Both the position numbers and the translations under genes were made by a program. A stretch of 64,000 nt of DNA, from positions 62,001 to 126,000 of the forward strand of contig JAKAOK010000001.1 in the NCBI GenBank assembly GCA_021812245.1, read 5' to 3'. Shown here in pieces: positions 1-64,000 of this stretch; position 1 is the first letter of the stretch, and every line of letters begins with the position of its first letter. The notes beneath the pieces were generated by a model. The model had not been told where the DNA came from. It ran no database searches and worked only from the letters and a program-made list of their open reading frames with translations. Source of the DNA: a bacterium. Its GTDB lineage: Bacteria > SZUA-79 > Acidulodesulfobacterales > Acidulodesulfobacteraceae.

Positions 1-1047
1 TAAAACCGGATATGCGACCTGTCCCGCCGTTAAACCGTTTTCGCTCAGTACCGAACCGTTTATTCCTCCGCCGAGCCCAAGCTCGTAATCCGCCACGAAA
101 GACCAATCTGCGGTAGGATTGAATACGCCGTCGATATAACCGTAAAAACTTTTATTCAAGTTGTCTTCGTAAAGCTGTCCGCTTGTGCTTCCCCCCGTGC
201 CGTTTGCCGTTAGATAGCTGTTTTCTCCGTAAACGAATCCTCCGTTAAAAGTAAGCGCGCTCAGAGCGGCATAGCTTTCGTTAAGCTCTATAACGGGCAG
301 ATTATCTATAGGGACGGCAGAGTTGATAGTATTTGCTATTCCGAGGGTCGATGTAAGAGCCGGCACGAAATTGTATGTTAAAAATACGCCGGTTAAAGTT
401 GCGGGTTCCACCGCATCCAGCAGCGAATACGTATCGTTCCAGTTCCTTATCGGATTGAATGCCTCGAATCCCAGCAGTTCCTGTTCCTTTCCTATATGGA
501 TATCGAGTCCGCTTCCTATGGGCAGGTTTATGTTAATATATGCTTTCCTTATGTCGTAAGGCGTCCTGTCCTGAAAAGGCGTCGTAAAATAAGACGTATT
601 TCCGTAATAAGCCTTATAAAACTGAATATTCTGCCCGAAGTCGAGCGATATATGAAAACCTACGCCGTAAGGGTCGGAGGAAGTCCCCGGAGAACGCCTC
701 AGGGTTATATCGGCATTATTTACCGCAAACCCATCCGTCTGCCAGTTATCCCCGTAATTCCCGTTACCCTCGAAAGAAGAAGGGGCGTTCGTTGCGGCGG
801 GTTTCGCTAAATTATACGTATAAGAGCCGATTAGCGTTCCAAGCAGTTGAATATCGGAAAAATAGTTTGGAGAACTCTGCAATTTATTTTCTTTCTTAAT
901 TGCCTGTATCTCCGTCAACGCCTTGTCCAATCTTTTCTCTATTTTTTTAATATTTGCGGCATAAACCTCTTTCTGAACCGTAAATACGGAAAAATACAAA
1001 AATACCGCAAGAAGCATAACACCTGAAAATAATTTACTAAATTTCAT
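1..1047 (-). CDS. Putative outer-membrane beta-barrel porin (BBP2/OmpL-like), 3' end outside the window
   Basis: The frame is open from ATG at 1047 to the window edge (349 codons, no stop). The first ~30 residues form a signal peptide (hydrophobic core MLLAVFLYFSVF) with a likely cleavage site after VYA. A short charged helical stretch (about residues 31-55, KKIEKRLDKALTEIQ) follows, then alternating aromatic, Gly- and Asn-rich strands typical of a beta barrel. The segment LLGFEAFNPIRNW followed by TLTGVFLTYNF resembles the putative beta-barrel porin-2 (BBP2) family; this is from memory of the family. The expected role is solute passage across the outer membrane, substrate unknown. A good ribosome site (aaaaggagag) lies 5 nt before the start. 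A sigma-54 promoter sits upstream, so expression is probably conditional and may depend on the neighbouring NtrX. It could instead be another OM channel family. Confidence 0.72.
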   Translation of the reverse strand, partial: MKFSKLFSGVMLLAVFLYFSVFTVQKEVYAANIKKIEKRLDKALTEIQAIKKENKLQSSPNYFSDIQLLGTLIGSYTYNLAKPAATNAPSSFEGNGNYGDNWQTDGFAVNNADITLRRSPGTSSDPYGVGFHISLDFGQNIQFYKAYYGNTSYFTTPFQDRTPYDIRKAYININLPIGSGLDIHIGKEQELLGFEAFNPIRNWNDTYSLLDAVEPATLTGVFLTYNFVPALTSTLGIANTINSAVPIDNLPVIELNESYAALSALTFNGGFVYGENSYLTANGTGGSTSGQLYEDNLNKSFYGYIDGVFNPTADWSFVADYELGLGGGINGSVLSENGLTAGQVAYPVL

Positions 1048-1100
1048 AATCTCTCCTTTTATTATTTATTTTATAAAATTATAAAGTTTAATTTTTTATA

Positions 1101-1118
1101 AAGCAAAAGTTATGCCAA
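1101..1118 (-). promoter_or_regulatory. Sigma-54 (-24/-12) promoter for the porin
   Basis: On the - strand the sequence reads TTGGCATAACTTTTGCTT. This has the GG and GC dinucleotides of a sigma-54 promoter separated by exactly 10 nt, and the TTGGCA and TTGC blocks are both present. The predicted start of transcription is near 1091, giving a leader of about 45 nt before the porin ATG at 1047. rpoN (16165-17649) and the enhancer-binding protein NtrX (1336-2763) are encoded in the same window. Confidence 0.7.
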
Positions 1119-1167
1119 CTTATTATTTTTAGAATTTAGTAAAGCTCATAAACCCATAAGAGAGCGT

Positions 1168-1217
1168 AGATTGGTTAGCTGCGCTGGACTTCGTCCGTCC
1201 GCTTGCGCTCGCAATGA
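1168..1217. repeat. Dispersed repeat family A (AGATTGGTTAGCTGCGCTGGACT... type)
   Basis: This intergenic copy begins AGATTGGTTAGCTGCGCTGG and ends GCTCGCAATGA. The same modules recur at 1536-1603, 11725-11868, 16132-16155, 29361-29447, 57215-57244 and 62002-62028, with fragments near 43107 and 44682. It lies between the porin promoter and the end of ntrX. The rest of the 288-nt gap holds the promoter and the direct repeats listed separately. Confidence 0.75.
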
Positions 1218-1248
1218 TAGTGGAATAGGGGTAAGATTTATGTGCTAT

Positions 1249-1300
1249 AAATTTAGGCAATTTTGAATACCGACGGTTTATTGATTAAAATTTAGGCAAA
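1249..1300. repeat. Pair of short direct repeats upstream of the sigma-54 promoter
   Basis: AAATTTAGGCAA occurs at 1249-1260 and again, inside AAAATTTAGGCAAA, at 1287-1300. They lie about 150-200 bp upstream of the predicted porin transcription start. That is the usual distance for enhancer sites of sigma-54 activators. A role as activator sites is only a guess; the repeats themselves are plain in the sequence. Confidence 0.35.
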
Positions 1301-1335
1301 GAATACAAACAGAGGAAAAATTTTATGTCGATGAA

Positions 1336-2763
1336 TTAAAAAATTATGTCAAGTGCGTATATTCTTTTCTGTAAGTTGCGGCGGCTCATACCGAGAATCT
1401 GGGCGGTCCTTGTTACGTTATTATTGTTTTCTTTTAATTTGCGGATAAGATATGCCTTTTCAAAATATTCTTTCGCCTGCTTAAAGGAACCAGCCGCCAT
1501 ATAACTTTCGAAATCCAGAGATGAATCGTCTGCGGGAGATTGTTTAGCTTCGCTGGACTCCGTCCGCCTGTGCTGGACTCCGTCCGCTTCGCTCACAATG
1601 ACGTTAGCCTTAATTTTCAATTCCATTCTAACGTCTTTTTCGGTTATTCTGTTATGCATGTTTAAAATAGAAAATCTCTCGATAATATTTTTTAATTCCC
1701 TGACGTTTCCCGGCCAGTTGTAATCTTTTAAAATATTTACGGCGTTTTCTTCTATTTCCAATCTTCCAGCATTACCGCCGAAAATTTTAATAAAATAATC
1801 GATTAAAAGAGGTATATCGTTTTTTCTTTCCCTTAGCGGCGGAATATACAGCGGGATAACGTTAAGCCTATAAAATAAGTCTCTCCTGAATCTGCCCGCA
1901 GATATTTCCAACTCCGGGTCTTTATTCGTAGCCGCGATAACTCTGACGTCCGATTCTATCTCGCTTTCTCCGCCGACCCTCTGAAATTTGTTTTCCTGTA
2001 AAACCCTCAATATTTTAGACTGCATTCTCAGGCTCATATCGCCTATTTCGTCAAGAAAGATAGTCCCGCCGTCCGCAAGCTCGAATTTTCCTTTCTTTCT
2101 TGCGGCGGCTCCCGTAAACGCTCCTTTTTCGTAGCCGAAAATTTCGCTTTCGATAAGTTCTTCGGGTATAGCCGCACAGTTTATAGCTATGAAAGGTTCG
2201 TCTTTTCTTAAACTGTTAAGATGAACCGCCCTTGCCGCAATTTCTTTCCCCGTGCCGTTTTCTCCGGTAATAAGCACGGGAGCGGAAGATGGCGCGGCCT
2301 TTATTATTTTTTCTTTTAAAGTTTTAATGCTTTCCGTTTCGCCGATAAATTCAAACCTTTCCGGCAGGCTTTCCGCAAGAATAGCTTTCTTTTCACTTAA
2401 ACCGTTGAATTTTAAGGCATTTTCCACGGTAATAACCAATCTGTCTAAAGAAAGCGGTTTTTCGATAAAATCGTACGCACCTATTTTAATGGTTTTAATA
2501 GCCGTATCTATGTCGGAATGACCAGAAATCATAATAACCGGAATATTTTTGTTTATCTTAACCATATCCCGCAAAATATCCGCTCCGTCCCTGTCGGGCA
2601 GCCAGACGTCGAGCAAAACGGCGTTGGGCATTTTTTCGGTAAAGGTCTTCAGTCCGGCTTCGCCGCTGGCTTCGGATGTTACGGCATAACCCTCGTCTTT
2701 AAGTATGCCGGATAAAGAACTTCTTATGCCGTCTTCGTCGTCTATAACCAAAACAAGTTTCAT
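1336..2763 (-). CDS. ntrX: Sigma-54-dependent response regulator NtrX
   Basis: The 475-residue protein has three domains. A receiver domain (about 1-120) has the acidic pocket DDE at 8-10, phospho-acceptor Asp52 (LLDVWLPDRDG) and Lys102 (EKPL). An AAA+ sigma-54 activator domain has Walker A GENGTGKE at 167-174, the sigma-54 contact loop GAFTGA at 214-219 and Walker B FLDEIGDM. A C-terminal Fis-type helix-turn-helix (VTRTAQILGMSRRNLQKRI) follows. The protein should be phosphorylated by NtrY, encoded 18 nt upstream in the same direction, and activate RpoN promoters. Historically NtrYX is tied to nitrogen, redox or envelope control. The ribosome site aaaaggag precedes ATG 2763. The linker before the HTH (residues about 387-410) is encoded by a copy of dispersed repeat A, inserted without breaking the frame. 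Assignment as NtrX rather than another NtrC-family member rests on the NtrY partner. Confidence 0.9.
   Translation of the reverse strand: MKLVLVIDDEDGIRSSLSGILKDEGYAVTSEASGEAGLKTFTEKMPNAVLLDVWLPDRDGADILRDMVKINKNIPVIMISGHSDIDTAIKTIKIGAYDFIEKPLSLDRLVITVENALKFNGLSEKKAILAESLPERFEFIGETESIKTLKEKIIKAAPSSAPVLITGENGTGKEIAARAVHLNSLRKDEPFIAINCAAIPEELIESEIFGYEKGAFTGAAARKKGKFELADGGTIFLDEIGDMSLRMQSKILRVLQENKFQRVGGESEIESDVRVIAATNKDPELEISAGRFRRDLFYRLNVIPLYIPPLRERKNDIPLLIDYFIKIFGGNAGRLEIEENAVNILKDYNWPGNVRELKNIIERFSILNMHNRITEKDVRMELKIKANVIVSEADGVQHRRTESSEAKQSPADDSSLDFESYMAAGSFKQAKEYFEKAYLIRKLKENNNNVTRTAQILGMSRRNLQKRIYALDIIF
1536..1603. repeat. Repeat family A copy inside the ntrX coding sequence
   Basis: Read on the - strand, the segment runs CGTCATTGTGAGCGAAGCGG, then ACGGAGTCCAGC, then an extra copy of CGGACGGAGTCCAGC, then GAAGCTAAACAATCTC. 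This matches the order of modules in the intergenic copy at 29363-29410. It stays in frame and encodes about residues 387-410 of NtrX (hydrophilic, ...EADGVQHRRTESSEAKQ...), between the AAA+ and HTH domains. The internal direct duplication is not seen in the other copies. Confidence 0.8.
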
Positions 2764-2781
2764 TTTTACTCCTTTTACCTT

Positions 2782-4710
2782 TTAAATCTTATCTACGGGC
2801 AGTTCTATTATAAAATCCGCTCCGCCGTTTTCGTTATTTTTTGCGCTTATTACGGCATTGTTTTCCATTATAATGTTCTTCGTAATTGCCAAACCCAGAC
2901 CCGTTCCGCCCTGTTTCGTAGAAAAGTACGGCTCATACATATTCTGCATTACTTCATCGTTTATGCCGGTTCCGTTATCGGAAAAAATTATTCTAATTAT
3001 ACTGCCGTTTGCTGTTTCATCCTTTGCGGTTTCGGTGGTTATTACGATTTCCGCTTTATAATTAAAACCGGCGCCCCCTGCAATGCCTCCGACTTTTTCT
3101 ATCGATTTTAAAGTTATACTGAATACCGCATTATCGATAATGTTCATAAACGCTCTTTTCATCTGCCTCTTATCGACGAAAGCCATTGAAGGATTAGCGC
3201 CTAGTGCTTCAACGAATTCTATATTTCTATGCGCATTTTTGTAAAGCATAACAACCTCGTCTATTAAAGAATTCAAATCCGTTAATTCAAAATTGGCCTT
3301 AGGGAGCCTTGCATAAAGCGAAAATTCATCTACAAGATTTTTTAAATCGTCAACCTCTTTAATAATGGTATCGATAGAATCGTTAAAAATATGGTCGCCT
3401 GAATTGATTTTGCTTCCGTATTTTCTTTTTAATCTTTCCGCCGAAAGCCTTATGGGCGTTAAAGGATTTTTTATTTCGTGCGACATTCGTTTTGCGACTT
3501 CTTCCCATGCCGCGACTCTCTGAGCTTTCATCATATCCGTAGTATCGTTCAAAACGATAATAAAGCCTATGTAATTGTCGGCTTCATCTTTTAACACGGT
3601 GAGATTAACTATATACACCTTTAAACTGCCGCCCATATTTAATTTTATCTCTTTCGTTAAAGTTTCTTTGCCTGTTTTAGTTAAATCTCTGATGATGCTC
3701 CTTATATCGGAAAACACGGATTTGTCGAAAACATCCTTATAATTTCTGCCTGCCGCATCCTTATTGCTTATGCCGAACATATATTCGGCGGCATTATTCA
3801 GGCTCCTGATTTTTCCCGTGGAATCTACGACTATAACGCCCGCATGGATGTTTTTTAATATTATCTCCATAAATCTTCTTCTTCTGTCTATTTCTTCGTT
3901 GACTTTTTTTAAATCGGCATTGGCCTTTTCTATCTCTTCTTTATTGTTTTTCAGGTCAAAAGCCATCGCATTAAAAGAATTTACGAGCATTCCTATTTCA
4001 TCGTCCGACTCCTTATTCACGTTTATATCTAAATCTCCGGACGCCACTTTTTTCGTTCCTTCCACTAAATCTATAATCGGTTTGGTCAGCTTTTTCGACA
4101 GATAAAACCCCACCCATGAAGATATAAACAGAACTATAAGGGTAAATATCGAAAAGAAAATGAGATAAGTCGTTTCCATGGGATTTTTTATGAATCTTAT
4201 CTGCGAATATTCCTTATAAAAATGTTCGAGCCATTCTATTTTCCGATTAACGGCGGCATCCCCGGCGCTCTTAATTAATCCGCTTTTATGGCGGATTATA
4301 CTTGAAGTATAGTACATTGCTTTTTCGAATCTGAGCGAATACCATTTGTTTATGATATTAGAAGCAAAATTGGCGGCAATTATAACGATAAACATAAAAA
4401 CGGACGGAACTAAGCTTACTATTACAAATAATCCCACAAGCTTAGTCCTCAGTTTTGCCCCGATTACGCCCCTTTTCCGTTCTATGATTAATTTTACGAC
4501 ATTCCTCAGCACAAGAAACGACATCAGCAGAAATAATACTATCGTAATATTTATATAGGCGTAAACGATAATCTTAGACGTTACCGAAACATTCGAGAAA
4601 GAAATCATCCTTAATTCTTCGTATGTGGAAAAAACCACAAGGAAGAATATTACGGCCGCAAAGATGATTTCTCTTTTAATTTTTATTTTTTCAGGGTCTT
4701 TTTTATTCAT
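2782..4710 (-). CDS. ntrY: NtrY-type sensor histidine kinase
   Basis: The 642-residue inner-membrane kinase has several N-terminal membrane segments (about 15-30, 48-68, 90-112 and 183-205). The last two flank a short extracytoplasmic region. A HAMP linker (KKLTKPIIDLVEGTKKVASG), a short coiled coil, a PAS domain (IHAGVIVVDSTGKI...), and a HisKA domain follow, the latter with phospho-acceptor His411 in RMSHEIKNPLTP. The HATPase_c domain ends it, with DNGTGI and GTGLGLAIT boxes. All catalytic boxes are present. It pairs with ntrX just downstream (18-nt gap). The N-terminal sensing part looks compact. The signal cannot be read from the sequence. The divergent MBL gene starts 51 nt away, so the two share a small promoter region. 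Confidence 0.9.
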   Translation of the reverse strand: MNKKDPEKIKIKREIIFAAVIFFLVVFSTYEELRMISFSNVSVTSKIIVYAYINITIVLFLLMSFLVLRNVVKLIIERKRGVIGAKLRTKLVGLFVIVSLVPSVFMFIVIIAANFASNIINKWYSLRFEKAMYYTSSIIRHKSGLIKSAGDAAVNRKIEWLEHFYKEYSQIRFIKNPMETTYLIFFSIFTLIVLFISSWVGFYLSKKLTKPIIDLVEGTKKVASGDLDINVNKESDDEIGMLVNSFNAMAFDLKNNKEEIEKANADLKKVNEEIDRRRRFMEIILKNIHAGVIVVDSTGKIRSLNNAAEYMFGISNKDAAGRNYKDVFDKSVFSDIRSIIRDLTKTGKETLTKEIKLNMGGSLKVYIVNLTVLKDEADNYIGFIIVLNDTTDMMKAQRVAAWEEVAKRMSHEIKNPLTPIRLSAERLKRKYGSKINSGDHIFNDSIDTIIKEVDDLKNLVDEFSLYARLPKANFELTDLNSLIDEVVMLYKNAHRNIEFVEALGANPSMAFVDKRQMKRAFMNIIDNAVFSITLKSIEKVGGIAGGAGFNYKAEIVITTETAKDETANGSIIRIIFSDNGTGINDEVMQNMYEPYFSTKQGGTGLGLAITKNIIMENNAVISAKNNENGGADFIIELPVDKI

Positions 4711-4761
4711 TGCAGTATATACGCTTTATTTAATATACATTTTATTGTATCATAAAAATAT

Positions 4762-5538
4762 ATGAAAATATTAGTCCTTGGATGCGGCACTTCGACGGGC
4801 GTTCCGTTAATAGGATGCACATGCAGTGTTTGCGCTTCGGCGAACCCTAAAAATAAAAGGCTGAGACCTTCCGTTTTAGTATCGGAAAATAATTTCGATA
4901 TCCTGATAGATACCGCGCCCGATTTAAGAACACAGGCACTAAAATTTAACGTTAAAAATATAGACGCCGTTTTATATACCCATACGCATGCCGACCATAT
5001 TTTCGGAATAGACGATTTAAGAATGTTCAATTATTTAAAAAGGGATGATAATAAATTTATTCCGATATACGCTTCCGAAACCGCTATAAATTTTATTAAA
5101 GATAAATTCGATTATATATTTAAAGAAAAATCGGAATCCAGCAAACCTTATCTTGTTCCTAACGCTATAAAAGAACATTTGGAAATAAAGCCTGGATTAA
5201 AAATTACTCCTATTCCGGTTTTTCACGGCAAGAATTTAATATACGGATACAGGATAAACGATTTCGCCTACATCACTGATGTTTCTTCCATACCCGAACA
5301 GTCGTTCGATTTATTGAAAGGTTTAAAGGGGCTAATGATAGATGCCCTTAGATATAAACCGCATCCGACCCACCTGAGCATCGAAGAGGCGATTCTGATT
5401 TCCGGAAAAATAAATCCCGCAAAAACATATTTCACCCATATGGGACACAATATAGATTACGAAGAGATAACCGGCATCTGTTTATGCAGGCCGGACAACC
5501 TGATACCGGCATACGACGGGTTAAGTTTTGAACTATAA
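4762..5538 (+). CDS. MBL-fold metal-dependent hydrolase (PhnP-like phosphodiesterase family)
   Basis: The 258-residue protein begins MKILVLGCGTSTGVPLIGC. It carries the metallo-beta-lactamase metal motif HTHADH (THTHADHIFGIDDL), a later His in PVFHGKN, an Asp in YITDVSS and a C-terminal THMGHN. The N-terminal cysteine group (GCTCSVCASANPKNKR) matches the extra metal-binding Cys cluster of PhnP-like cyclic phosphodiesterases. It probably hydrolyses a phosphodiester, such as a cyclic nucleotide or ribosyl phosphate. No other phn genes are near, so the true substrate is unknown. It stands alone on the + strand, divergent from ntrY and convergent with lptG. Confidence 0.82.
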   Translation: MKILVLGCGTSTGVPLIGCTCSVCASANPKNKRLRPSVLVSENNFDILIDTAPDLRTQALKFNVKNIDAVLYTHTHADHIFGIDDLRMFNYLKRDDNKFIPIYASETAINFIKDKFDYIFKEKSESSKPYLVPNAIKEHLEIKPGLKITPIPVFHGKNLIYGYRINDFAYITDVSSIPEQSFDLLKGLKGLMIDALRYKPHPTHLSIEEAILISGKINPAKTYFTHMGHNIDYEEITGICLCRPDNLIPAYDGLSFEL

Positions 5539-5554
5539 AAAACCGGCCGGATAA

Positions 5555-6658
5555 TCAGTCGATATCCGTTATAAAATATAAAGCAAACGATAGAAATATA
5601 ATATCGGACATAAACGCGGACAGGATAGGATTAAGCTGGGCGGATTCTCCAAGAGACAAAGCTATGGAATTTATAACCCACCATGTAAAAGCAAATACTA
5701 AACTGATGCCTATAGAAACGGGAGAATTACCCTTTTTCCCGAGCAAAAGCCCGATAGAAATTCCTATCAGTATAAGAATTAAATTGATAATAGGAAAAGA
5801 TAATTTAGAATAATAACTCGTGAGAATATAACTTAAGCCCGATTCGGATTTTTTTGCCACCGTTATCATTTTTGAAAGGTTTATTATCGATAAAAACTCA
5901 GGTTTCAAGGTATAAGACCTGAAAAAATTTAAGTCTAAATACATCGGAATATTAATAGTTTTAAAATATTTCTGGACAAATCCCCGCCCCTTTTCTATAT
6001 CGAAATCGTCTTCCTGCCCGCCCGTTAATTTTAACCCGCCTTTTCCGAAATAGCCGGTTTTAGCGATATACCTCTTTTTCAGCATAAATTTATCGTCAAA
6101 TACGTAAACGTTGACTCCCCTAACCGTCTTAGATGCCGGGTCCATAATCTCCGCCGTCACTATGCACCGCTTATAATGAATAAATATGTTTTTGGTAGTG
6201 TATTTATAGACCGAACCCTCGTTATAATTTTTATTTTTATTAATATCTTTCTGCATAACGACTCTTCTCAAAACATTCGACCTTACCGCGACAAAATTAG
6301 AAAGCAAAAATGCAAAAACGGATATTGCCGCGCCTAAAATTATTAAGGGAGCGAAAAATCTCGTCATGCTTAAACCGGAAGATTTTACGGCCGTTATTTC
6401 GTTATTTTTATTAAAAAAGGATATTGAAAGCAGGGTTGACAGAAGGACCGACAGCGGAAGCACCCTGTATGTTATCTCCGGCAGTTTGTAAAAAAAATAA
6501 AGAATTATATATTGAAACTCAGGGGAATGCTTTGTGAAGGCGCCGATGTTGGAAATAAAATCCACCACTATATAAAAAAATATAAGGCTCAGAAGCGATA
6601 CGGCGAAATATTTTAAAAATTCGCTTATAAGATATTTCTGCAATATTTTTATTTTCAT
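5555..6658 (-). CDS. lptG: LPS export permease, YjgP/YjgQ family (LptG)
   Basis: The 367-residue inner-membrane protein has N-terminal membrane helices (about 15-35, 60-80, 97-120), a large periplasmic beta-jellyroll segment (about 130-265), and three C-terminal helices (LSFPIINLILILIGISIGLLL onward). This is the family architecture, and with LptF and the LptB ATPase (17840-18562) it forms the LptB2FG extractor that hands LPS to LptC and LptA. The cytoplasmic coupling segment NEITAVKSSGLSMTRF is conserved in this family. It is assigned LptG because it is the second gene of the pair and retains the VVDFISNIGAF region typical of LptG. It lies 20 nt downstream of lptF, in one operon. Confidence 0.85.
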   Translation of the reverse strand: MKIKILQKYLISEFLKYFAVSLLSLIFFYIVVDFISNIGAFTKHSPEFQYIILYFFYKLPEITYRVLPLSVLLSTLLSISFFNKNNEITAVKSSGLSMTRFFAPLIILGAAISVFAFLLSNFVAVRSNVLRRVVMQKDINKNKNYNEGSVYKYTTKNIFIHYKRCIVTAEIMDPASKTVRGVNVYVFDDKFMLKKRYIAKTGYFGKGGLKLTGGQEDDFDIEKGRGFVQKYFKTINIPMYLDLNFFRSYTLKPEFLSIINLSKMITVAKKSESGLSYILTSYYSKLSFPIINLILILIGISIGLLLGKKGNSPVSIGISLVFAFTWWVINSIALSLGESAQLNPILSAFMSDIIFLSFALYFITDID

Positions 6659-6678
6659 AGATATTCAAATACCCGCAA

Positions 6679-7767
6679 TTACTTTAAAAAGGCTTTTAGA
6701 TACAGAACGGAGCCGGAAACGGCAAGAAATAAATCCGCTCCCCAGACGCCTATGACGGGATTTAACTGATTTCTAAGGGACAGATAAAATCCCGACGTGA
6801 AAATTATATAATAAATCACCACGAATATTATAGTATATGAAATGGCAAGAAATAAACTCCTTTTTTCCAAAAGCATACCGAGCGGCATACCTATGAATAT
6901 AAATAAAACCGTGGCGGCGGGAATAGCGATTTTTTTATAAAGATACGCAAGATAAATATTTTTCATTTCGGGACTTTTTTCAGTCAGATATTTTCTTGCA
7001 AGAACGGAAAAAGTTAAAAAATGCATGGAACTGTTTTTTCCGGGAAAAGACAGGCCTTTTAATTTAATATTTATTTTATAGGTATTAAAATGCAGGAGCC
7101 AGAAGCTTTTTGAATCCGGATTCTGGTTTTGGATAGTTCCTTTTTTTAAATAAAAAGACAGCGTGTTAAGTTTTTGATTGTATTTTATACTGCCGCTTTT
7201 TGCTATTAAAGTTTCAGGCGTATTATGGACTTTGTTTAATATAAAAATGCCCTTCAGGGTAGATTTATCCGCATTAACGTCTTTCACGAAAATTTTTAAG
7301 TTTCCGAACCTGTTTGTCAGCGAATTTCTTTTTAACGCCGAGAGAGCGGCTTTCTTGACCTCTTTTACGGCAAGGACCCTGAAAAAAAAATTGAATCTGG
7401 GTGCTACATAAAAGGAAAAAAGAATCGAAAACGAAAGGGGTATTAATGCAAATAATAAAACCGGTTTCGTAAGCTTAAATATGCTTATGCCCGAAGCCCT
7501 GAGCGCCATAATTTCGTTATCCTGCGTCATTTTTCCGAACACCGTCAAGAGGGCAAGCAAAAAAGACACCGGAAGAGTTATTATCATAAAATCCGGTATA
7601 GTCAAACTTGCAAGTTTTATTACCGCCGAAATGCTTATGCCTTTATTTAGAACCATCTGCGTCAACAAAAGAATACGGTTTATAGTAACGCTGAACGTAA
7701 ATACTAAAAGTCCGAAAATAAAGGGAAAAATCATCTGTCTAAATATATATCTGTCTATGGTTGACAT
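6679..7767 (-). CDS. lptF: LPS export permease, YjgP/YjgQ family (LptF)
   Basis: The 362-residue protein begins MSTIDRYIFRQMIFPFIFGL, a typical LptF start. Membrane helices lie at about 12-32, 55-78 and 98-122. A periplasmic domain (about 125-260) and a C-terminal helix bundle (IAIPAATVLFIFIGMPLGM...) follow. The segment NEIMALRASGISIFKLTKP is the family's coupling helix that contacts LptB. Upstream lies the 143-nt divergent region shared with the pseudo-receiver gene; I see no clear promoter hexamers in it. Swapping the LptF and LptG labels is possible but unlikely. Confidence 0.85.
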   Translation of the reverse strand: MSTIDRYIFRQMIFPFIFGLLVFTFSVTINRILLLTQMVLNKGISISAVIKLASLTIPDFMIITLPVSFLLALLTVFGKMTQDNEIMALRASGISIFKLTKPVLLFALIPLSFSILFSFYVAPRFNFFFRVLAVKEVKKAALSALKRNSLTNRFGNLKIFVKDVNADKSTLKGIFILNKVHNTPETLIAKSGSIKYNQKLNTLSFYLKKGTIQNQNPDSKSFWLLHFNTYKINIKLKGLSFPGKNSSMHFLTFSVLARKYLTEKSPEMKNIYLAYLYKKIAIPAATVLFIFIGMPLGMLLEKRSLFLAISYTIIFVVIYYIIFTSGFYLSLRNQLNPVIGVWGADLFLAVSGSVLYLKAFLK

Positions 7768-7910
7768 AATTGCTTTAAAATTATTGACTATATTATTTAA
7801 AAATATTAAAATTAAGATAAAATTAAATGGAAATATAGTATAGTATAAATATACCGATAATAGTATATCAAAAATTACAAATGTTTTAAAGCATTGGGAG
7901 GCGGTAAATT

Positions 7911-9176
7911 ATGTCGTATAATTTAATTTTTATAGACGAAAGCGAGTCAATGCAAAGAGCTGTAGCTGCCATATTTCTCGATAATCCGGAATTCAATCTT
8001 GCTCTTGTCAACGAACCGTCGTCCATTTATAAAGCGGCTAAAAACTTTAATCCCGATATAATCGTATTGGGCTACAACACTATCGACACCGGATTAAAAA
8101 AAAGCATAACGGAAATAAAAACAAGCAGGGAATTCTCGAATATACCGCTCATTTTATTAGTCCCCTCAGATTTATCGGACAATGAAAGAGAAACCCTGAT
8201 AAAGCTGAATTCTGACGGCTTCATATACAGGCCTTTCGATAAAGACGCTTTTATCTCAAAAATAAAAAGGACCCTTAATGGAGGCAATACTGATTCTAAT
8301 ACCTCCGAAAATACCGCAAATACAGGAAATGCGGGAGAAAAGATATACGATATAGCATCCTTTGAAAATAAGAGAACAAACGAAAACGCTTACGATCAGG
8401 AGCATAGCGGTCCGGAATCTTCGGAATTAAGCCAGGCATTCGAAAATTTATTTAAAGACGACGCGATATTTAAAGAATTCCAGAACCTCAATAAAAAAGA
8501 GGGGTCCGGCACTGCCGGCTATATCATAGAAGACGAAACGGCGGCGCAGTCTGCTAAAATTCCTGATGCAGAATTAATTGCCGGCCTGAACGAAGAATCT
8601 GCGGTTCCGCCTGCATCATATACGGAAGCCGTAGAGCCTAAAGAACAGCCTGCACCTCCTGCGGAAACTACGGAACCGGAACCAATTGCCGCCGCAATGC
8701 CTGAAGAAATCTTCGGACCTGCGGAACCGCCTGAACCCGGCGGCAGTACCCCGGGGATTTTTGAATCTAACAGCCTGTCCGAACCGGTTAAATCTGCCGG
8801 AATATTCGAATTAAATACGCCGGACGAAGAACAGCCTCAAGAACATATTGAACATAATAAAGACGAAGGCGCCCCTGCTTTCAACGAGCCTTTTGCCGGT
8901 TTTAATATAGCCTTAAGCGGTAATACGGAAGAGATTGGCGAACCTGAAGCATATAAATTAAATACGGACATAAGTACTAAAAAATCCGAAGGAGAATCAA
9001 ATTTGAAAATTTTAGACGAACAAAATCTCGTTAAATTGGAAGATTATTTAAAAAACGCCATAGAAAAAACTATCGATGAGATTAAGCCTCAAATAATCGA
9101 AACCATAAAAACAGGTCTTCCCGAAATTATAGAAAGGCTCGTCAAAGAAGAAATAGAAAAGATTAAACAACAATAA
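7911..9176 (+). CDS. Pseudo-receiver protein with acidic Pro-rich linker and PopZ-like C-terminal helices
   Basis: The 421-residue protein has three visible parts. Residues 1-125 look like a response-regulator receiver (NLIFIDESESMQRAVAAIF..., PDIIVLGYN..., IPLILLVPS..., GFIYRPFDKD). The phospho-acceptor Asp is replaced by Gly54 and the conserved Lys by Arg, so it is probably not phosphorylated. Residues about 130-370 are low in complexity and rich in Glu, Pro and Ala, likely disordered. Residues 375-421 form a charged helix ending LPEIIERLVKEEIEKIKQQ. This resembles the C-terminal oligomerisation motif of the polar organiser PopZ (DUF2497); that match is from memory. PopZ also has an acidic Pro-rich disordered middle. 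The ribosome site gggaggc is strong. nadC follows after 10 nt. A scaffold or polarity role is inference only. Confidence 0.7.
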   Translation: MSYNLIFIDESESMQRAVAAIFLDNPEFNLALVNEPSSIYKAAKNFNPDIIVLGYNTIDTGLKKSITEIKTSREFSNIPLILLVPSDLSDNERETLIKLNSDGFIYRPFDKDAFISKIKRTLNGGNTDSNTSENTANTGNAGEKIYDIASFENKRTNENAYDQEHSGPESSELSQAFENLFKDDAIFKEFQNLNKKEGSGTAGYIIEDETAAQSAKIPDAELIAGLNEESAVPPASYTEAVEPKEQPAPPAETTEPEPIAAAMPEEIFGPAEPPEPGGSTPGIFESNSLSEPVKSAGIFELNTPDEEQPQEHIEHNKDEGAPAFNEPFAGFNIALSGNTEEIGEPEAYKLNTDISTKKSEGESNLKILDEQNLVKLEDYLKNAIEKTIDEIKPQIIETIKTGLPEIIERLVKEEIEKIKQQ

Positions 9177-9186
9177 CCGTTAAGAT

Positions 9187-10038
9187 ATGCGTATTTTCGA
9201 GCCACAGGTAAAACATCTTATATATGCGGCGCTGAATGAAGATATTAAAGGCGGCGATATCACTACCGATGCCGTCACGTTTAAAAAAGACCCTGCTATC
9301 CGATGCGAGGTTATCGCAAAAAAAGATTCCGTCGTATGCGGACTACAGATATTTTCTATGGTGTTCGATATAATTTCAAAAGATAACTATAAAATAGATT
9401 TTTTGAGCGGCGAAGGAGATAAAGCGGTTAAATCGCAGAAGATAATATCCCTTAAAGCAAAAGCGAGCGACATACTGTACGGGGAAAGAACCGCTCTTAA
9501 TTTTCTTCAGCACCTGTCAGGCATTGCAACAATATCTAATATTGCCTCGAAAGAACTCGAAGGACTTAACACAAAAATTTTAGATACTAGAAAAACCATC
9601 CCCGGACTAAGAATGCTCCAAAAATATGCCGTCAAAACAGGCGGAGGAGAAAACCACAGATTCGACCTTTCATCGGGAATACTTATAAAGGATAATCATA
9701 TTAAACTTGCCGGCGGAATAAAAAACGCCATGGAAGCGGTAAAAAAGCACTATTCCGGCTTAAACTTTAAAATAGAAATAGAAACAGCCACGCTGGAAGA
9801 AGTTAAATCTGCCGTAGAAGCAAAGGCCGACGTGATAATGCTGGACAATATGGATATAAAAACAATGAAAAAAGCCGTTAAAATCATAGACGGAAAAGCC
9901 CTTACGGAAGCCTCCGGCAATATAACGATAGATAAGTTAAGAAAAATAGCCGTGGAAACCGGCGTAGATTATATTTCTATGGGGTCGCTTACCAATTCCG
10001 TAATTCCCGCCGATTTTTCGTTAAATTTCGTTGAGTAA
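9187..10038 (+). CDS. nadC: Nicotinate-nucleotide pyrophosphorylase (quinolinate phosphoribosyltransferase)
   Basis: NadC converts quinolinate and PRPP to nicotinate mononucleotide, CO2 and PPi in de novo NAD synthesis. The 283-residue sequence has the family's blocks: N-terminal EDIKGGDITTDAV, ERTALNFLQHLSGIAT, the substrate-binding stretch DTRKTIPGLR...KYAVKTGGGENHR, SGILIKDNHI, and the barrel motifs IEIETATLEEV, VIMLDNMD and EASGNI. Length is normal for the family. It starts 10 nt after the pseudo-receiver gene and probably shares its message. The Shine-Dalgarno is weak, which fits translational coupling. nadA and nadB are not in the window. Confidence 0.95.
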   Translation: MRIFEPQVKHLIYAALNEDIKGGDITTDAVTFKKDPAIRCEVIAKKDSVVCGLQIFSMVFDIISKDNYKIDFLSGEGDKAVKSQKIISLKAKASDILYGERTALNFLQHLSGIATISNIASKELEGLNTKILDTRKTIPGLRMLQKYAVKTGGGENHRFDLSSGILIKDNHIKLAGGIKNAMEAVKKHYSGLNFKIEIETATLEEVKSAVEAKADVIMLDNMDIKTMKKAVKIIDGKALTEASGNITIDKLRKIAVETGVDYISMGSLTNSVIPADFSLNFVE

Positions 10039-10112
10039 AATTATTTTTTTAGGGGACAGATTTAAATTCTTCGTATATAATAATAGAATAGATAACTTTA
10101 AGAGGCTCTAAA

Positions 10113-10925
10113 ATGGAAGAAATAAATTATATCGATATATTTGAAATTAAAAAACGGCTGAAGGGACCGTTTGCCGGAAAAAACTTATATTACGAAGAAA
10201 GGGTTGACTCCACAAACACTCTTGCCAGAGATTTAGCATCTAAGGGCGTAAAAAACGGAAGCGTGGTAATAGCCGACTGTCAGGAAAAAGGAAGGGGCAG
10301 AAACGGAAAATTCTGGACATCCCCCTGCGGATGCAATATCTATATGTCTATAATATTAAGGCCTAAATTCACTCCCGAAACCGCTCAGGGAATGACTATT
10401 TTGGCCGCGGTATCCGTAGCCGACGCAATAGTCGAAGCGGCTTCCCTGCAGCCTCAGATTAAATGGCCTAACGATGTTCTTATAGGCTCTAAAAAAGTTT
10501 CCGGAATATTGACGGAAATGAGTACGCAAAATATGACTATAGAATATATGGTGGTCGGTATAGGGATGAATGTTAATATACCGGAAAAAGATATGGACGA
10601 CAATATAAAAAATATCGCGACTTCGCTATTAATAGAATCCGAAAAAACAAACGGTTCAAACACTCTCATAGACAGGAACAGGCTAATAGCGTCTATTTTA
10701 AACAAATTCGATAAATACTACGAAATGTTTTTATCTACCGGCTTATCCTCCGTTCTCGGTTATTATCAAAAATACTTCGGCATGATGGGCAAAATGATTG
10801 AAATAAATGTTAAGGACAGAAGGGTCGAAGGACAGGTCGTCGGTATAGATTCCAAAGGGGCGCTTCTTTTAAAAACAGGCGAAAATGAACTGGAAAAGAT
10901 TGTTTCCGGTGAAATATATTTTTAA
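10113..10925 (+). CDS. birA: Biotin--[acetyl-CoA-carboxylase] ligase
   Basis: This enzyme activates biotin as biotinyl-AMP and transfers it to the carboxyl carrier protein AccB. The 270-residue protein has the biotin/ATP loop GRGRNGKFWTSPCG, the KWPNDVLIGSKKVSGIL block and GIGMNVNIP, then a C-terminal SH3-like domain (about 220-268). It lacks the N-terminal winged helix of E. coli BirA, so it should be a ligase only and not a repressor. It begins after a 74-nt gap with ribosome site aagagg and is followed by coaX after 5 nt. Confidence 0.93.
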   Translation: MEEINYIDIFEIKKRLKGPFAGKNLYYEERVDSTNTLARDLASKGVKNGSVVIADCQEKGRGRNGKFWTSPCGCNIYMSIILRPKFTPETAQGMTILAAVSVADAIVEAASLQPQIKWPNDVLIGSKKVSGILTEMSTQNMTIEYMVVGIGMNVNIPEKDMDDNIKNIATSLLIESEKTNGSNTLIDRNRLIASILNKFDKYYEMFLSTGLSSVLGYYQKYFGMMGKMIEINVKDRRVEGQVVGIDSKGALLLKTGENELEKIVSGEIYF

Positions 10926-10930
10926 ATTTT

Positions 10931-11710
10931 ATGATACTATCATGCGATATAGGCAACTCGTCTTCTTCTTTCGGATTGTTCGACGAGAAAGGTTACGATA
11001 TAATTAAAGCCTTCAGAATAGATACCGCAAAAATATCTTCATCAAACGATTTAAAAAAGTTTTTTGCAAAGAATAATCCGCTAAAAGATATAAACGGCGT
11101 TTCTATCTCCTCGGTCGTTCCGTCCATCGACCCCGTATATAAAGATTTTTTCGGCAAAATTAAAATCGACCCTTTTTATATTTCGTCTAAAATAAAATTA
11201 AATATTCATATTTGTTTAGAAAACGCCGAAAAATTAGGCTCTGATAGAATTGCAGACGTTAGTTATGCATTTTTTTCCAAACAAAAATTTCAGATAATCA
11301 TAGATTCGGGAACTGCTTTAACGATAGATGTCATAGATAGCAAGGGGTATTTTCTGGGAGGAGTTATATTTCCGGGCTTGCCTGCCCTTGCAGGCTCCCT
11401 TTATCAATCTACGGAAAAGCTTCCTATAGTGGAAATTAATAAAACGAATATAGAAAAAGCGCATATTATAGGCACAAACACGGAGTCTTCGATACTATCC
11501 GGAATATATTTCGGATATATATTTTTATTAGAAGGATTTATAGATAATATCTGCGATTATTATAACCGAACTGCGGAAAACACGGACATCGTCATCACCG
11601 GCGGCAACTCCGGACTTATCGCAGATGCCGTAAAAACAAAACATGTAAAAACTTTTGATGAATTCTGGACGCTGAAAGGTATTAAATATCTCTACGATTT
11701 AAACAATTAA
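10931..11710 (+). CDS. coaX: Type III pantothenate kinase
   Basis: CoaX phosphorylates pantothenate in the first step of coenzyme A synthesis. The 259-residue protein shows the ASKHA-fold motifs: phosphate-1 DIGNSSSSFGLFD, LGSDRIADVSYAF, the catalytic-loop DSGTALTIDVID, GGVIFPGL, and a C-terminal adenosine motif VITGGNSGLIADAV. The start lies 5 nt after birA with no clear Shine-Dalgarno, so it is probably coupled to birA translation. birA-coaX adjacency is common. A repeat-rich 166-nt gap separates its stop from the convergent ahcY. Confidence 0.94.
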   Translation: MILSCDIGNSSSSFGLFDEKGYDIIKAFRIDTAKISSSNDLKKFFAKNNPLKDINGVSISSVVPSIDPVYKDFFGKIKIDPFYISSKIKLNIHICLENAEKLGSDRIADVSYAFFSKQKFQIIIDSGTALTIDVIDSKGYFLGGVIFPGLPALAGSLYQSTEKLPIVEINKTNIEKAHIIGTNTESSILSGIYFGYIFLLEGFIDNICDYYNRTAENTDIVITGGNSGLIADAVKTKHVKTFDEFWTLKGIKYLYDLNN

Positions 11711-11724
11711 TTGCCCCTATATAC

Positions 11725-11868
11725 CGTCATTGCAAGTGCATGAGATTGGTTAGCTGCGCTCGCAATGACGTAATAGTGTCATTGTGAGCATATCTTTGGC
11801 TGCGTTTATAAAACCAACGGTTTTATGCAGGCAAAGATGGGACGGAGTCCAGCGCAGCTAACCAATCT
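11725..11868. repeat. Composite palindromic repeat filling the coaX/ahcY junction
   Basis: There are three nested or adjacent pairings. First, AGATTGGTTAGCTGCGCT (11743-11760) is a perfect inverted match to AGCGCAGCTAACCAATCT (11851-11868). Second, CGTCATTGC (11725-) pairs with GCAATGACG (ending 11770). Third, a central hairpin joins ATCTTTG...TTATAAAACC to GGTTTTAT...GCAAAGAT (about 11792-11838). The whole 11711-11876 gap between convergent genes is taken up by it. It may act as a two-way transcription terminator (a T-run follows at 11869-11877). It belongs to repeat family A. Confidence 0.8.
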
Positions 11869-11876
11869 CTTTTTTT

Positions 11877-13127
11877 TCAAGTTCCTTCCTGCCACGATTT
11901 TAAATAGTTTATCTGTTCTTTGGTAAGAGTGTCTATCTCGATATCCATAGATTTTAATTTTAAAGAAGCTATCCTTTCGTCTATTTCTTTCGGAACGTTG
12001 TAAACTCCGGGCGACATAGTCTTCCCTAAAACCGCAAACTCCGCCGAAAGAGCCTGAACGGAGAAACTCATATCCATAACGCTTGCGGGATGTCCGTGGG
12101 CGCTTGCAAGATTTATAAGCCTGCCTTCCGCAAGGAGATATATTCTTTTGCCGTCTTCAAGAGTGTATTCTTCTACGAAATCTTTGACGATTCTTACTTT
12201 TTTTGCCATTTTCTTCAGCTTTTTTATGTTTATTTCCACGTCGAAATGTCCAGAGTTGGAAACTATTGAGCCATCTTTCATATTTTCAAAATGTTCGGCG
12301 TCTATAACGTTAATATCTCCGGTAACCGTGCAAAAAATATCGCCTATCTTTGCCGCATCCGTTCCTTTCATGACCCTGAATCCGTCCATTACGGCCTCTA
12401 AAGCCTTGACCGGGTCAATTTCGGTAACTATAACGTTGGAACCGATACCTCTGGCTCTCGATGCAAGCCCCTTGCCGCACCAGCCGTAACCCATAACTAC
12501 GAAATTTTTACCCGCAAGCAGCATATCTGTAGCTCTTATTATCCCGTCGATAGTAGATTGTCCGGTGCCATACCTGTTGTCGAAAAGATGTTTGGCGTCT
12601 GCATCGTTGACGGCGATAACCGGTATCTTAAGCTCTCCCGCCGCTTCCATAGAGCGAAGCCTTATTACTCCGGTAGTCGTTTCCTCCATAGACGCCTTAA
12701 TGCTTTTAATTAATTTTTTATGCTTCTTATGTATTACGGATATGAGGTCGGCGCCGTCGTCGAGAGTCACGTTAGGTTCATGGCTTAGAATACTTTCTAT
12801 ATGTTTATAATAGGTACCCGAATCTTCCCCTTTTATGGCGTAAACGTCTATTCCGAAATCCTTGGTAAGGGAAGCGGCTACGTCGTCCTGTGTCGAAAGC
12901 GGATTGGAAGCGCACAAATATACGTTTGCCCCTCCTTCTTTAAGCGTTCTTGCAAGATTGGCGGTTTCGGCCGTAACATGAAGACAAAGTCCCATATTTA
13001 AACCTTTAAAAGGTTTTTTATCGGCAAACTGCCCTTTTATTAATCCTAAAACGGGCATATCCTGTTCAGCCCATAAAATTCTTTCTTTACCATGCTTTGC
13101 AAGTTTAATGTCTTTTATATCCGCCAT
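11877..13127 (-). CDS. ahcY: Adenosylhomocysteinase
   Basis: AhcY hydrolyses S-adenosylhomocysteine to adenosine and homocysteine, completing the methyl cycle begun by metK just upstream. The 416-residue protein has the substrate motifs [33 protein letters not shown] and [18 protein letters not shown]. The NAD-binding loop is [15 protein letters not shown], and the C-terminus has [10 protein letters not shown]. Length matches the short bacterial/archaeal form, without the ~40-residue insert of the eukaryote-like form. Its stop codon is directly flanked by the composite repeat. Confidence 0.96.
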
Positions 13128-13172
13128 CTATCCTCCAAATTTATTATTTATACAAATTAATAAAATATTATT

Positions 13173-13258
13173 CTGGATTCCCGCTTTCGCGGGAATGACA
13201 TTACAGGGATTTGTTATTTGATTATTAAATTGTCATTCACGCGAAAGCGGGAATCCAG
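13173..13258. repeat. Inverted pair of repeat family B between ahcY and metK
   Basis: The left arm 13173-13200 starts CTGGATTCCCGCTTTCGCGG and the right arm 13231-13258 is its inverted copy with one mismatch. Each arm is itself a small palindrome (CCCGC...GCGGG). Both flanking genes are on the - strand. The core ATTCCC-N8-GGGAAT has the same form as the dRS3 repeats known from Neisseria. Further family members are at 44724-44809 and 54700-54729. Confidence 0.85.
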
Positions 13259-13280
13259 AACCTATCTCATAGTTGAAAGT

Positions 13281-14474
13281 TTATACGAACTCTTTAGTCT
13301 TGCTTAAACTTTGAGCCTCTTTTTTGATATCTTCGATTTTAACAAGTTTTTCCCATATAAAATCCTCGTCAAATCTGCCGAAATGACCATAGTTGGATGT
13401 TTTAGCGTAAATAGGCCTCAAAAGGTCAAGGGTCTTTACTATGTTATACGGCTTTAAACTAAAAACTTTACAAATAGCGACGGAAATAGCTTCGTCCGGA
13501 TAAATTCCCGTACCGAAAGTATTTGCCATAACCGAAACCGGTTCGGCGACGCCTATGGCATATGCGATCTGAACTTCGCATTTTTTTGCGATGCCGCTGC
13601 CAACCACGTTTTTAGCGATAAACCTCGCCATATAAGAACCGCTTCTGTCAACCTTTGAAGGGTCTTTTCCCGAAAAAGCTCCCCCGCCGTGCCTGCCCAT
13701 TCCGCCGTACGTATCGACTATTATTTTCCTTCCGGTAAGCCCCGTATCGCCGTTAGGACCGCCTATAACAAAACGTCCTGTCGGGTTTATAAAAAATTTT
13801 GTATCTTTGTCCATAAGTTCGGCAGGTATAGTTTTGCCTATAACTTCGGAAATTACGGCATCCTTAAGCTTTTCCTGCGATACCGATTCGGTGTGCTGAG
13901 TAGAAAGGACTATGGAAGTAATTTTATCCGGTTCGCCGTTTACGTATCTGACGGAAACCTGAGATTTCCCGTCCGGCCTGATAAAATCCAGAACGCCTGT
14001 TTTTCTAACTTCGGCAAGTCTTTTGGTTAATTTATGGGCGTAATAAATAGGAGCAGGCATAAAATCTTCCGTTTCCGCCGTGGCATATCCAAACATCAGC
14101 CCCTGATCGCCCGCGCCTTGGTCTTCGTCTTTTTCTCTTTCGACGCCCATTCTTATATCGGAAGACTGCTTTCCGACGGCTGCTATTATCCCGCAGCTTT
14201 TATAATCGAAACCGATAGACGAATCGTCGTATCCTATTTCTTTTATAACGTTTCTGATTATATCCTGATAATTTACCGAACCGTTGGACGAAATCTCTCC
14301 CGCAATGGCTACAAGACCGGTCGTTACCATTGTTTCCAAAGCGACTTTGGAATATTTATCCTGCGCTAAAAAAGCATCGAGGATAGAATCGGATATTTTG
14401 TCGCAAATTTTATCTGGATGCCCTTCTGTTACGGATTCGGACGTAAAAATAAAACTAGATTTTTTATTGTTCAT
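13281..14474 (-). CDS. metK: S-adenosylmethionine synthase
   Basis: MetK makes S-adenosylmethionine from methionine and ATP. The 397-residue sequence has the N-terminal [20 protein letters not shown], the core hexapeptide [12 protein letters not shown], the ATP-binding [17 protein letters not shown], and the C-terminal ...TSNYGHFGR. Length is normal. The start has ribosome site aaggtggg. A predicted promoter lies at 14544-14572, and the leader contains a repeat family C palindrome. ahcY downstream gives a metK-ahcY methyl-cycle pair. Confidence 0.97.
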
Positions 14475-14496
14475 GATAACCCACCTTATTTTAGGA

Positions 14497-14517
14497 GGAC
14501 AGACTTAAAGTCCGTCC
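14497..14517. repeat. Repeat family C palindrome in the metK leader
   Basis: The palindrome, GGACAGACTT joined to AAAGTCCGTCC, would form a hairpin in the 5' leader of the metK message, ending about 22 nt before the start codon. Related copies are at 31751-31774 and 50711-50730. A regulatory role is not shown; it may simply be a mobile repeat. Confidence 0.7.
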
Positions 14518-14543
14518 CTATTTATGTTTTTATATTATAATAT

Positions 14544-14572
14544 ATAATATAATAAATATGCCGCAAGGTCAA
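14544..14572 (-). promoter_or_regulatory. Predicted sigma-70 promoter of metK
   Basis: On the - strand TTGACC (14567-14572) and TATTAT (14544-14549) are separated by 17 nt. Transcription would start near 14537, giving a leader of about 62 nt. The match is good for both boxes, though the surrounding DNA is very AT-rich and alternative -10 boxes exist. Confidence 0.5.
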
Positions 14573-14588
14573 TTTATTTCCTATTTTT

Positions 14589-15500
14589 TTATTGTTTTTG
14601 AATATCCCTGTGAGAATACGATATTCCGTATTCATCGTTAATACTTCCGAGCCTTTTTTTTAATTCTTCCACTACAAAAACAGACCTGTGGACGCCACCG
14701 GTACAACCTACCCCTGCGGTAAAATAAGACTTATTTTCCCTCCTGTAAAGAGGCAGGGCAAAAACTAAAAAATCGGCTATGCGGCTTATAAATTCTTTGG
14801 AGTCTTTAAAAGAAAGCATATAATCGACGACTTCGGTATCTATGCCTGTAAAATTTTTTAAAGACTCTATAAAAAAAGGGTTGGGCAGAAACCTTGCATC
14901 GAAAACGGTATCCGCATCAAGCGGCAGACCGTATTTAAAACCAAATGAAATGATTTTAACGGAAAATGAGACCGGAAATATGAGCCCCTCTAAATGCGAA
15001 GATAAAATACTCTCAAGCTCATGAATTTTAATATCCGAAGTGTCTATGACGGCATCGGCGCCAGCTTTTGCATTTTTAAGAAGCATCCGCTCTTTTTTGA
15101 CCGAGGAAGCTATATCGTTTCCCGATAGAGGATGTTTTCGGCGGGTTTCGGAATATCTCCTTATAACTATTTCGTCTCTTGCGTCAAAAAAAATAAATTT
15201 AAAAAATCCCGATTGGCGCTTTAAAAATTTAATATAATTTTCTAATTCGCTTAAGAAACTTTTTTCCCTTATATCTATAACAAAAAGTATATTTTTCAGC
15301 CTTGCCGACAAGCCTAATTCAAAAAATTTAGGCAAAAGAAGCATAGGCATATTATCTACGCAAAAAAAACCTTTGTCTTCAAAAATTTTTAATGCCGACG
15401 ACTTACCCGAACCGGAAATCCCGCTTATTAATATTATATTGGGGTTTCCTCCTGATATTATCCCAAAATTACCGGCATAAACTATTTTATCGTTATCCAT
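14589..15500 (-). CDS. rapZ: RNase adapter / nucleotide-binding protein RapZ (YvcJ family)
   Basis: The 303-residue protein has the P-loop GISGSGKSSALKIFEDKGFF, the motif CVDNMP, a Walker B-like IFFDARDE, and the C-terminal signature GCTGGVHRSVFVVEEL. In enterobacteria RapZ senses glucosamine-6-phosphate and presents the sRNA GlmZ to RNase E; in other bacteria the role is less clear. The position next to hpf and rpoN is the classical rpoN-hpf-ptsN-rapZ neighbourhood, but ptsN and npr are absent here. It ends 115 nt before metK. Confidence 0.92.
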   Translation of the reverse strand: MDNDKIVYAGNFGIISGGNPNIILISGISGSGKSSALKIFEDKGFFCVDNMPMLLLPKFFELGLSARLKNILFVIDIREKSFLSELENYIKFLKRQSGFFKFIFFDARDEIVIRRYSETRRKHPLSGNDIASSVKKERMLLKNAKAGADAVIDTSDIKIHELESILSSHLEGLIFPVSFSVKIISFGFKYGLPLDADTVFDARFLPNPFFIESLKNFTGIDTEVVDYMLSFKDSKEFISRIADFLVFALPLYRRENKSYFTAGVGCTGGVHRSVFVVEELKKRLGSINDEYGISYSHRDIQKQ

Positions 15501-15538
15501 AATAAAATTTCCTAATATGCCGCATTATATATATCAAA

Positions 15539-16063
15539 TTACAATTCGGGCGTAATTAACGAAAACTCCCCGTCTTCTCCCCTGAAAATAAAAGATATTT
15601 TAGAAGATTCTTTGTCTTTAAAAATTATAAAATCTTTATTCCTTTTCTCCAGTTTGCGCATAGCTTCTTTAACGTTAAGAGGCTGTCTTTCATAATCGTC
15701 TTTTACTTCCAAATTTGGAATATCCTCATCTGCCCCCGATATCTCCGCCCCTTCTTCTATATGTTCTTTTCTTCTCATCTTTTCTTTATGTTTTTTAATC
15801 TGCGCCTCGACCTTTTCCAATAAGAGGTCGATAGCGCTGTAGATATCGGCGGACTTTTCCTCTGCGTTAACGATAAGGTTTTTTGCCGACAGTTTAATTT
15901 GGGCAACGCCTGATTCTTTATGGTCCACGCGCTCGATACTTAAAGTAACATGCGCCTCCAGAATATTATTTAAATATTTTTCGAGTTTCAAAACCTTCGA
16001 TTCGGCATACTGTCTTATCGCATCGCTCGAATCGATATGTTTAAAAGTGACTGCAATGTTCAT
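15539..16063 (-). CDS. hpf: Ribosome hibernation promoting factor, long form
   Basis: The 174-residue protein has an N-terminal S30AE domain (about 1-100; VTFKHIDSSDAIRQYAESKV...). A charged linker and a C-terminal dimerisation domain follow (about 120-174; NVKEAMRKLEKRNKDFIIFKD). The C-terminal domain defines the long form, which alone can join two 70S ribosomes into an inactive 100S dimer. It lies downstream of rpoN on the same strand, as in many Proteobacteria, so a sigma-54-linked operon is likely. The ribosome site aaagggag precedes the start. Confidence 0.93.
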   Translation of the reverse strand: MNIAVTFKHIDSSDAIRQYAESKVLKLEKYLNNILEAHVTLSIERVDHKESGVAQIKLSAKNLIVNAEEKSADIYSAIDLLLEKVEAQIKKHKEKMRRKEHIEEGAEISGADEDIPNLEVKDDYERQPLNVKEAMRKLEKRNKDFIIFKDKESSKISFIFRGEDGEFSLITPEL

Positions 16064-16131
16064 CTGATTAGTCTCCCTTTTTAGTTAATTAATCGATTAA
16101 ATTCGTTGTTATTTTATATAATTATAATTAT

Positions 16132-16155
16132 GTCCAGTGCAGCTAACCAATCTTA
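16132..16155. repeat. Partial repeat family A copy between hpf and rpoN
   Basis: GTCCAGTGCAGCTAACCAAT followed by CTTA matches the 3' half of the family A unit seen at 29390-29410. The other half is missing. It sits just before the rpoN stop codon. Confidence 0.65.
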
Positions 16156-16164
16156 ATGCTTGTT

Positions 16165-17649
16165 TTAATATAATTTTATCTTTTTATTTCTGATGCTTGA
16201 CGGCGGTATATTCATAATTTCTCTGTATTTGGCAATAGTTCTTCGGGCTATGGTGATGCCCTGTTTTTTTAGTATATCGGTTATATCATTGTCCCTAAAA
16301 ATTTTACCCGACGAATCTTCGGAATCTATAATGGCTTTTATTCTGGTCATAACGTTTTCGGAAGAAGATTCTCCGTATGAGGCTCCGGTAAAAAAATCCT
16401 TAAGTTCGAAAACGCCGATATGCGTGCTTAAATATTTATTGGCCGTCGCTCTTGATACCGTCGATTCGTGAATATTCAGCTCTCCAGCTATATCTTTTAA
16501 AATTAAAGGCTTTAGATTCCCGACCCCCTTATTGAAATAGTCCGTTTGTTTATCGACAATTTTTTGCGCTATACTTAAAATGGTATCTTTTCTGGTGTCT
16601 ATGCTCTTCATAAGCCATAAAGCCGACTTAAATCTTTCTTCGGCATAATTTTTCATATCGCTGGATACTTCAATCTCGCCGCTAAGAATTTTTTTATAAT
16701 AACCGTTTATTCTAATTTGGGGAATAGAATTGTCGTCCATAAACACGACGTAACGCTCGCCCTCTTTTCTTAAAAACAGGTCGGGGACGATATAGCAGGG
16801 TTCTTCTCTGCTAAAATTAGCCGCAGGGTTCGGGGTCAGTCTTTTAAGATTTTCTATCGAGCTTAAAACGTCATTTATATTTTTTCCCGTTTCTTTACAT
16901 ATTTTTTGATAATTTTTGTTCGCTACTTCTTTTAAATATTTTTCAATTATAATTTTAAGCAGAATATCTTTATCGAAGTAACAGTCTGCCTGAATCTTCA
17001 GGCTCGATAATATATTTTCGGCGGCGAGTCCTACCGGCTCAAGCCTGTTTATTTTATTAAGCGTCTTCCCGACTAACGACTTAACGTTATTTCGCGCCCC
17101 CGCATTTACGGCAAAATCCTCAATGTCCTGTCTTGAAACGGCAAGCAGTCCTTTTGAATCTAAATTGCCCGCTATATATCCGGCAAGCAAAATTTCCTCA
17201 TCGGAAAAGTCTCCCGTTCTCACCTGCTCCATTAAATGCTCGTAAAGGGTTTTGCCACTGTAAAAACTGTTTTCCAGTTTATATTCTAAATAATTTTTAT
17301 CGGCTCCGCCGTAACTGCCGTCGTCCTTGGATAAATCGACAAACTGCTCGTTATAGTTGACTAAGTATTGGGCAATTTCCTTGAAGCCGTCTTCGGTCTC
17401 GGCTATAGCCCCGACGACATCCGGCATTTCTTCATTTGCGGCTTTAAAATTTTCGTTTTCGGAGTCTTCTTCGCTCTTTGCGCCCGCCGTTTCCGGATCC
17501 AATATTGGGTTTTCCAGTATTTCCTGTTTGAGCATATCGGAAAGTTCGATATTGTTTAACGCCAGCATCTTAATGGCAAGCTGAAGGCGCGGGGTCATCA
17601 CCAACTGCTGAGACAGCTTCAGATTTTGCCTTAATTCCATACCGCTCAT
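16165..17649 (-). CDS. rpoN: RNA polymerase sigma-54 factor
   Basis: The 494-residue protein has all three regions. The N-terminal activator-interaction region is rich in Gln and Leu (MELRQNLKLSQQLVMTPRL...). The core-binding domain is at about 110-320. The C-terminal DNA-binding part has the HTH and the RpoN box ARRTIAKYRE (468-477), which reads the -24 element. The start at 17649 is chosen because it has the ribosome site aggag; a second ATG lies three codons in. It follows lptB after 190 nt that contain an inverted repeat. It should serve NtrX and the porin promoter at 1101-1118. Confidence 0.96.
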   Translation of the reverse strand: MSGMELRQNLKLSQQLVMTPRLQLAIKMLALNNIELSDMLKQEILENPILDPETAGAKSEEDSENENFKAANEEMPDVVGAIAETEDGFKEIAQYLVNYNEQFVDLSKDDGSYGGADKNYLEYKLENSFYSGKTLYEHLMEQVRTGDFSDEEILLAGYIAGNLDSKGLLAVSRQDIEDFAVNAGARNNVKSLVGKTLNKINRLEPVGLAAENILSSLKIQADCYFDKDILLKIIIEKYLKEVANKNYQKICKETGKNINDVLSSIENLKRLTPNPAANFSREEPCYIVPDLFLRKEGERYVVFMDDNSIPQIRINGYYKKILSGEIEVSSDMKNYAEERFKSALWLMKSIDTRKDTILSIAQKIVDKQTDYFNKGVGNLKPLILKDIAGELNIHESTVSRATANKYLSTHIGVFELKDFFTGASYGESSSENVMTRIKAIIDSEDSSGKIFRDNDITDILKKQGITIARRTIAKYREIMNIPPSSIRNKKIKLY

Positions 17650-17680
17650 GCAAAACTCCTATAAAAAGGCGTCAATAAAC

Positions 17681-17771
17681 GAAAAGGGTGACAGATTCTT
17701 ATTTATTTTCGGACTAAAATTTAAGAATAACCACTAAAGCAATAAGAAATAAATAAATCTGACACCTTTTC
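17681..17771. repeat. Imperfect inverted repeat between rpoN and lptB
   Basis: GAAAAGGGTGACAGATTCTT (from 17681) and its continuation TATTTATTTTC pair imperfectly with AATAAGAAATAAATAAATCT then GACACCTTTTC (17741-17771). A third short unit TTTTCGACACC follows. The arms resemble the AAAAGGTGTCAGATT motif seen as a scattered repeat in many genomes. Nothing else is visible in this 190-nt gap. Confidence 0.6.
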
Positions 17772-17839
17772 GACTGCCTTTTCGACACCTTTTTCGTTTT
17801 TCTAATTAGTGGATATAATAATATTATACAACATTCGGC

Positions 17840-18562
17840 TCAGATACCCAAATTAAACTTTTCTCCGAGGAAGAATCTCTTTACGATGGAACTGGAAATA
17901 ATATGGGAGGGAGCGCCTTTTTCTATAATTTTTCCGTCGTTGATTATATAGGCGCTGTTGCATATCCTTAAGGCCTCTCTTACATTATGGTCGGTTATTA
18001 ATATTCCTATAGAATCGTTTTTTAAAGCGATAAGAATATCCTGCATATCTTCAACGGCTATAGGGTCTATCCCGGAAAACGGCTCGTCGAGCAAAATGAA
18101 CTTCGGAGAAAGTATGAGCGATCTGGCAACCTCGACTCTCCTTCTTTCCCCTCCGGATAAACTCATAACGGGAGATTTTCTGACCTTTTCAAGTCCGAAC
18201 TTTTCCACTAATTCATCGAGCCTCAGGTTCTTTTCTTGAGCGGGCATCTTCAACAATTCAAAAATAGCCGTAAGATTCTGTTCGGTAGTAAGTTTTCTGA
18301 AGACCGAGGTCTCCTGAGGGAGATAGCCTATGCCGAGCCTAGCTCTTTTATACATAGGCAGTCCCGTAATTTCGGCATCGTCTAAAAATATAGAGCCTTC
18401 GTCCGGCTTTAACATACCGGAAATCATATTAAACGTCGTGGTCTTACCCGCGCCGTTAGGCCCTAAAAGACCCGTTATTTCACCGGGCTTGATCTCAAGC
18501 GAAACTCCGTTCACTACCGCTCTTTTCTTAAATCTCTTTACTAAATTCAATGCTTTTATCAT
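17840..18562 (-). CDS. lptB: LPS export ATP-binding protein LptB
   Basis: The 240-residue ABC ATPase powers LPS extraction by LptFG. It shows Walker A GPNGAGKTT (34-42), Q-loop YLPQETSVF, the ABC signature LSGGERRRVE, Walker B FILLDEPFSGID and the H-loop His in LITDHNVRE. These sequences, especially GIGYLPQE and DHNVRE, are typical of LptB. The start overlaps the end of lptA by 4 nt, so the two are translationally coupled in a kdsD-kdsC-lptC-lptA-lptB-rpoN series. LptF and LptG are encoded 10 kb away. Confidence 0.95.
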   Translation of the reverse strand: MIKALNLVKRFKKRAVVNGVSLEIKPGEITGLLGPNGAGKTTTFNMISGMLKPDEGSIFLDDAEITGLPMYKRARLGIGYLPQETSVFRKLTTEQNLTAIFELLKMPAQEKNLRLDELVEKFGLEKVRKSPVMSLSGGERRRVEVARSLILSPKFILLDEPFSGIDPIAVEDMQDILIALKNDSIGILITDHNVREALRICNSAYIINDGKIIEKGAPSHIISSSIVKRFFLGEKFNLGI

Positions 18563-19074
18563 TTTTTATTTCTTTGTTTTTGAACGGTTAAAGACTTATT
18601 CGAATAAACTACCGCGTTGACTCTTTTTTTGCCGCCTATAACGGTAGATATTCCGGTTTTAAAATTAATCATTATTTTTTTTCCGGCTATTTTATTTTTT
18701 CCCTCATATGCTATAGGATTTTCGGTTATTACCGCAATCCTTTTTTTGTTGTAATAAACCGCCCTGCCGCCCGTAATATTGTCCTTTCCTTTAATGATAT
18801 GGACGTTTCCGGTTGCAATAAGCATTTTTATTTTATTTTTTTTTGTATATATAACATTTAACACCGACGATAAAATTTTTAGCTTGCCTTTGATTGCAAC
18901 GACATGCCCGGTAAATACGGCAATATTTTTTTTATTGTTTACCACTAAAGAGTCGGATGTTATATCTGTTTTAGTTTGGGGTTTGGGGTTTACGACACAA
19001 TAGCCCATGCCCTGAAATAAAAAAACGGAACATAAAAAAACGATTAAAATTAAAAAGTACGAATTTATTCTCAC
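18559..19074 (-). CDS. lptA: Periplasmic LPS-bridge protein LptA (OstA family)
   Basis: The 171-residue protein has an N-terminal signal segment (about 5-25) and a repetitive OstA beta-jellyroll: KTDITSDSLVVNNKKNIAVF, TGHVVAIKGKLKI and later TGNVHIIKGKDNI. It should polymerise head-to-tail to carry LPS across the periplasm from LptC to LptD. It overlaps lptC by 4 nt and lptB by 4 nt. The basic C-terminus (TVQKQRNKK) is short. Confidence 0.87.
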   Translation of the reverse strand: MRINSYFLILIVFLCSVFLFQGMGYCVVNPKPQTKTDITSDSLVVNNKKNIAVFTGHVVAIKGKLKILSSVLNVIYTKKNKIKMLIATGNVHIIKGKDNITGGRAVYYNKKRIAVITENPIAYEGKNKIAGKKIMINFKTGISTVIGGKKRVNAVVYSNKSLTVQKQRNKK

Positions 19075-19652
19075 TTAGTCACCCCGCTCACGTTATTAGA
19101 TAAAAAATGGACGTTTTTTTGCAAGATAAAAATATTTTTTTTAATGTAAAAAATAAGTCCGTTTCCGGAAATAAAATAGTTTTTCCCTTTAATTTTAATA
19201 TAATCCGGAGCTACTATCTTATCGTCTTTAGCAAAATAGTCGATTATTCCGGTTTTCATGCACGCCCCTTTCGCGCTTTTTATTATAACGCCTCCCGAAA
19301 TTATCACGTCCTTGGAAACCGAATTCAATCTTCCCAATTTCCCGGTAATAATAAATGCCGGTTTTTTATTTTTTCCGTAAATATATACCTCAACCATATT
19401 CAATTTAATAACGTTCTTTTTTTGAGATCGGTAATTTAAACTATCGGCAAAGATTTCATAAGATAGTACGCCTTTTTTAAAAAATTTATAATCTATTTTT
19501 TTCAGGCTTATGTAGCCTTTAGATATTTTAAAACCTAACAGCCCCTTATTGCTATGCAAATAATGCAGGAGCAAAAAAAAACCCAGGACGACGAGAAAGC
19601 CAAATCCTAATGCCAGCGCCGTTTTTCTTAAAATTTTACGATCCAGCGGCAT
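19071..19652 (-). CDS. lptC: LPS export protein LptC
   Basis: The 193-residue protein has one N-terminal membrane anchor (about 10-30, LALGFGFLVVLGFFLLL) and a beta-rich periplasmic domain containing the LptC-like pattern (NVIKLNMVEVYIYGK..., GKLGRLNSVSKDVIISGGV). It should receive LPS from LptFG and pass it to LptA. Sequence conservation is low in this family, so the call leans on its position between kdsC and lptA, with a 4-nt overlap to lptA. Confidence 0.82.
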   Translation of the reverse strand: MPLDRKILRKTALALGFGFLVVLGFFLLLHYLHSNKGLLGFKISKGYISLKKIDYKFFKKGVLSYEIFADSLNYRSQKKNVIKLNMVEVYIYGKNKKPAFIITGKLGRLNSVSKDVIISGGVIIKSAKGACMKTGIIDYFAKDDKIVAPDYIKIKGKNYFISGNGLIFYIKKNIFILQKNVHFLSNNVSGVTK

Positions 19653-19655
19653 AAT

Positions 19656-20168
19656 CTATAATTTATTTAAAAAATTTGTAAGAAGTCCTTTTTCTTGCAG
19701 AATTATATCGCAAACCTCTCTTACTGCGCCGCATCCGCCCGTCTTAACGGTTACAATATCCGCACAAATCCTAACATATTCAGGTGCGTTAGGAACGGTG
19801 GCGGAAACAGCCGCCAATTTTAAAAGTTCGATATCTACTATATCGTCTCCCATATAAAATAAATTTTTAACGCCGATATTATACTCTTTCAATAACGGTT
19901 TTAAAGCATTATATTTGTCTTTGCATCCTTCTATATAAAAATCGGCGCCGAGTTCTTTTGCTCTTATAGAGGCGGCATTACTAGTCCTTGCCGAAATCAT
20001 GCCTATCTTCAGCCCTAATTTTTTAGCGAGTTTCATACCTGCTCCGTCATGCGCAAAAAACGCCTTAGTTTCAGCTCCGCTTTCTGATAAATATATTTTT
20101 CCGTCGGTTAATATGCCGTCAACGTCGAAAACTAAAATTTTTATATCGTTAAAATTAAGTTTTTTCAT
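19656..20168 (-). CDS. kdsC: 3-deoxy-D-manno-octulosonate 8-phosphate phosphatase
   Basis: The 170-residue HAD-family enzyme dephosphorylates Kdo-8-phosphate. It has the DxD motif FDVDGILTDG (Asp15, Asp17), the substrate motif FFAHDGAGMKLAKKLG, SARTS, and the C-terminal GDDIVDIELL. It lies 12 nt after kdsD and 3 nt before lptC. No cap domain is present, as expected for tetrameric KdsC. Confidence 0.94.
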   Translation of the reverse strand: MKKLNFNDIKILVFDVDGILTDGKIYLSESGAETKAFFAHDGAGMKLAKKLGLKIGMISARTSNAASIRAKELGADFYIEGCKDKYNALKPLLKEYNIGVKNLFYMGDDIVDIELLKLAAVSATVPNAPEYVRICADIVTVKTGGCGAVREVCDIILQEKGLLTNFLNKL

Positions 20169-20180
20169 AGATATTTATAA

Positions 20181-21155
20181 TTAAATTATACCTGCCTTCA
20201 CTATGTCGTGAATATGTATAACCCCTGCCGGTCTTGCGTCATCCTCCGATTCTACGGCAAAAAGCGAAGTAATTTTTAATTCTTCCATTTTTTGAAGGGC
20301 AGATGCGGCAAGAGCGTCTTTAAGAATAATTTTAGGATTTTTTGTCATAACATCCCTAACCGGCTTATCCATTATGTTCGGAGAATCCGCCAGCGCCCTT
20401 CTTAAATCGCCGTCCACTACGATACCGCAAAGGCGCATATTTTCATCGATAACCCCGGTCAACCCCAATCTTTTAAAGTTCATTTCTATAATCGCGTCTT
20501 TTAATAAAGCCGAATCTTTCACTAAAGGAATTTCTTCGCCTTTATGCATTATATCCGCCACCTTTAAAAACTTCTTGCCTATAGAGCCGCCCGGATGAAG
20601 TTTTGCAAAATCCTCTTCTAGAAAATTCCGCTCTTTCAAAAGGGAAACCGCAAGAGCGTCCCCTATTGCAAGTTGAACCGTGGTGCTGGCGGTAGGGGCT
20701 ATATTGTAAGGACACGCCTCCTGAGCGACGGATACATCGAAAAAATAATCAGACAGCATGAAAAGCTGTGAGTTTTTGTTTCCGGAAAATCCGATAATTT
20801 TAGCGCCTATGATCTTTATTGCAGGCAGTATGGAAACGATTTCATTAGTATTTCCGCTGTTGGAGAGCACTATTACGGCATCGTTAGGAGAGATTACGCC
20901 CAGATCGCCGTGCGATGCCTCTGCCGGATGCATAAAAAAAGAGGGAGTGCCGGTGCTTGCAAGGGTGGAAGATATTTTTCTTGCGATAATGCCCGATTTC
21001 CCCATTCCCGTTAATATGACCTTGCCTTTAATTCCGATAAGACAACCGACCATTTCTTCAAAATTTTCGTCGAGCCTATTTATCAGTGCGGATATCGAAT
21101 CGGCTTCTATCCTTAAAACATTTTCGGCGGTTTCCAATATATTATGTTCTTTCAT
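20181..21155 (-). CDS. kdsD: D-arabinose 5-phosphate isomerase
   Basis: KdsD makes arabinose-5-phosphate from ribulose-5-phosphate, the first step to Kdo. The 324-residue protein has an N-terminal SIS domain (GKVILTGMGKSGIIARKISS, HPAEASHGDLG, LSNSGNTNE, ASTTVQLAIGDALAV) and a C-terminal pair of CBS domains (about 205-324). It sits between kdsA (2-nt gap) and kdsC, which confirms the pathway. Confidence 0.94.
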   Translation of the reverse strand: MKEHNILETAENVLRIEADSISALINRLDENFEEMVGCLIGIKGKVILTGMGKSGIIARKISSTLASTGTPSFFMHPAEASHGDLGVISPNDAVIVLSNSGNTNEIVSILPAIKIIGAKIIGFSGNKNSQLFMLSDYFFDVSVAQEACPYNIAPTASTTVQLAIGDALAVSLLKERNFLEEDFAKLHPGGSIGKKFLKVADIMHKGEEIPLVKDSALLKDAIIEMNFKRLGLTGVIDENMRLCGIVVDGDLRRALADSPNIMDKPVRDVMTKNPKIILKDALAASALQKMEELKITSLFAVESEDDARPAGVIHIHDIVKAGII

Positions 21156-21157
21156 GT

Positions 21158-22000
21158 TTATATTTTACTATATTTCGATATTTCCAAAATATTTTTTAAG
21201 TTATCCTTAAACGAGCTTAAATAAACGGAATTTGCGGAGTCGCTCATAGCCTGCGGCGGGTCGGTATGGACCTCAAAAAATAAACCGTCAACCCCAACAG
21301 CGGCGGCGGCTCTAGCAAGCGGCATAACATATTCCCTGTTTCCCGACGAAACCGCGCCGGAACCTCCGGGAAGCTGGACGCTGTGCGTGGCGTCGAAAAC
21401 AACGAGCGCCCCCGTTTCTTTCATTACGGGGATGGACCTGAAATCAACCACAAGATTATTATAGCCGAAACTGACGCCTCTTTCCGTCAAAATTATTTTA
21501 TCGTTTCCGGCGGACCTGATTTTTTCCGCAATAAATTTAGTATCCCATGGAGCCAGAAACTGCCCCTTTTTAACATTGACTATCTTTCCGGTTTTTGCCG
21601 CTTCTAAAAGCATATCCGTTTGGCGGCACAAAAAAGCCGGTATCTGAATGACATCCAGAACGGCTTCGGCCTTTTCTATTTCATTTGCGCTATGCACGTC
21701 GCTTAATACCGGAACGTTATATTTTGCCTTAATGTCGCTTAGGATTTCTAATCCTTTATCTATGCCCGGACCTCTGAAAGAATTAACGGAAGTCCTGTTT
21801 GCTTTATCGTAAGAAGCTTTAAATATAAGGTTAAAATTAAGCTCTTCCGAGTAATCCTTAAGTGTTGCGGCAATGTCTTCCATAACTGCGGTATCCTCGA
21901 TAACGCAGGGGCCGGCAATGACGAAAGGATAGCCGTTATTGAATTTGAATTTTAATATAGACGCTAAATCTTCTTTTCTAAAAACGTTTATTTTTTCCAT
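21158..22000 (-). CDS. kdsA: 3-deoxy-8-phosphooctulonate synthase
   Basis: KdsA condenses phosphoenolpyruvate and arabinose-5-phosphate to Kdo-8-phosphate. The 280-residue sequence has FVIAGPCVIED, FKASYDKANRTS, SFRGPG, VLSDVHS, IPAFLCRQTD, KKGQFLAPWD and VFDATHSVQ. The start ATG directly abuts the stop of pyrG. kdsB, the CMP-Kdo synthetase, is not in the window, although pyrG supplies its CTP. Confidence 0.96.
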   Translation of the reverse strand: MEKINVFRKEDLASILKFKFNNGYPFVIAGPCVIEDTAVMEDIAATLKDYSEELNFNLIFKASYDKANRTSVNSFRGPGIDKGLEILSDIKAKYNVPVLSDVHSANEIEKAEAVLDVIQIPAFLCRQTDMLLEAAKTGKIVNVKKGQFLAPWDTKFIAEKIRSAGNDKIILTERGVSFGYNNLVVDFRSIPVMKETGALVVFDATHSVQLPGGSGAVSSGNREYVMPLARAAAAVGVDGLFFEVHTDPPQAMSDSANSVYLSSFKDNLKNILEISKYSKI

Positions 22001-23752
22001 CTATGCGGCGGCCGTTTTTCTTTTTTTGTCTTTGACTTTATTTTTATTTTTAGTTTTAACCTTGGTCTGAACGCCGATTAAAGCATTGGAATATCTAAGC
22101 GCAGCCGCAATAAATTCTTTAAACAGAGGATGGGGATATAACGGCGAAGATTTAAATTCGGGATGAAACTGGCATCCTATGTACCACGGATGGTCTTTCA
22201 GCTCGCAAATCTCTATAAGCTTGTCGTCCGGAGATACGCCCGAAAAAACAAAACCGGAAGCTTTAAATTTTTCTCTGTATTTATTATTAAATTCAAACCT
22301 GTGCCTGTGCCTTTCGCTTATAGAAATATTTCCGTCGTGATTAAGCTTTACGCTGTTTTTATTATCGGCGGAGTATTTTTTATTGTTTTTATAATAAATT
22401 TGATACGCCAGCGTATTTTTAGATATTACGCAGGGGTATGCGCCGAGCCTCATAGTTCCGCCCATATTGCCTATATCTTTCTGGTCGTCCATAATGCTTA
22501 TTACCGGGTCGGGAGTAATTTCATCGAACTCGTAGGAATTGGCTTCTTTTAGCCCCAGCACGTTTCTGGCATATTCGACCGTCATAAGCTGCATTCCGAG
22601 GCAGATTCCGAAATACGGAATATTGCTGCTCCTCGCATAATTAATAGCCTTGAGCATGCCGTTAATACCTCTGGAACCGAAACCGCCCGGAACTAAAATA
22701 CCGGAACAGCCTTCTAATTCTTTAAGCCGTTCTTTCCAGTCGTCCGCTTCAAAATCTTCGGAATTAATATATTTTATGTTCACGCTGACGTTATTGGCAA
22801 GCCCTCCGTGAATAAGGCTTTCGTTAAGGCTTTTATACGATTCTTTAAGATTTACGTATTTTCCTACTACGGCTATGGTGACCAAATTTTTAAGCGTTTT
22901 TAATGTCTCCGATATATTAGTCCATTCGTTTAAATCCGGAGATTTAGCCCATATGTTTAAATATTCTATAATTTTAGAATCAAGCTTTTCTTTATGTAGA
23001 GAAAGAGGAACGTCGTAAATGCTTTCTTCGTCTTTGGCGGTAATAACGGCATCGGCTTCTACGTTGCAGAAAAGAGCGATTTTTTCCCTTATATCCTGTG
23101 GTAGAACCCTGTCCGCCCTGCATATTATAATAGATGGCTCTATTCCTATGGCTCTGAGTTCTTTCACCGAGTGCTGGGTCGGCTTGGTTTTTAACTCGTC
23201 AGCGGTTTTTATAAATGGAACAAGGGTCAGATGAATATAAAGAACATTGTCTTTCCCTTTGTCTAATTTAAACTGCCTTATGGCTTCGAGAAAAGGAAGG
23301 CTTTCTATATCGCCTACCGTTCCGCCTATTTCTATAATAGCAACGTCTTTCCCGTCAGACGCTTCGATTATTCTTTTTTTTATCTCGTCGGTTATATGAG
23401 GTATTACCTGAACTGTTTTTCCTAGGTAAGTTCCTTTTCTTTCGTTGTTGATAACGGCATCGTAAACCTGGCCGCTTGTTAAATTGTTCTTTTTTGTAAG
23501 GGAAAGCGACGTAAACCTTTCGTAATGGCCGAGATCGAGGTCGGTTTCCGCCCCATCGTCGGTGACAAAAACCTCTCCGTGCTGAAAAGGATTCATAGTT
23601 CCCGGGTCAACGTTTATATAAGGGTCGAGTTTCTGCATAGTAATGTTTAACCCTCTTGCTTCCAGAAGCGCGCCTATAGAAGAAGCCGCTATGCCTTTTC
23701 CTAGACTTGAAACAACTCCGCCCGTTATAAAGATATACTTTGTCTTATTCAT
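22001..23752 (-). CDS. pyrG: CTP synthase
   Basis: PyrG aminates UTP to CTP using glutamine. The 583-residue protein has an N-terminal synthetase domain ([51 protein letters not shown]) and a C-terminal class I glutaminase domain with the nucleophile in GICLGMQL and GCQFHPEF. It is longer than the common ~540 residues because of a lysine-rich tail (about 25 residues, ...[19 protein letters not shown]). The tail may be disordered. It overlaps dapB by 8 nt and abuts kdsA. Confidence 0.96.
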
Positions 23753-24566
23753 ATTTATTTAACCCCAAAACGTCCCTCATATCATAAAATCCTTTATTTT
23801 TTCCCCTAAGCCATACGGCAGCTTTTATCGCCCCTCTCGCAAAATTATTTCTCGATATTGCCTTATGCGAAATTTCTAATACTTCTTCGTTTCCGGCAAA
23901 TATCACCTTATGTTCGCCGATTATATCTCCAGCTCTGACGGAAAAAATGCCTATTTCGTCTTTTTCCCTCTCTCCTACGTCTCCGCACCTGCCGTAAACC
24001 GCTTTTTCGGCAAGGTCTATACGCCTCTGTTTTGCGACGGCTCCGGCAAGCATCTTAGCCGTTCCGCTCGGAGCGTCTTTTTTATTCTTATGGTGCATTT
24101 CAATTATTTCGCAATCGTAATTTGCCCCTAAATATTTAGAAGCGTCATAAATTACACTAAGCAAAACATTAATTCCGAGGCTCATATTTCCGGACAACAC
24201 CACGGGAATATGCTTTCCGTAACCTTGGACGGTTTTTAATTCGCCTTCGGAAAATCCGGTAGAGCCTATTACTATCGGAACATTATACAGCGCCGCTTCT
24301 TCGACATGTATTAAAGAGGCGCTTTTTGACGTGAAATCTATTATGACCTTATTTTTAATTCCGGCGGACAAATGAAGCGCCTCTTTTAAAGTTAAAAATT
24401 TCCCTGCATGGGCTTTTTTAGATTCTATTTCGGACGCTTCATCCTGCATATAGCCTGAATCCACGCCGCCTATAAATAACAGATTATCGTAATCGGGAAT
24501 AACGGACATTATTGCTCCGCCCATCCTGCCTTTGCTTCCGCATACTATTATGCCTATTTTTTCCAT
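23745..24566 (-). CDS. dapB: 4-hydroxy-tetrahydrodipicolinate reductase
   Basis: The 273-residue NAD(P)H-dependent enzyme has [11 protein letters not shown] at the N-terminus, VIDFTSKSA, the catalytic [18 protein letters not shown] and the C-terminal [15 protein letters not shown]. It acts second in the lysine/diaminopimelate branch. Its ATG shares one base with the dapA stop region, so it is coupled to dapA. The order lysA-dapA-dapB is intact here. Confidence 0.95.
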
Positions 24567-25441
24567 TATTGCAATATCCCGTATTCTTTCAGAGCGCTCT
24601 TTATTTTTTCGATATTTATGCCCGATGCTTCCGACAAAGGAAGTCTTATTTCATTTTCTATAAATCCCATTATGTTAAGGGCTTTTTTTACCGGTATAGG
24701 ATTCGTTTCTGTGAACATTGCATGGATTAAAGGAAGAAGTTTAAAATTCAGCTTCCTTGCGGATTTAAGGTCGCCCTTTAAAACATAATCCGTCATAAGC
24801 GCCATATCCTTCGGCGCAACATTGGAAACGGTGGAAATAACCCCATGTCCGCCGACCGCTATTATCGGAAGAGTGAGGGCATCGTCGCCGGACAAAACGC
24901 AGAATTTTTCGGGAGCTTTTCTTAAAATAGCCGTAACCTGGTCTAAAGAGCCGCTCGCTTCTTTTATTCCGGCGATGTTATCGATTTTGGCAAGCCTAAG
25001 CGCCGTTTCGGGAAGAATATTGACCGCCGTTCTCGTTGGAACATTGTAAAGAATTACGGGCATAGAACAATTTGCGGCGACGGCTTTAAAGTGTAGAAAA
25101 AGTCCTTCCTGCGTCGGCTTATTATAGTACGGAGTAATTTGCAGGTGTCCGTCTATTTTAAAGTTTTCGGCTGATTTTGCAAGATGGACTGCCTCTACCG
25201 TATTGTTTGAACCCGTCCCTGCAATAACCTTAATCCTGCCTGAAGCAGTTTCGGCAGTAATCCTTATAACTTCCACATGCTCCTCGAACGACAGAGTTGC
25301 CGACTCTCCCGTGCTTCCGCATGCCACGATTCCGGCTACGCCGTTTTCTATTTGAAATTCTATTAATTTACGAAGCGCTTTTTCGTCTATTTTGCCGTTT
25401 TTAAAAGGCGTAACGATAGCGGTAAACACTCCTTTAAACAT
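24566..25441 (-). CDS. dapA: 4-hydroxy-tetrahydrodipicolinate synthase
   Basis: DapA condenses pyruvate and aspartate semialdehyde. The 291-residue TIM-barrel enzyme has FTAIVTPFKNGKIDEKAL, CGSTGESATLS, TPYYNKPTQEG, YNVPTRTAVN with catalytic Tyr132, and the Schiff-base Lys160 in IAGIKEASG. A good ribosome site (aaaaggag) precedes the start. It lies 40 nt after lysA. Confidence 0.96.
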   Translation of the reverse strand: MFKGVFTAIVTPFKNGKIDEKALRKLIEFQIENGVAGIVACGSTGESATLSFEEHVEVIRITAETASGRIKVIAGTGSNNTVEAVHLAKSAENFKIDGHLQITPYYNKPTQEGLFLHFKAVAANCSMPVILYNVPTRTAVNILPETALRLAKIDNIAGIKEASGSLDQVTAILRKAPEKFCVLSGDDALTLPIIAVGGHGVISTVSNVAPKDMALMTDYVLKGDLKSARKLNFKLLPLIHAMFTETNPIPVKKALNIMGFIENEIRLPLSEASGINIEKIKSALKEYGILQ

Positions 25442-25481
25442 ATTAACTCCTTTTCTTTTTTATTTTAAACATTTATCCGGA

Positions 25482-26738
25482 TTATATTATATTTTCCGGC
25501 ATAGTTTCTTTGTCTATTAAATCCTCGTAAGTTTCACGCTTTCTTATAATATAAAATTTATCTTTATCGACAAGCACCTCTGCCGACCTCGGTCTGGAGT
25601 TATAATTCGACGACATTGAAAAACCATAGGCTCCGGCGCTGAATACCGCAAGCAAATCGCCTTCCTGAACTGAATTTATGACCCTGTCTTTTCCCAAAAA
25701 GTCCGCCGATTCGCAGATCGGACCGACGACGTCGGCTTTCGTGCGCGGGCCGTCTCTTTTGATTACCGGAACTATTTCATGATAGGCTTCGTATAAAGCC
25801 GGCCTTATTAAATCGTTCATACCGCCGTCGACTATGATAAAGTTTTTACTGCCGGTATCTTTGTTATATATTACCTTTGTAATAAATATTCCGCTATTCC
25901 CGACAATCAACCTTCCGGGTTCAAAAATTATCAGCCCTTCATATCCCTTCAATATTTTTTTTATCGAATTCATATAAGTCGAAGGGTGCGGCGGCATCTC
26001 ATTTTCATATGTGATGCCCAGTCCCCCTCCTAAATCTAAATATTTAATGTTAAATCCTTTCGAGGTAATTTTATCGAGCAGTTCTTTTATTATTTCTACC
26101 GCATCGTTAAAAGGCGCTATTTCGGTTAACTGAGAGCCTATATGGCAGTCAAGCCCTACGACATCGATGTTGGACAGTTCCCCCGCGGTTTCGTAAGCCG
26201 AAAGCGCGTGTTTTATGTTTATTCCGAATTTGTTTTTCTTAAGACCCGTAGAAATATATGGATGCGTTTTGGGGTCAACGTTGGGATTTATCCTGAAAGA
26301 TATTCTTGCCTTTGTATTAAACCTGCCCGCAACTTTATTTATAAGAAAAACCTCCGGCAGGGATTCTACGTTAAACATAAGAATATTCGATTTAACGGCA
26401 AACTCTATTTCGCTTTCGGTTTTTCCGACGCCGGAATAGACGACTTTGCCGGCATCTACGCCGGCTTTAAGCGCCCTGAAAAGCTCCCCTCCGGAAACTA
26501 TATCCGCCCCCCATCCCATTTTAAATAAAAAATTAAGCACCGCGATATTGGAATTGGCCTTTACGCTGTAACAGACTAAAGAATTTAAGACCTTGGAACT
26601 TTCGTTAAAAACGTTAAAATGCCTCCTTAGAGTAGCAAGCGAATACAAATAAAAAGGCGTACCTGCTTCGGACGCAATTTCTTTAACGGGAACATCTTCG
26701 CAATAAAGCTCGTTTTCTTTAAAAATAAAATCGTTCAT
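25482..26738 (-). CDS. lysA: Diaminopimelate decarboxylase
   Basis: LysA makes lysine from meso-diaminopimelate. The 418-residue PLP enzyme (fold type III) has the PLP lysine Lys60 in CYSVKANSN, GCHIGSQ-type DCHIGSQLTEI, LGGGLGI, EPGRLIVGNSG, the second catalytic site GPICESADFLGKDR, and FSAGAYGFSMSSNYNSRPR. The gene starts 3 nt after the polyprenyl synthase and leads the lysA-dapA-dapB group. Confidence 0.96.
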   Translation of the reverse strand: MNDFIFKENELYCEDVPVKEIASEAGTPFYLYSLATLRRHFNVFNESSKVLNSLVCYSVKANSNIAVLNFLFKMGWGADIVSGGELFRALKAGVDAGKVVYSGVGKTESEIEFAVKSNILMFNVESLPEVFLINKVAGRFNTKARISFRINPNVDPKTHPYISTGLKKNKFGINIKHALSAYETAGELSNIDVVGLDCHIGSQLTEIAPFNDAVEIIKELLDKITSKGFNIKYLDLGGGLGITYENEMPPHPSTYMNSIKKILKGYEGLIIFEPGRLIVGNSGIFITKVIYNKDTGSKNFIIVDGGMNDLIRPALYEAYHEIVPVIKRDGPRTKADVVGPICESADFLGKDRVINSVQEGDLLAVFSAGAYGFSMSSNYNSRPRSAEVLVDKDKFYIIRKRETYEDLIDKETMPENII

Positions 26739-26741
26739 AGC

Positions 26742-27710
26742 CTATAATTTCCTTTCTATTATATAATTTGCTATATCTATTAAACTCGTCTTATATTTGG
26801 AATCCGGAAATGCGTCTAAATTTTTCTTTGCTTTTTCTACCGCCTCTTTTGCCTTTGAAACGGTATATTCTATGGACCCGTAATCGCTAACGAGGCCAAG
26901 GACGGTCTTGAGGTCTTTAGTCGTAAGTTTTTTCTTATAAATTATTTTAGAAATAATATTCTTTTCTTTTTTGCCCGCCCTTTCCATTGCGTGTATAAGA
27001 GGAAGGGTGAGTTTGCCTTCTTTCAAATCGTTGCCTATAAACTTGCCGAATTCCTCGTCCGAAATATAATCTAAAGCATCGTCCATAAGCTGAAACGCAA
27101 TTCCTATATTTAAACCGTAATCGTAAAGATTTTTTATGCAATCGTTTTCTTTGCCGGCTATTATGGCTCCCGCCTGTGAAGCGCAGGCAAAAAGAACCGC
27201 CGTTTTCTTTATGATTATATCGAGATAGTCTTCCTCGGTAGTCTTGACGTCTGCGGTTTTTACGAGCTCTTTAACTTCCCCCTCCGCCATAAGCGTCGTA
27301 GCATCGGAATACGCCTTTATAATTTCGGAATTATTAAGAGCCGATAAAATTTTAAAGGATTTGGCAAATAAATAGTCTCCTACAAGGACGGAAGCTTCGT
27401 TTCCGAAAACCATATTGGCCGACGACTTACCCCTTCTTAAAGGAGCGTTGTCCACTACGTCGTCGTGAAGCAGGGTCGCCGTATGGATAAATTCTATAAC
27501 GGCGGCTAACGGGATATGGCTGACGCCTTTATATCCGCAAATTTTTGCGGATACTATGAGAAGTATAGGGCGTATCCTTTTCCCGCCGCTTGAAATCACA
27601 TATTTTGCGACTTTATGGATTAACGGGGTTTCCGTTATAAGGTGGGATTCAAACTGCTCTTCCACTCTCTTAAGCTCTTCTTCTATGTAGCTGAACGAAA
27701 TATTCCGCAA
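26742..27710 (-). CDS. Trans-polyprenyl diphosphate synthase (octaprenyl/IspB type)
   Basis: The 322-residue enzyme extends isoprenoid chains for quinones or other polyprenyl lipids. It has both aspartate-rich motifs: LLHDDVVDNAPLRRG (FARM) and QLMDDALDYISDE (SARM), plus GGKRIRPILL near the N-terminus. No bulky residue pattern can fix the chain length with confidence, so IspB (octaprenyl), heptaprenyl and solanesyl products are all possible. The next upstream gene is radA. Confidence 0.9.
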   Translation of the reverse strand: MRNISFSYIEEELKRVEEQFESHLITETPLIHKVAKYVISSGGKRIRPILLIVSAKICGYKGVSHIPLAAVIEFIHTATLLHDDVVDNAPLRRGKSSANMVFGNEASVLVGDYLFAKSFKILSALNNSEIIKAYSDATTLMAEGEVKELVKTADVKTTEEDYLDIIIKKTAVLFACASQAGAIIAGKENDCIKNLYDYGLNIGIAFQLMDDALDYISDEEFGKFIGNDLKEGKLTLPLIHAMERAGKKEKNIISKIIYKKKLTTKDLKTVLGLVSDYGSIEYTVSKAKEAVEKAKKNLDAFPDSKYKTSLIDIANYIIERKL

Positions 27711-27773
27711 GTTTTAATCTCTTTTTAAAGTTTATTAATTTATTAATTATTCCTGCCGTTTATTTTATTTTAG

Positions 27774-29132
27774 TTAGACTAAATATTCAATAATTTTTTT
27801 TAGCTTTGAAACCGGATGAAGGTTTATGCCTGAAACGCCCTTTAAGCTTTTAACGTCGTTAAAGTTCGACAAGGGAAGCAAGACGTCGCCGAAACCCATA
27901 TTTACGGCTTCTCTTATTCTTGCGGCAGGATTAGTTACGCCCCTTATTTCGCCGGTCAGACCTACTTCTCCGAATGCGGTAAAATTAGGAGGCAGAGGCT
28001 TTTCCATATAGCTCGACGTTATCGAAAGCGCGACCGGCAAATCTACTGCAGGTTCTTGTATGCTTATCCCTCCAAATATTTTAACATAAATTTCCTTCGA
28101 CGAAAGTTTTATTCCTTCTTTTTTTTCTAAAACCGCTGAGATAATAGAAACCCTTCCGCCGTCTATCCCGAGGCATACCCTTTTAGGAACCGGCATATAA
28201 GACGGAACGACGAGAGCCTGAACTTCTACAAGCATTGCCCTCGTCCCTTCGAGGCATGGGGTAACGACCGAACCGGGCGAACCTTCCTGACGCTCCGAAG
28301 TAAAATACGCCGAAGGATTTTTTACGCCTTTCAACCCGTTTTCCGACATTTCATAAATGCCGGCTTCGTCGGTAGAGCCGAATCTGTTTTTATAGCATCT
28401 TAAAATCCGGTACTGGTCTTTTTTGCCCGAATCGAAATATAAAACCGTATCTACGATATGCTCCAACGTTTTTGGGCCGGCAAGTCCGCCCTCTTTATTA
28501 ACATGACATACAAGAAAAGCTCCGCAGTTTTTCTTAAGACATAAAGATGTTATCTCATGGGCTATCTCGCGTAATCCGTTAACGCTCCCGTAAGCCGAGT
28601 CCGTTTGAGGGATGGTTATCCTTTGAATGGAATCTATTATTATAAAGCCGTAGCCTCCATTTTCTATGGAGTACAAAATCTCGTTTATATCGTTCAAGGC
28701 CTGAAAAAACAATGCCTTGGACTCTATTTTCAGCCTTTTCGCCCTTAAAATAATCTGATTTAAAGATTCTTCGGTAGAAATATAGATGGTTTTAATGCCT
28801 GCGGACGCAAGTTTTTCCGCAACCTGAAGCATAAGGGTCGATTTTCCTATTCCGGGTTCTCCGCCGATAAGGATACTTTGACCGGCAACAAGTCCGGAAC
28901 CGACCGATACGTCGAATTCTTTTATTCCCGTTGCAATTCTATTAAGAGGACCGAAATTTTGGGCATCCAGCGTAGTTACGGGCGGTATAGACGGCAGTTT
29001 CTTTCTGAATTTTACGGCTTTAAGGGATTCTTCTTCCGCCGCAATCTCATTCATAGTGTTATAACTATGGCATTCCGGACATCTTCCGACCCATTTTAAA
29101 GAAGCGGCGCCGCAATTTATACATTTATACAT
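27774..29132 (-). CDS. radA: DNA repair protein RadA
   Basis: RadA is a RecA-like motor that drives branch migration in recombination. The 452-residue protein has the N-terminal C4 zinc finger (CINCGAASLKWVGRCPEC), Walker A GGEPGIGKST, the RadA-specific motif KNRFGSTDE and a C-terminal Lon-protease-like domain (about 285-450, ending with the inactive LonC fold). All motifs are intact. An 8-nt overlap with a short upstream open frame (29125-29262) may be a relic of an earlier operon partner. Confidence 0.95.
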   Translation of the reverse strand: MYKCINCGAASLKWVGRCPECHSYNTMNEIAAEEESLKAVKFRKKLPSIPPVTTLDAQNFGPLNRIATGIKEFDVSVGSGLVAGQSILIGGEPGIGKSTLMLQVAEKLASAGIKTIYISTEESLNQIILRAKRLKIESKALFFQALNDINEILYSIENGGYGFIIIDSIQRITIPQTDSAYGSVNGLREIAHEITSLCLKKNCGAFLVCHVNKEGGLAGPKTLEHIVDTVLYFDSGKKDQYRILRCYKNRFGSTDEAGIYEMSENGLKGVKNPSAYFTSERQEGSPGSVVTPCLEGTRAMLVEVQALVVPSYMPVPKRVCLGIDGGRVSIISAVLEKKEGIKLSSKEIYVKIFGGISIQEPAVDLPVALSITSSYMEKPLPPNFTAFGEVGLTGEIRGVTNPAARIREAVNMGFGDVLLPLSNFNDVKSLKGVSGINLHPVSKLKKIIEYLV

Positions 29133-29262
29133 TTATATTTTCGGTTTTGGCTATAAAATCGAGTATATGCCGGTTTTCTTCGTCAAACGCCGTTTCTATA
29201 AATTCAGACCGTTTTACGGTATATGAATAATATTCCGTGTGTTTGAAAAAAATTCTCTGTGT
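29125..29262 (-). pseudogene. Possible gene remnant: 45-codon open frame overlapping the radA start
   Basis: This is a stop-bounded frame of 45 codons with a protein-like composition (...SEFIETAFDEENRHILDFI...). It ends in a TAA that overlaps the radA ATG by 8 nt, as coupled genes do. It has no ATG, GTG or TTG; an ATT is the only plausible start. About 50 nt upstream is a MITE-like element, so it could be the tail of a gene cut by that insertion. It may equally be chance. I recognise no family. The rest of the 357-nt gap (29133-29489) is the MITE-like element. Confidence 0.25.
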
Positions 29263-29310
29263 TTATTATTTTACACTATTAATTTAGATAAAACAATCCG
29301 GTTACTTATC

Positions 29311-29485
29311 CCAAATCCCGATTTAGAAATTTTTATATATGAATTACCCGAATTACTTAATTCCGTCATTGCGAGCGTAGCGGACGAAGTCCAGTGCAGC
29401 TAACCAATCTAAAACGAGATTGCTTCGCTACGCTCGCAATGACGGAATATTAGAACTTATAAATATTTTCTAAATCGGTATTTGG
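29311..29485. mobile_element. MITE-like nested palindromic element (about 175 bp)
   Basis: The outer terminal inverted repeats are imperfect: CCAAATCCCGATTTAGAAAT then TTTTATA (29311-29337) pairs with 29458-29485, which ends CTAAATCGGTATTTGG. Inside, a 22-bp perfect inverted repeat (29361-29382 starting TTCCGTCATTGCGAGCGTAG, and 29426-29447) encloses the family A module with GTCCAGTGCAGCTAACC. There is no coding sequence. A related end (TCCTAAATCGGGATTAGG) is at about 44819-44836, next to a family B pair. The element ends 4 nt before the stop codon of the downstream reductase gene. Confidence 0.65.
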
Positions 29486-29489
29486 TCCG

Positions 29490-30545
29490 TCACTTATAAT
29501 ACTCCTCGAACGACGGCCATAATTGTTTTATATTTTTTTCTATGCTTAAGTCATCAGTCATTAAGGGATACAATTCAGACCTTTTTTTAGCGGCGTTGGA
29601 CAGAGACTTTTTAAAAACAGACTCCAACTCTTCCTTGTAGTCTTCAAACAAATTCTTGGACGCCTTAACGCTCTCGGCGGCATAATCTCCGGCTAAACCT
29701 CCGGATATTACCGCGCTTAAAATACCTGCGCCGGTAACCGGATGCGTCAAACCAGCCGCATCGCCGCATAAAGCGATGTTTCCGTCCGTTATTTCATTCA
29801 AACCGGAAACGGGAACGAGACCGGATGTTTTTTCTATTATTTTCAATCCGATAAGCCCCGTACTCCTTATTTCGTTAAGGAACTTATTAAAAGATAGAGA
29901 CAACGGCATATCCGATGCCGGTTTTTCTATGCCTATGCCGACGTTCGCAAATTTGCCTTTGGGAAAAACCCATCCGTAACCGTAAGGAATATACGTCCTG
30001 AAATAACAGATTACCGAATCGAGTTCTTTTAATAAGTCTGTTTTTATCTGCGTTGCATAAATATAAGCGCCGTTTTTAGGCTCACCAAACCCGTTTTTAG
30101 GTCCTGTTGCGGCGATCAAATAATCGTAATAAATTTCGTACATTATTTTTTCTTCCGCACTTAAAACGTCGATGCTGTTTTTTTGCCTGTTAATTCTATA
30201 CACCCTTGCGGCAGTCAGCAATTTTGAACCGGTTTTAACCGCTTCGCCTGCCAGATGCCGGTCGAAAACAGCCCTATTCAGCACATATCCTTTCCCGTTG
30301 AATCTATAAAAATTTTTACCCGCATATATATCCATAAACTTAATTTTTTGGTTTATAGCGGAGGGGATATTGTTTAAATCTACATACGAATTAATATTTA
30401 ATCCGACAAATTCGGCGCATTGAACCGGAATTCCGACAACGCCTCTTTTATCGATTAAAATATTTGGTATTCCTTTTTTGGACAGAGCTATCGCCGCCGA
30501 TGAACCGGCTGGACCGGCTCCTATAATGGCAACTTTAGTTTTCAT
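29490..30545 (-). CDS. Geranylgeranyl-reductase-family FAD-dependent oxidoreductase
   Basis: The roughly 350-residue flavoprotein begins MKTKVAIIGAGPAGSSAAIA, a Rossmann FAD site. It has DKRGVVGIPVQCAEFVG (the family's PxxxxC region), YGYGWVFPKG, VGIGI and GDAAGLTHPVTGAGI. These are hallmarks of the geranylgeranyl reductase group, which saturates isoprenoid chains. A role in quinone or lipid side-chain reduction is inference; the polyprenyl synthase 2.7 kb away is compatible. An in-frame ATG five codons upstream (30560) is possible. Neither start has a clear ribosome site; the inner one gives the family-typical N-terminus. Confidence 0.82.
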   Translation of the reverse strand: MKTKVAIIGAGPAGSSAAIALSKKGIPNILIDKRGVVGIPVQCAEFVGLNINSYVDLNNIPSAINQKIKFMDIYAGKNFYRFNGKGYVLNRAVFDRHLAGEAVKTGSKLLTAARVYRINRQKNSIDVLSAEEKIMYEIYYDYLIAATGPKNGFGEPKNGAYIYATQIKTDLLKELDSVICYFRTYIPYGYGWVFPKGKFANVGIGIEKPASDMPLSLSFNKFLNEIRSTGLIGLKIIEKTSGLVPVSGLNEITDGNIALCGDAAGLTHPVTGAGILSAVISGGLAGDYAAESVKASKNLFEDYKEELESVFKKSLSNAAKKRSELYPLMTDDLSIEKNIKQLWPSFEEYYK

Positions 30546-30575
30546 AAAATATACCGGCATGGAGCGGGAATGATT

Positions 30576-31712
30576 TTATTTTGCGCCGAATATCCGGTAT
30601 ATCAATATTCTGTTGTTGTTCGTATCGGCGACCGCAAGATACTTCCCGTTTAAAGAAACAGCTATATTGGATTCATGATTGAAATTATCCCTGCCTATCC
30701 CCGGCGTGCCGAAATTATAAGTTTTTATAACGTTGTAACCGTTATCTAATTTAAATACCGTTAAAATACTTCTGCCGTAGTTTGCTACGTAAAGATAGCC
30801 GTTTTTATAAACGATGCCGACCGGATGATAGAGCTGATAACCGGTTTCTCCCGGCGTGCCGATAGACCCGATATAATCGAACTGCCTGTTAAAAACTAAT
30901 ATTTTAGAAAGCTTGTAATCCGAGATATATATATATTTTTTAGAAAAAGCTATGCTGACCGGTTTTTTGAGGATAACCGGCGAAACCGCCTGCGCGGGAG
31001 CGGGAGCATTATTGCCGGCGCTGTTGGCGCCGGCGTTATTAGCGTTTTTTTTACCGGCATTGCCGCTGGAATTCTGAGAAGAGCCTCCGTTAGAACTATC
31101 CGGTACGGCATTAACGGCTTCTGCGCCGCCCTGAATCGACGAATTTCCTTTTCTTTCGTAAAATTGTCCGTTCTTTAAATATATCATTACGTTGGCGGAA
31201 CCAGAATTCGCCACATAAATTTTATCGTGAGCAAAACCTACGAATGTAGGCTGTACCAACATTCTTTTAGAATTTTTTGAAATCCCGAATTCGGAAACGA
31301 AATTTCCGTCCGGTTTAAAAACCTGTATTCTTGAGTTGCCTGAATCCACGATATAGATTTCTCTGGATTTTTGGTTAACAGCCGCAAACAGGGGCGCCAA
31401 GAATTCGCCGGTAGCTTTTCCTTCTATACCCCACTGTCTTATGTAACCGCCTTTAATATTGAATTTTAAGATTCTTGAGTTACCCGAATCCACTATATAA
31501 ACGTTGTTTCTTTTGCCGAATGCGGCGCCGGCAGGACCTTTAAGATTATCCGTTGAACCTATGACTCTTATTAATTTTAGCGAGAAAGGCGTATTTTTGA
31601 AATAAAGGCGGAATTTTTTTTGAAACAGAAGGACGGCAAGTATTATTATAATAATTATGCTTAATAAAAAAAACGCTCGATTCAGCTTTTCCTTTTTAAT
31701 AGGCAATGCCAT
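30576..31712 (-). CDS. Membrane-anchored NHL-repeat beta-propeller protein
   Basis: The 378-residue protein has one N-terminal membrane helix (about 13-30, ALFLLS-like run of Ile and Leu). NHL-type repeats follow, recognised by repeated VYIVDSGNSRIL, IYIVDSGNSRIQVF, IYVANSGSANVMIY, YLYVANYGRSILTVF and LAVADTNNNRILIY units. They should fold as a six-bladed propeller outside the cytoplasmic membrane. Residues about 192-246 are a low-complexity Asn/Ala/Gly/Ser/Pro insert between blades. Function unknown; such propellers bind proteins, RNA or sugars. It lies between a lipoprotein gene and the reductase, at the tail of the arg operon. Confidence 0.8.
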   Translation of the reverse strand: MALPIKKEKLNRAFFLLSIIIIIILAVLLFQKKFRLYFKNTPFSLKLIRVIGSTDNLKGPAGAAFGKRNNVYIVDSGNSRILKFNIKGGYIRQWGIEGKATGEFLAPLFAAVNQKSREIYIVDSGNSRIQVFKPDGNFVSEFGISKNSKRMLVQPTFVGFAHDKIYVANSGSANVMIYLKNGQFYERKGNSSIQGGAEAVNAVPDSSNGGSSQNSSGNAGKKNANNAGANSAGNNAPAPAQAVSPVILKKPVSIAFSKKYIYISDYKLSKILVFNRQFDYIGSIGTPGETGYQLYHPVGIVYKNGYLYVANYGRSILTVFKLDNGYNVIKTYNFGTPGIGRDNFNHESNIAVSLNGKYLAVADTNNNRILIYRIFGAK

Positions 31713-31736
31713 ATTTACGCCCTCCGGATATTTTAT

Positions 31737-32270
31737 TTATTTATTGCTAAGGGGGGCAGACTTAAGTCCGTCCTCGATAAATATGATTACGTAATTAGAA
31801 TAAGCGGATTTTATATCGTAATATCCGACGCTTTTTATGCAAAACATATAGTAGCCGTTTTTTAAATTATTCTTATTTAGATTATAAAAAAATTTATCAT
31901 ATTGCAAGCTAAATCTTTTTTTAAACGTTAAATTTTGAAAAACAAAGGGCATCGAGGAACCGCAGGAATATTTTATAGATTTTTTGTCTTTATAATGTTT
32001 CTTAAAAATTAAAAATCCTTTAACTTTATTTATGTCTCCGCTATATTTATAAACAATATGGACGGAATTTTTCAGCCCTTCGACTGATAAAATAACGGGC
32101 GGGGACGGAGGGGCAACTTTAGGCGGCTGGGGATAACCGGTTTTTGCGCATCCTGATAAAAAAAGAATCTGGGCAAAAAAAACCAGCGCCGATAAAGCCG
32201 GAAAAATATAGCTTCTTTTTTTATTTAAGCTCCAGTAATGATTTTTTATTATTTTCGATTTCTTTTTCAT
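31737..32270 (-). CDS. Lipoprotein encoded downstream of argH
   Basis: The 177-residue product has an N-terminal positive segment, a hydrophobic stretch and a lipobox FLSGC with the lipid-bearing Cys41. A Pro-rich segment (YPQPPKVAPPSPPVI) follows, then a fibronectin-III-like beta domain (about 60-165). The start overlaps argH by 50 nt; a start nearer the signal peptide is possible but no ATG, GTG or TTG is available there. Small lipoproteins next to argH and lysA are common in deltaproteobacterial genomes (general knowledge). The last ~11 residues (EDGLKSAPLSN) and the stop region come from repeat family C, which therefore forms the C-terminus. Function unknown. Confidence 0.7.
   Translation of the reverse strand: MKKKSKIIKNHYWSLNKKRSYIFPALSALVFFAQILFLSGCAKTGYPQPPKVAPPSPPVILSVEGLKNSVHIVYKYSGDINKVKGFLIFKKHYKDKKSIKYSCGSSMPFVFQNLTFKKRFSLQYDKFFYNLNKNNLKNGYYMFCIKSVGYYDIKSAYSNYVIIFIEDGLKSAPLSNK
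31751..31774. repeat. Repeat family C copy forming the lipoprotein C-terminus
   Basis: GGGGGGCAGACTTAAGTCCG followed by TCCT is the same palindrome as in the metK leader (14497-14517) and after the methyltransferase gene (50711-50730). Here it is translated: on the - strand it reads in frame as GGACTTAAGTCTGCC, giving Asp-Gly-Leu-Lys-Ser-Ala. Confidence 0.75.
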
Positions 32271-33657
32271 ATTCTTCTAAGACCGTTTTTATTTCTTTAA
32301 ATGCCGTCCCTCCGGTTGTTTTTTTTGAATTAACGGAAGTTTCGGGGTTAAAAATATCAAATATATCGCCGGCTATAAAGCCGGTTATTTTTTTATATTC
32401 CTTTAAGGACACGGTAGAAAGGGTCTTGCCCGTATTCTCGGCGTAGCTGACGATTCTGCCGACGATTTCATGAGATTTTCTAAAAGGTACGCCCTTTTTT
32501 ACCAAGTAAGTAGCGACATCGGTAGCATAAATAGAGTCTTCTTTAAGTCCGGCCGCCATATTGTCTTTATTAAATTTTATCGTTCTTATGATTTCTTTAA
32601 ATATCAATAAAGAATTATAAACTGTATCCGCACTTTCCATGACAGGCTTTTTATCTTCCTGCATATCCCTGTTATATGCGAGAGGCAGGGATTTCATCAT
32701 TATAAACAAGGACAAAAGATTTGAAATAACGCCCCCCGTTTTGCCTCTTATGAGTTCCAGAACGTCGGGATTTTTCTTCTGTGGCATAATGCTTGACCCT
32801 GTGGTAAATTCGTCTTTTAATTTTATAAATCCGAATTCAAAACTGTTCCATATTATAAGCTCCTCGCAAAATCTGGAAAGATGCAGCGCCGTCATAGAAA
32901 GCGCAAAGTTGAATTCCAGCGCAAAATCTCTATCCGAAACACCGTCCATACTGTTTCTAGAAATACTTCCGAATCCTAAAACATCCGCCTCTAAACGCCT
33001 GTCTATGTCAAAATCCACGCCTGCGAGGGCTCCGCTGCCGAGAGTTAAAACATCGGCTGTTTTGTATGTATTCATAAGCCTTTCGAAATCCCGCGTAAAC
33101 ATCTCGTAATAAGCTAAAACGTGATGGGCGAGAGATACCGGCTGGGCATGCTGAAAATGGGTATATCCGGGAATTATAGTTTTAATATTGGATTTTGCGA
33201 CTGCCGCCAGTTCCGCCCTTAAATCGATTAATGCTTTTGCTATATGCTTTATACGGCTTTTTACGTAAAGCCTGAAGTCAACCGAAACCTGGTCGTTTCT
33301 CGACCTTCCCGTATGGAGTTTTGCCCCTGATTCCGGAACAAGTTCCGTTAATCTCTTTTCCACATTCATATGAATGTCTTCATATTTTTTATTAAGCTCA
33401 AATTCCCCGTTTTTTATCTCAGTTTTGATTTTTATAAGCGCATTTTCTAAATCCCTTTTTTCCTTTAAGCTGACGATACCCGCTTTTTTTAGGGCGCGGA
33501 GATGTGCGATAGAGCCGTCGATATCGAAATCCGCAAGTTTTTTGTCGATATCCAGCGATGCCGTAAAATCTGCGGTAATTTGGGATATGTCTTCTTTAAA
33601 ACGCCCTCTGACGAAATTATTATGCGATATAATTTCTTTGTTTTTCTTTGGTCTCAT
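32221..33657 (-). CDS. argH: Argininosuccinate lyase
   Basis: ArgH splits argininosuccinate to arginine and fumarate. The 478-residue protein has the superfamily signature GSSIMPQKKNPDVLELIRGK, the N-terminal HTGRSRNDQVSVDFRL, and GYTHFQHAQPVSLAHH. Length is slightly above the common 455-465. It ends the argB-argD-argF-argG-argH series, 18 nt after argG. Confidence 0.96.
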   Translation of the reverse strand: MRPKKNKEIISHNNFVRGRFKEDISQITADFTASLDIDKKLADFDIDGSIAHLRALKKAGIVSLKEKRDLENALIKIKTEIKNGEFELNKKYEDIHMNVEKRLTELVPESGAKLHTGRSRNDQVSVDFRLYVKSRIKHIAKALIDLRAELAAVAKSNIKTIIPGYTHFQHAQPVSLAHHVLAYYEMFTRDFERLMNTYKTADVLTLGSGALAGVDFDIDRRLEADVLGFGSISRNSMDGVSDRDFALEFNFALSMTALHLSRFCEELIIWNSFEFGFIKLKDEFTTGSSIMPQKKNPDVLELIRGKTGGVISNLLSLFIMMKSLPLAYNRDMQEDKKPVMESADTVYNSLLIFKEIIRTIKFNKDNMAAGLKEDSIYATDVATYLVKKGVPFRKSHEIVGRIVSYAENTGKTLSTVSLKEYKKITGFIAGDIFDIFNPETSVNSKKTTGGTAFKEIKTVLEEYEKEIENNKKSLLELK

Positions 33658-33675
33658 ATCTTGCCTTATTTTGTC

Positions 33676-34881
33676 TTATTTTGACCTTCTTAATTTATAG
33701 CGCAATGATTTTAAGTGAATAAATCCCGTCGCATCGTTCTGGGAATATGCCCCTTTGTCGTCCTCGAACGTTACGATATTCTTAGAATAAAGACTGTCTG
33801 CGGATTTTCTGTATAAAACTTTCATATTGCCTTTATACAGCTCTAATCCTATTGCGCCGTTCACGGACGACTGGGCGCTGTCTATAAGGGACTGAACCGC
33901 CTTCAATTCTGGACTAAACCAGCTTCCTTCATATATTAACTTTGAATATTGAGGCACAAGGTTGTTTTTAAGCTCTATCTCTTCGCCGGTCAAAGTAATA
34001 GATTCTATCAGCTTATGGGCAAAACTTAAAACCGTTCCGGCAGGAGTTTCGTAAACGCCCCTCGATTTCATTCCCGTAATCCTCGTTTCTACTATATCCG
34101 CCCTTCCGATACCGTTTCTGCCGGCAATCAAATTAAGCTCATCTACTATCTGAAACGGCGGCATTTTTTTTCCGTTTAAAGATACCGGATTTCCGTTTTT
34201 ATATTTTATTTCTATAGACTCCGGTTTATCCTGTGCTTTTTGGGGAGATGCCGTAATCTCGAACATAGATTCGTCCGGAGCATTTTCTAAATCTTCCAGT
34301 ATCCCGCCCTCATAGCTTATGTGAAAAAGATTTTTATCGCTAGAATAAGGTTTTTCTTTTGTAACCGGAACGGGAATCCCATTATCTTCCGCATATTTAA
34401 TAAGCTCGGCTCTCGAGGCGATATCCCATTCCCTCCACGGCGCTATAACCTTTATGTCCGGATTAACGGCGGCATAGGCAAGCTCGAACCTGACCTGGTC
34501 GTTTCCTTTGCCGGTTGCGCCGTGGGCAACGTATTTTGCGCCTTTTTCCGCCGCTATTTCTATCTGCCTTTTTGCTATTAAAGGTCTGGCGATAGACGTT
34601 CCGAGAAGATAAGAGCCTTCATAAAGAGCGTTCCCCCTTAACATGGGAAATATATAATTTTCTGCAAACTCGCTCCTCATATCTTCGACTATAGCTTCTA
34701 CCGCACCGGTCTTCAGTGCCTTTTTCTTCACGGCGGCAAGGTCTTCTTTCTGTCCTACGTCGCAGCAATATGCAATAACGTCCGCTTTATACGTATTTAT
34801 CAGCCATTTTAAAATTACCGAAGTATCGAGCCCTCCCGAATATGCTAAAACAATCTTATTCCCGCCTTTTAACTTTGCCAT
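33676..34881 (-). CDS. argG: Argininosuccinate synthase
   Basis: ArgG joins citrulline and aspartate with ATP. The 401-residue protein has the PP-loop VLAYSGGLDTSVILKWL, YVAHGATGKGNDQVRFE, SSDKNLFHISYEGG and SRGVYETPAGT. Length is normal. It lies 24 nt after argF and 18 nt before argH. Confidence 0.97.
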   Translation of the reverse strand: MAKLKGGNKIVLAYSGGLDTSVILKWLINTYKADVIAYCCDVGQKEDLAAVKKKALKTGAVEAIVEDMRSEFAENYIFPMLRGNALYEGSYLLGTSIARPLIAKRQIEIAAEKGAKYVAHGATGKGNDQVRFELAYAAVNPDIKVIAPWREWDIASRAELIKYAEDNGIPVPVTKEKPYSSDKNLFHISYEGGILEDLENAPDESMFEITASPQKAQDKPESIEIKYKNGNPVSLNGKKMPPFQIVDELNLIAGRNGIGRADIVETRITGMKSRGVYETPAGTVLSFAHKLIESITLTGEEIELKNNLVPQYSKLIYEGSWFSPELKAVQSLIDSAQSSVNGAIGLELYKGNMKVLYRKSADSLYSKNIVTFEDDKGAYSQNDATGFIHLKSLRYKLRRSK

Positions 34882-34905
34882 AATAAATTATTTCTCCTGT
34901 TTTAT

Positions 34906-35838
34906 TTAGAAAATAGTCTCCATAATCGCTTTCTGGACATGAAGCCTGTTTTCCGCTTCTTCAAACACGACCGGCGAAAACCTCTCGAACACGTCCTCCG
35001 TAACTTCTTCGTTTCTGTGAACCGGAAGACAGTGTAGAAAGATAACGTCGTCTTTCGCATTTTTTACTACATCATCGTCTATAATAAAAGGTCTTAATTT
35101 ATCTATTTTTTCTTTTTCCTCGTCCTGCCCCATACTAATAAAGACATCGGTCGTAATAACGTCCGCGTTTTTTGCCGCAGAAATTTTATCGTTGGAAATC
35201 AGGAATCTGCCGCCTCTTTTTTTAGAATCCTCTTTAACGGCAGGGTCTATTTCAAATCCTTCAGGCATAGCAAGCACAAGCTCAAAACCGAGCATTGCCT
35301 GAAGGCTGACCCATGAATTTGCCATGTTGTTCGCATCGCCGAAATAAACTATTTTTAAGTTTCCGATAATATCAGCCACAATGCCTGCTTCGCAGGAACT
35401 TCTTTTTATCTCGTAAACCGTAAAGATATCCGTTAATATCTGCGCGGGATGATATAAATCCGTAAGACCGTTAATCACGGGTTTTTCGAAATACCGCGCA
35501 AAAGTTTCTATTCTTTCCTGTTCGAACGTTCTTATTATTACGCCGTCTAAATACCTGCTTAAAACCCTTGCGGTGTCTTTTACCGGCTCACCGCGTCCGA
35601 GCTGAAGGTCTCTCGACGACATAAAAATGGGGTATCCTCCGAATTCTACTATGCCGACTTCAAAAGATAATCTGGTTCTCGTAGAGGATTTCTCGAATAT
35701 CAGACCGATTTTTTTGCCTTCGAGACAGACGTTCTTTTTGCCCCTTTCTGCCTTTAAAACGGCAGACCCTAAAAGAATATCATATATTTCGTCCTTCGTA
35801 AAATCGTAAACCGATAAAAAATTTCTGACTGAATTCAT
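34906..35838 (-). CDS. argF: Ornithine carbamoyltransferase
   Basis: ArgF makes citrulline from ornithine and carbamoyl phosphate. The 310-residue protein has the carbamoyl-phosphate motif SSTRTRLSFEVG, SRDLQLGRGEPVKDTARVLS, HPAQILTDI, MANSW, DVFISMGQ and the catalytic HCLPVHR. It follows argD after 15 nt. Confidence 0.97.
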   Translation of the reverse strand: MNSVRNFLSVYDFTKDEIYDILLGSAVLKAERGKKNVCLEGKKIGLIFEKSSTRTRLSFEVGIVEFGGYPIFMSSRDLQLGRGEPVKDTARVLSRYLDGVIIRTFEQERIETFARYFEKPVINGLTDLYHPAQILTDIFTVYEIKRSSCEAGIVADIIGNLKIVYFGDANNMANSWVSLQAMLGFELVLAMPEGFEIDPAVKEDSKKRGGRFLISNDKISAAKNADVITTDVFISMGQDEEKEKIDKLRPFIIDDDVVKNAKDDVIFLHCLPVHRNEEVTEDVFERFSPVVFEEAENRLHVQKAIMETIF

Positions 35839-35853
35839 ATTAAATTATTTGCC

Positions 35854-37089
35854 TTATTTATTATAATGACTGTTAAGAATCTTAACAATAGATTCTATCA
35901 ATAAATCGACGTCGCCTTTTTTGATAATTAACGGCGGGGTAAGCCTTAATATTTTATCCTGAACCGCCGTCGTCAAAAACCCTTCTTCGATTAATTTAAC
36001 GGCTATGTCTTTTGCCTTGAACTCATAAAACTCGATTGCACCGATTAATCCAATATTTCTAACGTCTTTAATGAATTCGGAAAAATCGAGCTTTAATTCG
36101 TCTAATTTGGATTTTATGTAAATCCCTGTTTTTAAAACTTCGTCGAGAAAATCTTCCTTGGTTATTTCGTCGATAAAGGCATTGGCCGCGGCCGTTATCA
36201 GCGGTCCTCCTCCGAAAGTCGAAGCATGGTTGCCCGGTTCGAACGCTTTTGCAATTTTATCTTTTGCCAGCACCGCGCCTATCGGAAGTCCGCCCGCAAG
36301 AGGTTTCGCAAGCGTCATAACGTCCGGCTCTACATCATAATTCATATAAGAAAAAAGTTTTCCCGTCCTGCCGAGTCCGACCTGAACCTCGTCGAAAATT
36401 AAAACTATGTCGTTTTCTGCGGTTAAGTCCCTTAACGATTTTATGTATTCTTTATCTGCAATATTAACGCCGCCTTCTCCCTGCACCGGTTCTATTATTA
36501 CCGCGCAATAATCTTTTCCGTTACCGGCATTTCCGCTGCCGGGTTTCCCGTCTCTTCCTTTAATCAATTTCTCTACGGCGGAGAAATCGTTGAATTTTAC
36601 ATGGGTAAAGCCTTCAAGCAGAGGTTCGAAACCTTTATGATACTTGTCCTGTCCCGTTGCCGAAAGCGCTCCGAAGGTTCTTCCGTGAAAAGAATTCTCC
36701 ATTGCTATTACCTTATAGCCTCTTTTTGAAAATTTTCCCGCGTATATTCTTGCAAGTTTGATTGCCCCTTCGACGCTTTCCGCCCCGCTGTTACAGAAAA
36801 AAACCTTATCGGCGAATGAATTCTTGCACAGTTTCTCGGCAAGCAGAGCCTGCGGTTCGGTATAAAAATAGTTTGATACATGAATTAACTTTTTTATCTG
36901 GCTTATTACGGCAGAATTTATTTTATGATTATTGTATCCTAAGCTATTAACCGCAATTCCCGAAGCAAAATCTATATATTTTTTCCCGTTTTCATCGTAT
37001 AAAATACAGCCGTCCCCTTTAACCAAGGTTAAATCGAATCTGCCGTAAGTATTCATTATATATTTATCGGTAAGTTCTTTAGTATTCAT
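35854..37089 (-). CDS. argD: Acetylornithine aminotransferase
   Basis: The 411-residue class III PLP aminotransferase has FCNSGAESVEGAIKLAR, NSFHGRTFGALSATGQ, the PLP Asp in IFDEVQVGLGRTG, the Schiff-base Lys in TLAKPLAGGLPIGAVLA and HASTFGGGPL. It may also act as succinyldiaminopimelate aminotransferase for the lysine route, a known dual role of ArgD. A short Gly/Asn insert (GRDGKPGSGNAGNGK) lies at about residue 180. It is followed by argF and preceded by argB (13 nt). Confidence 0.94.
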   Translation of the reverse strand: MNTKELTDKYIMNTYGRFDLTLVKGDGCILYDENGKKYIDFASGIAVNSLGYNNHKINSAVISQIKKLIHVSNYFYTEPQALLAEKLCKNSFADKVFFCNSGAESVEGAIKLARIYAGKFSKRGYKVIAMENSFHGRTFGALSATGQDKYHKGFEPLLEGFTHVKFNDFSAVEKLIKGRDGKPGSGNAGNGKDYCAVIIEPVQGEGGVNIADKEYIKSLRDLTAENDIVLIFDEVQVGLGRTGKLFSYMNYDVEPDVMTLAKPLAGGLPIGAVLAKDKIAKAFEPGNHASTFGGGPLITAAANAFIDEITKEDFLDEVLKTGIYIKSKLDELKLDFSEFIKDVRNIGLIGAIEFYEFKAKDIAVKLIEEGFLTTAVQDKILRLTPPLIIKKGDVDLLIESIVKILNSHYNK

Positions 37090-37102
37090 CGTGCGCCTCT
37101 TT

Positions 37103-37951
37103 CTAATTTGAAATCTGGGTTCCTATCCCTTTTTTAGTAAATATTTCCAATAAAACGGCATGCGGAATAGAACCGTTTATTATATGCACCTTTTTAACGC
37201 CCTGCTTTACAGCTTCTACACAGGAATTTGCCTTCGGTATCATTCCCCCGTAAATAACCCCTTCTTTAATCATGCTTTTAATATCTCCCGTTTTAACCGA
37301 AGAGATAAGCTCGTTACCCGCATTTAAAAGACCGTCCCTGTCCGATAAGATTATAAGTTTTTCGGCTTCAAGCTCCGCCGCGACGGCGGATGCGACAAGG
37401 TCGGCATTAATATTAAGCGTCCTACCCTCATCGTCCATGCTTACGGGAGCGATTACCGGAATAAACGAAGGGTCGAGCGTCAACAGTATTTTTTTATCTA
37501 CATGCTTGACTTCGCCAACAAAACCAAGGTCGACTTTTTCGGTTTTGAGCTTTTTTGCCGTTATAAGATTTCCGTCTTTGCCCGATAATCCGCAGGCGCG
37601 TCCACCGAATTTATTTATCAACGCAACAAGGTCTTTATTTATTTTCCCCGATAAAACCATTTCGACGACTTCCATAGTATTTTCATCGGTAATACGGTGG
37701 CCTTCGTGAAAATTTACGCCGATATTCAGCTTGGTTAAAAAACCGTCTATTTCTTTTCCGCCGCCGTGAACGATAATTATATTTATTCCAATAAGCTTCA
37801 AAAGAATAATATCTTTAACAAAACTCTCTTTCAATTCGTCGTCCGCGGCTATCGAACCGCCGAATTTTATCACGAAGGTTTTTGAAGTAAATTTCTGGAT
37901 ATAGGGCAGAGCCTCAAGCAAAATCTTTGCTTTTTTTATGTATTCTTCCAT
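37103..37951 (-). CDS. argB: N-acetylglutamate kinase
   Basis: ArgB phosphorylates N-acetylglutamate. The 282-residue amino-acid-kinase-fold protein has VIKFGGSIAADDELK, IIIVHGGGKEID, GLSGKDGNLITA, NINADLVASAVAAEL and a C-terminal GGMIPKANSCVEA. It opens the arg gene run 21 nt after hslU. argJ and argC are not in the window. Confidence 0.95.
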   Translation of the reverse strand: MEEYIKKAKILLEALPYIQKFTSKTFVIKFGGSIAADDELKESFVKDIILLKLIGINIIIVHGGGKEIDGFLTKLNIGVNFHEGHRITDENTMEVVEMVLSGKINKDLVALINKFGGRACGLSGKDGNLITAKKLKTEKVDLGFVGEVKHVDKKILLTLDPSFIPVIAPVSMDDEGRTLNINADLVASAVAAELEAEKLIILSDRDGLLNAGNELISSVKTGDIKSMIKEGVIYGGMIPKANSCVEAVKQGVKKVHIINGSIPHAVLLEIFTKKGIGTQISN

Positions 37952-37972
37952 AATTATGATTTATAAATCTTA

Positions 37973-39409
37973 TTAAAGTATATATCTGGAGAGGTCTTCA
38001 TCTTTAATTATGTCCTTCAGCCTTTCGTCTATATAATCCTTATTTATTAAAACTTTTTTTGCCGCCTTATAAGGGGCCTCGAAAGAAACATCCTCCATAA
38101 CTCTTTCTAAAATTGTGTGAAGCCTTCTTGCTCCGATATTTTCGGTCTTAAGATTTACCTCTTCCGCAATTTCCGCAATTCTTTCTATGCCGTCATCCGT
38201 GAAGTTTAAACTCACGTTTTCGGTTTTAAGAAGCTCGTAATACTGTTTGATTAATGCGCCCTTAGGTTCTTTTAATATTCTTACGAACTCTTTCTTGGAC
38301 AGCGAATCCATCTCGACCCTGATAGGAAACCTTCCCTGAAGTTCGGGGATTAAATCCGACGGTTTGGAAACATGGAAAGCGCCTGCGGCGATAAATAAAA
38401 TATGGTCGGTTTTGACGATCCCGTACTTCGTCATAACGTTGGAACCTTCTATTATCGGCAGTAAGTCCCTCTGGACGCCTTCTCTTGAAACATCTGGACC
38501 GTAAGATTTTTCCCTTGAAGCTATCTTGTCTATCTCATCTACGAATATCAGGCCGGAATTTTCCACCCTTTGAACCGCGTTCTGAACGACTTTATCGTTA
38601 TCGACAAGCCTTTCGCTCTCTTCGCGGACTAATATGTCGAAAGCCTCTGAAACTCTGACTTTTTCTATTTTCTTCTGCTTCGGAAATATATTAGAAAATA
38701 TATCTTTGAAATCCTGTCCTATATCGTCTATTCCGGATTGGGAAAATATTTCTATAACCGGAATCGGAGGTCTGGCAGAAGATTTAACCTCCATTTCTAT
38801 AAATCTGTCGTCTAACTTTCCTTCTAAAAACATTTTCCTGAATTTTTCCCTTGTATTGGCATAGCTGGTTTTTTCCGCTCCTTCGGCCGGAGACTGCCCC
38901 ACGTTTTTCTTGGAAACTTTAGGAGGCGGAGCTACAAGAAGGTCTAAAAGCAGTTCCTCGGCATTTTGCTTGGCTTTATCGATGATCTGCTCCGTTTCTT
39001 TAGCTTTTTCGCTTATAAAAGCGGTTTCCACGAGGTCTCTCACCATAGATTCGACGTCGCGGCCCATATAACCTACTTCCGTAAACTTTGACGCTTCGAC
39101 TTTTATAAAAGGAGAATCGGAAAGTTTGGCGATACGCCTTGCTATTTCGGTTTTACCTACGCCGGTAGGCCCTATTAATAAGATATTTTTTGGGACTATG
39201 TCTTCCCTTATTTCATCGGGAACGCTGTTTCTTCTGAAACGCGTCCTCAGGGCTATCGCAACGGATTTTTTAGCTTTGTCCTGTCCTATAACGTATTTAT
39301 CTAGTTCTTTAATTATTTCTTTCGGCGTTAGAAAATCTATTTTGCCTGCCGTATTAGCCGCATTGGCATTAACGGTATTAACATTGCCGCTTGACGTTTT
39401 ATTTGCCAT
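37973..39409 (-). CDS. hslU: ATP-dependent protease ATPase subunit HslU
   Basis: HslU unfolds substrates for HslV. The 478-residue AAA+ protein has LTPKEIIKELDKYVIGQ, Walker A LIGPTGVGKTEIARR, the pore loop GYMGRDVESMVRDL, an I-domain (about 130-270), Walker B FVDEIDKI and the C-terminal sensor region EERL-like DERLKDIIKDEDLSRYIL, whose tail enters HslV. The first ~25 residues (ANKTSSGNVNTVNANAANTAG) are an unusual Asn/Ala-rich extension. It starts 8 nt after hslV. Confidence 0.96.
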   Translation of the reverse strand: MANKTSSGNVNTVNANAANTAGKIDFLTPKEIIKELDKYVIGQDKAKKSVAIALRTRFRRNSVPDEIREDIVPKNILLIGPTGVGKTEIARRIAKLSDSPFIKVEASKFTEVGYMGRDVESMVRDLVETAFISEKAKETEQIIDKAKQNAEELLLDLLVAPPPKVSKKNVGQSPAEGAEKTSYANTREKFRKMFLEGKLDDRFIEMEVKSSARPPIPVIEIFSQSGIDDIGQDFKDIFSNIFPKQKKIEKVRVSEAFDILVREESERLVDNDKVVQNAVQRVENSGLIFVDEIDKIASREKSYGPDVSREGVQRDLLPIIEGSNVMTKYGIVKTDHILFIAAGAFHVSKPSDLIPELQGRFPIRVEMDSLSKKEFVRILKEPKGALIKQYYELLKTENVSLNFTDDGIERIAEIAEEVNLKTENIGARRLHTILERVMEDVSFEAPYKAAKKVLINKDYIDERLKDIIKDEDLSRYIL

Positions 39410-39417
39410 ATCTGTTA

Positions 39418-39972
39418 TTATATCTCCTCTATTATTATATTTTCGTTAGTATAAATGCAGATGCGGGCAGCCGTTTTCATCGAATATTCCGCGATTTCCT
39501 TTGCGCTCAAATCCGTTTTTTCCAGCAAGCCGAGCGCGCATGCAAGCGCATAAGGAGCGCCCGAACCGATGGACAGGGCATCTTCATCCGGTTCTATAAC
39601 GTCCCCTGCTCCCGATATTACGAAAGAATCGGTTTTATCGACTACTATCATCATAGCTTCCAGCCGCCTCAATATTTTATCCGTCCGCCAGTCTTTCGCA
39701 AGTTCGACGCTCGCTCTTTTAACGCTTCCGTTGTATTTGGAAAGTTTTTCTTCCATCTTCTCGAAAAGCGTAAAGGCGTCGGCGGTAGCTCCCGCAAATC
39801 CGGCTATCACTTTATCGTTGTAAAGCCGTCTTACTTTTCTTGCGTTATGCTTCATAATAGTATTTCCGAGCGTAACCTGACCGTCTCCGGCTACGACTAC
39901 CCGCCCCTTGCGCCTGACGGTTATGATAGTCGTTCCCAGAAGTTTTATTCCTTCACTATTGCCGTTATCCAT
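39418..39972 (-). CDS. hslV: ATP-dependent protease proteolytic subunit HslV
   Basis: The 184-residue proteasome-like peptidase has the catalytic Thr followed by [20 protein letters not shown], then [25 protein letters not shown]. The nucleophile Thr14 (in [10 protein letters not shown]) lies behind a 13-residue leader, longer than the one to few residues usual in HslV, so a longer propeptide would have to be removed. The start has ribosome site gggagaa about 10 nt away and no better start exists. It is downstream of xerC, the common xerC-hslV-hslU order. Confidence 0.95.
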
Positions 39973-40079
39973 TAATCTATTTCTCCCGTATTTAATTTAA
40001 ACTGAAAATCCAAATAATAAATATTAATTAATCAGATAATATATCAACCTATTTTCCGTTATTCTCGTTTTCATCCGGT

Positions 40080-41066
40080 TTATTTCCCTGAAAGCGGATG
40101 AGCTTTATTGTAAACGTCTATAAGTTTTTTAATGCTTAAATGGGTGTATTTTTCCGTCGTAGCCAGATTGGAATGACCGAGCATATCCTGAATAGACCTT
40201 AAATCCGCTCCGTTGTCTAAAAGATTAGTTGCGAAAGAATGCCTTAAACTATGGGGCGAAATGTTTTTAAACTGCCCCGTTATTAGCATGGATTCCTTAA
40301 CTATCCTGTGAACCGTCCTTCTGGTAAGATGCAGGCCTTTTTTGTTGATAATGATATATCCGTCTTTAGGGATTAAACCTATTGCGGATAAACAGCCCGA
40401 CCACGCCTTTATTTTTTTGGCGGTAATTTCCGTAAGCGGAACAATTCTCTGTTTAGAACCTTTTCCCAAAACTCTTACATAACCGCCGCCTTTTTCCAAT
40501 TCCAAATCTGTTTTTTTAACGAAAATCAGCTCGCTCACCCTCAACCCGCTGCCGTATAACAATTCTAAAATCAAGTCGTTTCTAAGAGCTTCGAAATATC
40601 TTAACGGTTCAGGTATTGCAAGCAGGATTGAATCGCCGGACTCGGGCGGATAGCCTTTAATCCCGTCTAACTTATCCTTTTTTAACTTAAGGCCTAAATA
40701 ATTATTCAGCAAAAAATCAGCCTCTTTCGCCGTTAAGAAAAAAGGCAGTTTCTTTTCTACTTTCGGAAGGTCTATTAAAAAAGCCGGATTTTGTTTTAAT
40801 ATATGTTTTTTTTCCAGAAAATTGAAAAACGATTTTATGGATTCTATCTTTCTCGCGAGACTCGTCTTCTTGACGCTCTCGTAAATCTTGCTTAAATATC
40901 CTTTTATCTCGAATTCGGTAACGTCTTCCATGGAATTTACGGATGTTTCTTCTTCAAGGTATAATATAAAAGCCCTGACGTCGGATACGTATGCCAGAAC
41001 CGTATTATAAGAATGATTTTTTTCGAGTTTAATATGCTTCGCAAAATCTTTTAAAAAATCTTCCAT
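40080..41066 (-). CDS. xerC: Tyrosine recombinase XerC/XerD family
   Basis: The 328-residue protein has an N-terminal core-binding domain (about 1-95) and a catalytic domain with the Arg in YGSGLRVSELI, a Lys in RVLGKGSKQR, HSLRHSFATNLLDNG, MLGHSN and the nucleophilic Tyr in TTEKYTHL. This is the XerCD set for resolving chromosome dimers at dif. A ~30-residue insert (DGIKGYPPESGDSILLAI...) makes it longer than the usual ~300. The xerC-hslV-hslU context favours XerC, although XerD cannot be excluded. No sign that it belongs to a mobile element. Confidence 0.88.
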   Translation of the reverse strand: MEDFLKDFAKHIKLEKNHSYNTVLAYVSDVRAFILYLEEETSVNSMEDVTEFEIKGYLSKIYESVKKTSLARKIESIKSFFNFLEKKHILKQNPAFLIDLPKVEKKLPFFLTAKEADFLLNNYLGLKLKKDKLDGIKGYPPESGDSILLAIPEPLRYFEALRNDLILELLYGSGLRVSELIFVKKTDLELEKGGGYVRVLGKGSKQRIVPLTEITAKKIKAWSGCLSAIGLIPKDGYIIINKKGLHLTRRTVHRIVKESMLITGQFKNISPHSLRHSFATNLLDNGADLRSIQDMLGHSNLATTEKYTHLSIKKLIDVYNKAHPLSGK

Positions 41067-41145
41067 CAGCCGGTATTCTTAGTAAAAATTTTATTGAAAA
41101 TTAATATTATATCACAATTAAAATATAAAATAATATAATTTTTAA

Positions 41146-41991
41146 TTAAATAAACCTGTAGGTAAGAACGAAAGCGCCGAAAATTAGGCAGTAAAAAGCA
41201 AAGGGGTAAAGAGCGTTTATTTCGTATTTGTTAAAATATTTCATAAGGGCGTAAACGCTCAAATATGCGGCAATACCGGCGACCAAGCCGCTTGTTATAG
41301 AAACTGCCGTAAAATGAAACATATGCAGTTTGAGCATCTTCGGTACTTCTAAAAGTCCGGCGGCAAGAATAATAGGCGTTGCCAGAAGAAAAGAAAATTT
41401 TGCGGCATATTCATGCTTAAAGCCTAAATAAAGTGCGGCAACCATGGTTATCGCGGAGCGGGATATTCCCGGAATCAACGCAAACGACTGAAATACCCCT
41501 ATAATAAGGGCGGCGGTAATAGTCATATCGGAAATCTTTGCTATGCCCTGTTTTCTTCTACGCTTCTCGCCGAGATATAATATGACGCCGTTTACCATAA
41601 GAAAAACTCCCGCTATAGACGTAATACCGAATAGTTTTTTTAGCTTATGAACGAACAAAAGTCCGATTAATCCCGCCGGAACGGTCGCAAGCGCAAGCAG
41701 GTATAAAGTTTTGGAATCTTCGTTCGCATTGAGGTTTTTATTTTTTAAGCCGGTAAAAAATCCCTTAAATAAATTAATCCAGTCTTTATAAAAATATATA
41801 AGCAGCGCAAGAGCCGTTCCGAGATGAAGAACTACCAAAAAAGGCAGAAAACCTTCAGCCTGCCGGTTTATTTTCCACCCCAAAATGGCGGGAATTATAA
41901 CACCGTGGGCTAAGCTCGAAACGGGGAAAAGCTCCGTAACCCCCTGAATAACTGCAAGAATAAGGGCATGAAAAAAGGAAAGATGCATCAT
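41146..41991 (-). CDS. uppP: Undecaprenyl-diphosphatase UppP (BacA family)
   Basis: The 281-residue multi-pass membrane protein dephosphorylates undecaprenyl diphosphate to recycle the lipid carrier for peptidoglycan and surface sugars. It has the two family motifs, QGVTELFPVSSLAHGVI near the N-terminus and IPGISRSAITM about residue 185, and about seven further hydrophobic helices. The ribosome site ggaggcg and a predicted promoter (42034-42062) precede it. It is the first gene of the long - strand series. Confidence 0.93.
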   Translation of the reverse strand: MMHLSFFHALILAVIQGVTELFPVSSLAHGVIIPAILGWKINRQAEGFLPFLVVLHLGTALALLIYFYKDWINLFKGFFTGLKNKNLNANEDSKTLYLLALATVPAGLIGLLFVHKLKKLFGITSIAGVFLMVNGVILYLGEKRRRKQGIAKISDMTITAALIIGVFQSFALIPGISRSAITMVAALYLGFKHEYAAKFSFLLATPIILAAGLLEVPKMLKLHMFHFTAVSITSGLVAGIAAYLSVYALMKYFNKYEINALYPFAFYCLIFGAFVLTYRFI

Positions 41992-42033
41992 ATCGCGCCT
42001 CCGGCTGATTTTTTTTACATAATTTGATTAATT

Positions 42034-42062
42034 AATTTAATACGATTAAAGCAAAATGTCAA
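42034..42062 (-). promoter_or_regulatory. Predicted sigma-70 promoter of uppP
   Basis: On the - strand TTGACA (42057-42062, exact -35 consensus) and TAAATT (42034-42039) are spaced by 17 nt. It would start transcription about 35 nt upstream of uppP and may drive the downstream xerC-hslVU-arg genes. Confidence 0.55.
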
Positions 42063-42066
42063 TAAA

Positions 42067-42136
42067 AATACCCCCGGCATCATATTTTAAGACAACCGAA
42101 GGTATTGGAAAGCGTGAGACGGAGGTACTTCAGCTT
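42067..42136. other. Two adjacent hairpins in the uppP/FAH intergenic region
   Basis: The gap 41992-42296 (305 nt) holds two divergent promoters and this structured part. Hairpin 1 pairs AATACC-CC-CGG (42067-42077) with CCG-AA-GGTATT (42096-42106). Hairpin 2 pairs AAGC..GAG (42110-42118) with CTT..GCTT (about 42129-42136). Read on the - strand, hairpin 1 is followed by TTTATT like a terminator. It matches no riboswitch I know. It could be a small RNA or a transcription insulator. Confidence 0.3.
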
Positions 42137-42197
42137 ACAGTATGAAATTATTATAATGCATTAAATATTACAATTGCGTTAAGTTTCCGTTAAATTT

Positions 42198-42226
42198 TTG
42201 TAACAAAGGGTAATATGGTGTATAAT
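42198..42226 (+). promoter_or_regulatory. Predicted sigma-70 promoter of the FAH-family gene
   Basis: TTGTAA (42198-42203) and TATAAT (42221-42226, exact -10) are separated by 17 nt. The predicted leader of about 64 nt contains a small hairpin (CCGGCTTACGCCG) and ends in the ribosome site cagggggcgctatca before ATG 42297. Confidence 0.6.
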
Positions 42227-42296
42227 AAAGTAAAGATAAAACCGGCTTACGCCGATAACGCATATATATTTCATATTTCCGCAGGGGGCGCTATCA

Positions 42297-43079
42297 ATGA
42301 AATTTGGAAGGTTCAGGCACAAAACCGGAGAAATGAGAGAATATTACGGGACGCTTTCCACTGATAAAGATAAAACGTTCATCAATATAATTGAAGATTT
42401 CGACTTTACCGACATTAAATACAAATATACCGGAAGACAGTACGAGCTGGACGAACTTCAATTTTTGCCTCCTATCCGCCCTACTAAAATCGTTGCCGTG
42501 GGATTAAATTATAAAAACCATGCCGCCGAAATGCAGAAAAAACTGCCGGAAGAGCCTCTGATTTTTATAAAACCAAACTCGAGCATTATTCCACATCTTG
42601 GAACTATCGTCAAACCTGACGCTTCAAAAAGGGTTGATTACGAATCGGAACTGGCGGCCGTCATAGGAAAAACCGCAAAAAACGTTAAGAAGGAAGAAGC
42701 GGCGGATTATATATTCGGCTATACCTGTTTAAACGACGTAACGGCAAGAGATTTGCAGATAAAAGATATTCAATATACCAGAGCCAAAGGATTCGATACC
42801 TTTGCGCCGATAGGTCCTTTTATAGAAACGGAAATAGAAAATCCCTCCAATCTCCAAATTAAAGGCCGGCTTAACGGAGAATTAAAACAATCTTCAAATA
42901 CTTCAAACTTAATTTTTAACCCTTACGAATTAGTAGAATTTATTTCAGGAATTATGACTCTTTTTCCAGGCGATATAATTTCTACCGGAACCCCTTCGGG
43001 GATAGGCAGTTTAAATAAAGGCGATATTTTCGAGATAGAAATAGAAAATATCGGAAAGCTAAAAAACTTCGTCGAATAA
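42297..43079 (+). CDS. Fumarylacetoacetate hydrolase-family protein
   Basis: The 260-residue protein has the FAH fold with metal ligands in [12 protein letters not shown] and NDVTARDLQ, the family's [16 protein letters not shown] start block, [12 protein letters not shown] and STGTPSGIG. It may act as a hydratase, isomerase or decarboxylase on an oxo-acid, for example 2-hydroxyhepta-2,4-diene-1,7-dioate or oxaloacetate. No catabolic partner genes are close, so the substrate is open. A clear promoter precedes it. Its stop codon is in the same frame as the MFS start 48 nt later. Confidence 0.85.
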
Positions 43080-43106
43080 AAATATAAAACAATCTGTCTT
43101 ATAGAT

Positions 43107-43127
43107 TCCATCATTGCAAGCATCGCT
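43107..43127. repeat. Degenerate repeat family A fragment directly before the MFS start codon
   Basis: ATTCCATCATTGCAAGCATC followed by GCT resembles the (G)TCATTGCGAGC module of family A. It occupies the place where a Shine-Dalgarno would be expected for the gene starting at 43128. Confidence 0.45.
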
Positions 43128-44669
43128 ATGAAAGATAAAATATCGGAACACAGACTTTACAAATGGCTTGTTCTGGCAATAGCCGTTACCGCCTCTTTTA
43201 TGGCGATATTAGACATAAATATCGTCATAGTCGCACTTCCTAAGATGATGTCGCACTTCGGAGTCAACGTTATAACTATAGACTGGGTAATTATCGCCTA
43301 CACTATAACCTACTCTATTATTATTCTTCTTACGAGTTTTGCGAGCAAAAAATACGGACTTAAGATTCCTTTTGCGGTATCGATAGTATTTTTTCTAATA
43401 GGCTCCGCATTCTGCGGTTTTGCCCCGACTTACAAGATAATGATAATATTCAGGATAATTCAGGCAGTAGGGGGTGCCGGATTAATTCCAATTTCGGTTA
43501 ATCTCATTGCGAAATATTTTAAAGCCAACGAAAGAGGAACTGCCATGGGCGTCTGGACTATCGGCATAATGGTAGCTCCGGCTCTCGGCCCTATAATAGG
43601 AGGATATTTTGTCGATTATGTCGATTGGAGAATGATATTTTATTTTAACGTCCCGATAGGCATAATACTATTTTTAGGCACTTTAATCTTGCTCGAAAAT
43701 GATATACCTGCAAAACCTTTTGTAAAAAAGTTCGACTTCGCCGGGTTTATTCTTATAGCAATATGTCTGGCAACATTGCTGTATGTCCTCAACGAAGGAC
43801 AGACATTAGAATGGGATTCCGCCGTAATCCGCCTGAATGAACTTATTTGCGCCTCATCTTTTATGCTTTTCCTGATAGTAGAAATATTTTCTAAAAGGCA
43901 TTTAATGGATTACTCGCTTTTTAAAACAAGAAACTTCGTCGCAGGAAATTTAGTCAATATGATAAGGGCGGGGGCAATTTTCAGCACTTTATTTTTATTG
44001 CCGATATTCATAGAGGATATACTGAATTATAACGCAATGCACGCAGGATATTTAATGGCGCCGTTTGCCATCGCGGTTGCCGTCGCATCGCCGGCTGCAG
44101 GAAAAATTTCCGATAAATACGGCCCTAAATATCTTATGCTGTCCGGTATGTTCATATTTGCAATATCTAATTTTTCGCTTGGGAGCATTTCTTTGCAAAC
44201 GTCTATCCCGTTTTTAGTATATAACCAGTTCCTAAGAGGCATAGGGGTAGGACTAATAAACGCTCCCGTTATGATGACGGTAATCAATTCCGCCAAGTTC
44301 GAACAGATACCGGATGCCTCTGCGCTATACAATGTTTTATTCCAGATAGGAGCATCTTTCGGGATAGCATGGTCAGGAGAAGAGCTGGCGGTAAGGCAGG
44401 TTTATCATTTAAGCCAGTATTCGAGAGATATAAAATATAATTTTTACAGTTTTAACAGCGTTATTAATTTTTTGCATAGCGATTTGATAAAAAACGGCGG
44501 CTCTTTCGTCAGGGCAATACTTTATCCGTCTAATTCCGTTAAGGTTTTCGACTACGTAATCAACGAATTTTCGTTAATAGGCGCATACGGCGACGTTTTT
44601 GCCGCATTGGGCTATCTTTGCATCATAGGCGGCATAGCCGCTCTCACCGTAAAAAATATTAAGAAATAA
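43128..44669 (+). CDS. DHA2-family MFS drug/solute exporter (EmrB/QacA type)
   Basis: The 513-residue protein has about 14 membrane helices, the DHA2 motif MAILDINIVIVALPKM in helix 1, IDWVIIAYTITYSI, and motif C-like GVWTIGIMVAPALGPIIGGY in helix 5. This is the EmrB/QacA group of proton-driven exporters. No EmrA-like periplasmic adaptor or outer-membrane channel is next to it. The start codon has no recognisable ribosome site because a family A repeat fragment lies in front of it. No alternative start exists between it and the FAH stop. Confidence 0.87.
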   Translation: MKDKISEHRLYKWLVLAIAVTASFMAILDINIVIVALPKMMSHFGVNVITIDWVIIAYTITYSIIILLTSFASKKYGLKIPFAVSIVFFLIGSAFCGFAPTYKIMIIFRIIQAVGGAGLIPISVNLIAKYFKANERGTAMGVWTIGIMVAPALGPIIGGYFVDYVDWRMIFYFNVPIGIILFLGTLILLENDIPAKPFVKKFDFAGFILIAICLATLLYVLNEGQTLEWDSAVIRLNELICASSFMLFLIVEIFSKRHLMDYSLFKTRNFVAGNLVNMIRAGAIFSTLFLLPIFIEDILNYNAMHAGYLMAPFAIAVAVASPAAGKISDKYGPKYLMLSGMFIFAISNFSLGSISLQTSIPFLVYNQFLRGIGVGLINAPVMMTVINSAKFEQIPDASALYNVLFQIGASFGIAWSGEELAVRQVYHLSQYSRDIKYNFYSFNSVINFLHSDLIKNGGSFVRAILYPSNSVKVFDYVINEFSLIGAYGDVFAALGYLCIIGGIAALTVKNIKK

Positions 44670-44723
44670 AGAATTAATGCCATTGCGAGCGCAGCATTAA
44701 ATATTTTCTAATACTGAATAACA

Positions 44724-44809
44724 CTGGATTCCCGCTTTCGCGGGAATGACACCCGTTGGGTGAAATCTTAAATCCCCATATTGTCATTCCCGCTTTCGCG
44801 GGAATCCAG
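44724..44809. repeat. Inverted pair of repeat family B between the MFS and phosphorylase genes
   Basis: The left arm at 44724-44751 starts CTGGATTCCCGCTTTCGCGG and the right arm at 44782-44809 ends GCGGGAATCCAG. Each arm holds a small inner palindrome. A family A fragment (GCCATTGCGAGCGCAGCA) lies just before it at about 44680, and a MITE-type end (CTAAATCGGGATTAGG) follows at 44821-44836. The rest of the 44670-44912 gap holds the predicted promoter. Confidence 0.85.
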
Positions 44810-44840
44810 AAAATAAATTCCTAAATCGGGATTAGGGTTA

Positions 44841-44869
44841 TTGATTTATGCGGAGAATTGTAATAATAT
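44841..44869 (+). promoter_or_regulatory. Possible promoter of the glucan phosphorylase gene
   Basis: TTGATT (44841-44846) and TAATAT (44864-44869) are spaced by 17 nt. The leader would be about 37 nt, ending with ribosome site aaggaga before ATG 44913. The -10 match is modest. Confidence 0.35.
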
Positions 44870-44912
44870 AAATCAAAATCATTTTTCTATTTATGCAAGG
44901 AGAAATCACTTT

Positions 44913-46637
44913 ATGATAGCCTATTTTGTTATGGAATGCGCCGTGGACAGCAGGATTCCCACATACAGCGGAGGACTCGGAATTCTTGCCGGAGATACCC
45001 TGCAGAGTTTTGCGGACTTGGAAGTTCCCGCCGTATGCATAACTTTGCTCTGGAAAAACGGCTTTACCAATCAAAAATTATCCAACGACGGGTCCCAGAT
45101 TGATTCGGCGCAGGAATGGGATATAGAAAAATATATGCAGCCTACCAACATTAAAATAAAAATTCCGCTCGGCGGTAAAGACGTTACGATAACGGCTTTT
45201 AAATATATCGTAGAGTCCATTAAAGGCGACAATGAAATAGATGTATATTTTTTAACCCCCGATACTCTGGAAAACGACCCCGAAACAAGAAAAATTTGCG
45301 ACAGACTGTATATCGCGGGAGGTTTAACCCGCCTTAAACAGGAAATAATTTTAGGAATAGGCGGGTACGAAATGTTAAAAGCATTAAATTACCGGCCGTT
45401 TCTTTATCATATAAACGAAAGCCATTCCGCTTTTTTAATCGCGGGTCTCATGAAAGATATGGATGATTTAAACAGGGTAAAATCAAGGGTAGTTTTCACT
45501 ACTCATACGCCTATTCCCGCCGCATTCGATAAATTTGAAATGAAAGACGTCAAAGATATGCTTTCCAGATACTGCGAAGAAAAAGTTTTTAACGATATAT
45601 ACCGGGAAGATTTAGAAGAGAAAGACGAATTAAATCTATCATGGCTTGCAATAAAAAATGCAAAAAACGTCGTCGCCGTTTCCAGAAAACACAAGTTTGT
45701 TTCTGAACACATATTTGAAGGATATAAGCTTAAATATGTCACCAACGGCATCCATCACGTAAAATGGGCTTCTCCGCATCATAAAATGTTGTTTACTAAA
45801 TTTATCGCGGGGTGGGAAGAAGATCCCGACCTGCTTAGAGGAGCATCGTGCATACCCGACGGCGATTTTCTTCAAGCCCATATTTTATGCAAAGAAACTC
45901 TTATCGAAATGATTAACTCCGAAACGGACTCTTCATTCGTGACTTCGGATTTTACTATTGCCATGGCTAAAAGAATCACGCATTATAAAAGAAACAATCT
46001 TATTCTTTCAAATCCGGATAAACTAATCGAAATAGCCGAAAAAAAGGGCAATATTCAGATCGTTTTTGCCGGAAAAGCTCATCCTGCAGATACCGACGGG
46101 CTGGCAATCGTAAAATCAATTTATGACGTATCGCGGTATATTTCATCTAAAACAAAAAAAGTCAAAATAGCTTTCTTGGAAAATTACAATATCCATAAAG
46201 CAAATATAATACTTTCCGGCGTCGATTTGTGGCTCAATAATCCGACAAGACCTCTTGAGGCTTCCGGTACAAGTGGAATGAAAGCTTCTCTTAACGGCGT
46301 TCCCAATTTAAGCGTCTTAGACGGCTGGTGGCTTGAAGCTTGCATGGAAGGAATTAACGGATGGGGGATAGGACCGAAACCCGCATGGACAGACCTTAGT
46401 TATTCGGACGATATGCATGACTTAAACGATATATACGGAAAATTGGAATTTAACATTCTGGATTTATACTACAAGAATTATTCCGATTATATAAAAATAA
46501 TGAAAATGGCTGTTTCTTCTATCGCGCCTCATTTCAATACCCACAGAATGGTTTCCGAGTACGTAACCGACTTATATTTAACGGGCATTATAATGTGCTA
46601 TATGGAAAAAGAAAAAGAAGGCATCTGCGATATATAA
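44913..46637 (+). CDS. glgP: Alpha-glucan phosphorylase (GT35, short form)
   Basis: The 574-residue enzyme releases glucose-1-phosphate from alpha-1,4-glucans with PLP. The start MIAYFVMECAVDSRIPTYSG contains the family's N-terminal block. Later come HTPIPAAFDKF, VTNGIHHVKWASP, AKRITHYKRNNL, FAGKAHPAD, LNNPTRPLEASGTSGMKASL with the PLP lysine, and NGWGIG. It is much shorter than muscle or E. coli GlgP (~800 residues) and belongs to the bacterial/archaeal short group. The ATG at 44913 with ribosome site aaggaga is chosen over an upstream in-frame TTG at 44841, which lies in the promoter. No other glycogen gene is adjacent. Confidence 0.9.
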   Translation: MIAYFVMECAVDSRIPTYSGGLGILAGDTLQSFADLEVPAVCITLLWKNGFTNQKLSNDGSQIDSAQEWDIEKYMQPTNIKIKIPLGGKDVTITAFKYIVESIKGDNEIDVYFLTPDTLENDPETRKICDRLYIAGGLTRLKQEIILGIGGYEMLKALNYRPFLYHINESHSAFLIAGLMKDMDDLNRVKSRVVFTTHTPIPAAFDKFEMKDVKDMLSRYCEEKVFNDIYREDLEEKDELNLSWLAIKNAKNVVAVSRKHKFVSEHIFEGYKLKYVTNGIHHVKWASPHHKMLFTKFIAGWEEDPDLLRGASCIPDGDFLQAHILCKETLIEMINSETDSSFVTSDFTIAMAKRITHYKRNNLILSNPDKLIEIAEKKGNIQIVFAGKAHPADTDGLAIVKSIYDVSRYISSKTKKVKIAFLENYNIHKANIILSGVDLWLNNPTRPLEASGTSGMKASLNGVPNLSVLDGWWLEACMEGINGWGIGPKPAWTDLSYSDDMHDLNDIYGKLEFNILDLYYKNYSDYIKIMKMAVSSIAPHFNTHRMVSEYVTDLYLTGIIMCYMEKEKEGICDI

Positions 46638-46654
46638 AATATAGAGAAGGCTTA

Positions 46655-47698
46655 TTACGGATTTATTATTACCTTTAACGAATCCTGCGCTTTTGCAGTA
46701 AGTTCAAACCCTTTTGCGATATCTTCGAGGGGAAATCTATCGGTTATCATATCTTTAACGTTCACCCTGCCCGACCTTATAAGTTCGAGAGCCGTCCTGT
46801 GGTCAAGAATTGAGCCTGCGTAAGAGCTTAACAGCGTGATTTCGGTTCTCCAGAATATCTCGTTAATCGAAAGCGGAAGCCTTGCCCCTTCGTCCGCCGC
46901 CCCGAAAAACAAAACCGTCCCGCCCCGCCTTACGGATTTAAGTCCCTGCAAGATTGCGCTATCTGCGCCGGTCGATAAAATTACTATATCCGCTAAAAAT
47001 CCTTCGTTAATATCTTTAACAGCCTCGGACAAATTGAGCCTGCCGTCCGCACTAAAGTCTTTCGCATTAAACGTATAATCCGCTCCGAATTTTTTTGCGT
47101 ATTCAAGCCGTTTATCGTTAATATCTACCGCTATAATCCTGCTTGCACCCGCAGCCCTTAAAAGACTTATATGCAGAAGACCCGAAAGCCCGCTGCCGAA
47201 AACTATTGCCGTATCGGCAGGTTTTACTCCCGCAAGCCTCTGCCCCCTTATGACACATGCAAGAGGTTCGATAAACGTCCCCTCTTCAAAACTGACCGAA
47301 TCCGGCAATATATATATTCCGTTTTTTACGTTTATTTCGGGAAGCCTCAAATACTCGGAAAATCCACCCGGGTCAAAGTTGGTCGTTCTTATAGTTTCGC
47401 AGACGGTCTGATGCCCGCTTAGACAATATTTGCATATATTGCATGGAACATGGTGCGCCGCGCAAATCCTGTCGCCGGCTTTATATTGCTTAACGTTTTT
47501 TCCGGTTTCGATTATTAAGCCAGAAACCTCATGTCCTAAAACAAGCGGAACCTTGTCTCTTCTGTACCATTCTATAACGTCGCTGCCGCAAATCCCGCTT
47601 GCTTCGACTTTCATAAGAACTTCGCCGCCGCTTATTTTTGGAATATCCTTTTCTATGAGCCTTATATCTTTATTACCGTAATAAAGAGCACATTTCAT
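46655..47698 (-). CDS. Zinc-dependent alcohol/polyol dehydrogenase (MDR family)
   Basis: The 347-residue medium-chain dehydrogenase has catalytic-zinc residues in ASGICGSD and LGHEVSG, the four-Cys structural zinc lobe (CNICKYCLSGHQTVC), and a Rossmann NAD site (VFGSGLSGLLHISLL). It most resembles sorbitol or threonine dehydrogenase-like members; the substrate cannot be fixed from sequence. It is convergent with the phosphorylase gene (17-nt gap) and lies beside a tRNA gene. Confidence 0.88.
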   Translation of the reverse strand: MKCALYYGNKDIRLIEKDIPKISGGEVLMKVEASGICGSDVIEWYRRDKVPLVLGHEVSGLIIETGKNVKQYKAGDRICAAHHVPCNICKYCLSGHQTVCETIRTTNFDPGGFSEYLRLPEINVKNGIYILPDSVSFEEGTFIEPLACVIRGQRLAGVKPADTAIVFGSGLSGLLHISLLRAAGASRIIAVDINDKRLEYAKKFGADYTFNAKDFSADGRLNLSEAVKDINEGFLADIVILSTGADSAILQGLKSVRRGGTVLFFGAADEGARLPLSINEIFWRTEITLLSSYAGSILDHRTALELIRSGRVNVKDMITDRFPLEDIAKGFELTAKAQDSLKVIINP

Positions 47699-47756
47699 AA
47701 TTTTTCAATTACCCCGTTGAAATTAAATGAAATTAAGAGGAATATTAATAAAAAAA

Positions 47757-47831
47757 TGGCAGCCCCAACGGGATTCGAACCCGTGTTACTGCCGTGAGAG
47801 GGCAACGTCCTAACCGCTAGACTATGGGGCC
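47757..47831 (-). tRNA. tRNA-Glu (anticodon CTC)
   Basis: The - strand folds as a full cloverleaf of 75 nt. The acceptor arms are GGCCCCA and TGGGGCT (G-U at the end), the D arm GTCTAGCGGTTAGGAC, the anticodon arm TTGCC-CTCTCAC-GGCAG with anticodon CTC, and the T arm ACGGG-TTCGAAT-CCCGT. CCA is encoded. CTC reads the Glu codon GAG. No integrase or duplicated 3' end is next to it, so it is not an occupied attachment site here. Confidence 0.96.
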
Positions 47832-47894
47832 TTTTTGAAAATTATACTTATTATACTATAAATTTAGTAAAATTTAAAAGGATTTAAACTAAAA

Positions 47895-48119
47895 TTACTT
47901 TCTTATATAACCTCTGAGATATATAAGTATTAAAATTATGTTTAATGCCGTAAGACCGGATAAGCCGGAATGGATTCCTATGGCGACCCATACTATCGAA
48001 GCAAAAATGTTTATGGCAAAACCGGATTTTTTATGGGAGCTTAACTGCCAGACTCCCGCCAGCGTCAATGCAAACGCAGACCAATCCGTTATACTCCAAA
48101 AACTGAGGTCTATTTGCAT
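47895..48119 (-). CDS. Small membrane protein, PnuC-like half unit
   Basis: The 74-residue protein has three hydrophobic helices (about 13-26, 33-50, 54-70). The pattern ALTLAGVWQLSSHKKSGFAI followed by NIFASIVWVAIGI resembles one repeat unit of PnuC-type vitamin transporters or a SWEET/PQ-loop-like half protein. It is far too short for a full PnuC. It may work as an oligomer or be unrelated. It follows a small lipoprotein gene by 3 nt, so the two are probably co-transcribed. Confidence 0.6.
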   Translation of the reverse strand: MQIDLSFWSITDWSAFALTLAGVWQLSSHKKSGFAINIFASIVWVAIGIHSGLSGLTALNIILILIYLRGYIRK

Positions 48120-48122
48120 AAA

Positions 48123-48377
48123 TCAGCCGTCTATCTTTTTAAAATAGGCGTTATTTTTTACGCCGCCTGTTTTATTGCCGGTATTATAATCGGCATATTT
48201 TCCGGCGGAAGTATGTTTACCTATCTTATTATAACATGTTATGAAACAGCCGCCGTTCATAATATGCTCTTTTTCTAACGAATTATTGAATCCCGAACAC
48301 CCTGAAAGCAGGAAACCCGACCCTGACCCTAATGCGACCGTCAGCAAGACCGCCATAACGACCTTTCTTATTTTCAT
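48123..48377 (-). CDS. Small lipoprotein of unknown function
   Basis: The 84-residue protein has a signal peptide and lipobox LLSGC with Cys27. The mature part is 58 residues, rich in Asn, Lys, Gly and Tyr, with two more Cys (GGCFITCYNKIG) that could form a disulfide. No family recognised. It sits between rmlA (14 nt) and the small membrane protein (3 nt), suggesting a three-gene message. Confidence 0.65.
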   Translation of the reverse strand: MKIRKVVMAVLLTVALGSGSGFLLSGCSGFNNSLEKEHIMNGGCFITCYNKIGKHTSAGKYADYNTGNKTGGVKNNAYFKKIDG

Positions 48378-48391
48378 GTATTTTTTACCTT

Positions 48392-49285
48392 TTAAATTAT
48401 ATCCTTATCTTTATTCTCATTTATTATTTTCAAAATATACTGTCCGTAACCGCTTTTAATATACTTTTTTGAGAGATTTATCAGCCCTTCTTCCGAAATA
48501 TAGTTCATTTTATAAGCGATTTCTTCTATGCATCCGATTTTGAGTCCCTGCCTTTTTTCCATCATTTCGATAAATTTTGAAGCATCAAGCAGGCTTTCCG
48601 GCGTTCCAGTGTCAAGCCATGCGTAACCTCTGCCGAGCGTTACAGCATTAAGTTTTTCGCTTTTTAAATATACATTGTTTACGTCGGTTATTTCAAGCTC
48701 TCCTCTTTCGGACGGCTTTAACCCACCTGCAATATTAACGACTTCGTTATCGTAAAAATAAACTCCGGTGACCGCGTAGTTTGATTTTGGATTCTGAGGT
48801 TTTTCCTCTATAGACAAAACTTTTCCGCCGCCTATTTCGATAACCCCGTATCTCTGAGGGTCTTCTACGTAATACGTAAAAATTACCCCGCCTCCGTTCC
48901 GCTTTATAATATCCTTTGCATAATTAAACTTTTCCGGAATGCCGTGTCCGTAGAAGATATTGTCGCCAAGAATTAAGCAGACGTCGTCCGCACCTATGAA
49001 ATCCTTGCCTATTATAAATGCCTCCGCCAATCCGCCGGGCAAGGGTTGCTCTTTATAGTCGATGTTAAGTCCTAAGTCGTTTCCGTTGCCGAATATAGCT
49101 CTAAATTTATCTAAATCGGAGGGCGTCGTTATTATAAGAATATCCCTAATACCGGCAAGCATAAGACTCGACAGAGGATAGTAAATCATAGGCTTATCGT
49201 AAACCGGCAGGAGCTGTTTGCAGACGCTTAGGGTTATAGGATAAAGCCTCGTTCCGCTTCCGCCCGCAAGAATAATGCCTTTCAT
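48392..49285 (-). CDS. rmlA: Glucose-1-phosphate thymidylyltransferase
   Basis: RmlA joins dTTP and glucose-1-phosphate to make dTDP-glucose for rhamnose and other deoxysugars. The 297-residue protein has MKGIILAGGSGTRLYPIT, the family's VCKQLLPVYDKPMIYYPL, LILGDNIFYGHG, GVIEIGGGKVLSIEEKP and RGYAWLDTGTP. Length is normal. rmlB, rmlC and rmlD are not in this window, so the pathway is completed elsewhere or the product feeds another sugar. Confidence 0.95.
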   Translation of the reverse strand: MKGIILAGGSGTRLYPITLSVCKQLLPVYDKPMIYYPLSSLMLAGIRDILIITTPSDLDKFRAIFGNGNDLGLNIDYKEQPLPGGLAEAFIIGKDFIGADDVCLILGDNIFYGHGIPEKFNYAKDIIKRNGGGVIFTYYVEDPQRYGVIEIGGGKVLSIEEKPQNPKSNYAVTGVYFYDNEVVNIAGGLKPSERGELEITDVNNVYLKSEKLNAVTLGRGYAWLDTGTPESLLDASKFIEMMEKRQGLKIGCIEEIAYKMNYISEEGLINLSKKYIKSGYGQYILKIINENKDKDII

Positions 49286-49354
49286 ATTATTTCTCCACTT
49301 AAAACCTTATAAATAATATAATATAATAATTAAAAAAACAAGGGGGCAAAAAGG

Positions 49355-50695
49355 CTGAAAACAATACATATAGATTCTCTGGCATACGGAGGCTGGGGCG
49401 TAGGAAGAATTAATTCTAAAGTTATATTCGTCGGTTATGCTGTTCCGGGGGACGCCCTCAAAATAGAAATATTTGACGAACATAAAAGTTATGCGTTCGG
49501 CAGAATAGTCGGAATTATTACGCCGTCCCCGAAAAGAATCGAACCGGTATGTAAGCATTTTGGCATCTGCGGCGGATGCGGTTATCTTAATATGCCTTAT
49601 GAAGAAGAGATTTATTGGAAAACGGAAATTTTTAAAACCGAATTTAAAAAAACTTTAAAAAATACGGTTAATATCGACGATGTCTATATAACAAGCAATC
49701 CGGCATATAAAAATTATCTTAATTACAGGCAAAAAATCGGATTAAAAATATATCCGCCTTATATAGGATTTTATAAAAAATTAACTCATCATGTAATAGA
49801 CGTGGAATATTGCTTTCTTGCGCAAGAAAGCATAAATGAAATGTTAAAAAACGTAAGGAATTTATTATCGGACAAAACTTATAAAGATACTATTTTGGAC
49901 AGGATTACAAAGGTAACGCTGGCAGATGCCGGAATAAAAAATATAATCTTTGGATTTAAAAATCACGGTCCGATATTAAAACGTTTTGCGGAAGATGCGA
50001 TAAAAAATACCGGGGCTGATAATATTTTTTTTGAACTTCGCGGCAAAAAAACCTTTAAATATAAACGGGCAGAGGAAATAGATACCGCGCAAAATACCGG
50101 CAATAGCCGCGACGATTATTTTACGGTAAAAGATAAAAAATTTTCGTATGACCTTCCTACTTTTATTCAGGTCAACAAAAAACAGAATGAAAACATTATA
50201 ACCGCCGTTACGGGATATTTGGAAAACATTACGGCGGAAAGGGGACGTAATTTTATTAATGCTCTTGATTTATATTGCGGGTATGGAAATATCACTCTTT
50301 TTTTAGCGCCGTTTGCGGATAATATTACCGGGGTTGAATCAAGCGGTTTCTCCGTAAAACTCGGGGAAAAAAATCTGATATTAAACGATATTAAAAACAT
50401 TAAATTCATCGAGTCCGACGTAGCAGGCTACCTTGACAAAGCGGGTGCATGGAAAAATAAAAAAACATGCGATTTAATAGTTTTAGACCCGCCGAGAGCA
50501 GGCGTTAAAGGGCTTGCGGCTAAAATAGCCTCGATAAACGCTGAATGCATTATATATATCTCATGCGACACTATGACGCTTTTGAGGGATTTAAAAGTTT
50601 TTGCGGAAACGGGCTATAAGATTGAACGGGTAAATTTAACGGATATGTTTCCCAGAACCTATCATATGGAGCATATAGCGTTTTTAAGAAAATAA
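49355..50695 (+). CDS. TrmA/RlmD-family 23S rRNA or tRNA (uracil-5-)-methyltransferase, CTG start
   Basis: The enzyme uses SAM to methylate C5 of a uridine in RNA. The full frame is 446 residues. An N-terminal TRAM domain (HIDSLAYGGWGVGRINSKVI...) and an iron-sulfur cysteine set (CKHFGICGGCGY..., later EYCFLAQ) come first. The SAM domain has DLYCGYGNITLF and VLDPPRAGVKG, and the catalytic Cys is in YISCDTMTLLRDL. The TRAM domain is in frame upstream of the first ATG (49592), so the real start must be earlier. An in-frame stop lies just before, and the only plausible start is CTG at 49355, behind a strong ribosome site (aagggggc). Substrate (rRNA U1939/U747-like or tRNA U54) is not resolvable. 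The 69-nt gap to rmlA is AT-rich and holds its promoter. Confidence 0.85.
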   Translation: MKTIHIDSLAYGGWGVGRINSKVIFVGYAVPGDALKIEIFDEHKSYAFGRIVGIITPSPKRIEPVCKHFGICGGCGYLNMPYEEEIYWKTEIFKTEFKKTLKNTVNIDDVYITSNPAYKNYLNYRQKIGLKIYPPYIGFYKKLTHHVIDVEYCFLAQESINEMLKNVRNLLSDKTYKDTILDRITKVTLADAGIKNIIFGFKNHGPILKRFAEDAIKNTGADNIFFELRGKKTFKYKRAEEIDTAQNTGNSRDDYFTVKDKKFSYDLPTFIQVNKKQNENIITAVTGYLENITAERGRNFINALDLYCGYGNITLFLAPFADNITGVESSGFSVKLGEKNLILNDIKNIKFIESDVAGYLDKAGAWKNKKTCDLIVLDPPRAGVKGLAAKIASINAECIIYISCDTMTLLRDLKVFAETGYKIERVNLTDMFPRTYHMEHIAFLRK

Positions 50696-50710
50696 TTTAG
50701 GCGGTTTAGA

Positions 50711-50730
50711 GACGGACTTAAGTCTGTATC
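50711..50730. repeat. Repeat family C copy between the methyltransferase and rpmB
   Basis: GACGGACTTAAGTCTGTATC is a near-perfect palindrome of the same family as 14497-14517 and 31751-31774. It lies between convergent genes, where it may assist termination. Confidence 0.65.
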
Positions 50731-50737
50731 CTTTCTT

Positions 50738-50935
50738 TTAGCGGACGGCTTTAACGACTTTGCCAGCCTTAAGACACTTTGCGCAAACCTTAATCTTTTT
50801 ATTGCCGCCGGAAGAAACAACCGCCTTAACGGTATGTAAATTTGGAAGCGATACTTTTTTTGTTTTGTTATTGGCATGCGATACTTTGTTCCCGTATTGA
50901 ATGCCTTTTCCGCAAACACTGCAAACTCTCGACAT
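50738..50935 (-). CDS. rpmB: 50S ribosomal protein L28
   Basis: The 65-residue protein starts [20 protein letters not shown] and has a second pair in CAKC, giving a C4 zinc-ribbon form of L28. The rest ([14 protein letters not shown]...) matches the family. It is driven by a consensus promoter (50994-51022). It is a single-gene unit, not linked to rpmG here. Confidence 0.95.
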
Positions 50936-50993
50936 TTTAGTTTTCCTCTTTTTTAATCTTTTATTAAATGCTATTGCCTACGTTAGTTTAACG

Positions 50994-51022
50994 ATTATAT
51001 TATTTAATTATTAAATTGTCAA
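50994..51022 (-). promoter_or_regulatory. Consensus sigma-70 promoter of rpmB
   Basis: On the - strand TTGACA (51017-51022) and TATAAT (50994-50999) are both exact consensus hexamers with a 17-nt spacer. Transcription would start about 50 nt before the rpmB start codon. This is the best match in the window and fits strong, growth-linked expression. Confidence 0.75.
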
Positions 51023-51050
51023 CACCCAAAGCCGTTTGAAATTTTTAATA

Positions 51051-51078
51051 TTGATTTAAAAAAAAAATATGGTAGAAT
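51051..51078 (+). promoter_or_regulatory. Predicted promoter of the DUF2892 gene
   Basis: TTGATT (51051-51056) and TAGAAT (51073-51078) are spaced by 16 nt. A leader of about 100 nt would follow. The 50936-51185 gap is otherwise AT-rich with the rpmB promoter at its other end. Confidence 0.4.
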
Positions 51079-51185
51079 TAAACTAAAAGTTATATTCATA
51101 TATTGCAATATTTATATATATCTTTATTCTATAAAAACTATTTAAAATAAATTTAATACTAAACTAACTTAAAAAGGGGGTTACA

Positions 51186-51401
51186 ATGTTTAAAAAAAAC
51201 GAGAGCGCCGTTGACAGAATTATCAGGGCTATAGCAGGTATAGTTATATTGGCCATCGGCATTTATGAGGTTAAGTCTTTAGCTGTTTTAGGCATAATAT
51301 TGATAATTATAGGAGCCGTGCTCATTATAACGGCGATAACGGGATTTTGTTTACTATACGCGCTCTTAGGAATATCTACTTGTACCGACTGCAAGAAATA
51401 G
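51186..51401 (+). CDS. DUF2892 small membrane protein (YgaP-type transmembrane domain)
   Basis: The 71-residue protein has the family pattern: an N-terminal polar part (KNESAVDRIIRAIAGIVIL), two membrane helices, and the closing GFCLLYALLGISTC. In YgaP this domain anchors a rhodanese; here it stands alone. The Cys in GFC and the CTDC at the end could take part in thiol chemistry. Function unknown. Ribosome site aaaaggggg lies before the start, and a strong two-way terminator follows. Confidence 0.82.
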   Translation: MFKKNESAVDRIIRAIAGIVILAIGIYEVKSLAVLGIILIIIGAVLIITAITGFCLLYALLGISTCTDCKK

Positions 51402-51420
51402 AAAAATAAAAAGGCGTAAT

Positions 51421-51464
51421 AAAAAGGCGTTGATTTATTTTATGATAAAATCGGACGCCTTTTT
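51421..51464. terminator. Bidirectional rho-independent terminator
   Basis: AAAAAGGCGT (51421-51430) pairs perfectly with ACGCCTTTTT (51455-51464). The loop holds a second small stem (TTTTAT/ATAAAA). Runs of T lie on the outer side on both strands. It ends the DUF2892 gene and the convergent RelA/SpoT gene, whose stop codon lies inside the 3' arm. A copy of GGCGTAATAAAAAGGCGT just before suggests local duplication. Confidence 0.85.
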
Positions 51465-53727
51465 ATTGAATCACCCTGTTCACTTTTATTACGCCTTTAA
51501 CCGATTTTATGCCGTCGATAATGGAATCGGCCTGTTTGTTGTCTCTGACTTCGATATCGAATAAGTGCACGGCTCTACCGTCTTTAATAGTTCTGACTTG
51601 AGCTTTGGATATGTTCGCCCCTTTCGCAGAAATCAAAGAAGCTATGTCGCCTAAAATGCCTTTTTTATCATCCGTGATAATCCTTATCTTTGTTTCGAAA
51701 AACTCTCCTTCGGATAAATTCTGCCTGCCCGTCCCCTCTTTCCAGCTCACGTTTATAAGTCTGCTTTTATCTATGCCTATTATATTCTTGCAATCCGATT
51801 TATGGACTATTACCCCCCTTCCCCTTGAGATAAACCCGACTATATCGTCGCCGGGTATAGGGTGGCAGCATCCCGCAAGCTTATAAAGCAGGTCTCCGCC
51901 GAAAGGGGATACGATGGCCTCGCTTTTTCCGGAACCGGGCTTAATTTTTTGGAGAATTTTACTGATTACGCTGCCGGTAGTTTTTGTTATTAAAGACAAC
52001 TTGTCCGTTTTTTTATGACCCGGCATGACCAACGAGAATAAATACGGCGGCGAATATTTGCCGTAGCCTATTCCGGCAAAAAGGTCATCCTCGCTCTTAA
52101 GGGAAAGCTTTTGCACCGACTGGACGACTAATTCTTTAAAATCGACGGTTTTGTTTTCTATTTTTTTAAATTCCTTTTCTAATGTTTCTCTTCCCGTTTC
52201 GATGCTTTCGTCTCTTTCGGTCTGTCTTATATAATTTCTTATTTTAGAAATAGCTTTTGATGATTTAGTATACCTTAACCAGTCTTTTGAAGGATGATGC
52301 CCTTCTTTTGCGATAATTTCCACTATATCTCCGTTGGAAAGTTTTTGCCTTAGCGGAACAATCACGCCGTTGACGATTGCCCCGGTGGACTTGTCGCCTA
52401 CCTCGGTATGTATATAATAAGCAAAATCTATAGGGGTGGAATCTTTGGGGAGAGCTATAACTTTTCCTTTCGGGGTAAACACATAAACTTCTTCCTGAAA
52501 AAGGTCTATTTTTACGCTGTCTAAAAACTCGTGCGGGTCTTTAAGGTCCCTTTGATATTCGACAAGCTGTCTCAGCCAGTTAAACTGCTCGACATCTTCT
52601 TTTTCGGCGGGCATATTCTCTTTATATTTCCAGTGGGCGGCAATACCGAATTCATCTATAAAGTGCATCTGTTTGGTCCTTATCTGTATCTCGACCCTCA
52701 TGCCTTCTGGACCAATTACCGTCGTATGCAGAGAGCGGTATAAATTGGCCTTGGGCATAGCTATGTAATCTTTGATTCTGCCGGAAATAGGCTTCCATAT
52801 CGAGTGGACTATGCCCAAAGCTTCGTAACATTCCGTTTCCGTATCGACTATGATTCTTAGAGCGAGTAAATCATAAATATCTTCAAAACTTACATGCTGT
52901 TCAATCATTTTTCTATAGATGCTGTAAAAATGCTTGGGTCTTCCGTAAATTTCCGCTTTCAGGTTATGCTTCTCTAAATTTTCTTTAAGAACTTCCGTAA
53001 CCTTTTCTATATATTTTTCTCTTTCGGTCTTTTTTTTATTTATCCTGAAGGACAGGTCCTTATAGCTTTCGGAATTCAAATATTTAAAAGACAGGTCTTC
53101 AAGCTCGCTTTTTATAAAAAATATTCCGAGCCTGTTGGCAAGGGGGGCATAAATATCTAATGTTTCTTGCGCTATTTTGATTTGTTTTTCTTTAGGGAGA
53201 ACGTCAAGCGTCCGCAGATTGTGGAGTCTATCGGCTAATTTTATAATTATTACCCTTATATCTTTGGCCATTGCGACTATCATCTTTCTTATGTTTTCGG
53301 CTTCAAGCTCTTCCGAACTCTTAAAAGATAGTTTTCCGAGTTTGGTTAAGCCTTCGACTATAAAAGCTACTTCTTCTCCGAATTCCTGTTTTAAGTCGGT
53401 GGTAGTAGTTAAAGTATCTTCTACGGTATCGTGAAGAAGCGCCGCAACGACCGAGGCGCAATCCATCCTTAATCCGGCAACGATAGCCGCAACCTCTATA
53501 GGATGCGTAAGATAAGGTTCTCCGGATACTCTTTTTTGACCTTGATGAACCCTTTTAGAAAAGTTATAGGCTTTTTTAAACAGTTTGAACTTTTCGCCGT
53601 GTATTTCTTCCATACCCACGTCGTCAATGCTGTTTATATTGTTTCTAAATAGTTCTATAAGATTATTTAGGGAACTAAAATCGCCTGAAGGATTGACGGT
53701 AACAAGATTTTCGTTTGAAGAACTCAT
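51463..53727 (-). CDS. spoT: Bifunctional (p)ppGpp synthetase/hydrolase, RelA/SpoT family
   Basis: The 754-residue protein makes and degrades the alarmone (p)ppGpp. The HD hydrolase domain (about 45-200) keeps HDTVEDT. The synthetase domain (about 240-370) has the RXKD motif in GRIKDYIAMPK, the signature of bifunctional enzymes, and YRSLHTTV. A TGS domain (about 410-470), a helical/zinc-finger part with CCHPIPGD, and a C-terminal ACT domain (about 680-754) complete it. It is the only such gene in this window, next to rpoZ and gmk as in E. coli, where the order is gmk-rpoZ-spoT. Confidence 0.95.
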   Translation of the reverse strand: MSSSNENLVTVNPSGDFSSLNNLIELFRNNINSIDDVGMEEIHGEKFKLFKKAYNFSKRVHQGQKRVSGEPYLTHPIEVAAIVAGLRMDCASVVAALLHDTVEDTLTTTTDLKQEFGEEVAFIVEGLTKLGKLSFKSSEELEAENIRKMIVAMAKDIRVIIIKLADRLHNLRTLDVLPKEKQIKIAQETLDIYAPLANRLGIFFIKSELEDLSFKYLNSESYKDLSFRINKKKTEREKYIEKVTEVLKENLEKHNLKAEIYGRPKHFYSIYRKMIEQHVSFEDIYDLLALRIIVDTETECYEALGIVHSIWKPISGRIKDYIAMPKANLYRSLHTTVIGPEGMRVEIQIRTKQMHFIDEFGIAAHWKYKENMPAEKEDVEQFNWLRQLVEYQRDLKDPHEFLDSVKIDLFQEEVYVFTPKGKVIALPKDSTPIDFAYYIHTEVGDKSTGAIVNGVIVPLRQKLSNGDIVEIIAKEGHHPSKDWLRYTKSSKAISKIRNYIRQTERDESIETGRETLEKEFKKIENKTVDFKELVVQSVQKLSLKSEDDLFAGIGYGKYSPPYLFSLVMPGHKKTDKLSLITKTTGSVISKILQKIKPGSGKSEAIVSPFGGDLLYKLAGCCHPIPGDDIVGFISRGRGVIVHKSDCKNIIGIDKSRLINVSWKEGTGRQNLSEGEFFETKIRIITDDKKGILGDIASLISAKGANISKAQVRTIKDGRAVHLFDIEVRDNKQADSIIDGIKSVKGVIKVNRVIQ

Positions 53728-53767
53728 AGTTTATCCAAATAAAGCACAAAAACATAATGCCGCGGCA

Positions 53768-53956
53768 TTATTTCTGTTTCACTCCGATATAACCTTTTGC
53801 TATTTCCCTTAGCGCAACGACTATAGGTTTATTTTTGGAAACTATTTTGGTTTGGGCTCCTTCCATAAGCCGTCTCGCTCTTTTTGCCGCTATTATTACA
53901 AGTGCGAACCTGTTTTCCACATTAACTAAACAATCTTCGATAGTTACTCTTGCCAT
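53768..53956 (-). CDS. rpoZ: RNA polymerase omega subunit
   Basis: The 62-residue protein [20 protein letters not shown] has the omega motif and continues [14 protein letters not shown]. It aids folding of beta-prime and forms part of the ppGpp site on RNA polymerase, which suits the neighbouring spoT. It is a little shorter than E. coli omega. It lies 28 nt after gmk. Confidence 0.94.
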
Positions 53957-53984
53957 TTAAATATCCCTCCGAATTATTATATTT

Positions 53985-54638
53985 TTAAACTTTTTGCAAA
54001 TTTTTACATCTTTCCGCAATGACGATAGATTTTAGTTTTAAGTATGCCTCGTTTAAATCATCGTTTGTAACGATGTAATCGTAGAAAACGCTTTTTTTAA
54101 TTTCTTCGTAAGCGGCATTTAATCTCTTATCCAATTCCGCCGGATCCATACCGCCTCTTTTTTTAAGCCTTTCGCAAAGGTCTTCGTACGACGGCGGCAT
54201 TATAAATATCGTAACCGGTCGGTTTGCGGCAATTTTATTATTTGTGTTATATGTTTTAATAAGTTTATCGACTCCCTGGACGTCTATCTCTAATAAAATA
54301 TCTGACAAACGGTCAGGATTAAAAACCGATTTATATGCCGTTCCGTATCTTTTGCCAAAAACGTTAGCCCATTCTATAAATTCATCCTCTTTTATCATTC
54401 TATCAAATTCCGAATCATTAATGAAATGATAACTTATTCCGTTTTCTTCTCCCGGCCTTTTTGTTCTCGTCGTAAAGGAGACGCTCGGTTTTATGTCTTT
54501 AAATTCCTGCAAGAGCATGTTGCATAAGGTAGTTTTGCCGGTACCCGAAGGGGCGGACACCGCAAAAATTAAACCCTTAGGTTTTCCGTCGAGGTGCAGT
54601 CCTTTACCTTCAAATTCTATATCTTTTTCGTCCATCAT
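53985..54638 (-). CDS. gmk: Guanylate kinase
   Basis: Gmk phosphorylates GMP to GDP. The 217-residue protein has the P-loop SAPSGTGKTTLCNML, TTRTKRPGEENGISYHF, EWANVFGKRYGT and LEIDVQGVDKL. The N-terminus (MMDEKDIEFEGKGLHLDGKP) is about 20 residues longer than usual and acidic. A shorter form starting inside it is not supported by another ATG. It leads the gmk-rpoZ-spoT set. Confidence 0.95.
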   Translation of the reverse strand: MMDEKDIEFEGKGLHLDGKPKGLIFAVSAPSGTGKTTLCNMLLQEFKDIKPSVSFTTRTKRPGEENGISYHFINDSEFDRMIKEDEFIEWANVFGKRYGTAYKSVFNPDRLSDILLEIDVQGVDKLIKTYNTNNKIAANRPVTIFIMPPSYEDLCERLKKRGGMDPAELDKRLNAAYEEIKKSVFYDYIVTNDDLNEAYLKLKSIVIAERCKNLQKV

Positions 54639-54681
54639 ATATATCGTATATAATATATAATAATTATATATACCTTAATTT

Positions 54682-54770
54682 TGCAATAGAGATTTTATTC
54701 CTGGATTCCCGCTTTTGGGGGAATCCAGGAATTATATAAATAATTGAAAAACAAAATATTTTCTATTGCA
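54682..54770. repeat. Nested palindromic element between gmk and remA
   Basis: The outer inverted repeat TGCAATAGA (54682-54690) pairs with TCTATTGCA (54762-54770). Inside, CCTGGATTCCC (54700-54710) pairs with GGGAATCCAGG (54719-54729), a single family B unit. The arrangement (short outer ends around an inner palindrome) is MITE-like. It fills most of the 147-nt gap. Confidence 0.7.
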
Positions 54771-54785
54771 GGATTAACGTGTACA

Positions 54786-55028
54786 CTAATCCTTATCTTT
54801 CAATCTTGCGATAATAGTTGAAGTATTAAGCGCCGAAAGTATAATATGCCCGGAATCGGTAATTATCACCGACCTCGTCTTTCTTCCTTCCGTCGCATCT
54901 ACTAAATTGTTGCCGTCTTTCGCCGTATCCCTGAGTCTTTTCATCGGCGAAGAGCCCGGGGAAACAACCGCCACCACCCTGCTCTGCAATACAACGTTTC
55001 CGAATCCTACGTTAATAAGTTTCTGCAT
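54786..55028 (-). CDS. remA: RemA-like regulatory protein (DUF370 family)
   Basis: The 80-residue protein begins MQKLINVGFGNVVLQSRVVA and continues VVSPGSSPMKRLRD, then DATEGRKTRSVIITDSGHII. This is the RemA family, which in Bacillus binds DNA and activates matrix and osmolyte genes. In proteobacterial genomes it is usually found beside gmk, as here, though its target genes are unknown. A palindromic element separates it from gmk. Confidence 0.9.
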   Translation of the reverse strand: MQKLINVGFGNVVLQSRVVAVVSPGSSPMKRLRDTAKDGNNLVDATEGRKTRSVIITDSGHIILSALNTSTIIARLKDKD

Positions 55029-55080
55029 TTGATAATATTAAATAATTTATTATATTTTTCAGTTTAAAAGGTCGAGCTTC

Positions 55081-56085
55081 TTAATCCGAACTTAAAAGCG
55101 CCGAAAGTTCGTCCGCTCCGACGGCATATGTGCCGAGTTGCGATACGGCAATGCTCGCGGCGGCATTTGCGATATAACAGGCATCGGCAATGCTTGCGCC
55201 GACGCTTCTGGCAACCGCAAGCGTAGAAATAACCGTATCCCCCGCTCCGGTAACGTCATAGACCTCTTTAGCACGCGCATGTAAATGCAAAGGCTTATTA
55301 TCGTTATTTACGGCACCGCCGCTAAAAAGAGACATACCCCCTTCGCCGCGGGTTATAAGCAGATAATCCGGCTTGACTTTTTTAATAATCACCCTGCCGG
55401 CCCTTTCAAGAGTCTTCTCGTCGTTAATTTTAACTCCGGAACCGCCTGAAGTTTCATTAATATTAGGCGTTAAAATAGAAACATTTTTATAAAATTTAAA
55501 GTTTTCGACCTTAGGGTCAAGGGCGATAAATTTGTTTTTTTCCCTTAGAAAACTTACGAGGGAAGAAAAAAATTTCCTTTCTATAAGACCCTTGCCGTAA
55601 TCCGAAATTATAACGGCATCTATATCGTCCGCTATTTTTTTAATTCCGTACATCAACTGTTTGTAAACTTTATCCGTAAATTTTCCGTTATCTTCCCTGT
55701 CGAATCTTACGATTTGCTGGTTATGCGCAATAACCCTCGTTTTAATAATAGTTTGAAAGTTTTTTAAAGTCAAAATATATGAGGAATCTACTCTGCCGTT
55801 GCCTTTATCTTTGCCGACTAACCGCTTTAATATGTCCCCGTTATAATCGTCCCCCACTACTCCGGCAACGTAAACTTTAGCGCCTAGTTTAACCGCATTG
55901 CTCACTACGTTTGCCGCTCCGCCGGGCATCAGCTTTTCTGACCTTACGTTAACAACCGGAACCGGGGCTTCCGGAGATATTCTGCTTACCGTTCCGTAAA
56001 CGAAATGGTCCACCATAATATCCCCGACTACAAGTATCCTTGCCCTGTCGAATTTTTTTATTATATCAAGCAGATTTTTATACAT
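55081..56085 (-). CDS. rfaE1: D-glycero-beta-D-manno-heptose-7-phosphate kinase (RfaE domain I)
   Basis: The 334-residue PfkB-family sugar kinase has GDIMVDHFVYGTVSRISPEA, the family's start, then PGGAANVVSNAVKLGA, ISDYGKGLI and the catalytic GAGDTVISTLAVA. In the ADP-heptose pathway it makes heptose-1,7-bisphosphate. The C-terminal nucleotidyltransferase domain of the fused HldE is absent, so domain II must be a separate gene, not seen here. It overlaps the upstream glycosyltransferase by 8 nt. Two GT9 heptosyltransferase-like genes 2 kb away fit LPS core assembly. Confidence 0.9.
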   Translation of the reverse strand: MYKNLLDIIKKFDRARILVVGDIMVDHFVYGTVSRISPEAPVPVVNVRSEKLMPGGAANVVSNAVKLGAKVYVAGVVGDDYNGDILKRLVGKDKGNGRVDSSYILTLKNFQTIIKTRVIAHNQQIVRFDREDNGKFTDKVYKQLMYGIKKIADDIDAVIISDYGKGLIERKFFSSLVSFLREKNKFIALDPKVENFKFYKNVSILTPNINETSGGSGVKINDEKTLERAGRVIIKKVKPDYLLITRGEGGMSLFSGGAVNNDNKPLHLHARAKEVYDVTGAGDTVISTLAVARSVGASIADACYIANAAASIAVSQLGTYAVGADELSALLSSD

Positions 56086-57178
56086 ATTTTGAAAACAAAT
56101 CGAGCGTTTTATCCGCGCAATCCTTTATATTAAATTTTTCTATAATAGTTTTTCTGGCTTCCTTAGCTATCTCCTTTAAGGCATCTCTGTTATTATACAC
56201 GAAAACCAGCTTTTGATAAACAGCATTTATATCGCCGCTCTTTATTATAAAACCGTTTTTGCCGTCCGCCACGACTTCCGGCATACCTCCAACATCGGAA
56301 ACTATTACGATATTTTCCATAGCCATAGATTCCAGCAGGGCAAGAGAAAGCCCTTCCTTTAAAGACGGAAAAACGACCGCGTCTAATTCTTTAAGAAAAG
56401 AAACAAGATTACTGCCGACAAATCCGACAAAATAAACCGAATTATAAATATCTAAATCTTTAGCTTTTTTAATAAGCTCATCTTTCAGGAGTCCGGCTCC
56501 TGCAATAAAAAACTTAGCTTCCGGTATTTCAAGGAGAACAAATTTTGCGGCATCTAAAAGAAGTTCCACCCCTTTTTCACGGGAAAGCCTTGCGAGCATT
56601 CCGACGCTAAACGATTTGCCGCCGCCCGCCTCCGAGCCGGATGCCGAGGCGTCTTTTTTTTTAGGAAGCCCTTCCGCTTCCGGATTAAATTTTTCCGTAT
56701 CTATTCCATTATAAATAACGCCGAGCTTTCCGCCGTTCATTCCCTGCACAATAAGGTTCTCCCTTACCGCATTAGAAATGCATATTACATAATCGCTGTA
56801 TTTATACTGAGACTTTTTATTAAGCCCGTGGGCGGTCGAAACAGATTTTATTCCGGCGAGCTTAGCCGCCAATGCTCCGACAAAATTTGCCTTCGATAGA
56901 TGCGTATGAATTATATCGAATTTGTTTTTTTTTATAAAATAGGCAATTCTTAATATCGTCAGCGGATTATATTTAAAACCCATAGCCATTATTTTAAAAG
57001 GCGCTCCGCTGTTTTGTAAAAATTTAAAAACGGATAATTCCGAATTTTTGCCCTTTTCGCCTGCAGACGATAAGATAAAAATTTCGTGTCCCTTCTCCGC
57101 AAATTTTTTAGATAAATTAACGACGTAATTTTCGGCTCCACCTATATTTGAAGTGGTTATAAATTCTAAAATCTTCAT
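56078..57178 (-). CDS. GT4-family glycosyltransferase
   Basis: The 366-residue protein has the GT-B fold of family 4: N-terminal MKILEFITTSNIGGAENYVV, the mid-protein FDIIHTHLSKANFVGALAAK, VGMLARLSREKGVELLLDA and the donor-site EGLSLALLESMAMENIVIVSD. It adds a sugar to LPS core or another surface glycan; donor and acceptor are unknown. A short Ala/Ser-rich insert lies at about residue 180. It is the third gene of the transcript leading to rfaE1. Confidence 0.87.
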   Translation of the reverse strand: MKILEFITTSNIGGAENYVVNLSKKFAEKGHEIFILSSAGEKGKNSELSVFKFLQNSGAPFKIMAMGFKYNPLTILRIAYFIKKNKFDIIHTHLSKANFVGALAAKLAGIKSVSTAHGLNKKSQYKYSDYVICISNAVRENLIVQGMNGGKLGVIYNGIDTEKFNPEAEGLPKKKDASASGSEAGGGKSFSVGMLARLSREKGVELLLDAAKFVLLEIPEAKFFIAGAGLLKDELIKKAKDLDIYNSVYFVGFVGSNLVSFLKELDAVVFPSLKEGLSLALLESMAMENIVIVSDVGGMPEVVADGKNGFIIKSGDINAVYQKLVFVYNNRDALKEIAKEARKTIIEKFNIKDCADKTLDLFSKYV

Positions 57179-57214
57179 TAACTGTGCTATATTATATTAA
57201 TTATATTATATAAA

Positions 57215-57244
57215 CGAGATTGCTTCGCTAACGCTCGCAATGAC
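57215..57244. repeat. Repeat family A unit between two glycosyltransferase genes
   Basis: CGAGATTGCTTCGCTAACGC followed by TCGCAATGAC is one clean unit of the CGTCATTGCGAGCG...GCAATCTCG type. It lies in the 93-nt gap between the GT4 start and the upstream glycosyltransferase stop; both genes are on the - strand. Confidence 0.75.
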
Positions 57245-57271
57245 AAATATTAATAGTTTTGTTTTCGTTAA

Positions 57272-58231
57272 TTAATTTATCTTGATTTTTAAAAAAGCCT
57301 TTATTTTTTTTACCGCATTCGACGTTTCGTTTATTAAATCTTTGACTATCCTGTATATGAGCATTTTAAAAAACTGCACCGCCCCTTTTTTTTCTTTCAT
57401 AAAGGTCTTAAAATCGTTTATATCCCAGTCCTGTTTTGAGGCAAGCTCCCTGAAAGGAGCAGGGTGAAAATCGAGATTGTTTCTGTCAACCCTTTCAAGC
57501 CAGCTGAAATCTGAATATATATATTTATCGACCCGCGGGTCGTAATTGGAAACCCAGTTTTTTAACCTGTTTATTATCCGAAAATTATAAAGCCTCTCCA
57601 TTTCCTTATCTTTTTTATACATATCTGCGGGATTTTTTGCCCTGCCGTAATGAAACATATTTGCGTTAATAGGCACGGCATTTTTGTTTTCGATATTTAT
57701 CTTGACCCCGTTAGTATCCTTAAAACCCATAGCGTCCCCCCACGAAAAAACTGTTCCGTCGTTTCTTATAATCCTGACTTCCTTGTCGTAAAAAAACTTT
57801 TTTTCCGACTTTTTCGCATAGGAAAAATATCCCCCGAAAAAATGTATATAATCGAAGACGAACCCTTTTATATCTTTATTATTAATATTTTCCTCAAGAA
57901 CTCGGGTTATTTTCTCGTAATCTTTTTCATGAATACCCTCGTCGCACTGTACGTAAAGTCCGTAATCTCCTGTAATTTCTTTTATAGCGATATTCGTCTT
58001 TTCGGACAGGATACTGCCGCTCTTTTTCGTAATATTCCAATCGGAATCGATTAATTTAATTTTTGGATTTTCATCTCTCAATTTTTCGAGCTCCCTTTTA
58101 GTGTCGTCGGCACTATCGCATACAACGGCTACAAACTCGTCAACTAAAGGAAGAGCCGACCCTATAGACTCCTTAAAAGGATATCCCATTAAATTGCCGT
58201 TTCTGATAAAAGTAAAACCTGAAATTTTCAT
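57272..58231 (-). CDS. Glycosyltransferase family 2-like protein
   Basis: The 319-residue protein starts MKISGFTFIRNGNLMGYPFK. It has a GT-A-like pattern: LPLVDEFVAVVCDSADDTKR, IKLIDSDWN and YGLYVQCDEGIHEKD, where the Asp of QCDE may be the metal-binding DxD equivalent. This resembles GT2-type proteins found in LPS core clusters of Gram-negative bacteria. The C-terminal ~60 residues are basic and amphipathic, perhaps contacting the membrane. It lies 2 nt after the GT9 gene. Confidence 0.75.
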   Translation of the reverse strand: MKISGFTFIRNGNLMGYPFKESIGSALPLVDEFVAVVCDSADDTKRELEKLRDENPKIKLIDSDWNITKKSGSILSEKTNIAIKEITGDYGLYVQCDEGIHEKDYEKITRVLEENINNKDIKGFVFDYIHFFGGYFSYAKKSEKKFFYDKEVRIIRNDGTVFSWGDAMGFKDTNGVKINIENKNAVPINANMFHYGRAKNPADMYKKDKEMERLYNFRIINRLKNWVSNYDPRVDKYIYSDFSWLERVDRNNLDFHPAPFRELASKQDWDINDFKTFMKEKKGAVQFFKMLIYRIVKDLINETSNAVKKIKAFLKIKIN

Positions 58232-58233
58232 TT

Positions 58234-59331
58234 TTATAATTTATTTATATATTTAAATCCGGTTATTAAGTCTTCAAGCATAATATGTCCCATACAGTCG
58301 GAATAACCGTGAATATAAAAGCCGTCTTTCGGACAATCTCGTTCAAAACAGTGATAGCAGCCTGTTTTTTTATCTATTATATAGACATTATCGGACGCCG
58401 GACCGCAGACGGCAGGGTCGGTAGAGCCGAAAAGAGCGATTACGGGAGTCTTTATCGCCGACGACAAATGCATTGTTCCGTTATCCACGCTGACTACCAG
58501 AAACGATTTTTTAATTAACCCGCCGAGAGTATAAATATCGGTTAAACCGGTTAAATCTGCATTTAAATGTTTGTTTTCTATTTTATCGTAAATTTCTTTA
58601 GAAGTCTGCTTATCATTCCTGCTTCCCGTAATAACCGTATAAAAACCTTTTTTATTTAAATAGTCCGCAAAAAGAGAAAACAAATCCGGGTCCGCTTCTT
58701 TAGATTTTCTTGTGGAACCTGGAGAAAATAAAACAAATTTAAAATTTTCCGCATCTATATTTATTCCATAACCGTTAAATGAATTCTTTAAAATATTTTC
58801 GGCATTTTTAATATCGGCATCTTCGACGTTATAAATGCAATTTCTATCGAAATATTTTTCGCCGCCGTTTATATAAAACGGTTCGATAAATTTTAACGAT
58901 TTATCTATATTATTTAAATCTTTATCGAATATTATACGGTTATGCAAAAAAAAATTGTTTAAAAGCTTTTCCTGCCCGACCTGTTTTTCCGCAAGCAAAA
59001 ATCCTAAAAGCGAAAATTTAAAAGACGTTAAAAAATTAATGCAGGCGTAAAATTTATGTCCGTTCTTTTTTTTAATGCCGTTAAGCGTTCCTAACAGTTT
59101 AAAAACGCCGATAACGCCCCCGATTCCGTTAATTTTATCCGTTTCTACAATCCTGCATATGTCGGGATTTCTTCGTAAAACATGCGAGGCGTTCTTGGAG
59201 GCGACTAATGTGATCCTGCTTTCCGGAAACTTTAGCTTTAATGCCCTAATCGCAGGAGTCAGCGTTAAAACGTCGCCTACATAGTTATGTCCGAATATTA
59301 AAAAATCTTTTATATTTTTTAAATCCTTCAT
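58234..59331 (-). CDS. GT9-family heptosyltransferase-like protein (copy 1)
   Basis: The 365-residue GT-B protein has HNYVGDVLTLTPAIRALKLK (the acceptor-site motif), VLFSPGSTRKSKEADPDLF, the ADP-heptose region VSVDNGTMHLSSAI and FGSTDPAVCGPASDN. The C-terminus carries the Cys cluster CYHCFERDCPKD...DCMGHI seen in many family 9 members. It probably adds a heptose or related sugar to the LPS core. It is followed by the GT2-like gene after 2 nt and preceded by another GT9 gene. Confidence 0.88.
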   Translation of the reverse strand: MKDLKNIKDFLIFGHNYVGDVLTLTPAIRALKLKFPESRITLVASKNASHVLRRNPDICRIVETDKINGIGGVIGVFKLLGTLNGIKKKNGHKFYACINFLTSFKFSLLGFLLAEKQVGQEKLLNNFFLHNRIIFDKDLNNIDKSLKFIEPFYINGGEKYFDRNCIYNVEDADIKNAENILKNSFNGYGINIDAENFKFVLFSPGSTRKSKEADPDLFSLFADYLNKKGFYTVITGSRNDKQTSKEIYDKIENKHLNADLTGLTDIYTLGGLIKKSFLVVSVDNGTMHLSSAIKTPVIALFGSTDPAVCGPASDNVYIIDKKTGCYHCFERDCPKDGFYIHGYSDCMGHIMLEDLITGFKYINKL

Positions 59332-59346
59332 ATGGTGATTTTAATT

Positions 59347-60402
59347 TTATTTATTTCCGCCCAAATCCTGTTTTATTATTTCAAAAACGATATCCGGCGT
59401 AATTCTTTTCATGCACAAAACGCATTCCGTCAAATTATTATTCTCTATCTTATTAAGCGGACATTCTTTTTTAAAACAGGGAATACATATAAGGTTGTCC
59501 CTTAAGACCGTAAAATTTTTTCCGACAGGACCCGTGAGTTCCGGGTCGGTAGGTCCGAACAGCGCTATGGTTTTAAGCCGGCTTATCGAAGATGCTATAT
59601 GCATAAGTCCCGAATCAGGCGTTACAAAATAATCCATTTCGGCAAGGAGTTCTTTTGCCTGCTTCAACGTCGTTTTACCAACTGCGCTTACAACCTTCGG
59701 GCTATTTAAAGCGTTTAATATTTCATCGGCTAAATAATCTTCCCCTTTGCCTCCGAATATTACGATATTAGCATTAAAATAATTTATCAATCTTTTGGAA
59801 ATTTCTATAAAATGTTTAATCGGCCATCTTTTAGTCTTCCATGCTCCGGTAGGATTTATTCCTATAAATATTTCTTTTTTTACCGATTTTGCAAAATTGT
59901 TCTCCAAAAAATCCGAAGCGAATTTTTTATCTTCTGCTGATGTAACAAGCGTAGGTTCAGGCTCCTCTATCTTTTTACCGCCGACATTAGAGGCTAAAAA
60001 AAGATAGAACTTAACGGCATGTTCGAGCGGTCTTCCTTCCCTTGCAATCTTTTTATTGCTTAAAAAACCTAGATTAGCATATTCTTCTACGTATCTCACT
60101 GGCGCACCGCTTAAAAATGCAAAAATAGACGTTCTGTCCACTCCCTGCAAATCTATCGATAAATCATAACGACGGCTTCTTAATTTCTTAATCAACGATA
60201 AATAGTTCTTGATTTTGAATTTTTTTTTATCGATAACTACGACTTCATCTACATTGGGATTTAAAAGCGCAATATCTCTGGCTTTATCTTCTATAAGCCA
60301 CGTAATAAAGCTGTCGGGGTACCCCTTTCTTATCGATTCTATCGCCGGAGTAGCAAGAAGACAGTCGCCTATAGAGCTTAACTTTATGATTAATATATTC
60401 AT
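59347..60402 (-). CDS. GT9-family heptosyltransferase-like protein (copy 2)
   Basis: The 351-residue protein begins MNILIIKLSSIGDCLLATPA, the typical heptosyltransferase start, and has FIGINPTGAWKTKRWPIKHF, the donor loop VTPDSGLMHIASSISR and LFGPTDPELTGPVGKN. It ends with a Cys cluster (CIPCFKKECPLN..ECVLCM). This matches WaaF/WaaC/WaaQ-type enzymes better than copy 1. The two GT9 genes are adjacent and probably arose by duplication or add successive heptoses. Confidence 0.9.
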   Translation of the reverse strand: MNILIIKLSSIGDCLLATPAIESIRKGYPDSFITWLIEDKARDIALLNPNVDEVVVIDKKKFKIKNYLSLIKKLRSRRYDLSIDLQGVDRTSIFAFLSGAPVRYVEEYANLGFLSNKKIAREGRPLEHAVKFYLFLASNVGGKKIEEPEPTLVTSAEDKKFASDFLENNFAKSVKKEIFIGINPTGAWKTKRWPIKHFIEISKRLINYFNANIVIFGGKGEDYLADEILNALNSPKVVSAVGKTTLKQAKELLAEMDYFVTPDSGLMHIASSISRLKTIALFGPTDPELTGPVGKNFTVLRDNLICIPCFKKECPLNKIENNNLTECVLCMKRITPDIVFEIIKQDLGGNK

Positions 60403-60421
60403 ATTTTTAATTACGGCCAGG

Positions 60422-61177
60422 CTAATAAAAGAGCCTGACCTTGCAGATTTTTCTTTTGAATTTTAAAAACCCGGTATTATGCCTTACCGCAACCCTTTTT
60501 AACGCAAAAAAATCCGACCCCTTTTTTACTATGCCGGTTTTAGTAATACATGCGCCGTAAAAACCGGCTTTTTCGACCAGCTTTTCCGTTTCTCTGTTAT
60601 AATCTCCGTACGGATAGGCAAAAAAATTTACGCTCACGCCCAGTAAATTTTCAAGATTTTTTTTGGAAAGGGAAATTTCATTAAAGGCTTCTTCAGGCAA
60701 AATCTGCGTAAGATGCGGATGGGTCATAGTGTGGGCGCCTATTTCTATTCCATATCCGGCCATTTCTTCAAGCTCGGATAAGTCAAGCATTTTGTCCATG
60801 TTTTCCCCGTTTTTCATATCCCACTCGTTGACTCCTCCTACAAGTCCGGAAACCATAAAAACCGTGGCCTTGACCCCGTTATTCCGCATGATTTTTAATC
60901 CGCCGGAATAAACAGATTTTGAACCGTCGTCGAATGTAATTGCGGCATATTTTTTCTTTCCGCCGCCTAAGGTTGGACTAGTCAAATTTAACGAACCGGC
61001 ATCATATACGGTTTTTAGTTCCGAAAGCGTCAAAAAAATATATCCGGTGTTTTTTAAATATTTGATCTGTCTGTCAAAATCCTCCTCGGCGACATAAAGT
61101 CCGGGAAATTTTGCGTTTTGAGGATATTTTCCTATTTTGTGATATAAAAGAATTGTGAATTTTGGATTTTTAGCCAT
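60422..61177 (-). CDS. Polysaccharide deacetylase (NodB fold)
   Basis: The 251-residue protein has the NodB motifs: motif 1 AAITFDDGSKSVY with the catalytic and metal Asp pair, motif 2 GAHTMTHPHL with the His ligands (HTMTH), FAYPYGDYN as motif 3, and a late Cys-Ile-Thr block. It deacetylates an N-acetylated sugar; in a surface-sugar cluster the substrate could be an LPS core or lipid-linked sugar, which is inference. There is no signal peptide, so it may act in the cytoplasm or on the membrane face. It starts the - strand glycosyltransferase series. Confidence 0.87.
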   Translation of the reverse strand: MAKNPKFTILLYHKIGKYPQNAKFPGLYVAEEDFDRQIKYLKNTGYIFLTLSELKTVYDAGSLNLTSPTLGGGKKKYAAITFDDGSKSVYSGGLKIMRNNGVKATVFMVSGLVGGVNEWDMKNGENMDKMLDLSELEEMAGYGIEIGAHTMTHPHLTQILPEEAFNEISLSKKNLENLLGVSVNFFAYPYGDYNRETEKLVEKAGFYGACITKTGIVKKGSDFFALKRVAVRHNTGFLKFKRKICKVRLFY

Positions 61178-61267
61178 ATTAAGTATATATTATACTATAA
61201 ATATAAATTTTTTAAATTGTATATTGCTTCAAAACATTATAATATATTTATAAGGAATAAAAAATAT

Positions 61268-62002
61268 ATGACTATCGCCAAAACTTCTTTATCGATAATA
61301 ATTCCGGCTTATAACGAAGAAAAAAGAATTAAACAGACTATAATTGCGTTAAGGTCGTATCTAAAGTCTAAAAAATATATTTACGAAATTATAGTAGTGA
61401 ACGACGGAAGCACGGATGGAACGCTAAACGTACTCAAGGATACTCTTTCGACCGATTTAAGAGTCGTCACGATTACTAAAAGCGGTAAAGGCACGGCGGT
61501 TAAAGAAGGTATTATATCTGCGGACAAAGAAAACGAATACGTTTTTTTTATGGACGCGGATTTATCAACCGACGCCTCCGAAATCGGAACTTTTATAGAC
61601 ATATTTAAAAACGAACCGGAGACCGGCATTATAATAGGCTCGCGCTATCTGCCGGAAGGCGCCGTTATAGTCCAGCCTCCGTTCAGAAATCTTGTCGGCA
61701 GAACATTCAGCCTGATTAAATCAAAACTTCTCGGAATAAATTTCTTCGATTCGCAGTGCGGATTCAAAGCATTCAGAATGCAGACGGCAAAAAATATTTT
61801 TGCAAAATCGGAAATAAAAGGTTTCTCGTTTGACGTCGAAATACTTTATATCGCGCTTCTGAACGGTATAAAAGTAAAAGAAGAGAGCGTCAACTGGCAT
61901 CATAAGCCGGGAGGCCACGTAAATTTAATTGCCGATTCCATACCTATGCTGATAGAACTCATAGAAATATTTTTAAACAAAAACAAATACATTTTATTGT
62001 AG
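61268..62002 (+). CDS. GT2-family glycosyltransferase, polyprenyl-phosphate sugar synthase type
   Basis: The 244-residue protein has SIIIPAYNEEKRIKQTIIAL, VVNDGSTDGT, the metal site FFMDADLSTD and a later GFSFDVEILY and HHKPGGHVN. This is the ALG5/dolichyl-phosphate glucosyltransferase-like group, which makes polyprenyl-phosphate-linked sugars. There are no C-terminal membrane helices. The ATG at 61268 with ribosome site aaggaat is preferred to a TTG 51 nt upstream. It is divergent from the deacetylase. A family A repeat overlaps its stop codon. Confidence 0.87.
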   Translation: MTIAKTSLSIIIPAYNEEKRIKQTIIALRSYLKSKKYIYEIIVVNDGSTDGTLNVLKDTLSTDLRVVTITKSGKGTAVKEGIISADKENEYVFFMDADLSTDASEIGTFIDIFKNEPETGIIIGSRYLPEGAVIVQPPFRNLVGRTFSLIKSKLLGINFFDSQCGFKAFRMQTAKNIFAKSEIKGFSFDVEILYIALLNGIKVKEESVNWHHKPGGHVNLIADSIPMLIELIEIFLNKNKYILL

Positions 62003-62028
62003 TCATTGGACCGTAAGCGAAGCAATCT
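62002..62028. repeat. Degenerate repeat family A unit at the GT2 stop codon
   Basis: GTCATTGGACCGTAAGCGAA followed by GCAATCT begins on the last base of the TAG stop (62000-62002). It matches the GTCATTGCGAGCGNAGCGAAGCAATCT form with a few changes. It lies before the 3-methyladenine glycosylase gene. Confidence 0.65.
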
Positions 62029-62052
62029 TATAATTTTAAACGTTAATCCGTT

Positions 62053-62727
62053 ATGGAATACCAGAAACTCGGTAAATCTTTCTACACAAGAGAAGATACG
62101 GTAAAAATCGCAAAGGAACTGATAGGAAAATATTTATTGACCGATATCGACGGGGAGGGGATTGCCGGAGGTAAAATAGTCGAGACGGAAGCATACCTCG
62201 GGGCAATAGATAAGGCATCCCATGGGTACGGCAACCGCAAAACCGAAAGAAATAAAAATTTATATAAAGCCGGCGGATATGCTTACGTTTATTTTATATA
62301 CGGCATGTATTATCTATTTAACGTAGTAACTGGCAAAGAAAATAAGGCCGATGCCGTTTTAATCAGGGCAATTGAACCTGAAATAGGCTTAGATATAATG
62401 CTGGGGAGAAAAGGGAAAGCGAAAAGGGGAGGGAGGGGCACTAACGGCGGAATTAACAAGATAACATCCGGTCCCGGTCTTTTAACTATTGCACTTGGCA
62501 TAAATTTAATACATAACGGTATTCCAGTCTGTGAAGATACCGATGATAAAAAAGCCAAAAAAGGCAAAGAACTTGAAAAACTCAATATATGGCTGGAAGA
62601 TAGAAATATAAATATAATAGAGAAAGACATCGTCGAAACGCCGAGAGTAGGCGTAGGCTACGCCGCAGAACATGCTTTGCTGCCGTATAGGTTTAAAATA
62701 AAAGGAAATAAATGGGTAAGCAGATAA
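62053..62727 (+). CDS. 3-methyladenine DNA glycosylase (AAG/MPG family)
   Basis: The 224-residue protein removes alkylated purines from DNA. It has KLGKSFYTREDTVKIAKELI, GKIVETEAYLGAIDKASH with the catalytic Glu, ASHGYGNRKTERN, the intercalating loop YVYFIYGMYYLFNVVTG, AVLIRAIEP and GPGLLTIALGI. This is the mammalian-type AAG fold, not AlkA. Length matches bacterial members. It is separated from the GT2 gene by a repeat fragment. Confidence 0.94.
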   Translation: MEYQKLGKSFYTREDTVKIAKELIGKYLLTDIDGEGIAGGKIVETEAYLGAIDKASHGYGNRKTERNKNLYKAGGYAYVYFIYGMYYLFNVVTGKENKADAVLIRAIEPEIGLDIMLGRKGKAKRGGRGTNGGINKITSGPGLLTIALGINLIHNGIPVCEDTDDKKAKKGKELEKLNIWLEDRNINIIEKDIVETPRVGVGYAAEHALLPYRFKIKGNKWVSR

Positions 62728-62742
62728 AATCAGAATTTATAT

Positions 62743-62848
62743 ATTTTGGGCCGCGGTAAAGAAACAAAGAAACCACGACCCAAAATAAAATAAATAAAAT
62801 CCTGAATAAAAGTTATTTCTTTTTTGTCGATGGTTTCTTTGTTTCTTT
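62743..62848. other. Overlapping hairpins downstream of the glycosylase and epimerase genes
   Basis: Two stems share this gap between convergent genes. Stem A: AAAGAAACAAAGAAACCA (62758-62775) with TGGTTTCTTTGTTTCTTT (62831-62848), 18 bp perfect. Stem B: ATTTTGGG (62743-62750) with CCCAAAAT (62779-62786). The left arm of A lies within the loop of B and the right arm outside, so they interlock as a pseudoknot or act as alternatives. T-rich runs flank them. Stem A's right arm is also part of the tiny ORF 62813-62869. A terminator role is likely for the glycosylase and epimerase transcripts. Confidence 0.55.
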
Positions 62849-62869
62849 TTTAATCGGCTTATTTGCCAT
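62813..62869 (-). CDS. Tiny basic peptide ORF (18 residues) with a strong ribosome site
   Basis: The ORF MANKPIKKETKKPSTKKK starts 6 nt after the epimerase stop. An exact GGAGGTGA Shine-Dalgarno (on the - strand, 62876-62883) overlaps that stop codon, with a 6-7 nt spacer. Nine of eighteen residues are Lys. No family recognised. The strong ribosome site and the coupling to the epimerase stop support real translation; the extreme size makes this uncertain. It could also be a leader peptide acting on the hairpins in the same region. Confidence 0.45.
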   Translation of the reverse strand: MANKPIKKETKKPSTKKK

Positions 62870-62875
62870 TTGTTT

Positions 62876-63808
62876 TCACCTCCGGTTATTGAGTAGGAAC
62901 CATTTATATGTTTCTCTAATTCCTTCGCTAAAATCAGTTTCCGGCATAAAATTCATATCTTTCTTAATTTTCTCGTAATTTAAACAGCTTGTTTTCTGTT
63001 CGCCGAGTTTAGCGGGTCCGTGAACCTGTTTATATTTATTATCGAAATTTTTATTAATTTCTTTAAATAAATCGTTCACGCTGGTCTCAATAGAAGTTCC
63101 GACATTATATATTCCGATTTTATCCATATTTTCCAATGCTAAAATATTTGCCCTTGCGACATCTTCAACATAAACGTAATCGCGGGTTTGATTTCCGTCT
63201 CCGTTAATAACGGGCTGTCCGCCTTTAAACATCTTATTTAAAAATATCGCTACGACTCCAGCCTCGCCGTAAGGATTCTGCCTTGGACCGTAAACGTTTC
63301 CGTAGCGAAGGGATACATATTTAAGCCCGAATATTTCGTTATAATAATTTAAGAATTTATCCGTTGCAAGTTTTGCTATTCCGTAAGGGGACAGCGGCCA
63401 TTCCGGATGGTTTTCTGGAGTAGGCCTGACGTCGGTATCGCCGTAAATAGCGCCGCCGGTAGAAGAAAAAATAAATTTTTTTACCTTGATATCATTGGAA
63501 AGTTTAATCAGATTTAACGTCCCCATAATATTGGTCTGCGCATCAAACAACGGGTCCGAAACAGATTTCCTGACGTCTATCTGTGCCGCAAAATGATATA
63601 CTATTTCCGGCAATTCTTCCGCAAATATCTTTTCTATTTTTTTAAAATCGGTAATATCGGCTTTAATGAATTTTGATTCGGGATTAATATTTTGCTCAAA
63701 CCCGGTCGAAAGATTGTCGATTATAACGATGCGGTTTCCTTTTGCTATAAGTTCGTCCGCAACATGGCTTCCGATAAATCCCGCCCCGCCGGTTAAAAGT
63801 ATTTTCAA
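62876..63808 (-). CDS. NAD-dependent epimerase/dehydratase (UDP-glucose 4-epimerase-like, GalE family)
   Basis: The 310-residue SDR protein has the Rossmann start MKILLTGGAGFIGSHVADEL, then VIIDNLSTG, HFAAQIDVRKSVSDP, FSSTGGAIYGD, and the catalytic SPYGIAKLATDKFL (Tyr and Lys). It fits UDP-hexose 4-epimerases and related nucleotide-sugar epimerases; the substrate is not fixed. It lies downstream of ilvE and upstream of the tiny ORF. An LPS sugar-supply role is consistent with the neighbouring glycosyltransferases. Confidence 0.88.
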   Translation of the reverse strand: MKILLTGGAGFIGSHVADELIAKGNRIVIIDNLSTGFEQNINPESKFIKADITDFKKIEKIFAEELPEIVYHFAAQIDVRKSVSDPLFDAQTNIMGTLNLIKLSNDIKVKKFIFSSTGGAIYGDTDVRPTPENHPEWPLSPYGIAKLATDKFLNYYNEIFGLKYVSLRYGNVYGPRQNPYGEAGVVAIFLNKMFKGGQPVINGDGNQTRDYVYVEDVARANILALENMDKIGIYNVGTSIETSVNDLFKEINKNFDNKYKQVHGPAKLGEQKTSCLNYEKIKKDMNFMPETDFSEGIRETYKWFLLNNRR

Positions 63809-63836
63809 TATACTATCCTCTATTGTCCTCTATTTT

Positions 63837-64000
63837 TTAGCCGACATATGTTAGCCATTTTTCGTATTTTTTACTTCCGCCTTTCACTATGTTAAAAAAA
63901 GTTTTCTGAAGTTCAAGGGCAATTTTGCCGGCTTTTCCAATGCCGATTTTTCTGTCGTCTATTTCCCTCACGGGAGTGACTTCGGCGGCGGTTCCGGTTA
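63837..64000 (-). CDS. ilvE: Branched-chain amino acid aminotransferase, C-terminal fragment at the window edge
   Basis: Only the last 53 codons are in the window. They read GTAAEVTPVREIDDRKIGIG, then KAGKIALELQKTF, and end EKWLTYVG, the typical C-terminus of IlvE (TAAEVTPVR... and WLTYV). IlvE transaminates leucine, isoleucine and valine. The gene continues to the right beyond 64000. It lies 28 nt upstream of the sugar epimerase on the same strand, possibly in one transcript. Confidence 0.85.
   Translation of the reverse strand, partial: TGTAAEVTPVREIDDRKIGIGKAGKIALELQKTFFNIVKGGSKKYEKWLTYVG

Follow-up and report, generated by a model that had tools for sequence, protein, structure and literature searches.

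Within the 64,000-nucleotide stretch of DNA that was analysed (the window), a gene for a 421-residue protein lies between the divergently transcribed lptG and lptF genes and a nadC-birA-coaX cluster. A Shine-Dalgarno-like GGAGG stands just 5' of its ATG at 7911, and 10 bp separate its stop codon from the start of nadC. The features of the locus are:

5555..7767, minus strand: lptG and lptF, upstream in divergent orientation and conserved in the phylum (best hits TIGR04408/TIGR04407, below the equivalog cut-off; synteny)
7911..9176, plus strand: gene for a pseudo-receiver, acidic linker and RomR-C/PopZ-type tail (open reading frame, ATG, 421 aa)
7911..8276, plus strand: degenerate receiver, residues 1-122 (D9/E10 kept, Gly54 for the phospho-acceptor Asp, Arg107 for the switch Lys)
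8277..9002, plus strand: acidic, Pro-containing disordered linker, residues 123-364 (composition; pLDDT < 50 over most of it)
8340..8366, plus strand: linker motif 1, KIYDIASFE, residues 144-152 (conservation among orthologues)
8424..8495, plus strand: linker motif 2, ELSQAFENLFKDDAIFKEFQNLNK, residues 172-195 (conservation; predicted helical)
9003..9173, plus strand: C-terminal tail, residues 365-421, a putatively oligomerising helix of the RomR-C/PopZ-H3H4 type (profile comparisons)
9069..9167, plus strand: tail segment matching Pfam DUF2497, residues 387-419 (profile positions 42-74 of 75)
9187..10038, plus strand: nadC, first gene of the conserved downstream cluster (TIGR00078, 298.8 bits; synteny)
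10113..10925, plus strand: birA (TIGR00121, 206.8 bits; synteny)
10931..11710, plus strand: coaX, type III pantothenate kinase (TIGR00671, 139 bits; synteny)

The initial annotation described a receiver-like domain without phospho-acceptor Asp and conserved Lys, followed by ~240 disordered acidic residues and a short C-terminal helix, and our data bear out this anatomy in all three parts. PF00072 sees the receiver weakly (E=0.001, Pfam), AlphaFold2 with an alignment of 22 relatives predicts a complete (beta-alpha)5 receiver for residues 3-124 (pLDDT mostly 72-91), and a Foldseek search returned receivers (best E 8e-8, TMt 0.86). The Asp position is occupied by G, S or N across 26 orthologues, while in the orthologues of the phylum the switch Lys is an invariant Arg and the Thr/Ser position is V, A or P. 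The loss of Asp together with the invariant Arg therefore indicates a receiver that is dead in the whole phylum. The linker (about residues 125-364) consists of 21% D/E, 6% K/R and 10% P, and its pLDDT is below 50 except for the two short motifs at 144-152 and 172-195. Its length ranges from ~170 to ~440 residues in the orthologues, which conserve the tail and both motifs, the latter as KIYDIxxFE and ELSQAFENLFKDDAIFKEFQ; motif 2 is a candidate partner-binding motif. The tail is predicted as one helix (370-420, pLDDT about 75-90), and P393, P404, E408, K412, E414 and K419 are conserved in every complete orthologue, so that it is more than a chance feature.

The named relatives are metagenome-assembled genomes from acid mine drainage of the SZUA-79/Candidatus Acididesulfobacter lineage, and the gene is present in every genus sampled of this phylum, in the fixed neighbourhood lptG-lptF / gene / nadC-birA-coaX. 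In one genus (G018) this slot is occupied by a stop-to-stop reading frame of 101 aa (L172:6785-7087) that carries the tail and a version of motif 1 (EIHDISEFE) and has no receiver. Since ~75 bp lie between this frame and lptF/lptG, the receiver was deleted in G018, and the remaining frame is an independent PopZ-like reduction. A tblastn search of the window protein against plasmids returned ordinary response regulators only.

The RomR architecture and its link to MglB

RomR of Myxococcus xanthus (MXAN_4461) and Bdellovibrio (Bd2761) has the same order of parts as the window protein at a similar length (420 aa): a receiver (REC), an acidic, Pro-rich disordered linker and RomR-C, a helical Glu-rich C-terminus of ~50 residues with a conserved Trp and Pro (PMC3441718; also PMC10329633). 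Both tails share the conserved Pro and an E..EI..I pattern. RomR-C was described as non-homologous to characterised domains, and RomR usually co-occurs with MglA/MglB (PMC3441718). RomR-C is necessary and sufficient for oligomerisation of RomR, up to trimers, as well as for MglC binding and most of what places RomR at the pole (PMC10329633). Phosphorylation of the RomR receiver is dispensable in part, since cells with RomR D53N remain motile (PMC3441718) and mutation of D55 leaves Bdellovibrio RomR at the pole (PMC6428892).

When the tail profile is built from this phylum alone, it detects REC-linker-tail proteins of unrelated genomes (E 5e-9 to 1e-3), and the combined tail profile matches 86 of 386 genomes. 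The proposal that a receiver joined to a PopZ-like module makes an undescribed protein thus needs to be revised: the two modules are there, and they form no isolated new fusion, as this is the RomR architecture found in those 86 genomes and the PopZ tail falls into the same tail family. Outside the phylum, REC-linker-tail proteins occur in 55 genomes, where distant tails were assigned to RomR by architecture, Trp/Pro motif and MglB co-occurrence, with RomR itself known here from published descriptions. Where the receiver of these relatives is readable (n=52), Asp is kept in 43 and Lys in all 52. MglB is encoded in 35 of the 55 tail-bearing genomes, namely in 30/32 with the tail Trp vs 5/23 without it (Fisher p 3e-8, uncorrected for phylogeny), and this tracking suggests that the Trp lies at the MglAB/MglC interface.

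The window protein departs from RomR in several respects. In contrast to the phosphorylatable D53 of RomR, its receiver has lost both Asp and Lys, and the Trp called invariant in RomR-C is absent from all orthologues, whereas the helix, the Glu residues and Pro404 are present and the profile similarity to Trp-bearing tails is significant. Unlike RomR it also has no MglB and no recognisable MglA in its phylum: PF03259 detected no MglB in 20 genomes of its own family, and no MglA-sized GTPase was seen there, the matches of PF00025 (Arf/GTPase) being confined to IF-2-/Der-sized proteins. That neither component was found points to a stand-alone scaffold. FrzS is a scaffold protein with a pseudo-receiver that serves as docking domain. 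The window protein shares with FrzS a receiver fold without phospho-acceptor, which would have the same use, but lacks the long coiled coil and has a different C-terminus.

PopZ and the gene slot upstream of valS

PopZ has been described as an exclusively alphaproteobacterial protein (PMC9512792). It assembles into trimers and hexamers through its C-terminal helices, and the condensate is tuned by the acidic Pro-rich linker (PMC9926476, PMC9512792). The likeness to PopZ that the initial annotation had suggested holds for the acidic, Pro-rich disordered middle and also for the tail, where DUF2497 matches residues 387-419 with E 9e-5 to 1.4e-3 and 19.5-23.3 bits, below the Pfam gathering cut-off of 27 bits. 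Lack of a DUF2497 match and of a conserved C-terminal motif in orthologues had been named as grounds for dropping the idea; with a sub-threshold match and a conserved tail motif, it stands as a resemblance below family level (22.6 of 27 bits, and 17.8 of 125 for the NCBIfam model PopZ_fam). The matched region corresponds to PopZ helices 3 and 4, the oligomerising ones, and this H3-H4 part gives a gap-free alignment of about 36 residues. In contrast, the helix 2 region of PopZ is unmatched, and the N-terminus is a receiver instead of the short client-binding helix H1 (MEEILASIRRII).

All 18 family tails match DUF2497, each below the cut-off, and it is the sole Pfam family matched by all 18. JHBP and GlutR_dimer, recurrent weak Pfam matches of the tails, were taken as helix artefacts. 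Across the 386 genomes no protein exceeds the DUF2497 cut-off, and at E<1e-3 the profile finds only the window protein within its own genus and three further proteins. All three likewise have an acidic linker and the tail; an intact REC stands at the N-terminus of two of them, and the third is truncated by the end of its contig. Profile alignment of the family tails with PopZ by hhalign gave a probability of 93 (E 3e-7), a value reached by 0 of 200 column shuffles, and with the family tail profile the four PopZ C-termini outscore about 1170 shuffled or reversed decoys. This PopZ set of four includes two nearly identical sequences and comprises three database sequences of Rhizobiaceae/Sphingomonas types (L096-L098) and Caulobacter; three of the database sequences L096-L099 are from closely related Rhizobiaceae. 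For the Caulobacter sequence used, residues 1-134 match PDB 6xry and the tail scores as DUF2497. Our conclusions are independent of it.

To the same end points a profile of 57 tails, none of them from the window phylum and none selected by DUF2497. It recovers the window-family tails (E 9e-10 to 1e-4) and all four PopZ C-termini (E 1e-6 to 5e-4); in the controls, no match better than E=1.9 came from 1318 unrelated natural reading frames and none better than 0.19 from 2000 shuffles. The tail of the window protein is thus homologous to both RomR-C-type and PopZ tails, with the reservation that the likeness spans an amphipathic helix of 35-57 residues, a type of sequence prone to convergence.

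Besides the tail, the position of the genes is shared. In 39 of 55 cases the tail gene immediately precedes valS on the same strand, usually with nadC or birA next (counts uncorrected for relatedness), and in L144, L159 and L166 it immediately precedes nadC-birA, which is also the order in the window. In the three alphaproteobacterial records examined, popZ is also found directly upstream of valS, an order that earlier studies report for Caulobacter, Agrobacterium and Magnetospirillum (PMC5686542, PMC6414705), so that PopZ and the relatives of the window protein have the slot linked to valS/birA in common. A TolC-family gene precedes popZ and some of the tail genes (L069, L071, L073). In the window phylum valS is not adjacent; the window genome carries it on another contig (G000:C31:45245-47662), and the phylum has a divergent 835-aa type with 730 bits to TIGR00422 vs >950 in most other genomes listed. 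From this position and type, the slot-linked valS was probably replaced in this phylum.

Several variants were seen within the tail family. L071 and L075 (G166, G303), which represent a further family, have Ser at the receiver Asp position, very PopZ-like tails and a valS start within about 10 bp, and possibly form a close outgroup of popZ. L069 (G101) carries the REC-linker-tail gene twice in tandem directly before valS, while G242 encodes, besides a normal valS-linked copy, a second, receiver-less tail protein of 178 aa (L152). In a 167-aa protein of G373 (L170), hardly any linker separates the receiver from a PopZ-like tail; PopZ was not found in the phylum of this genome, and a PopZ scan of viral contigs gave no match.

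Taken at the level of sequence and gene order, these data suggest that RomR and PopZ have a common oligomerising tail and occupy the same conserved place in the gene order. We lean slightly towards a scenario in which PopZ, alphaproteobacterial and without a receiver, descends from an ancient polar hub of the RomR type whose gene stands directly upstream of valS in many bacterial phyla. The Acididesulfobacter phylum would then be an intermediate, with a dead receiver and a PopZ-like tail, and one of its genera would have lost the receiver independently, leaving a PopZ-like protein of 87-101 aa in the same slot. We found no link between RomR-C and PopZ or between romR and valS in the open-access literature; an earlier publication elsewhere is possible.

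Function of the protein and competing explanations

With a probability of roughly 0.7, we regard the window protein as the orthologue of RomR-type REC-linker-tail proteins in the Acididesulfobacter phylum, acting as a tail-oligomerising, non-phosphorylatable and MglAB-independent stand-alone hub, most likely a polar one. The tail helix would self-associate, probably into trimers as in RomR-C, and the long acidic linker may space the partners and solubilise the assembly. Because Asp and Lys are lost, the receiver should no longer work as a phosphorylation switch but as a constitutive docking domain, and its surface would provide, together with the linker motifs, the docking sites for partners. 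The result would be a scaffold without GTPase switch, most likely situated at the cell pole in a PopZ-like manner; the polar position is the least secure part of this reading, and polar scaffolding is plausible.

A different origin of the likeness, by convergence, is unlikely but deserves the most weight among the alternatives. The tail would then be a generic charged amphipathic oligomerising helix with an unrelated role, e.g. as anchor of an envelope or metabolic complex, and this fits its short, charged and helical nature, the spurious Pfam matches (JHBP in 11 of 18 tails) and some signal in the reversed wider-tail control (A1 vs A2, hhalign probability 40). However, the PopZ tails rank above the 1318 natural reading frames and all shuffles, the three DUF2497 matches outside the phylum in the 386 genomes turned out to be acidic-linker-tail proteins themselves, and the common valS slot does not depend on the tail sequence.

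Still less probable is an ordinary single-domain-output response regulator, controlled by a kinase via an unusual site and binding effectors with its tail. Such a function would agree with the retained acidic pair D9/E10 (DD in several genera) and with the strong conservation of the receiver, which is 75-93% identical within the window genus, but it is hard to reconcile with G, S or N for Asp and Arg for Lys in every orthologue when the RomR-type relatives mostly keep these residues, or with G018, which deleted the receiver altogether and kept the tail. That the protein is a RomR with a very divergent and undetected MglA/MglB module appears highly improbable: RomR normally co-occurs with MglA/MglB (PMC3441718), as it does in 35 of 55 genomes here, yet PF03259 finds nothing in the 20 family genomes, PF00025 yields translation-factor- and Der-sized GTPases alone, and the tail lacks the very Trp that tracks MglB.

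RomR in myxobacteria and Bdellovibrio and PopZ in alphaproteobacteria have so far been treated as cell-pole hubs that arose separately. A common tail and chromosomal slot would unite RomR and PopZ in one family, polar hubs would be predicted in dozens of unstudied phyla, and PopZ would have originated by loss of the receiver. The window protein would also illustrate that such a hub can shed its phospho-control along with the MglA/MglB module.
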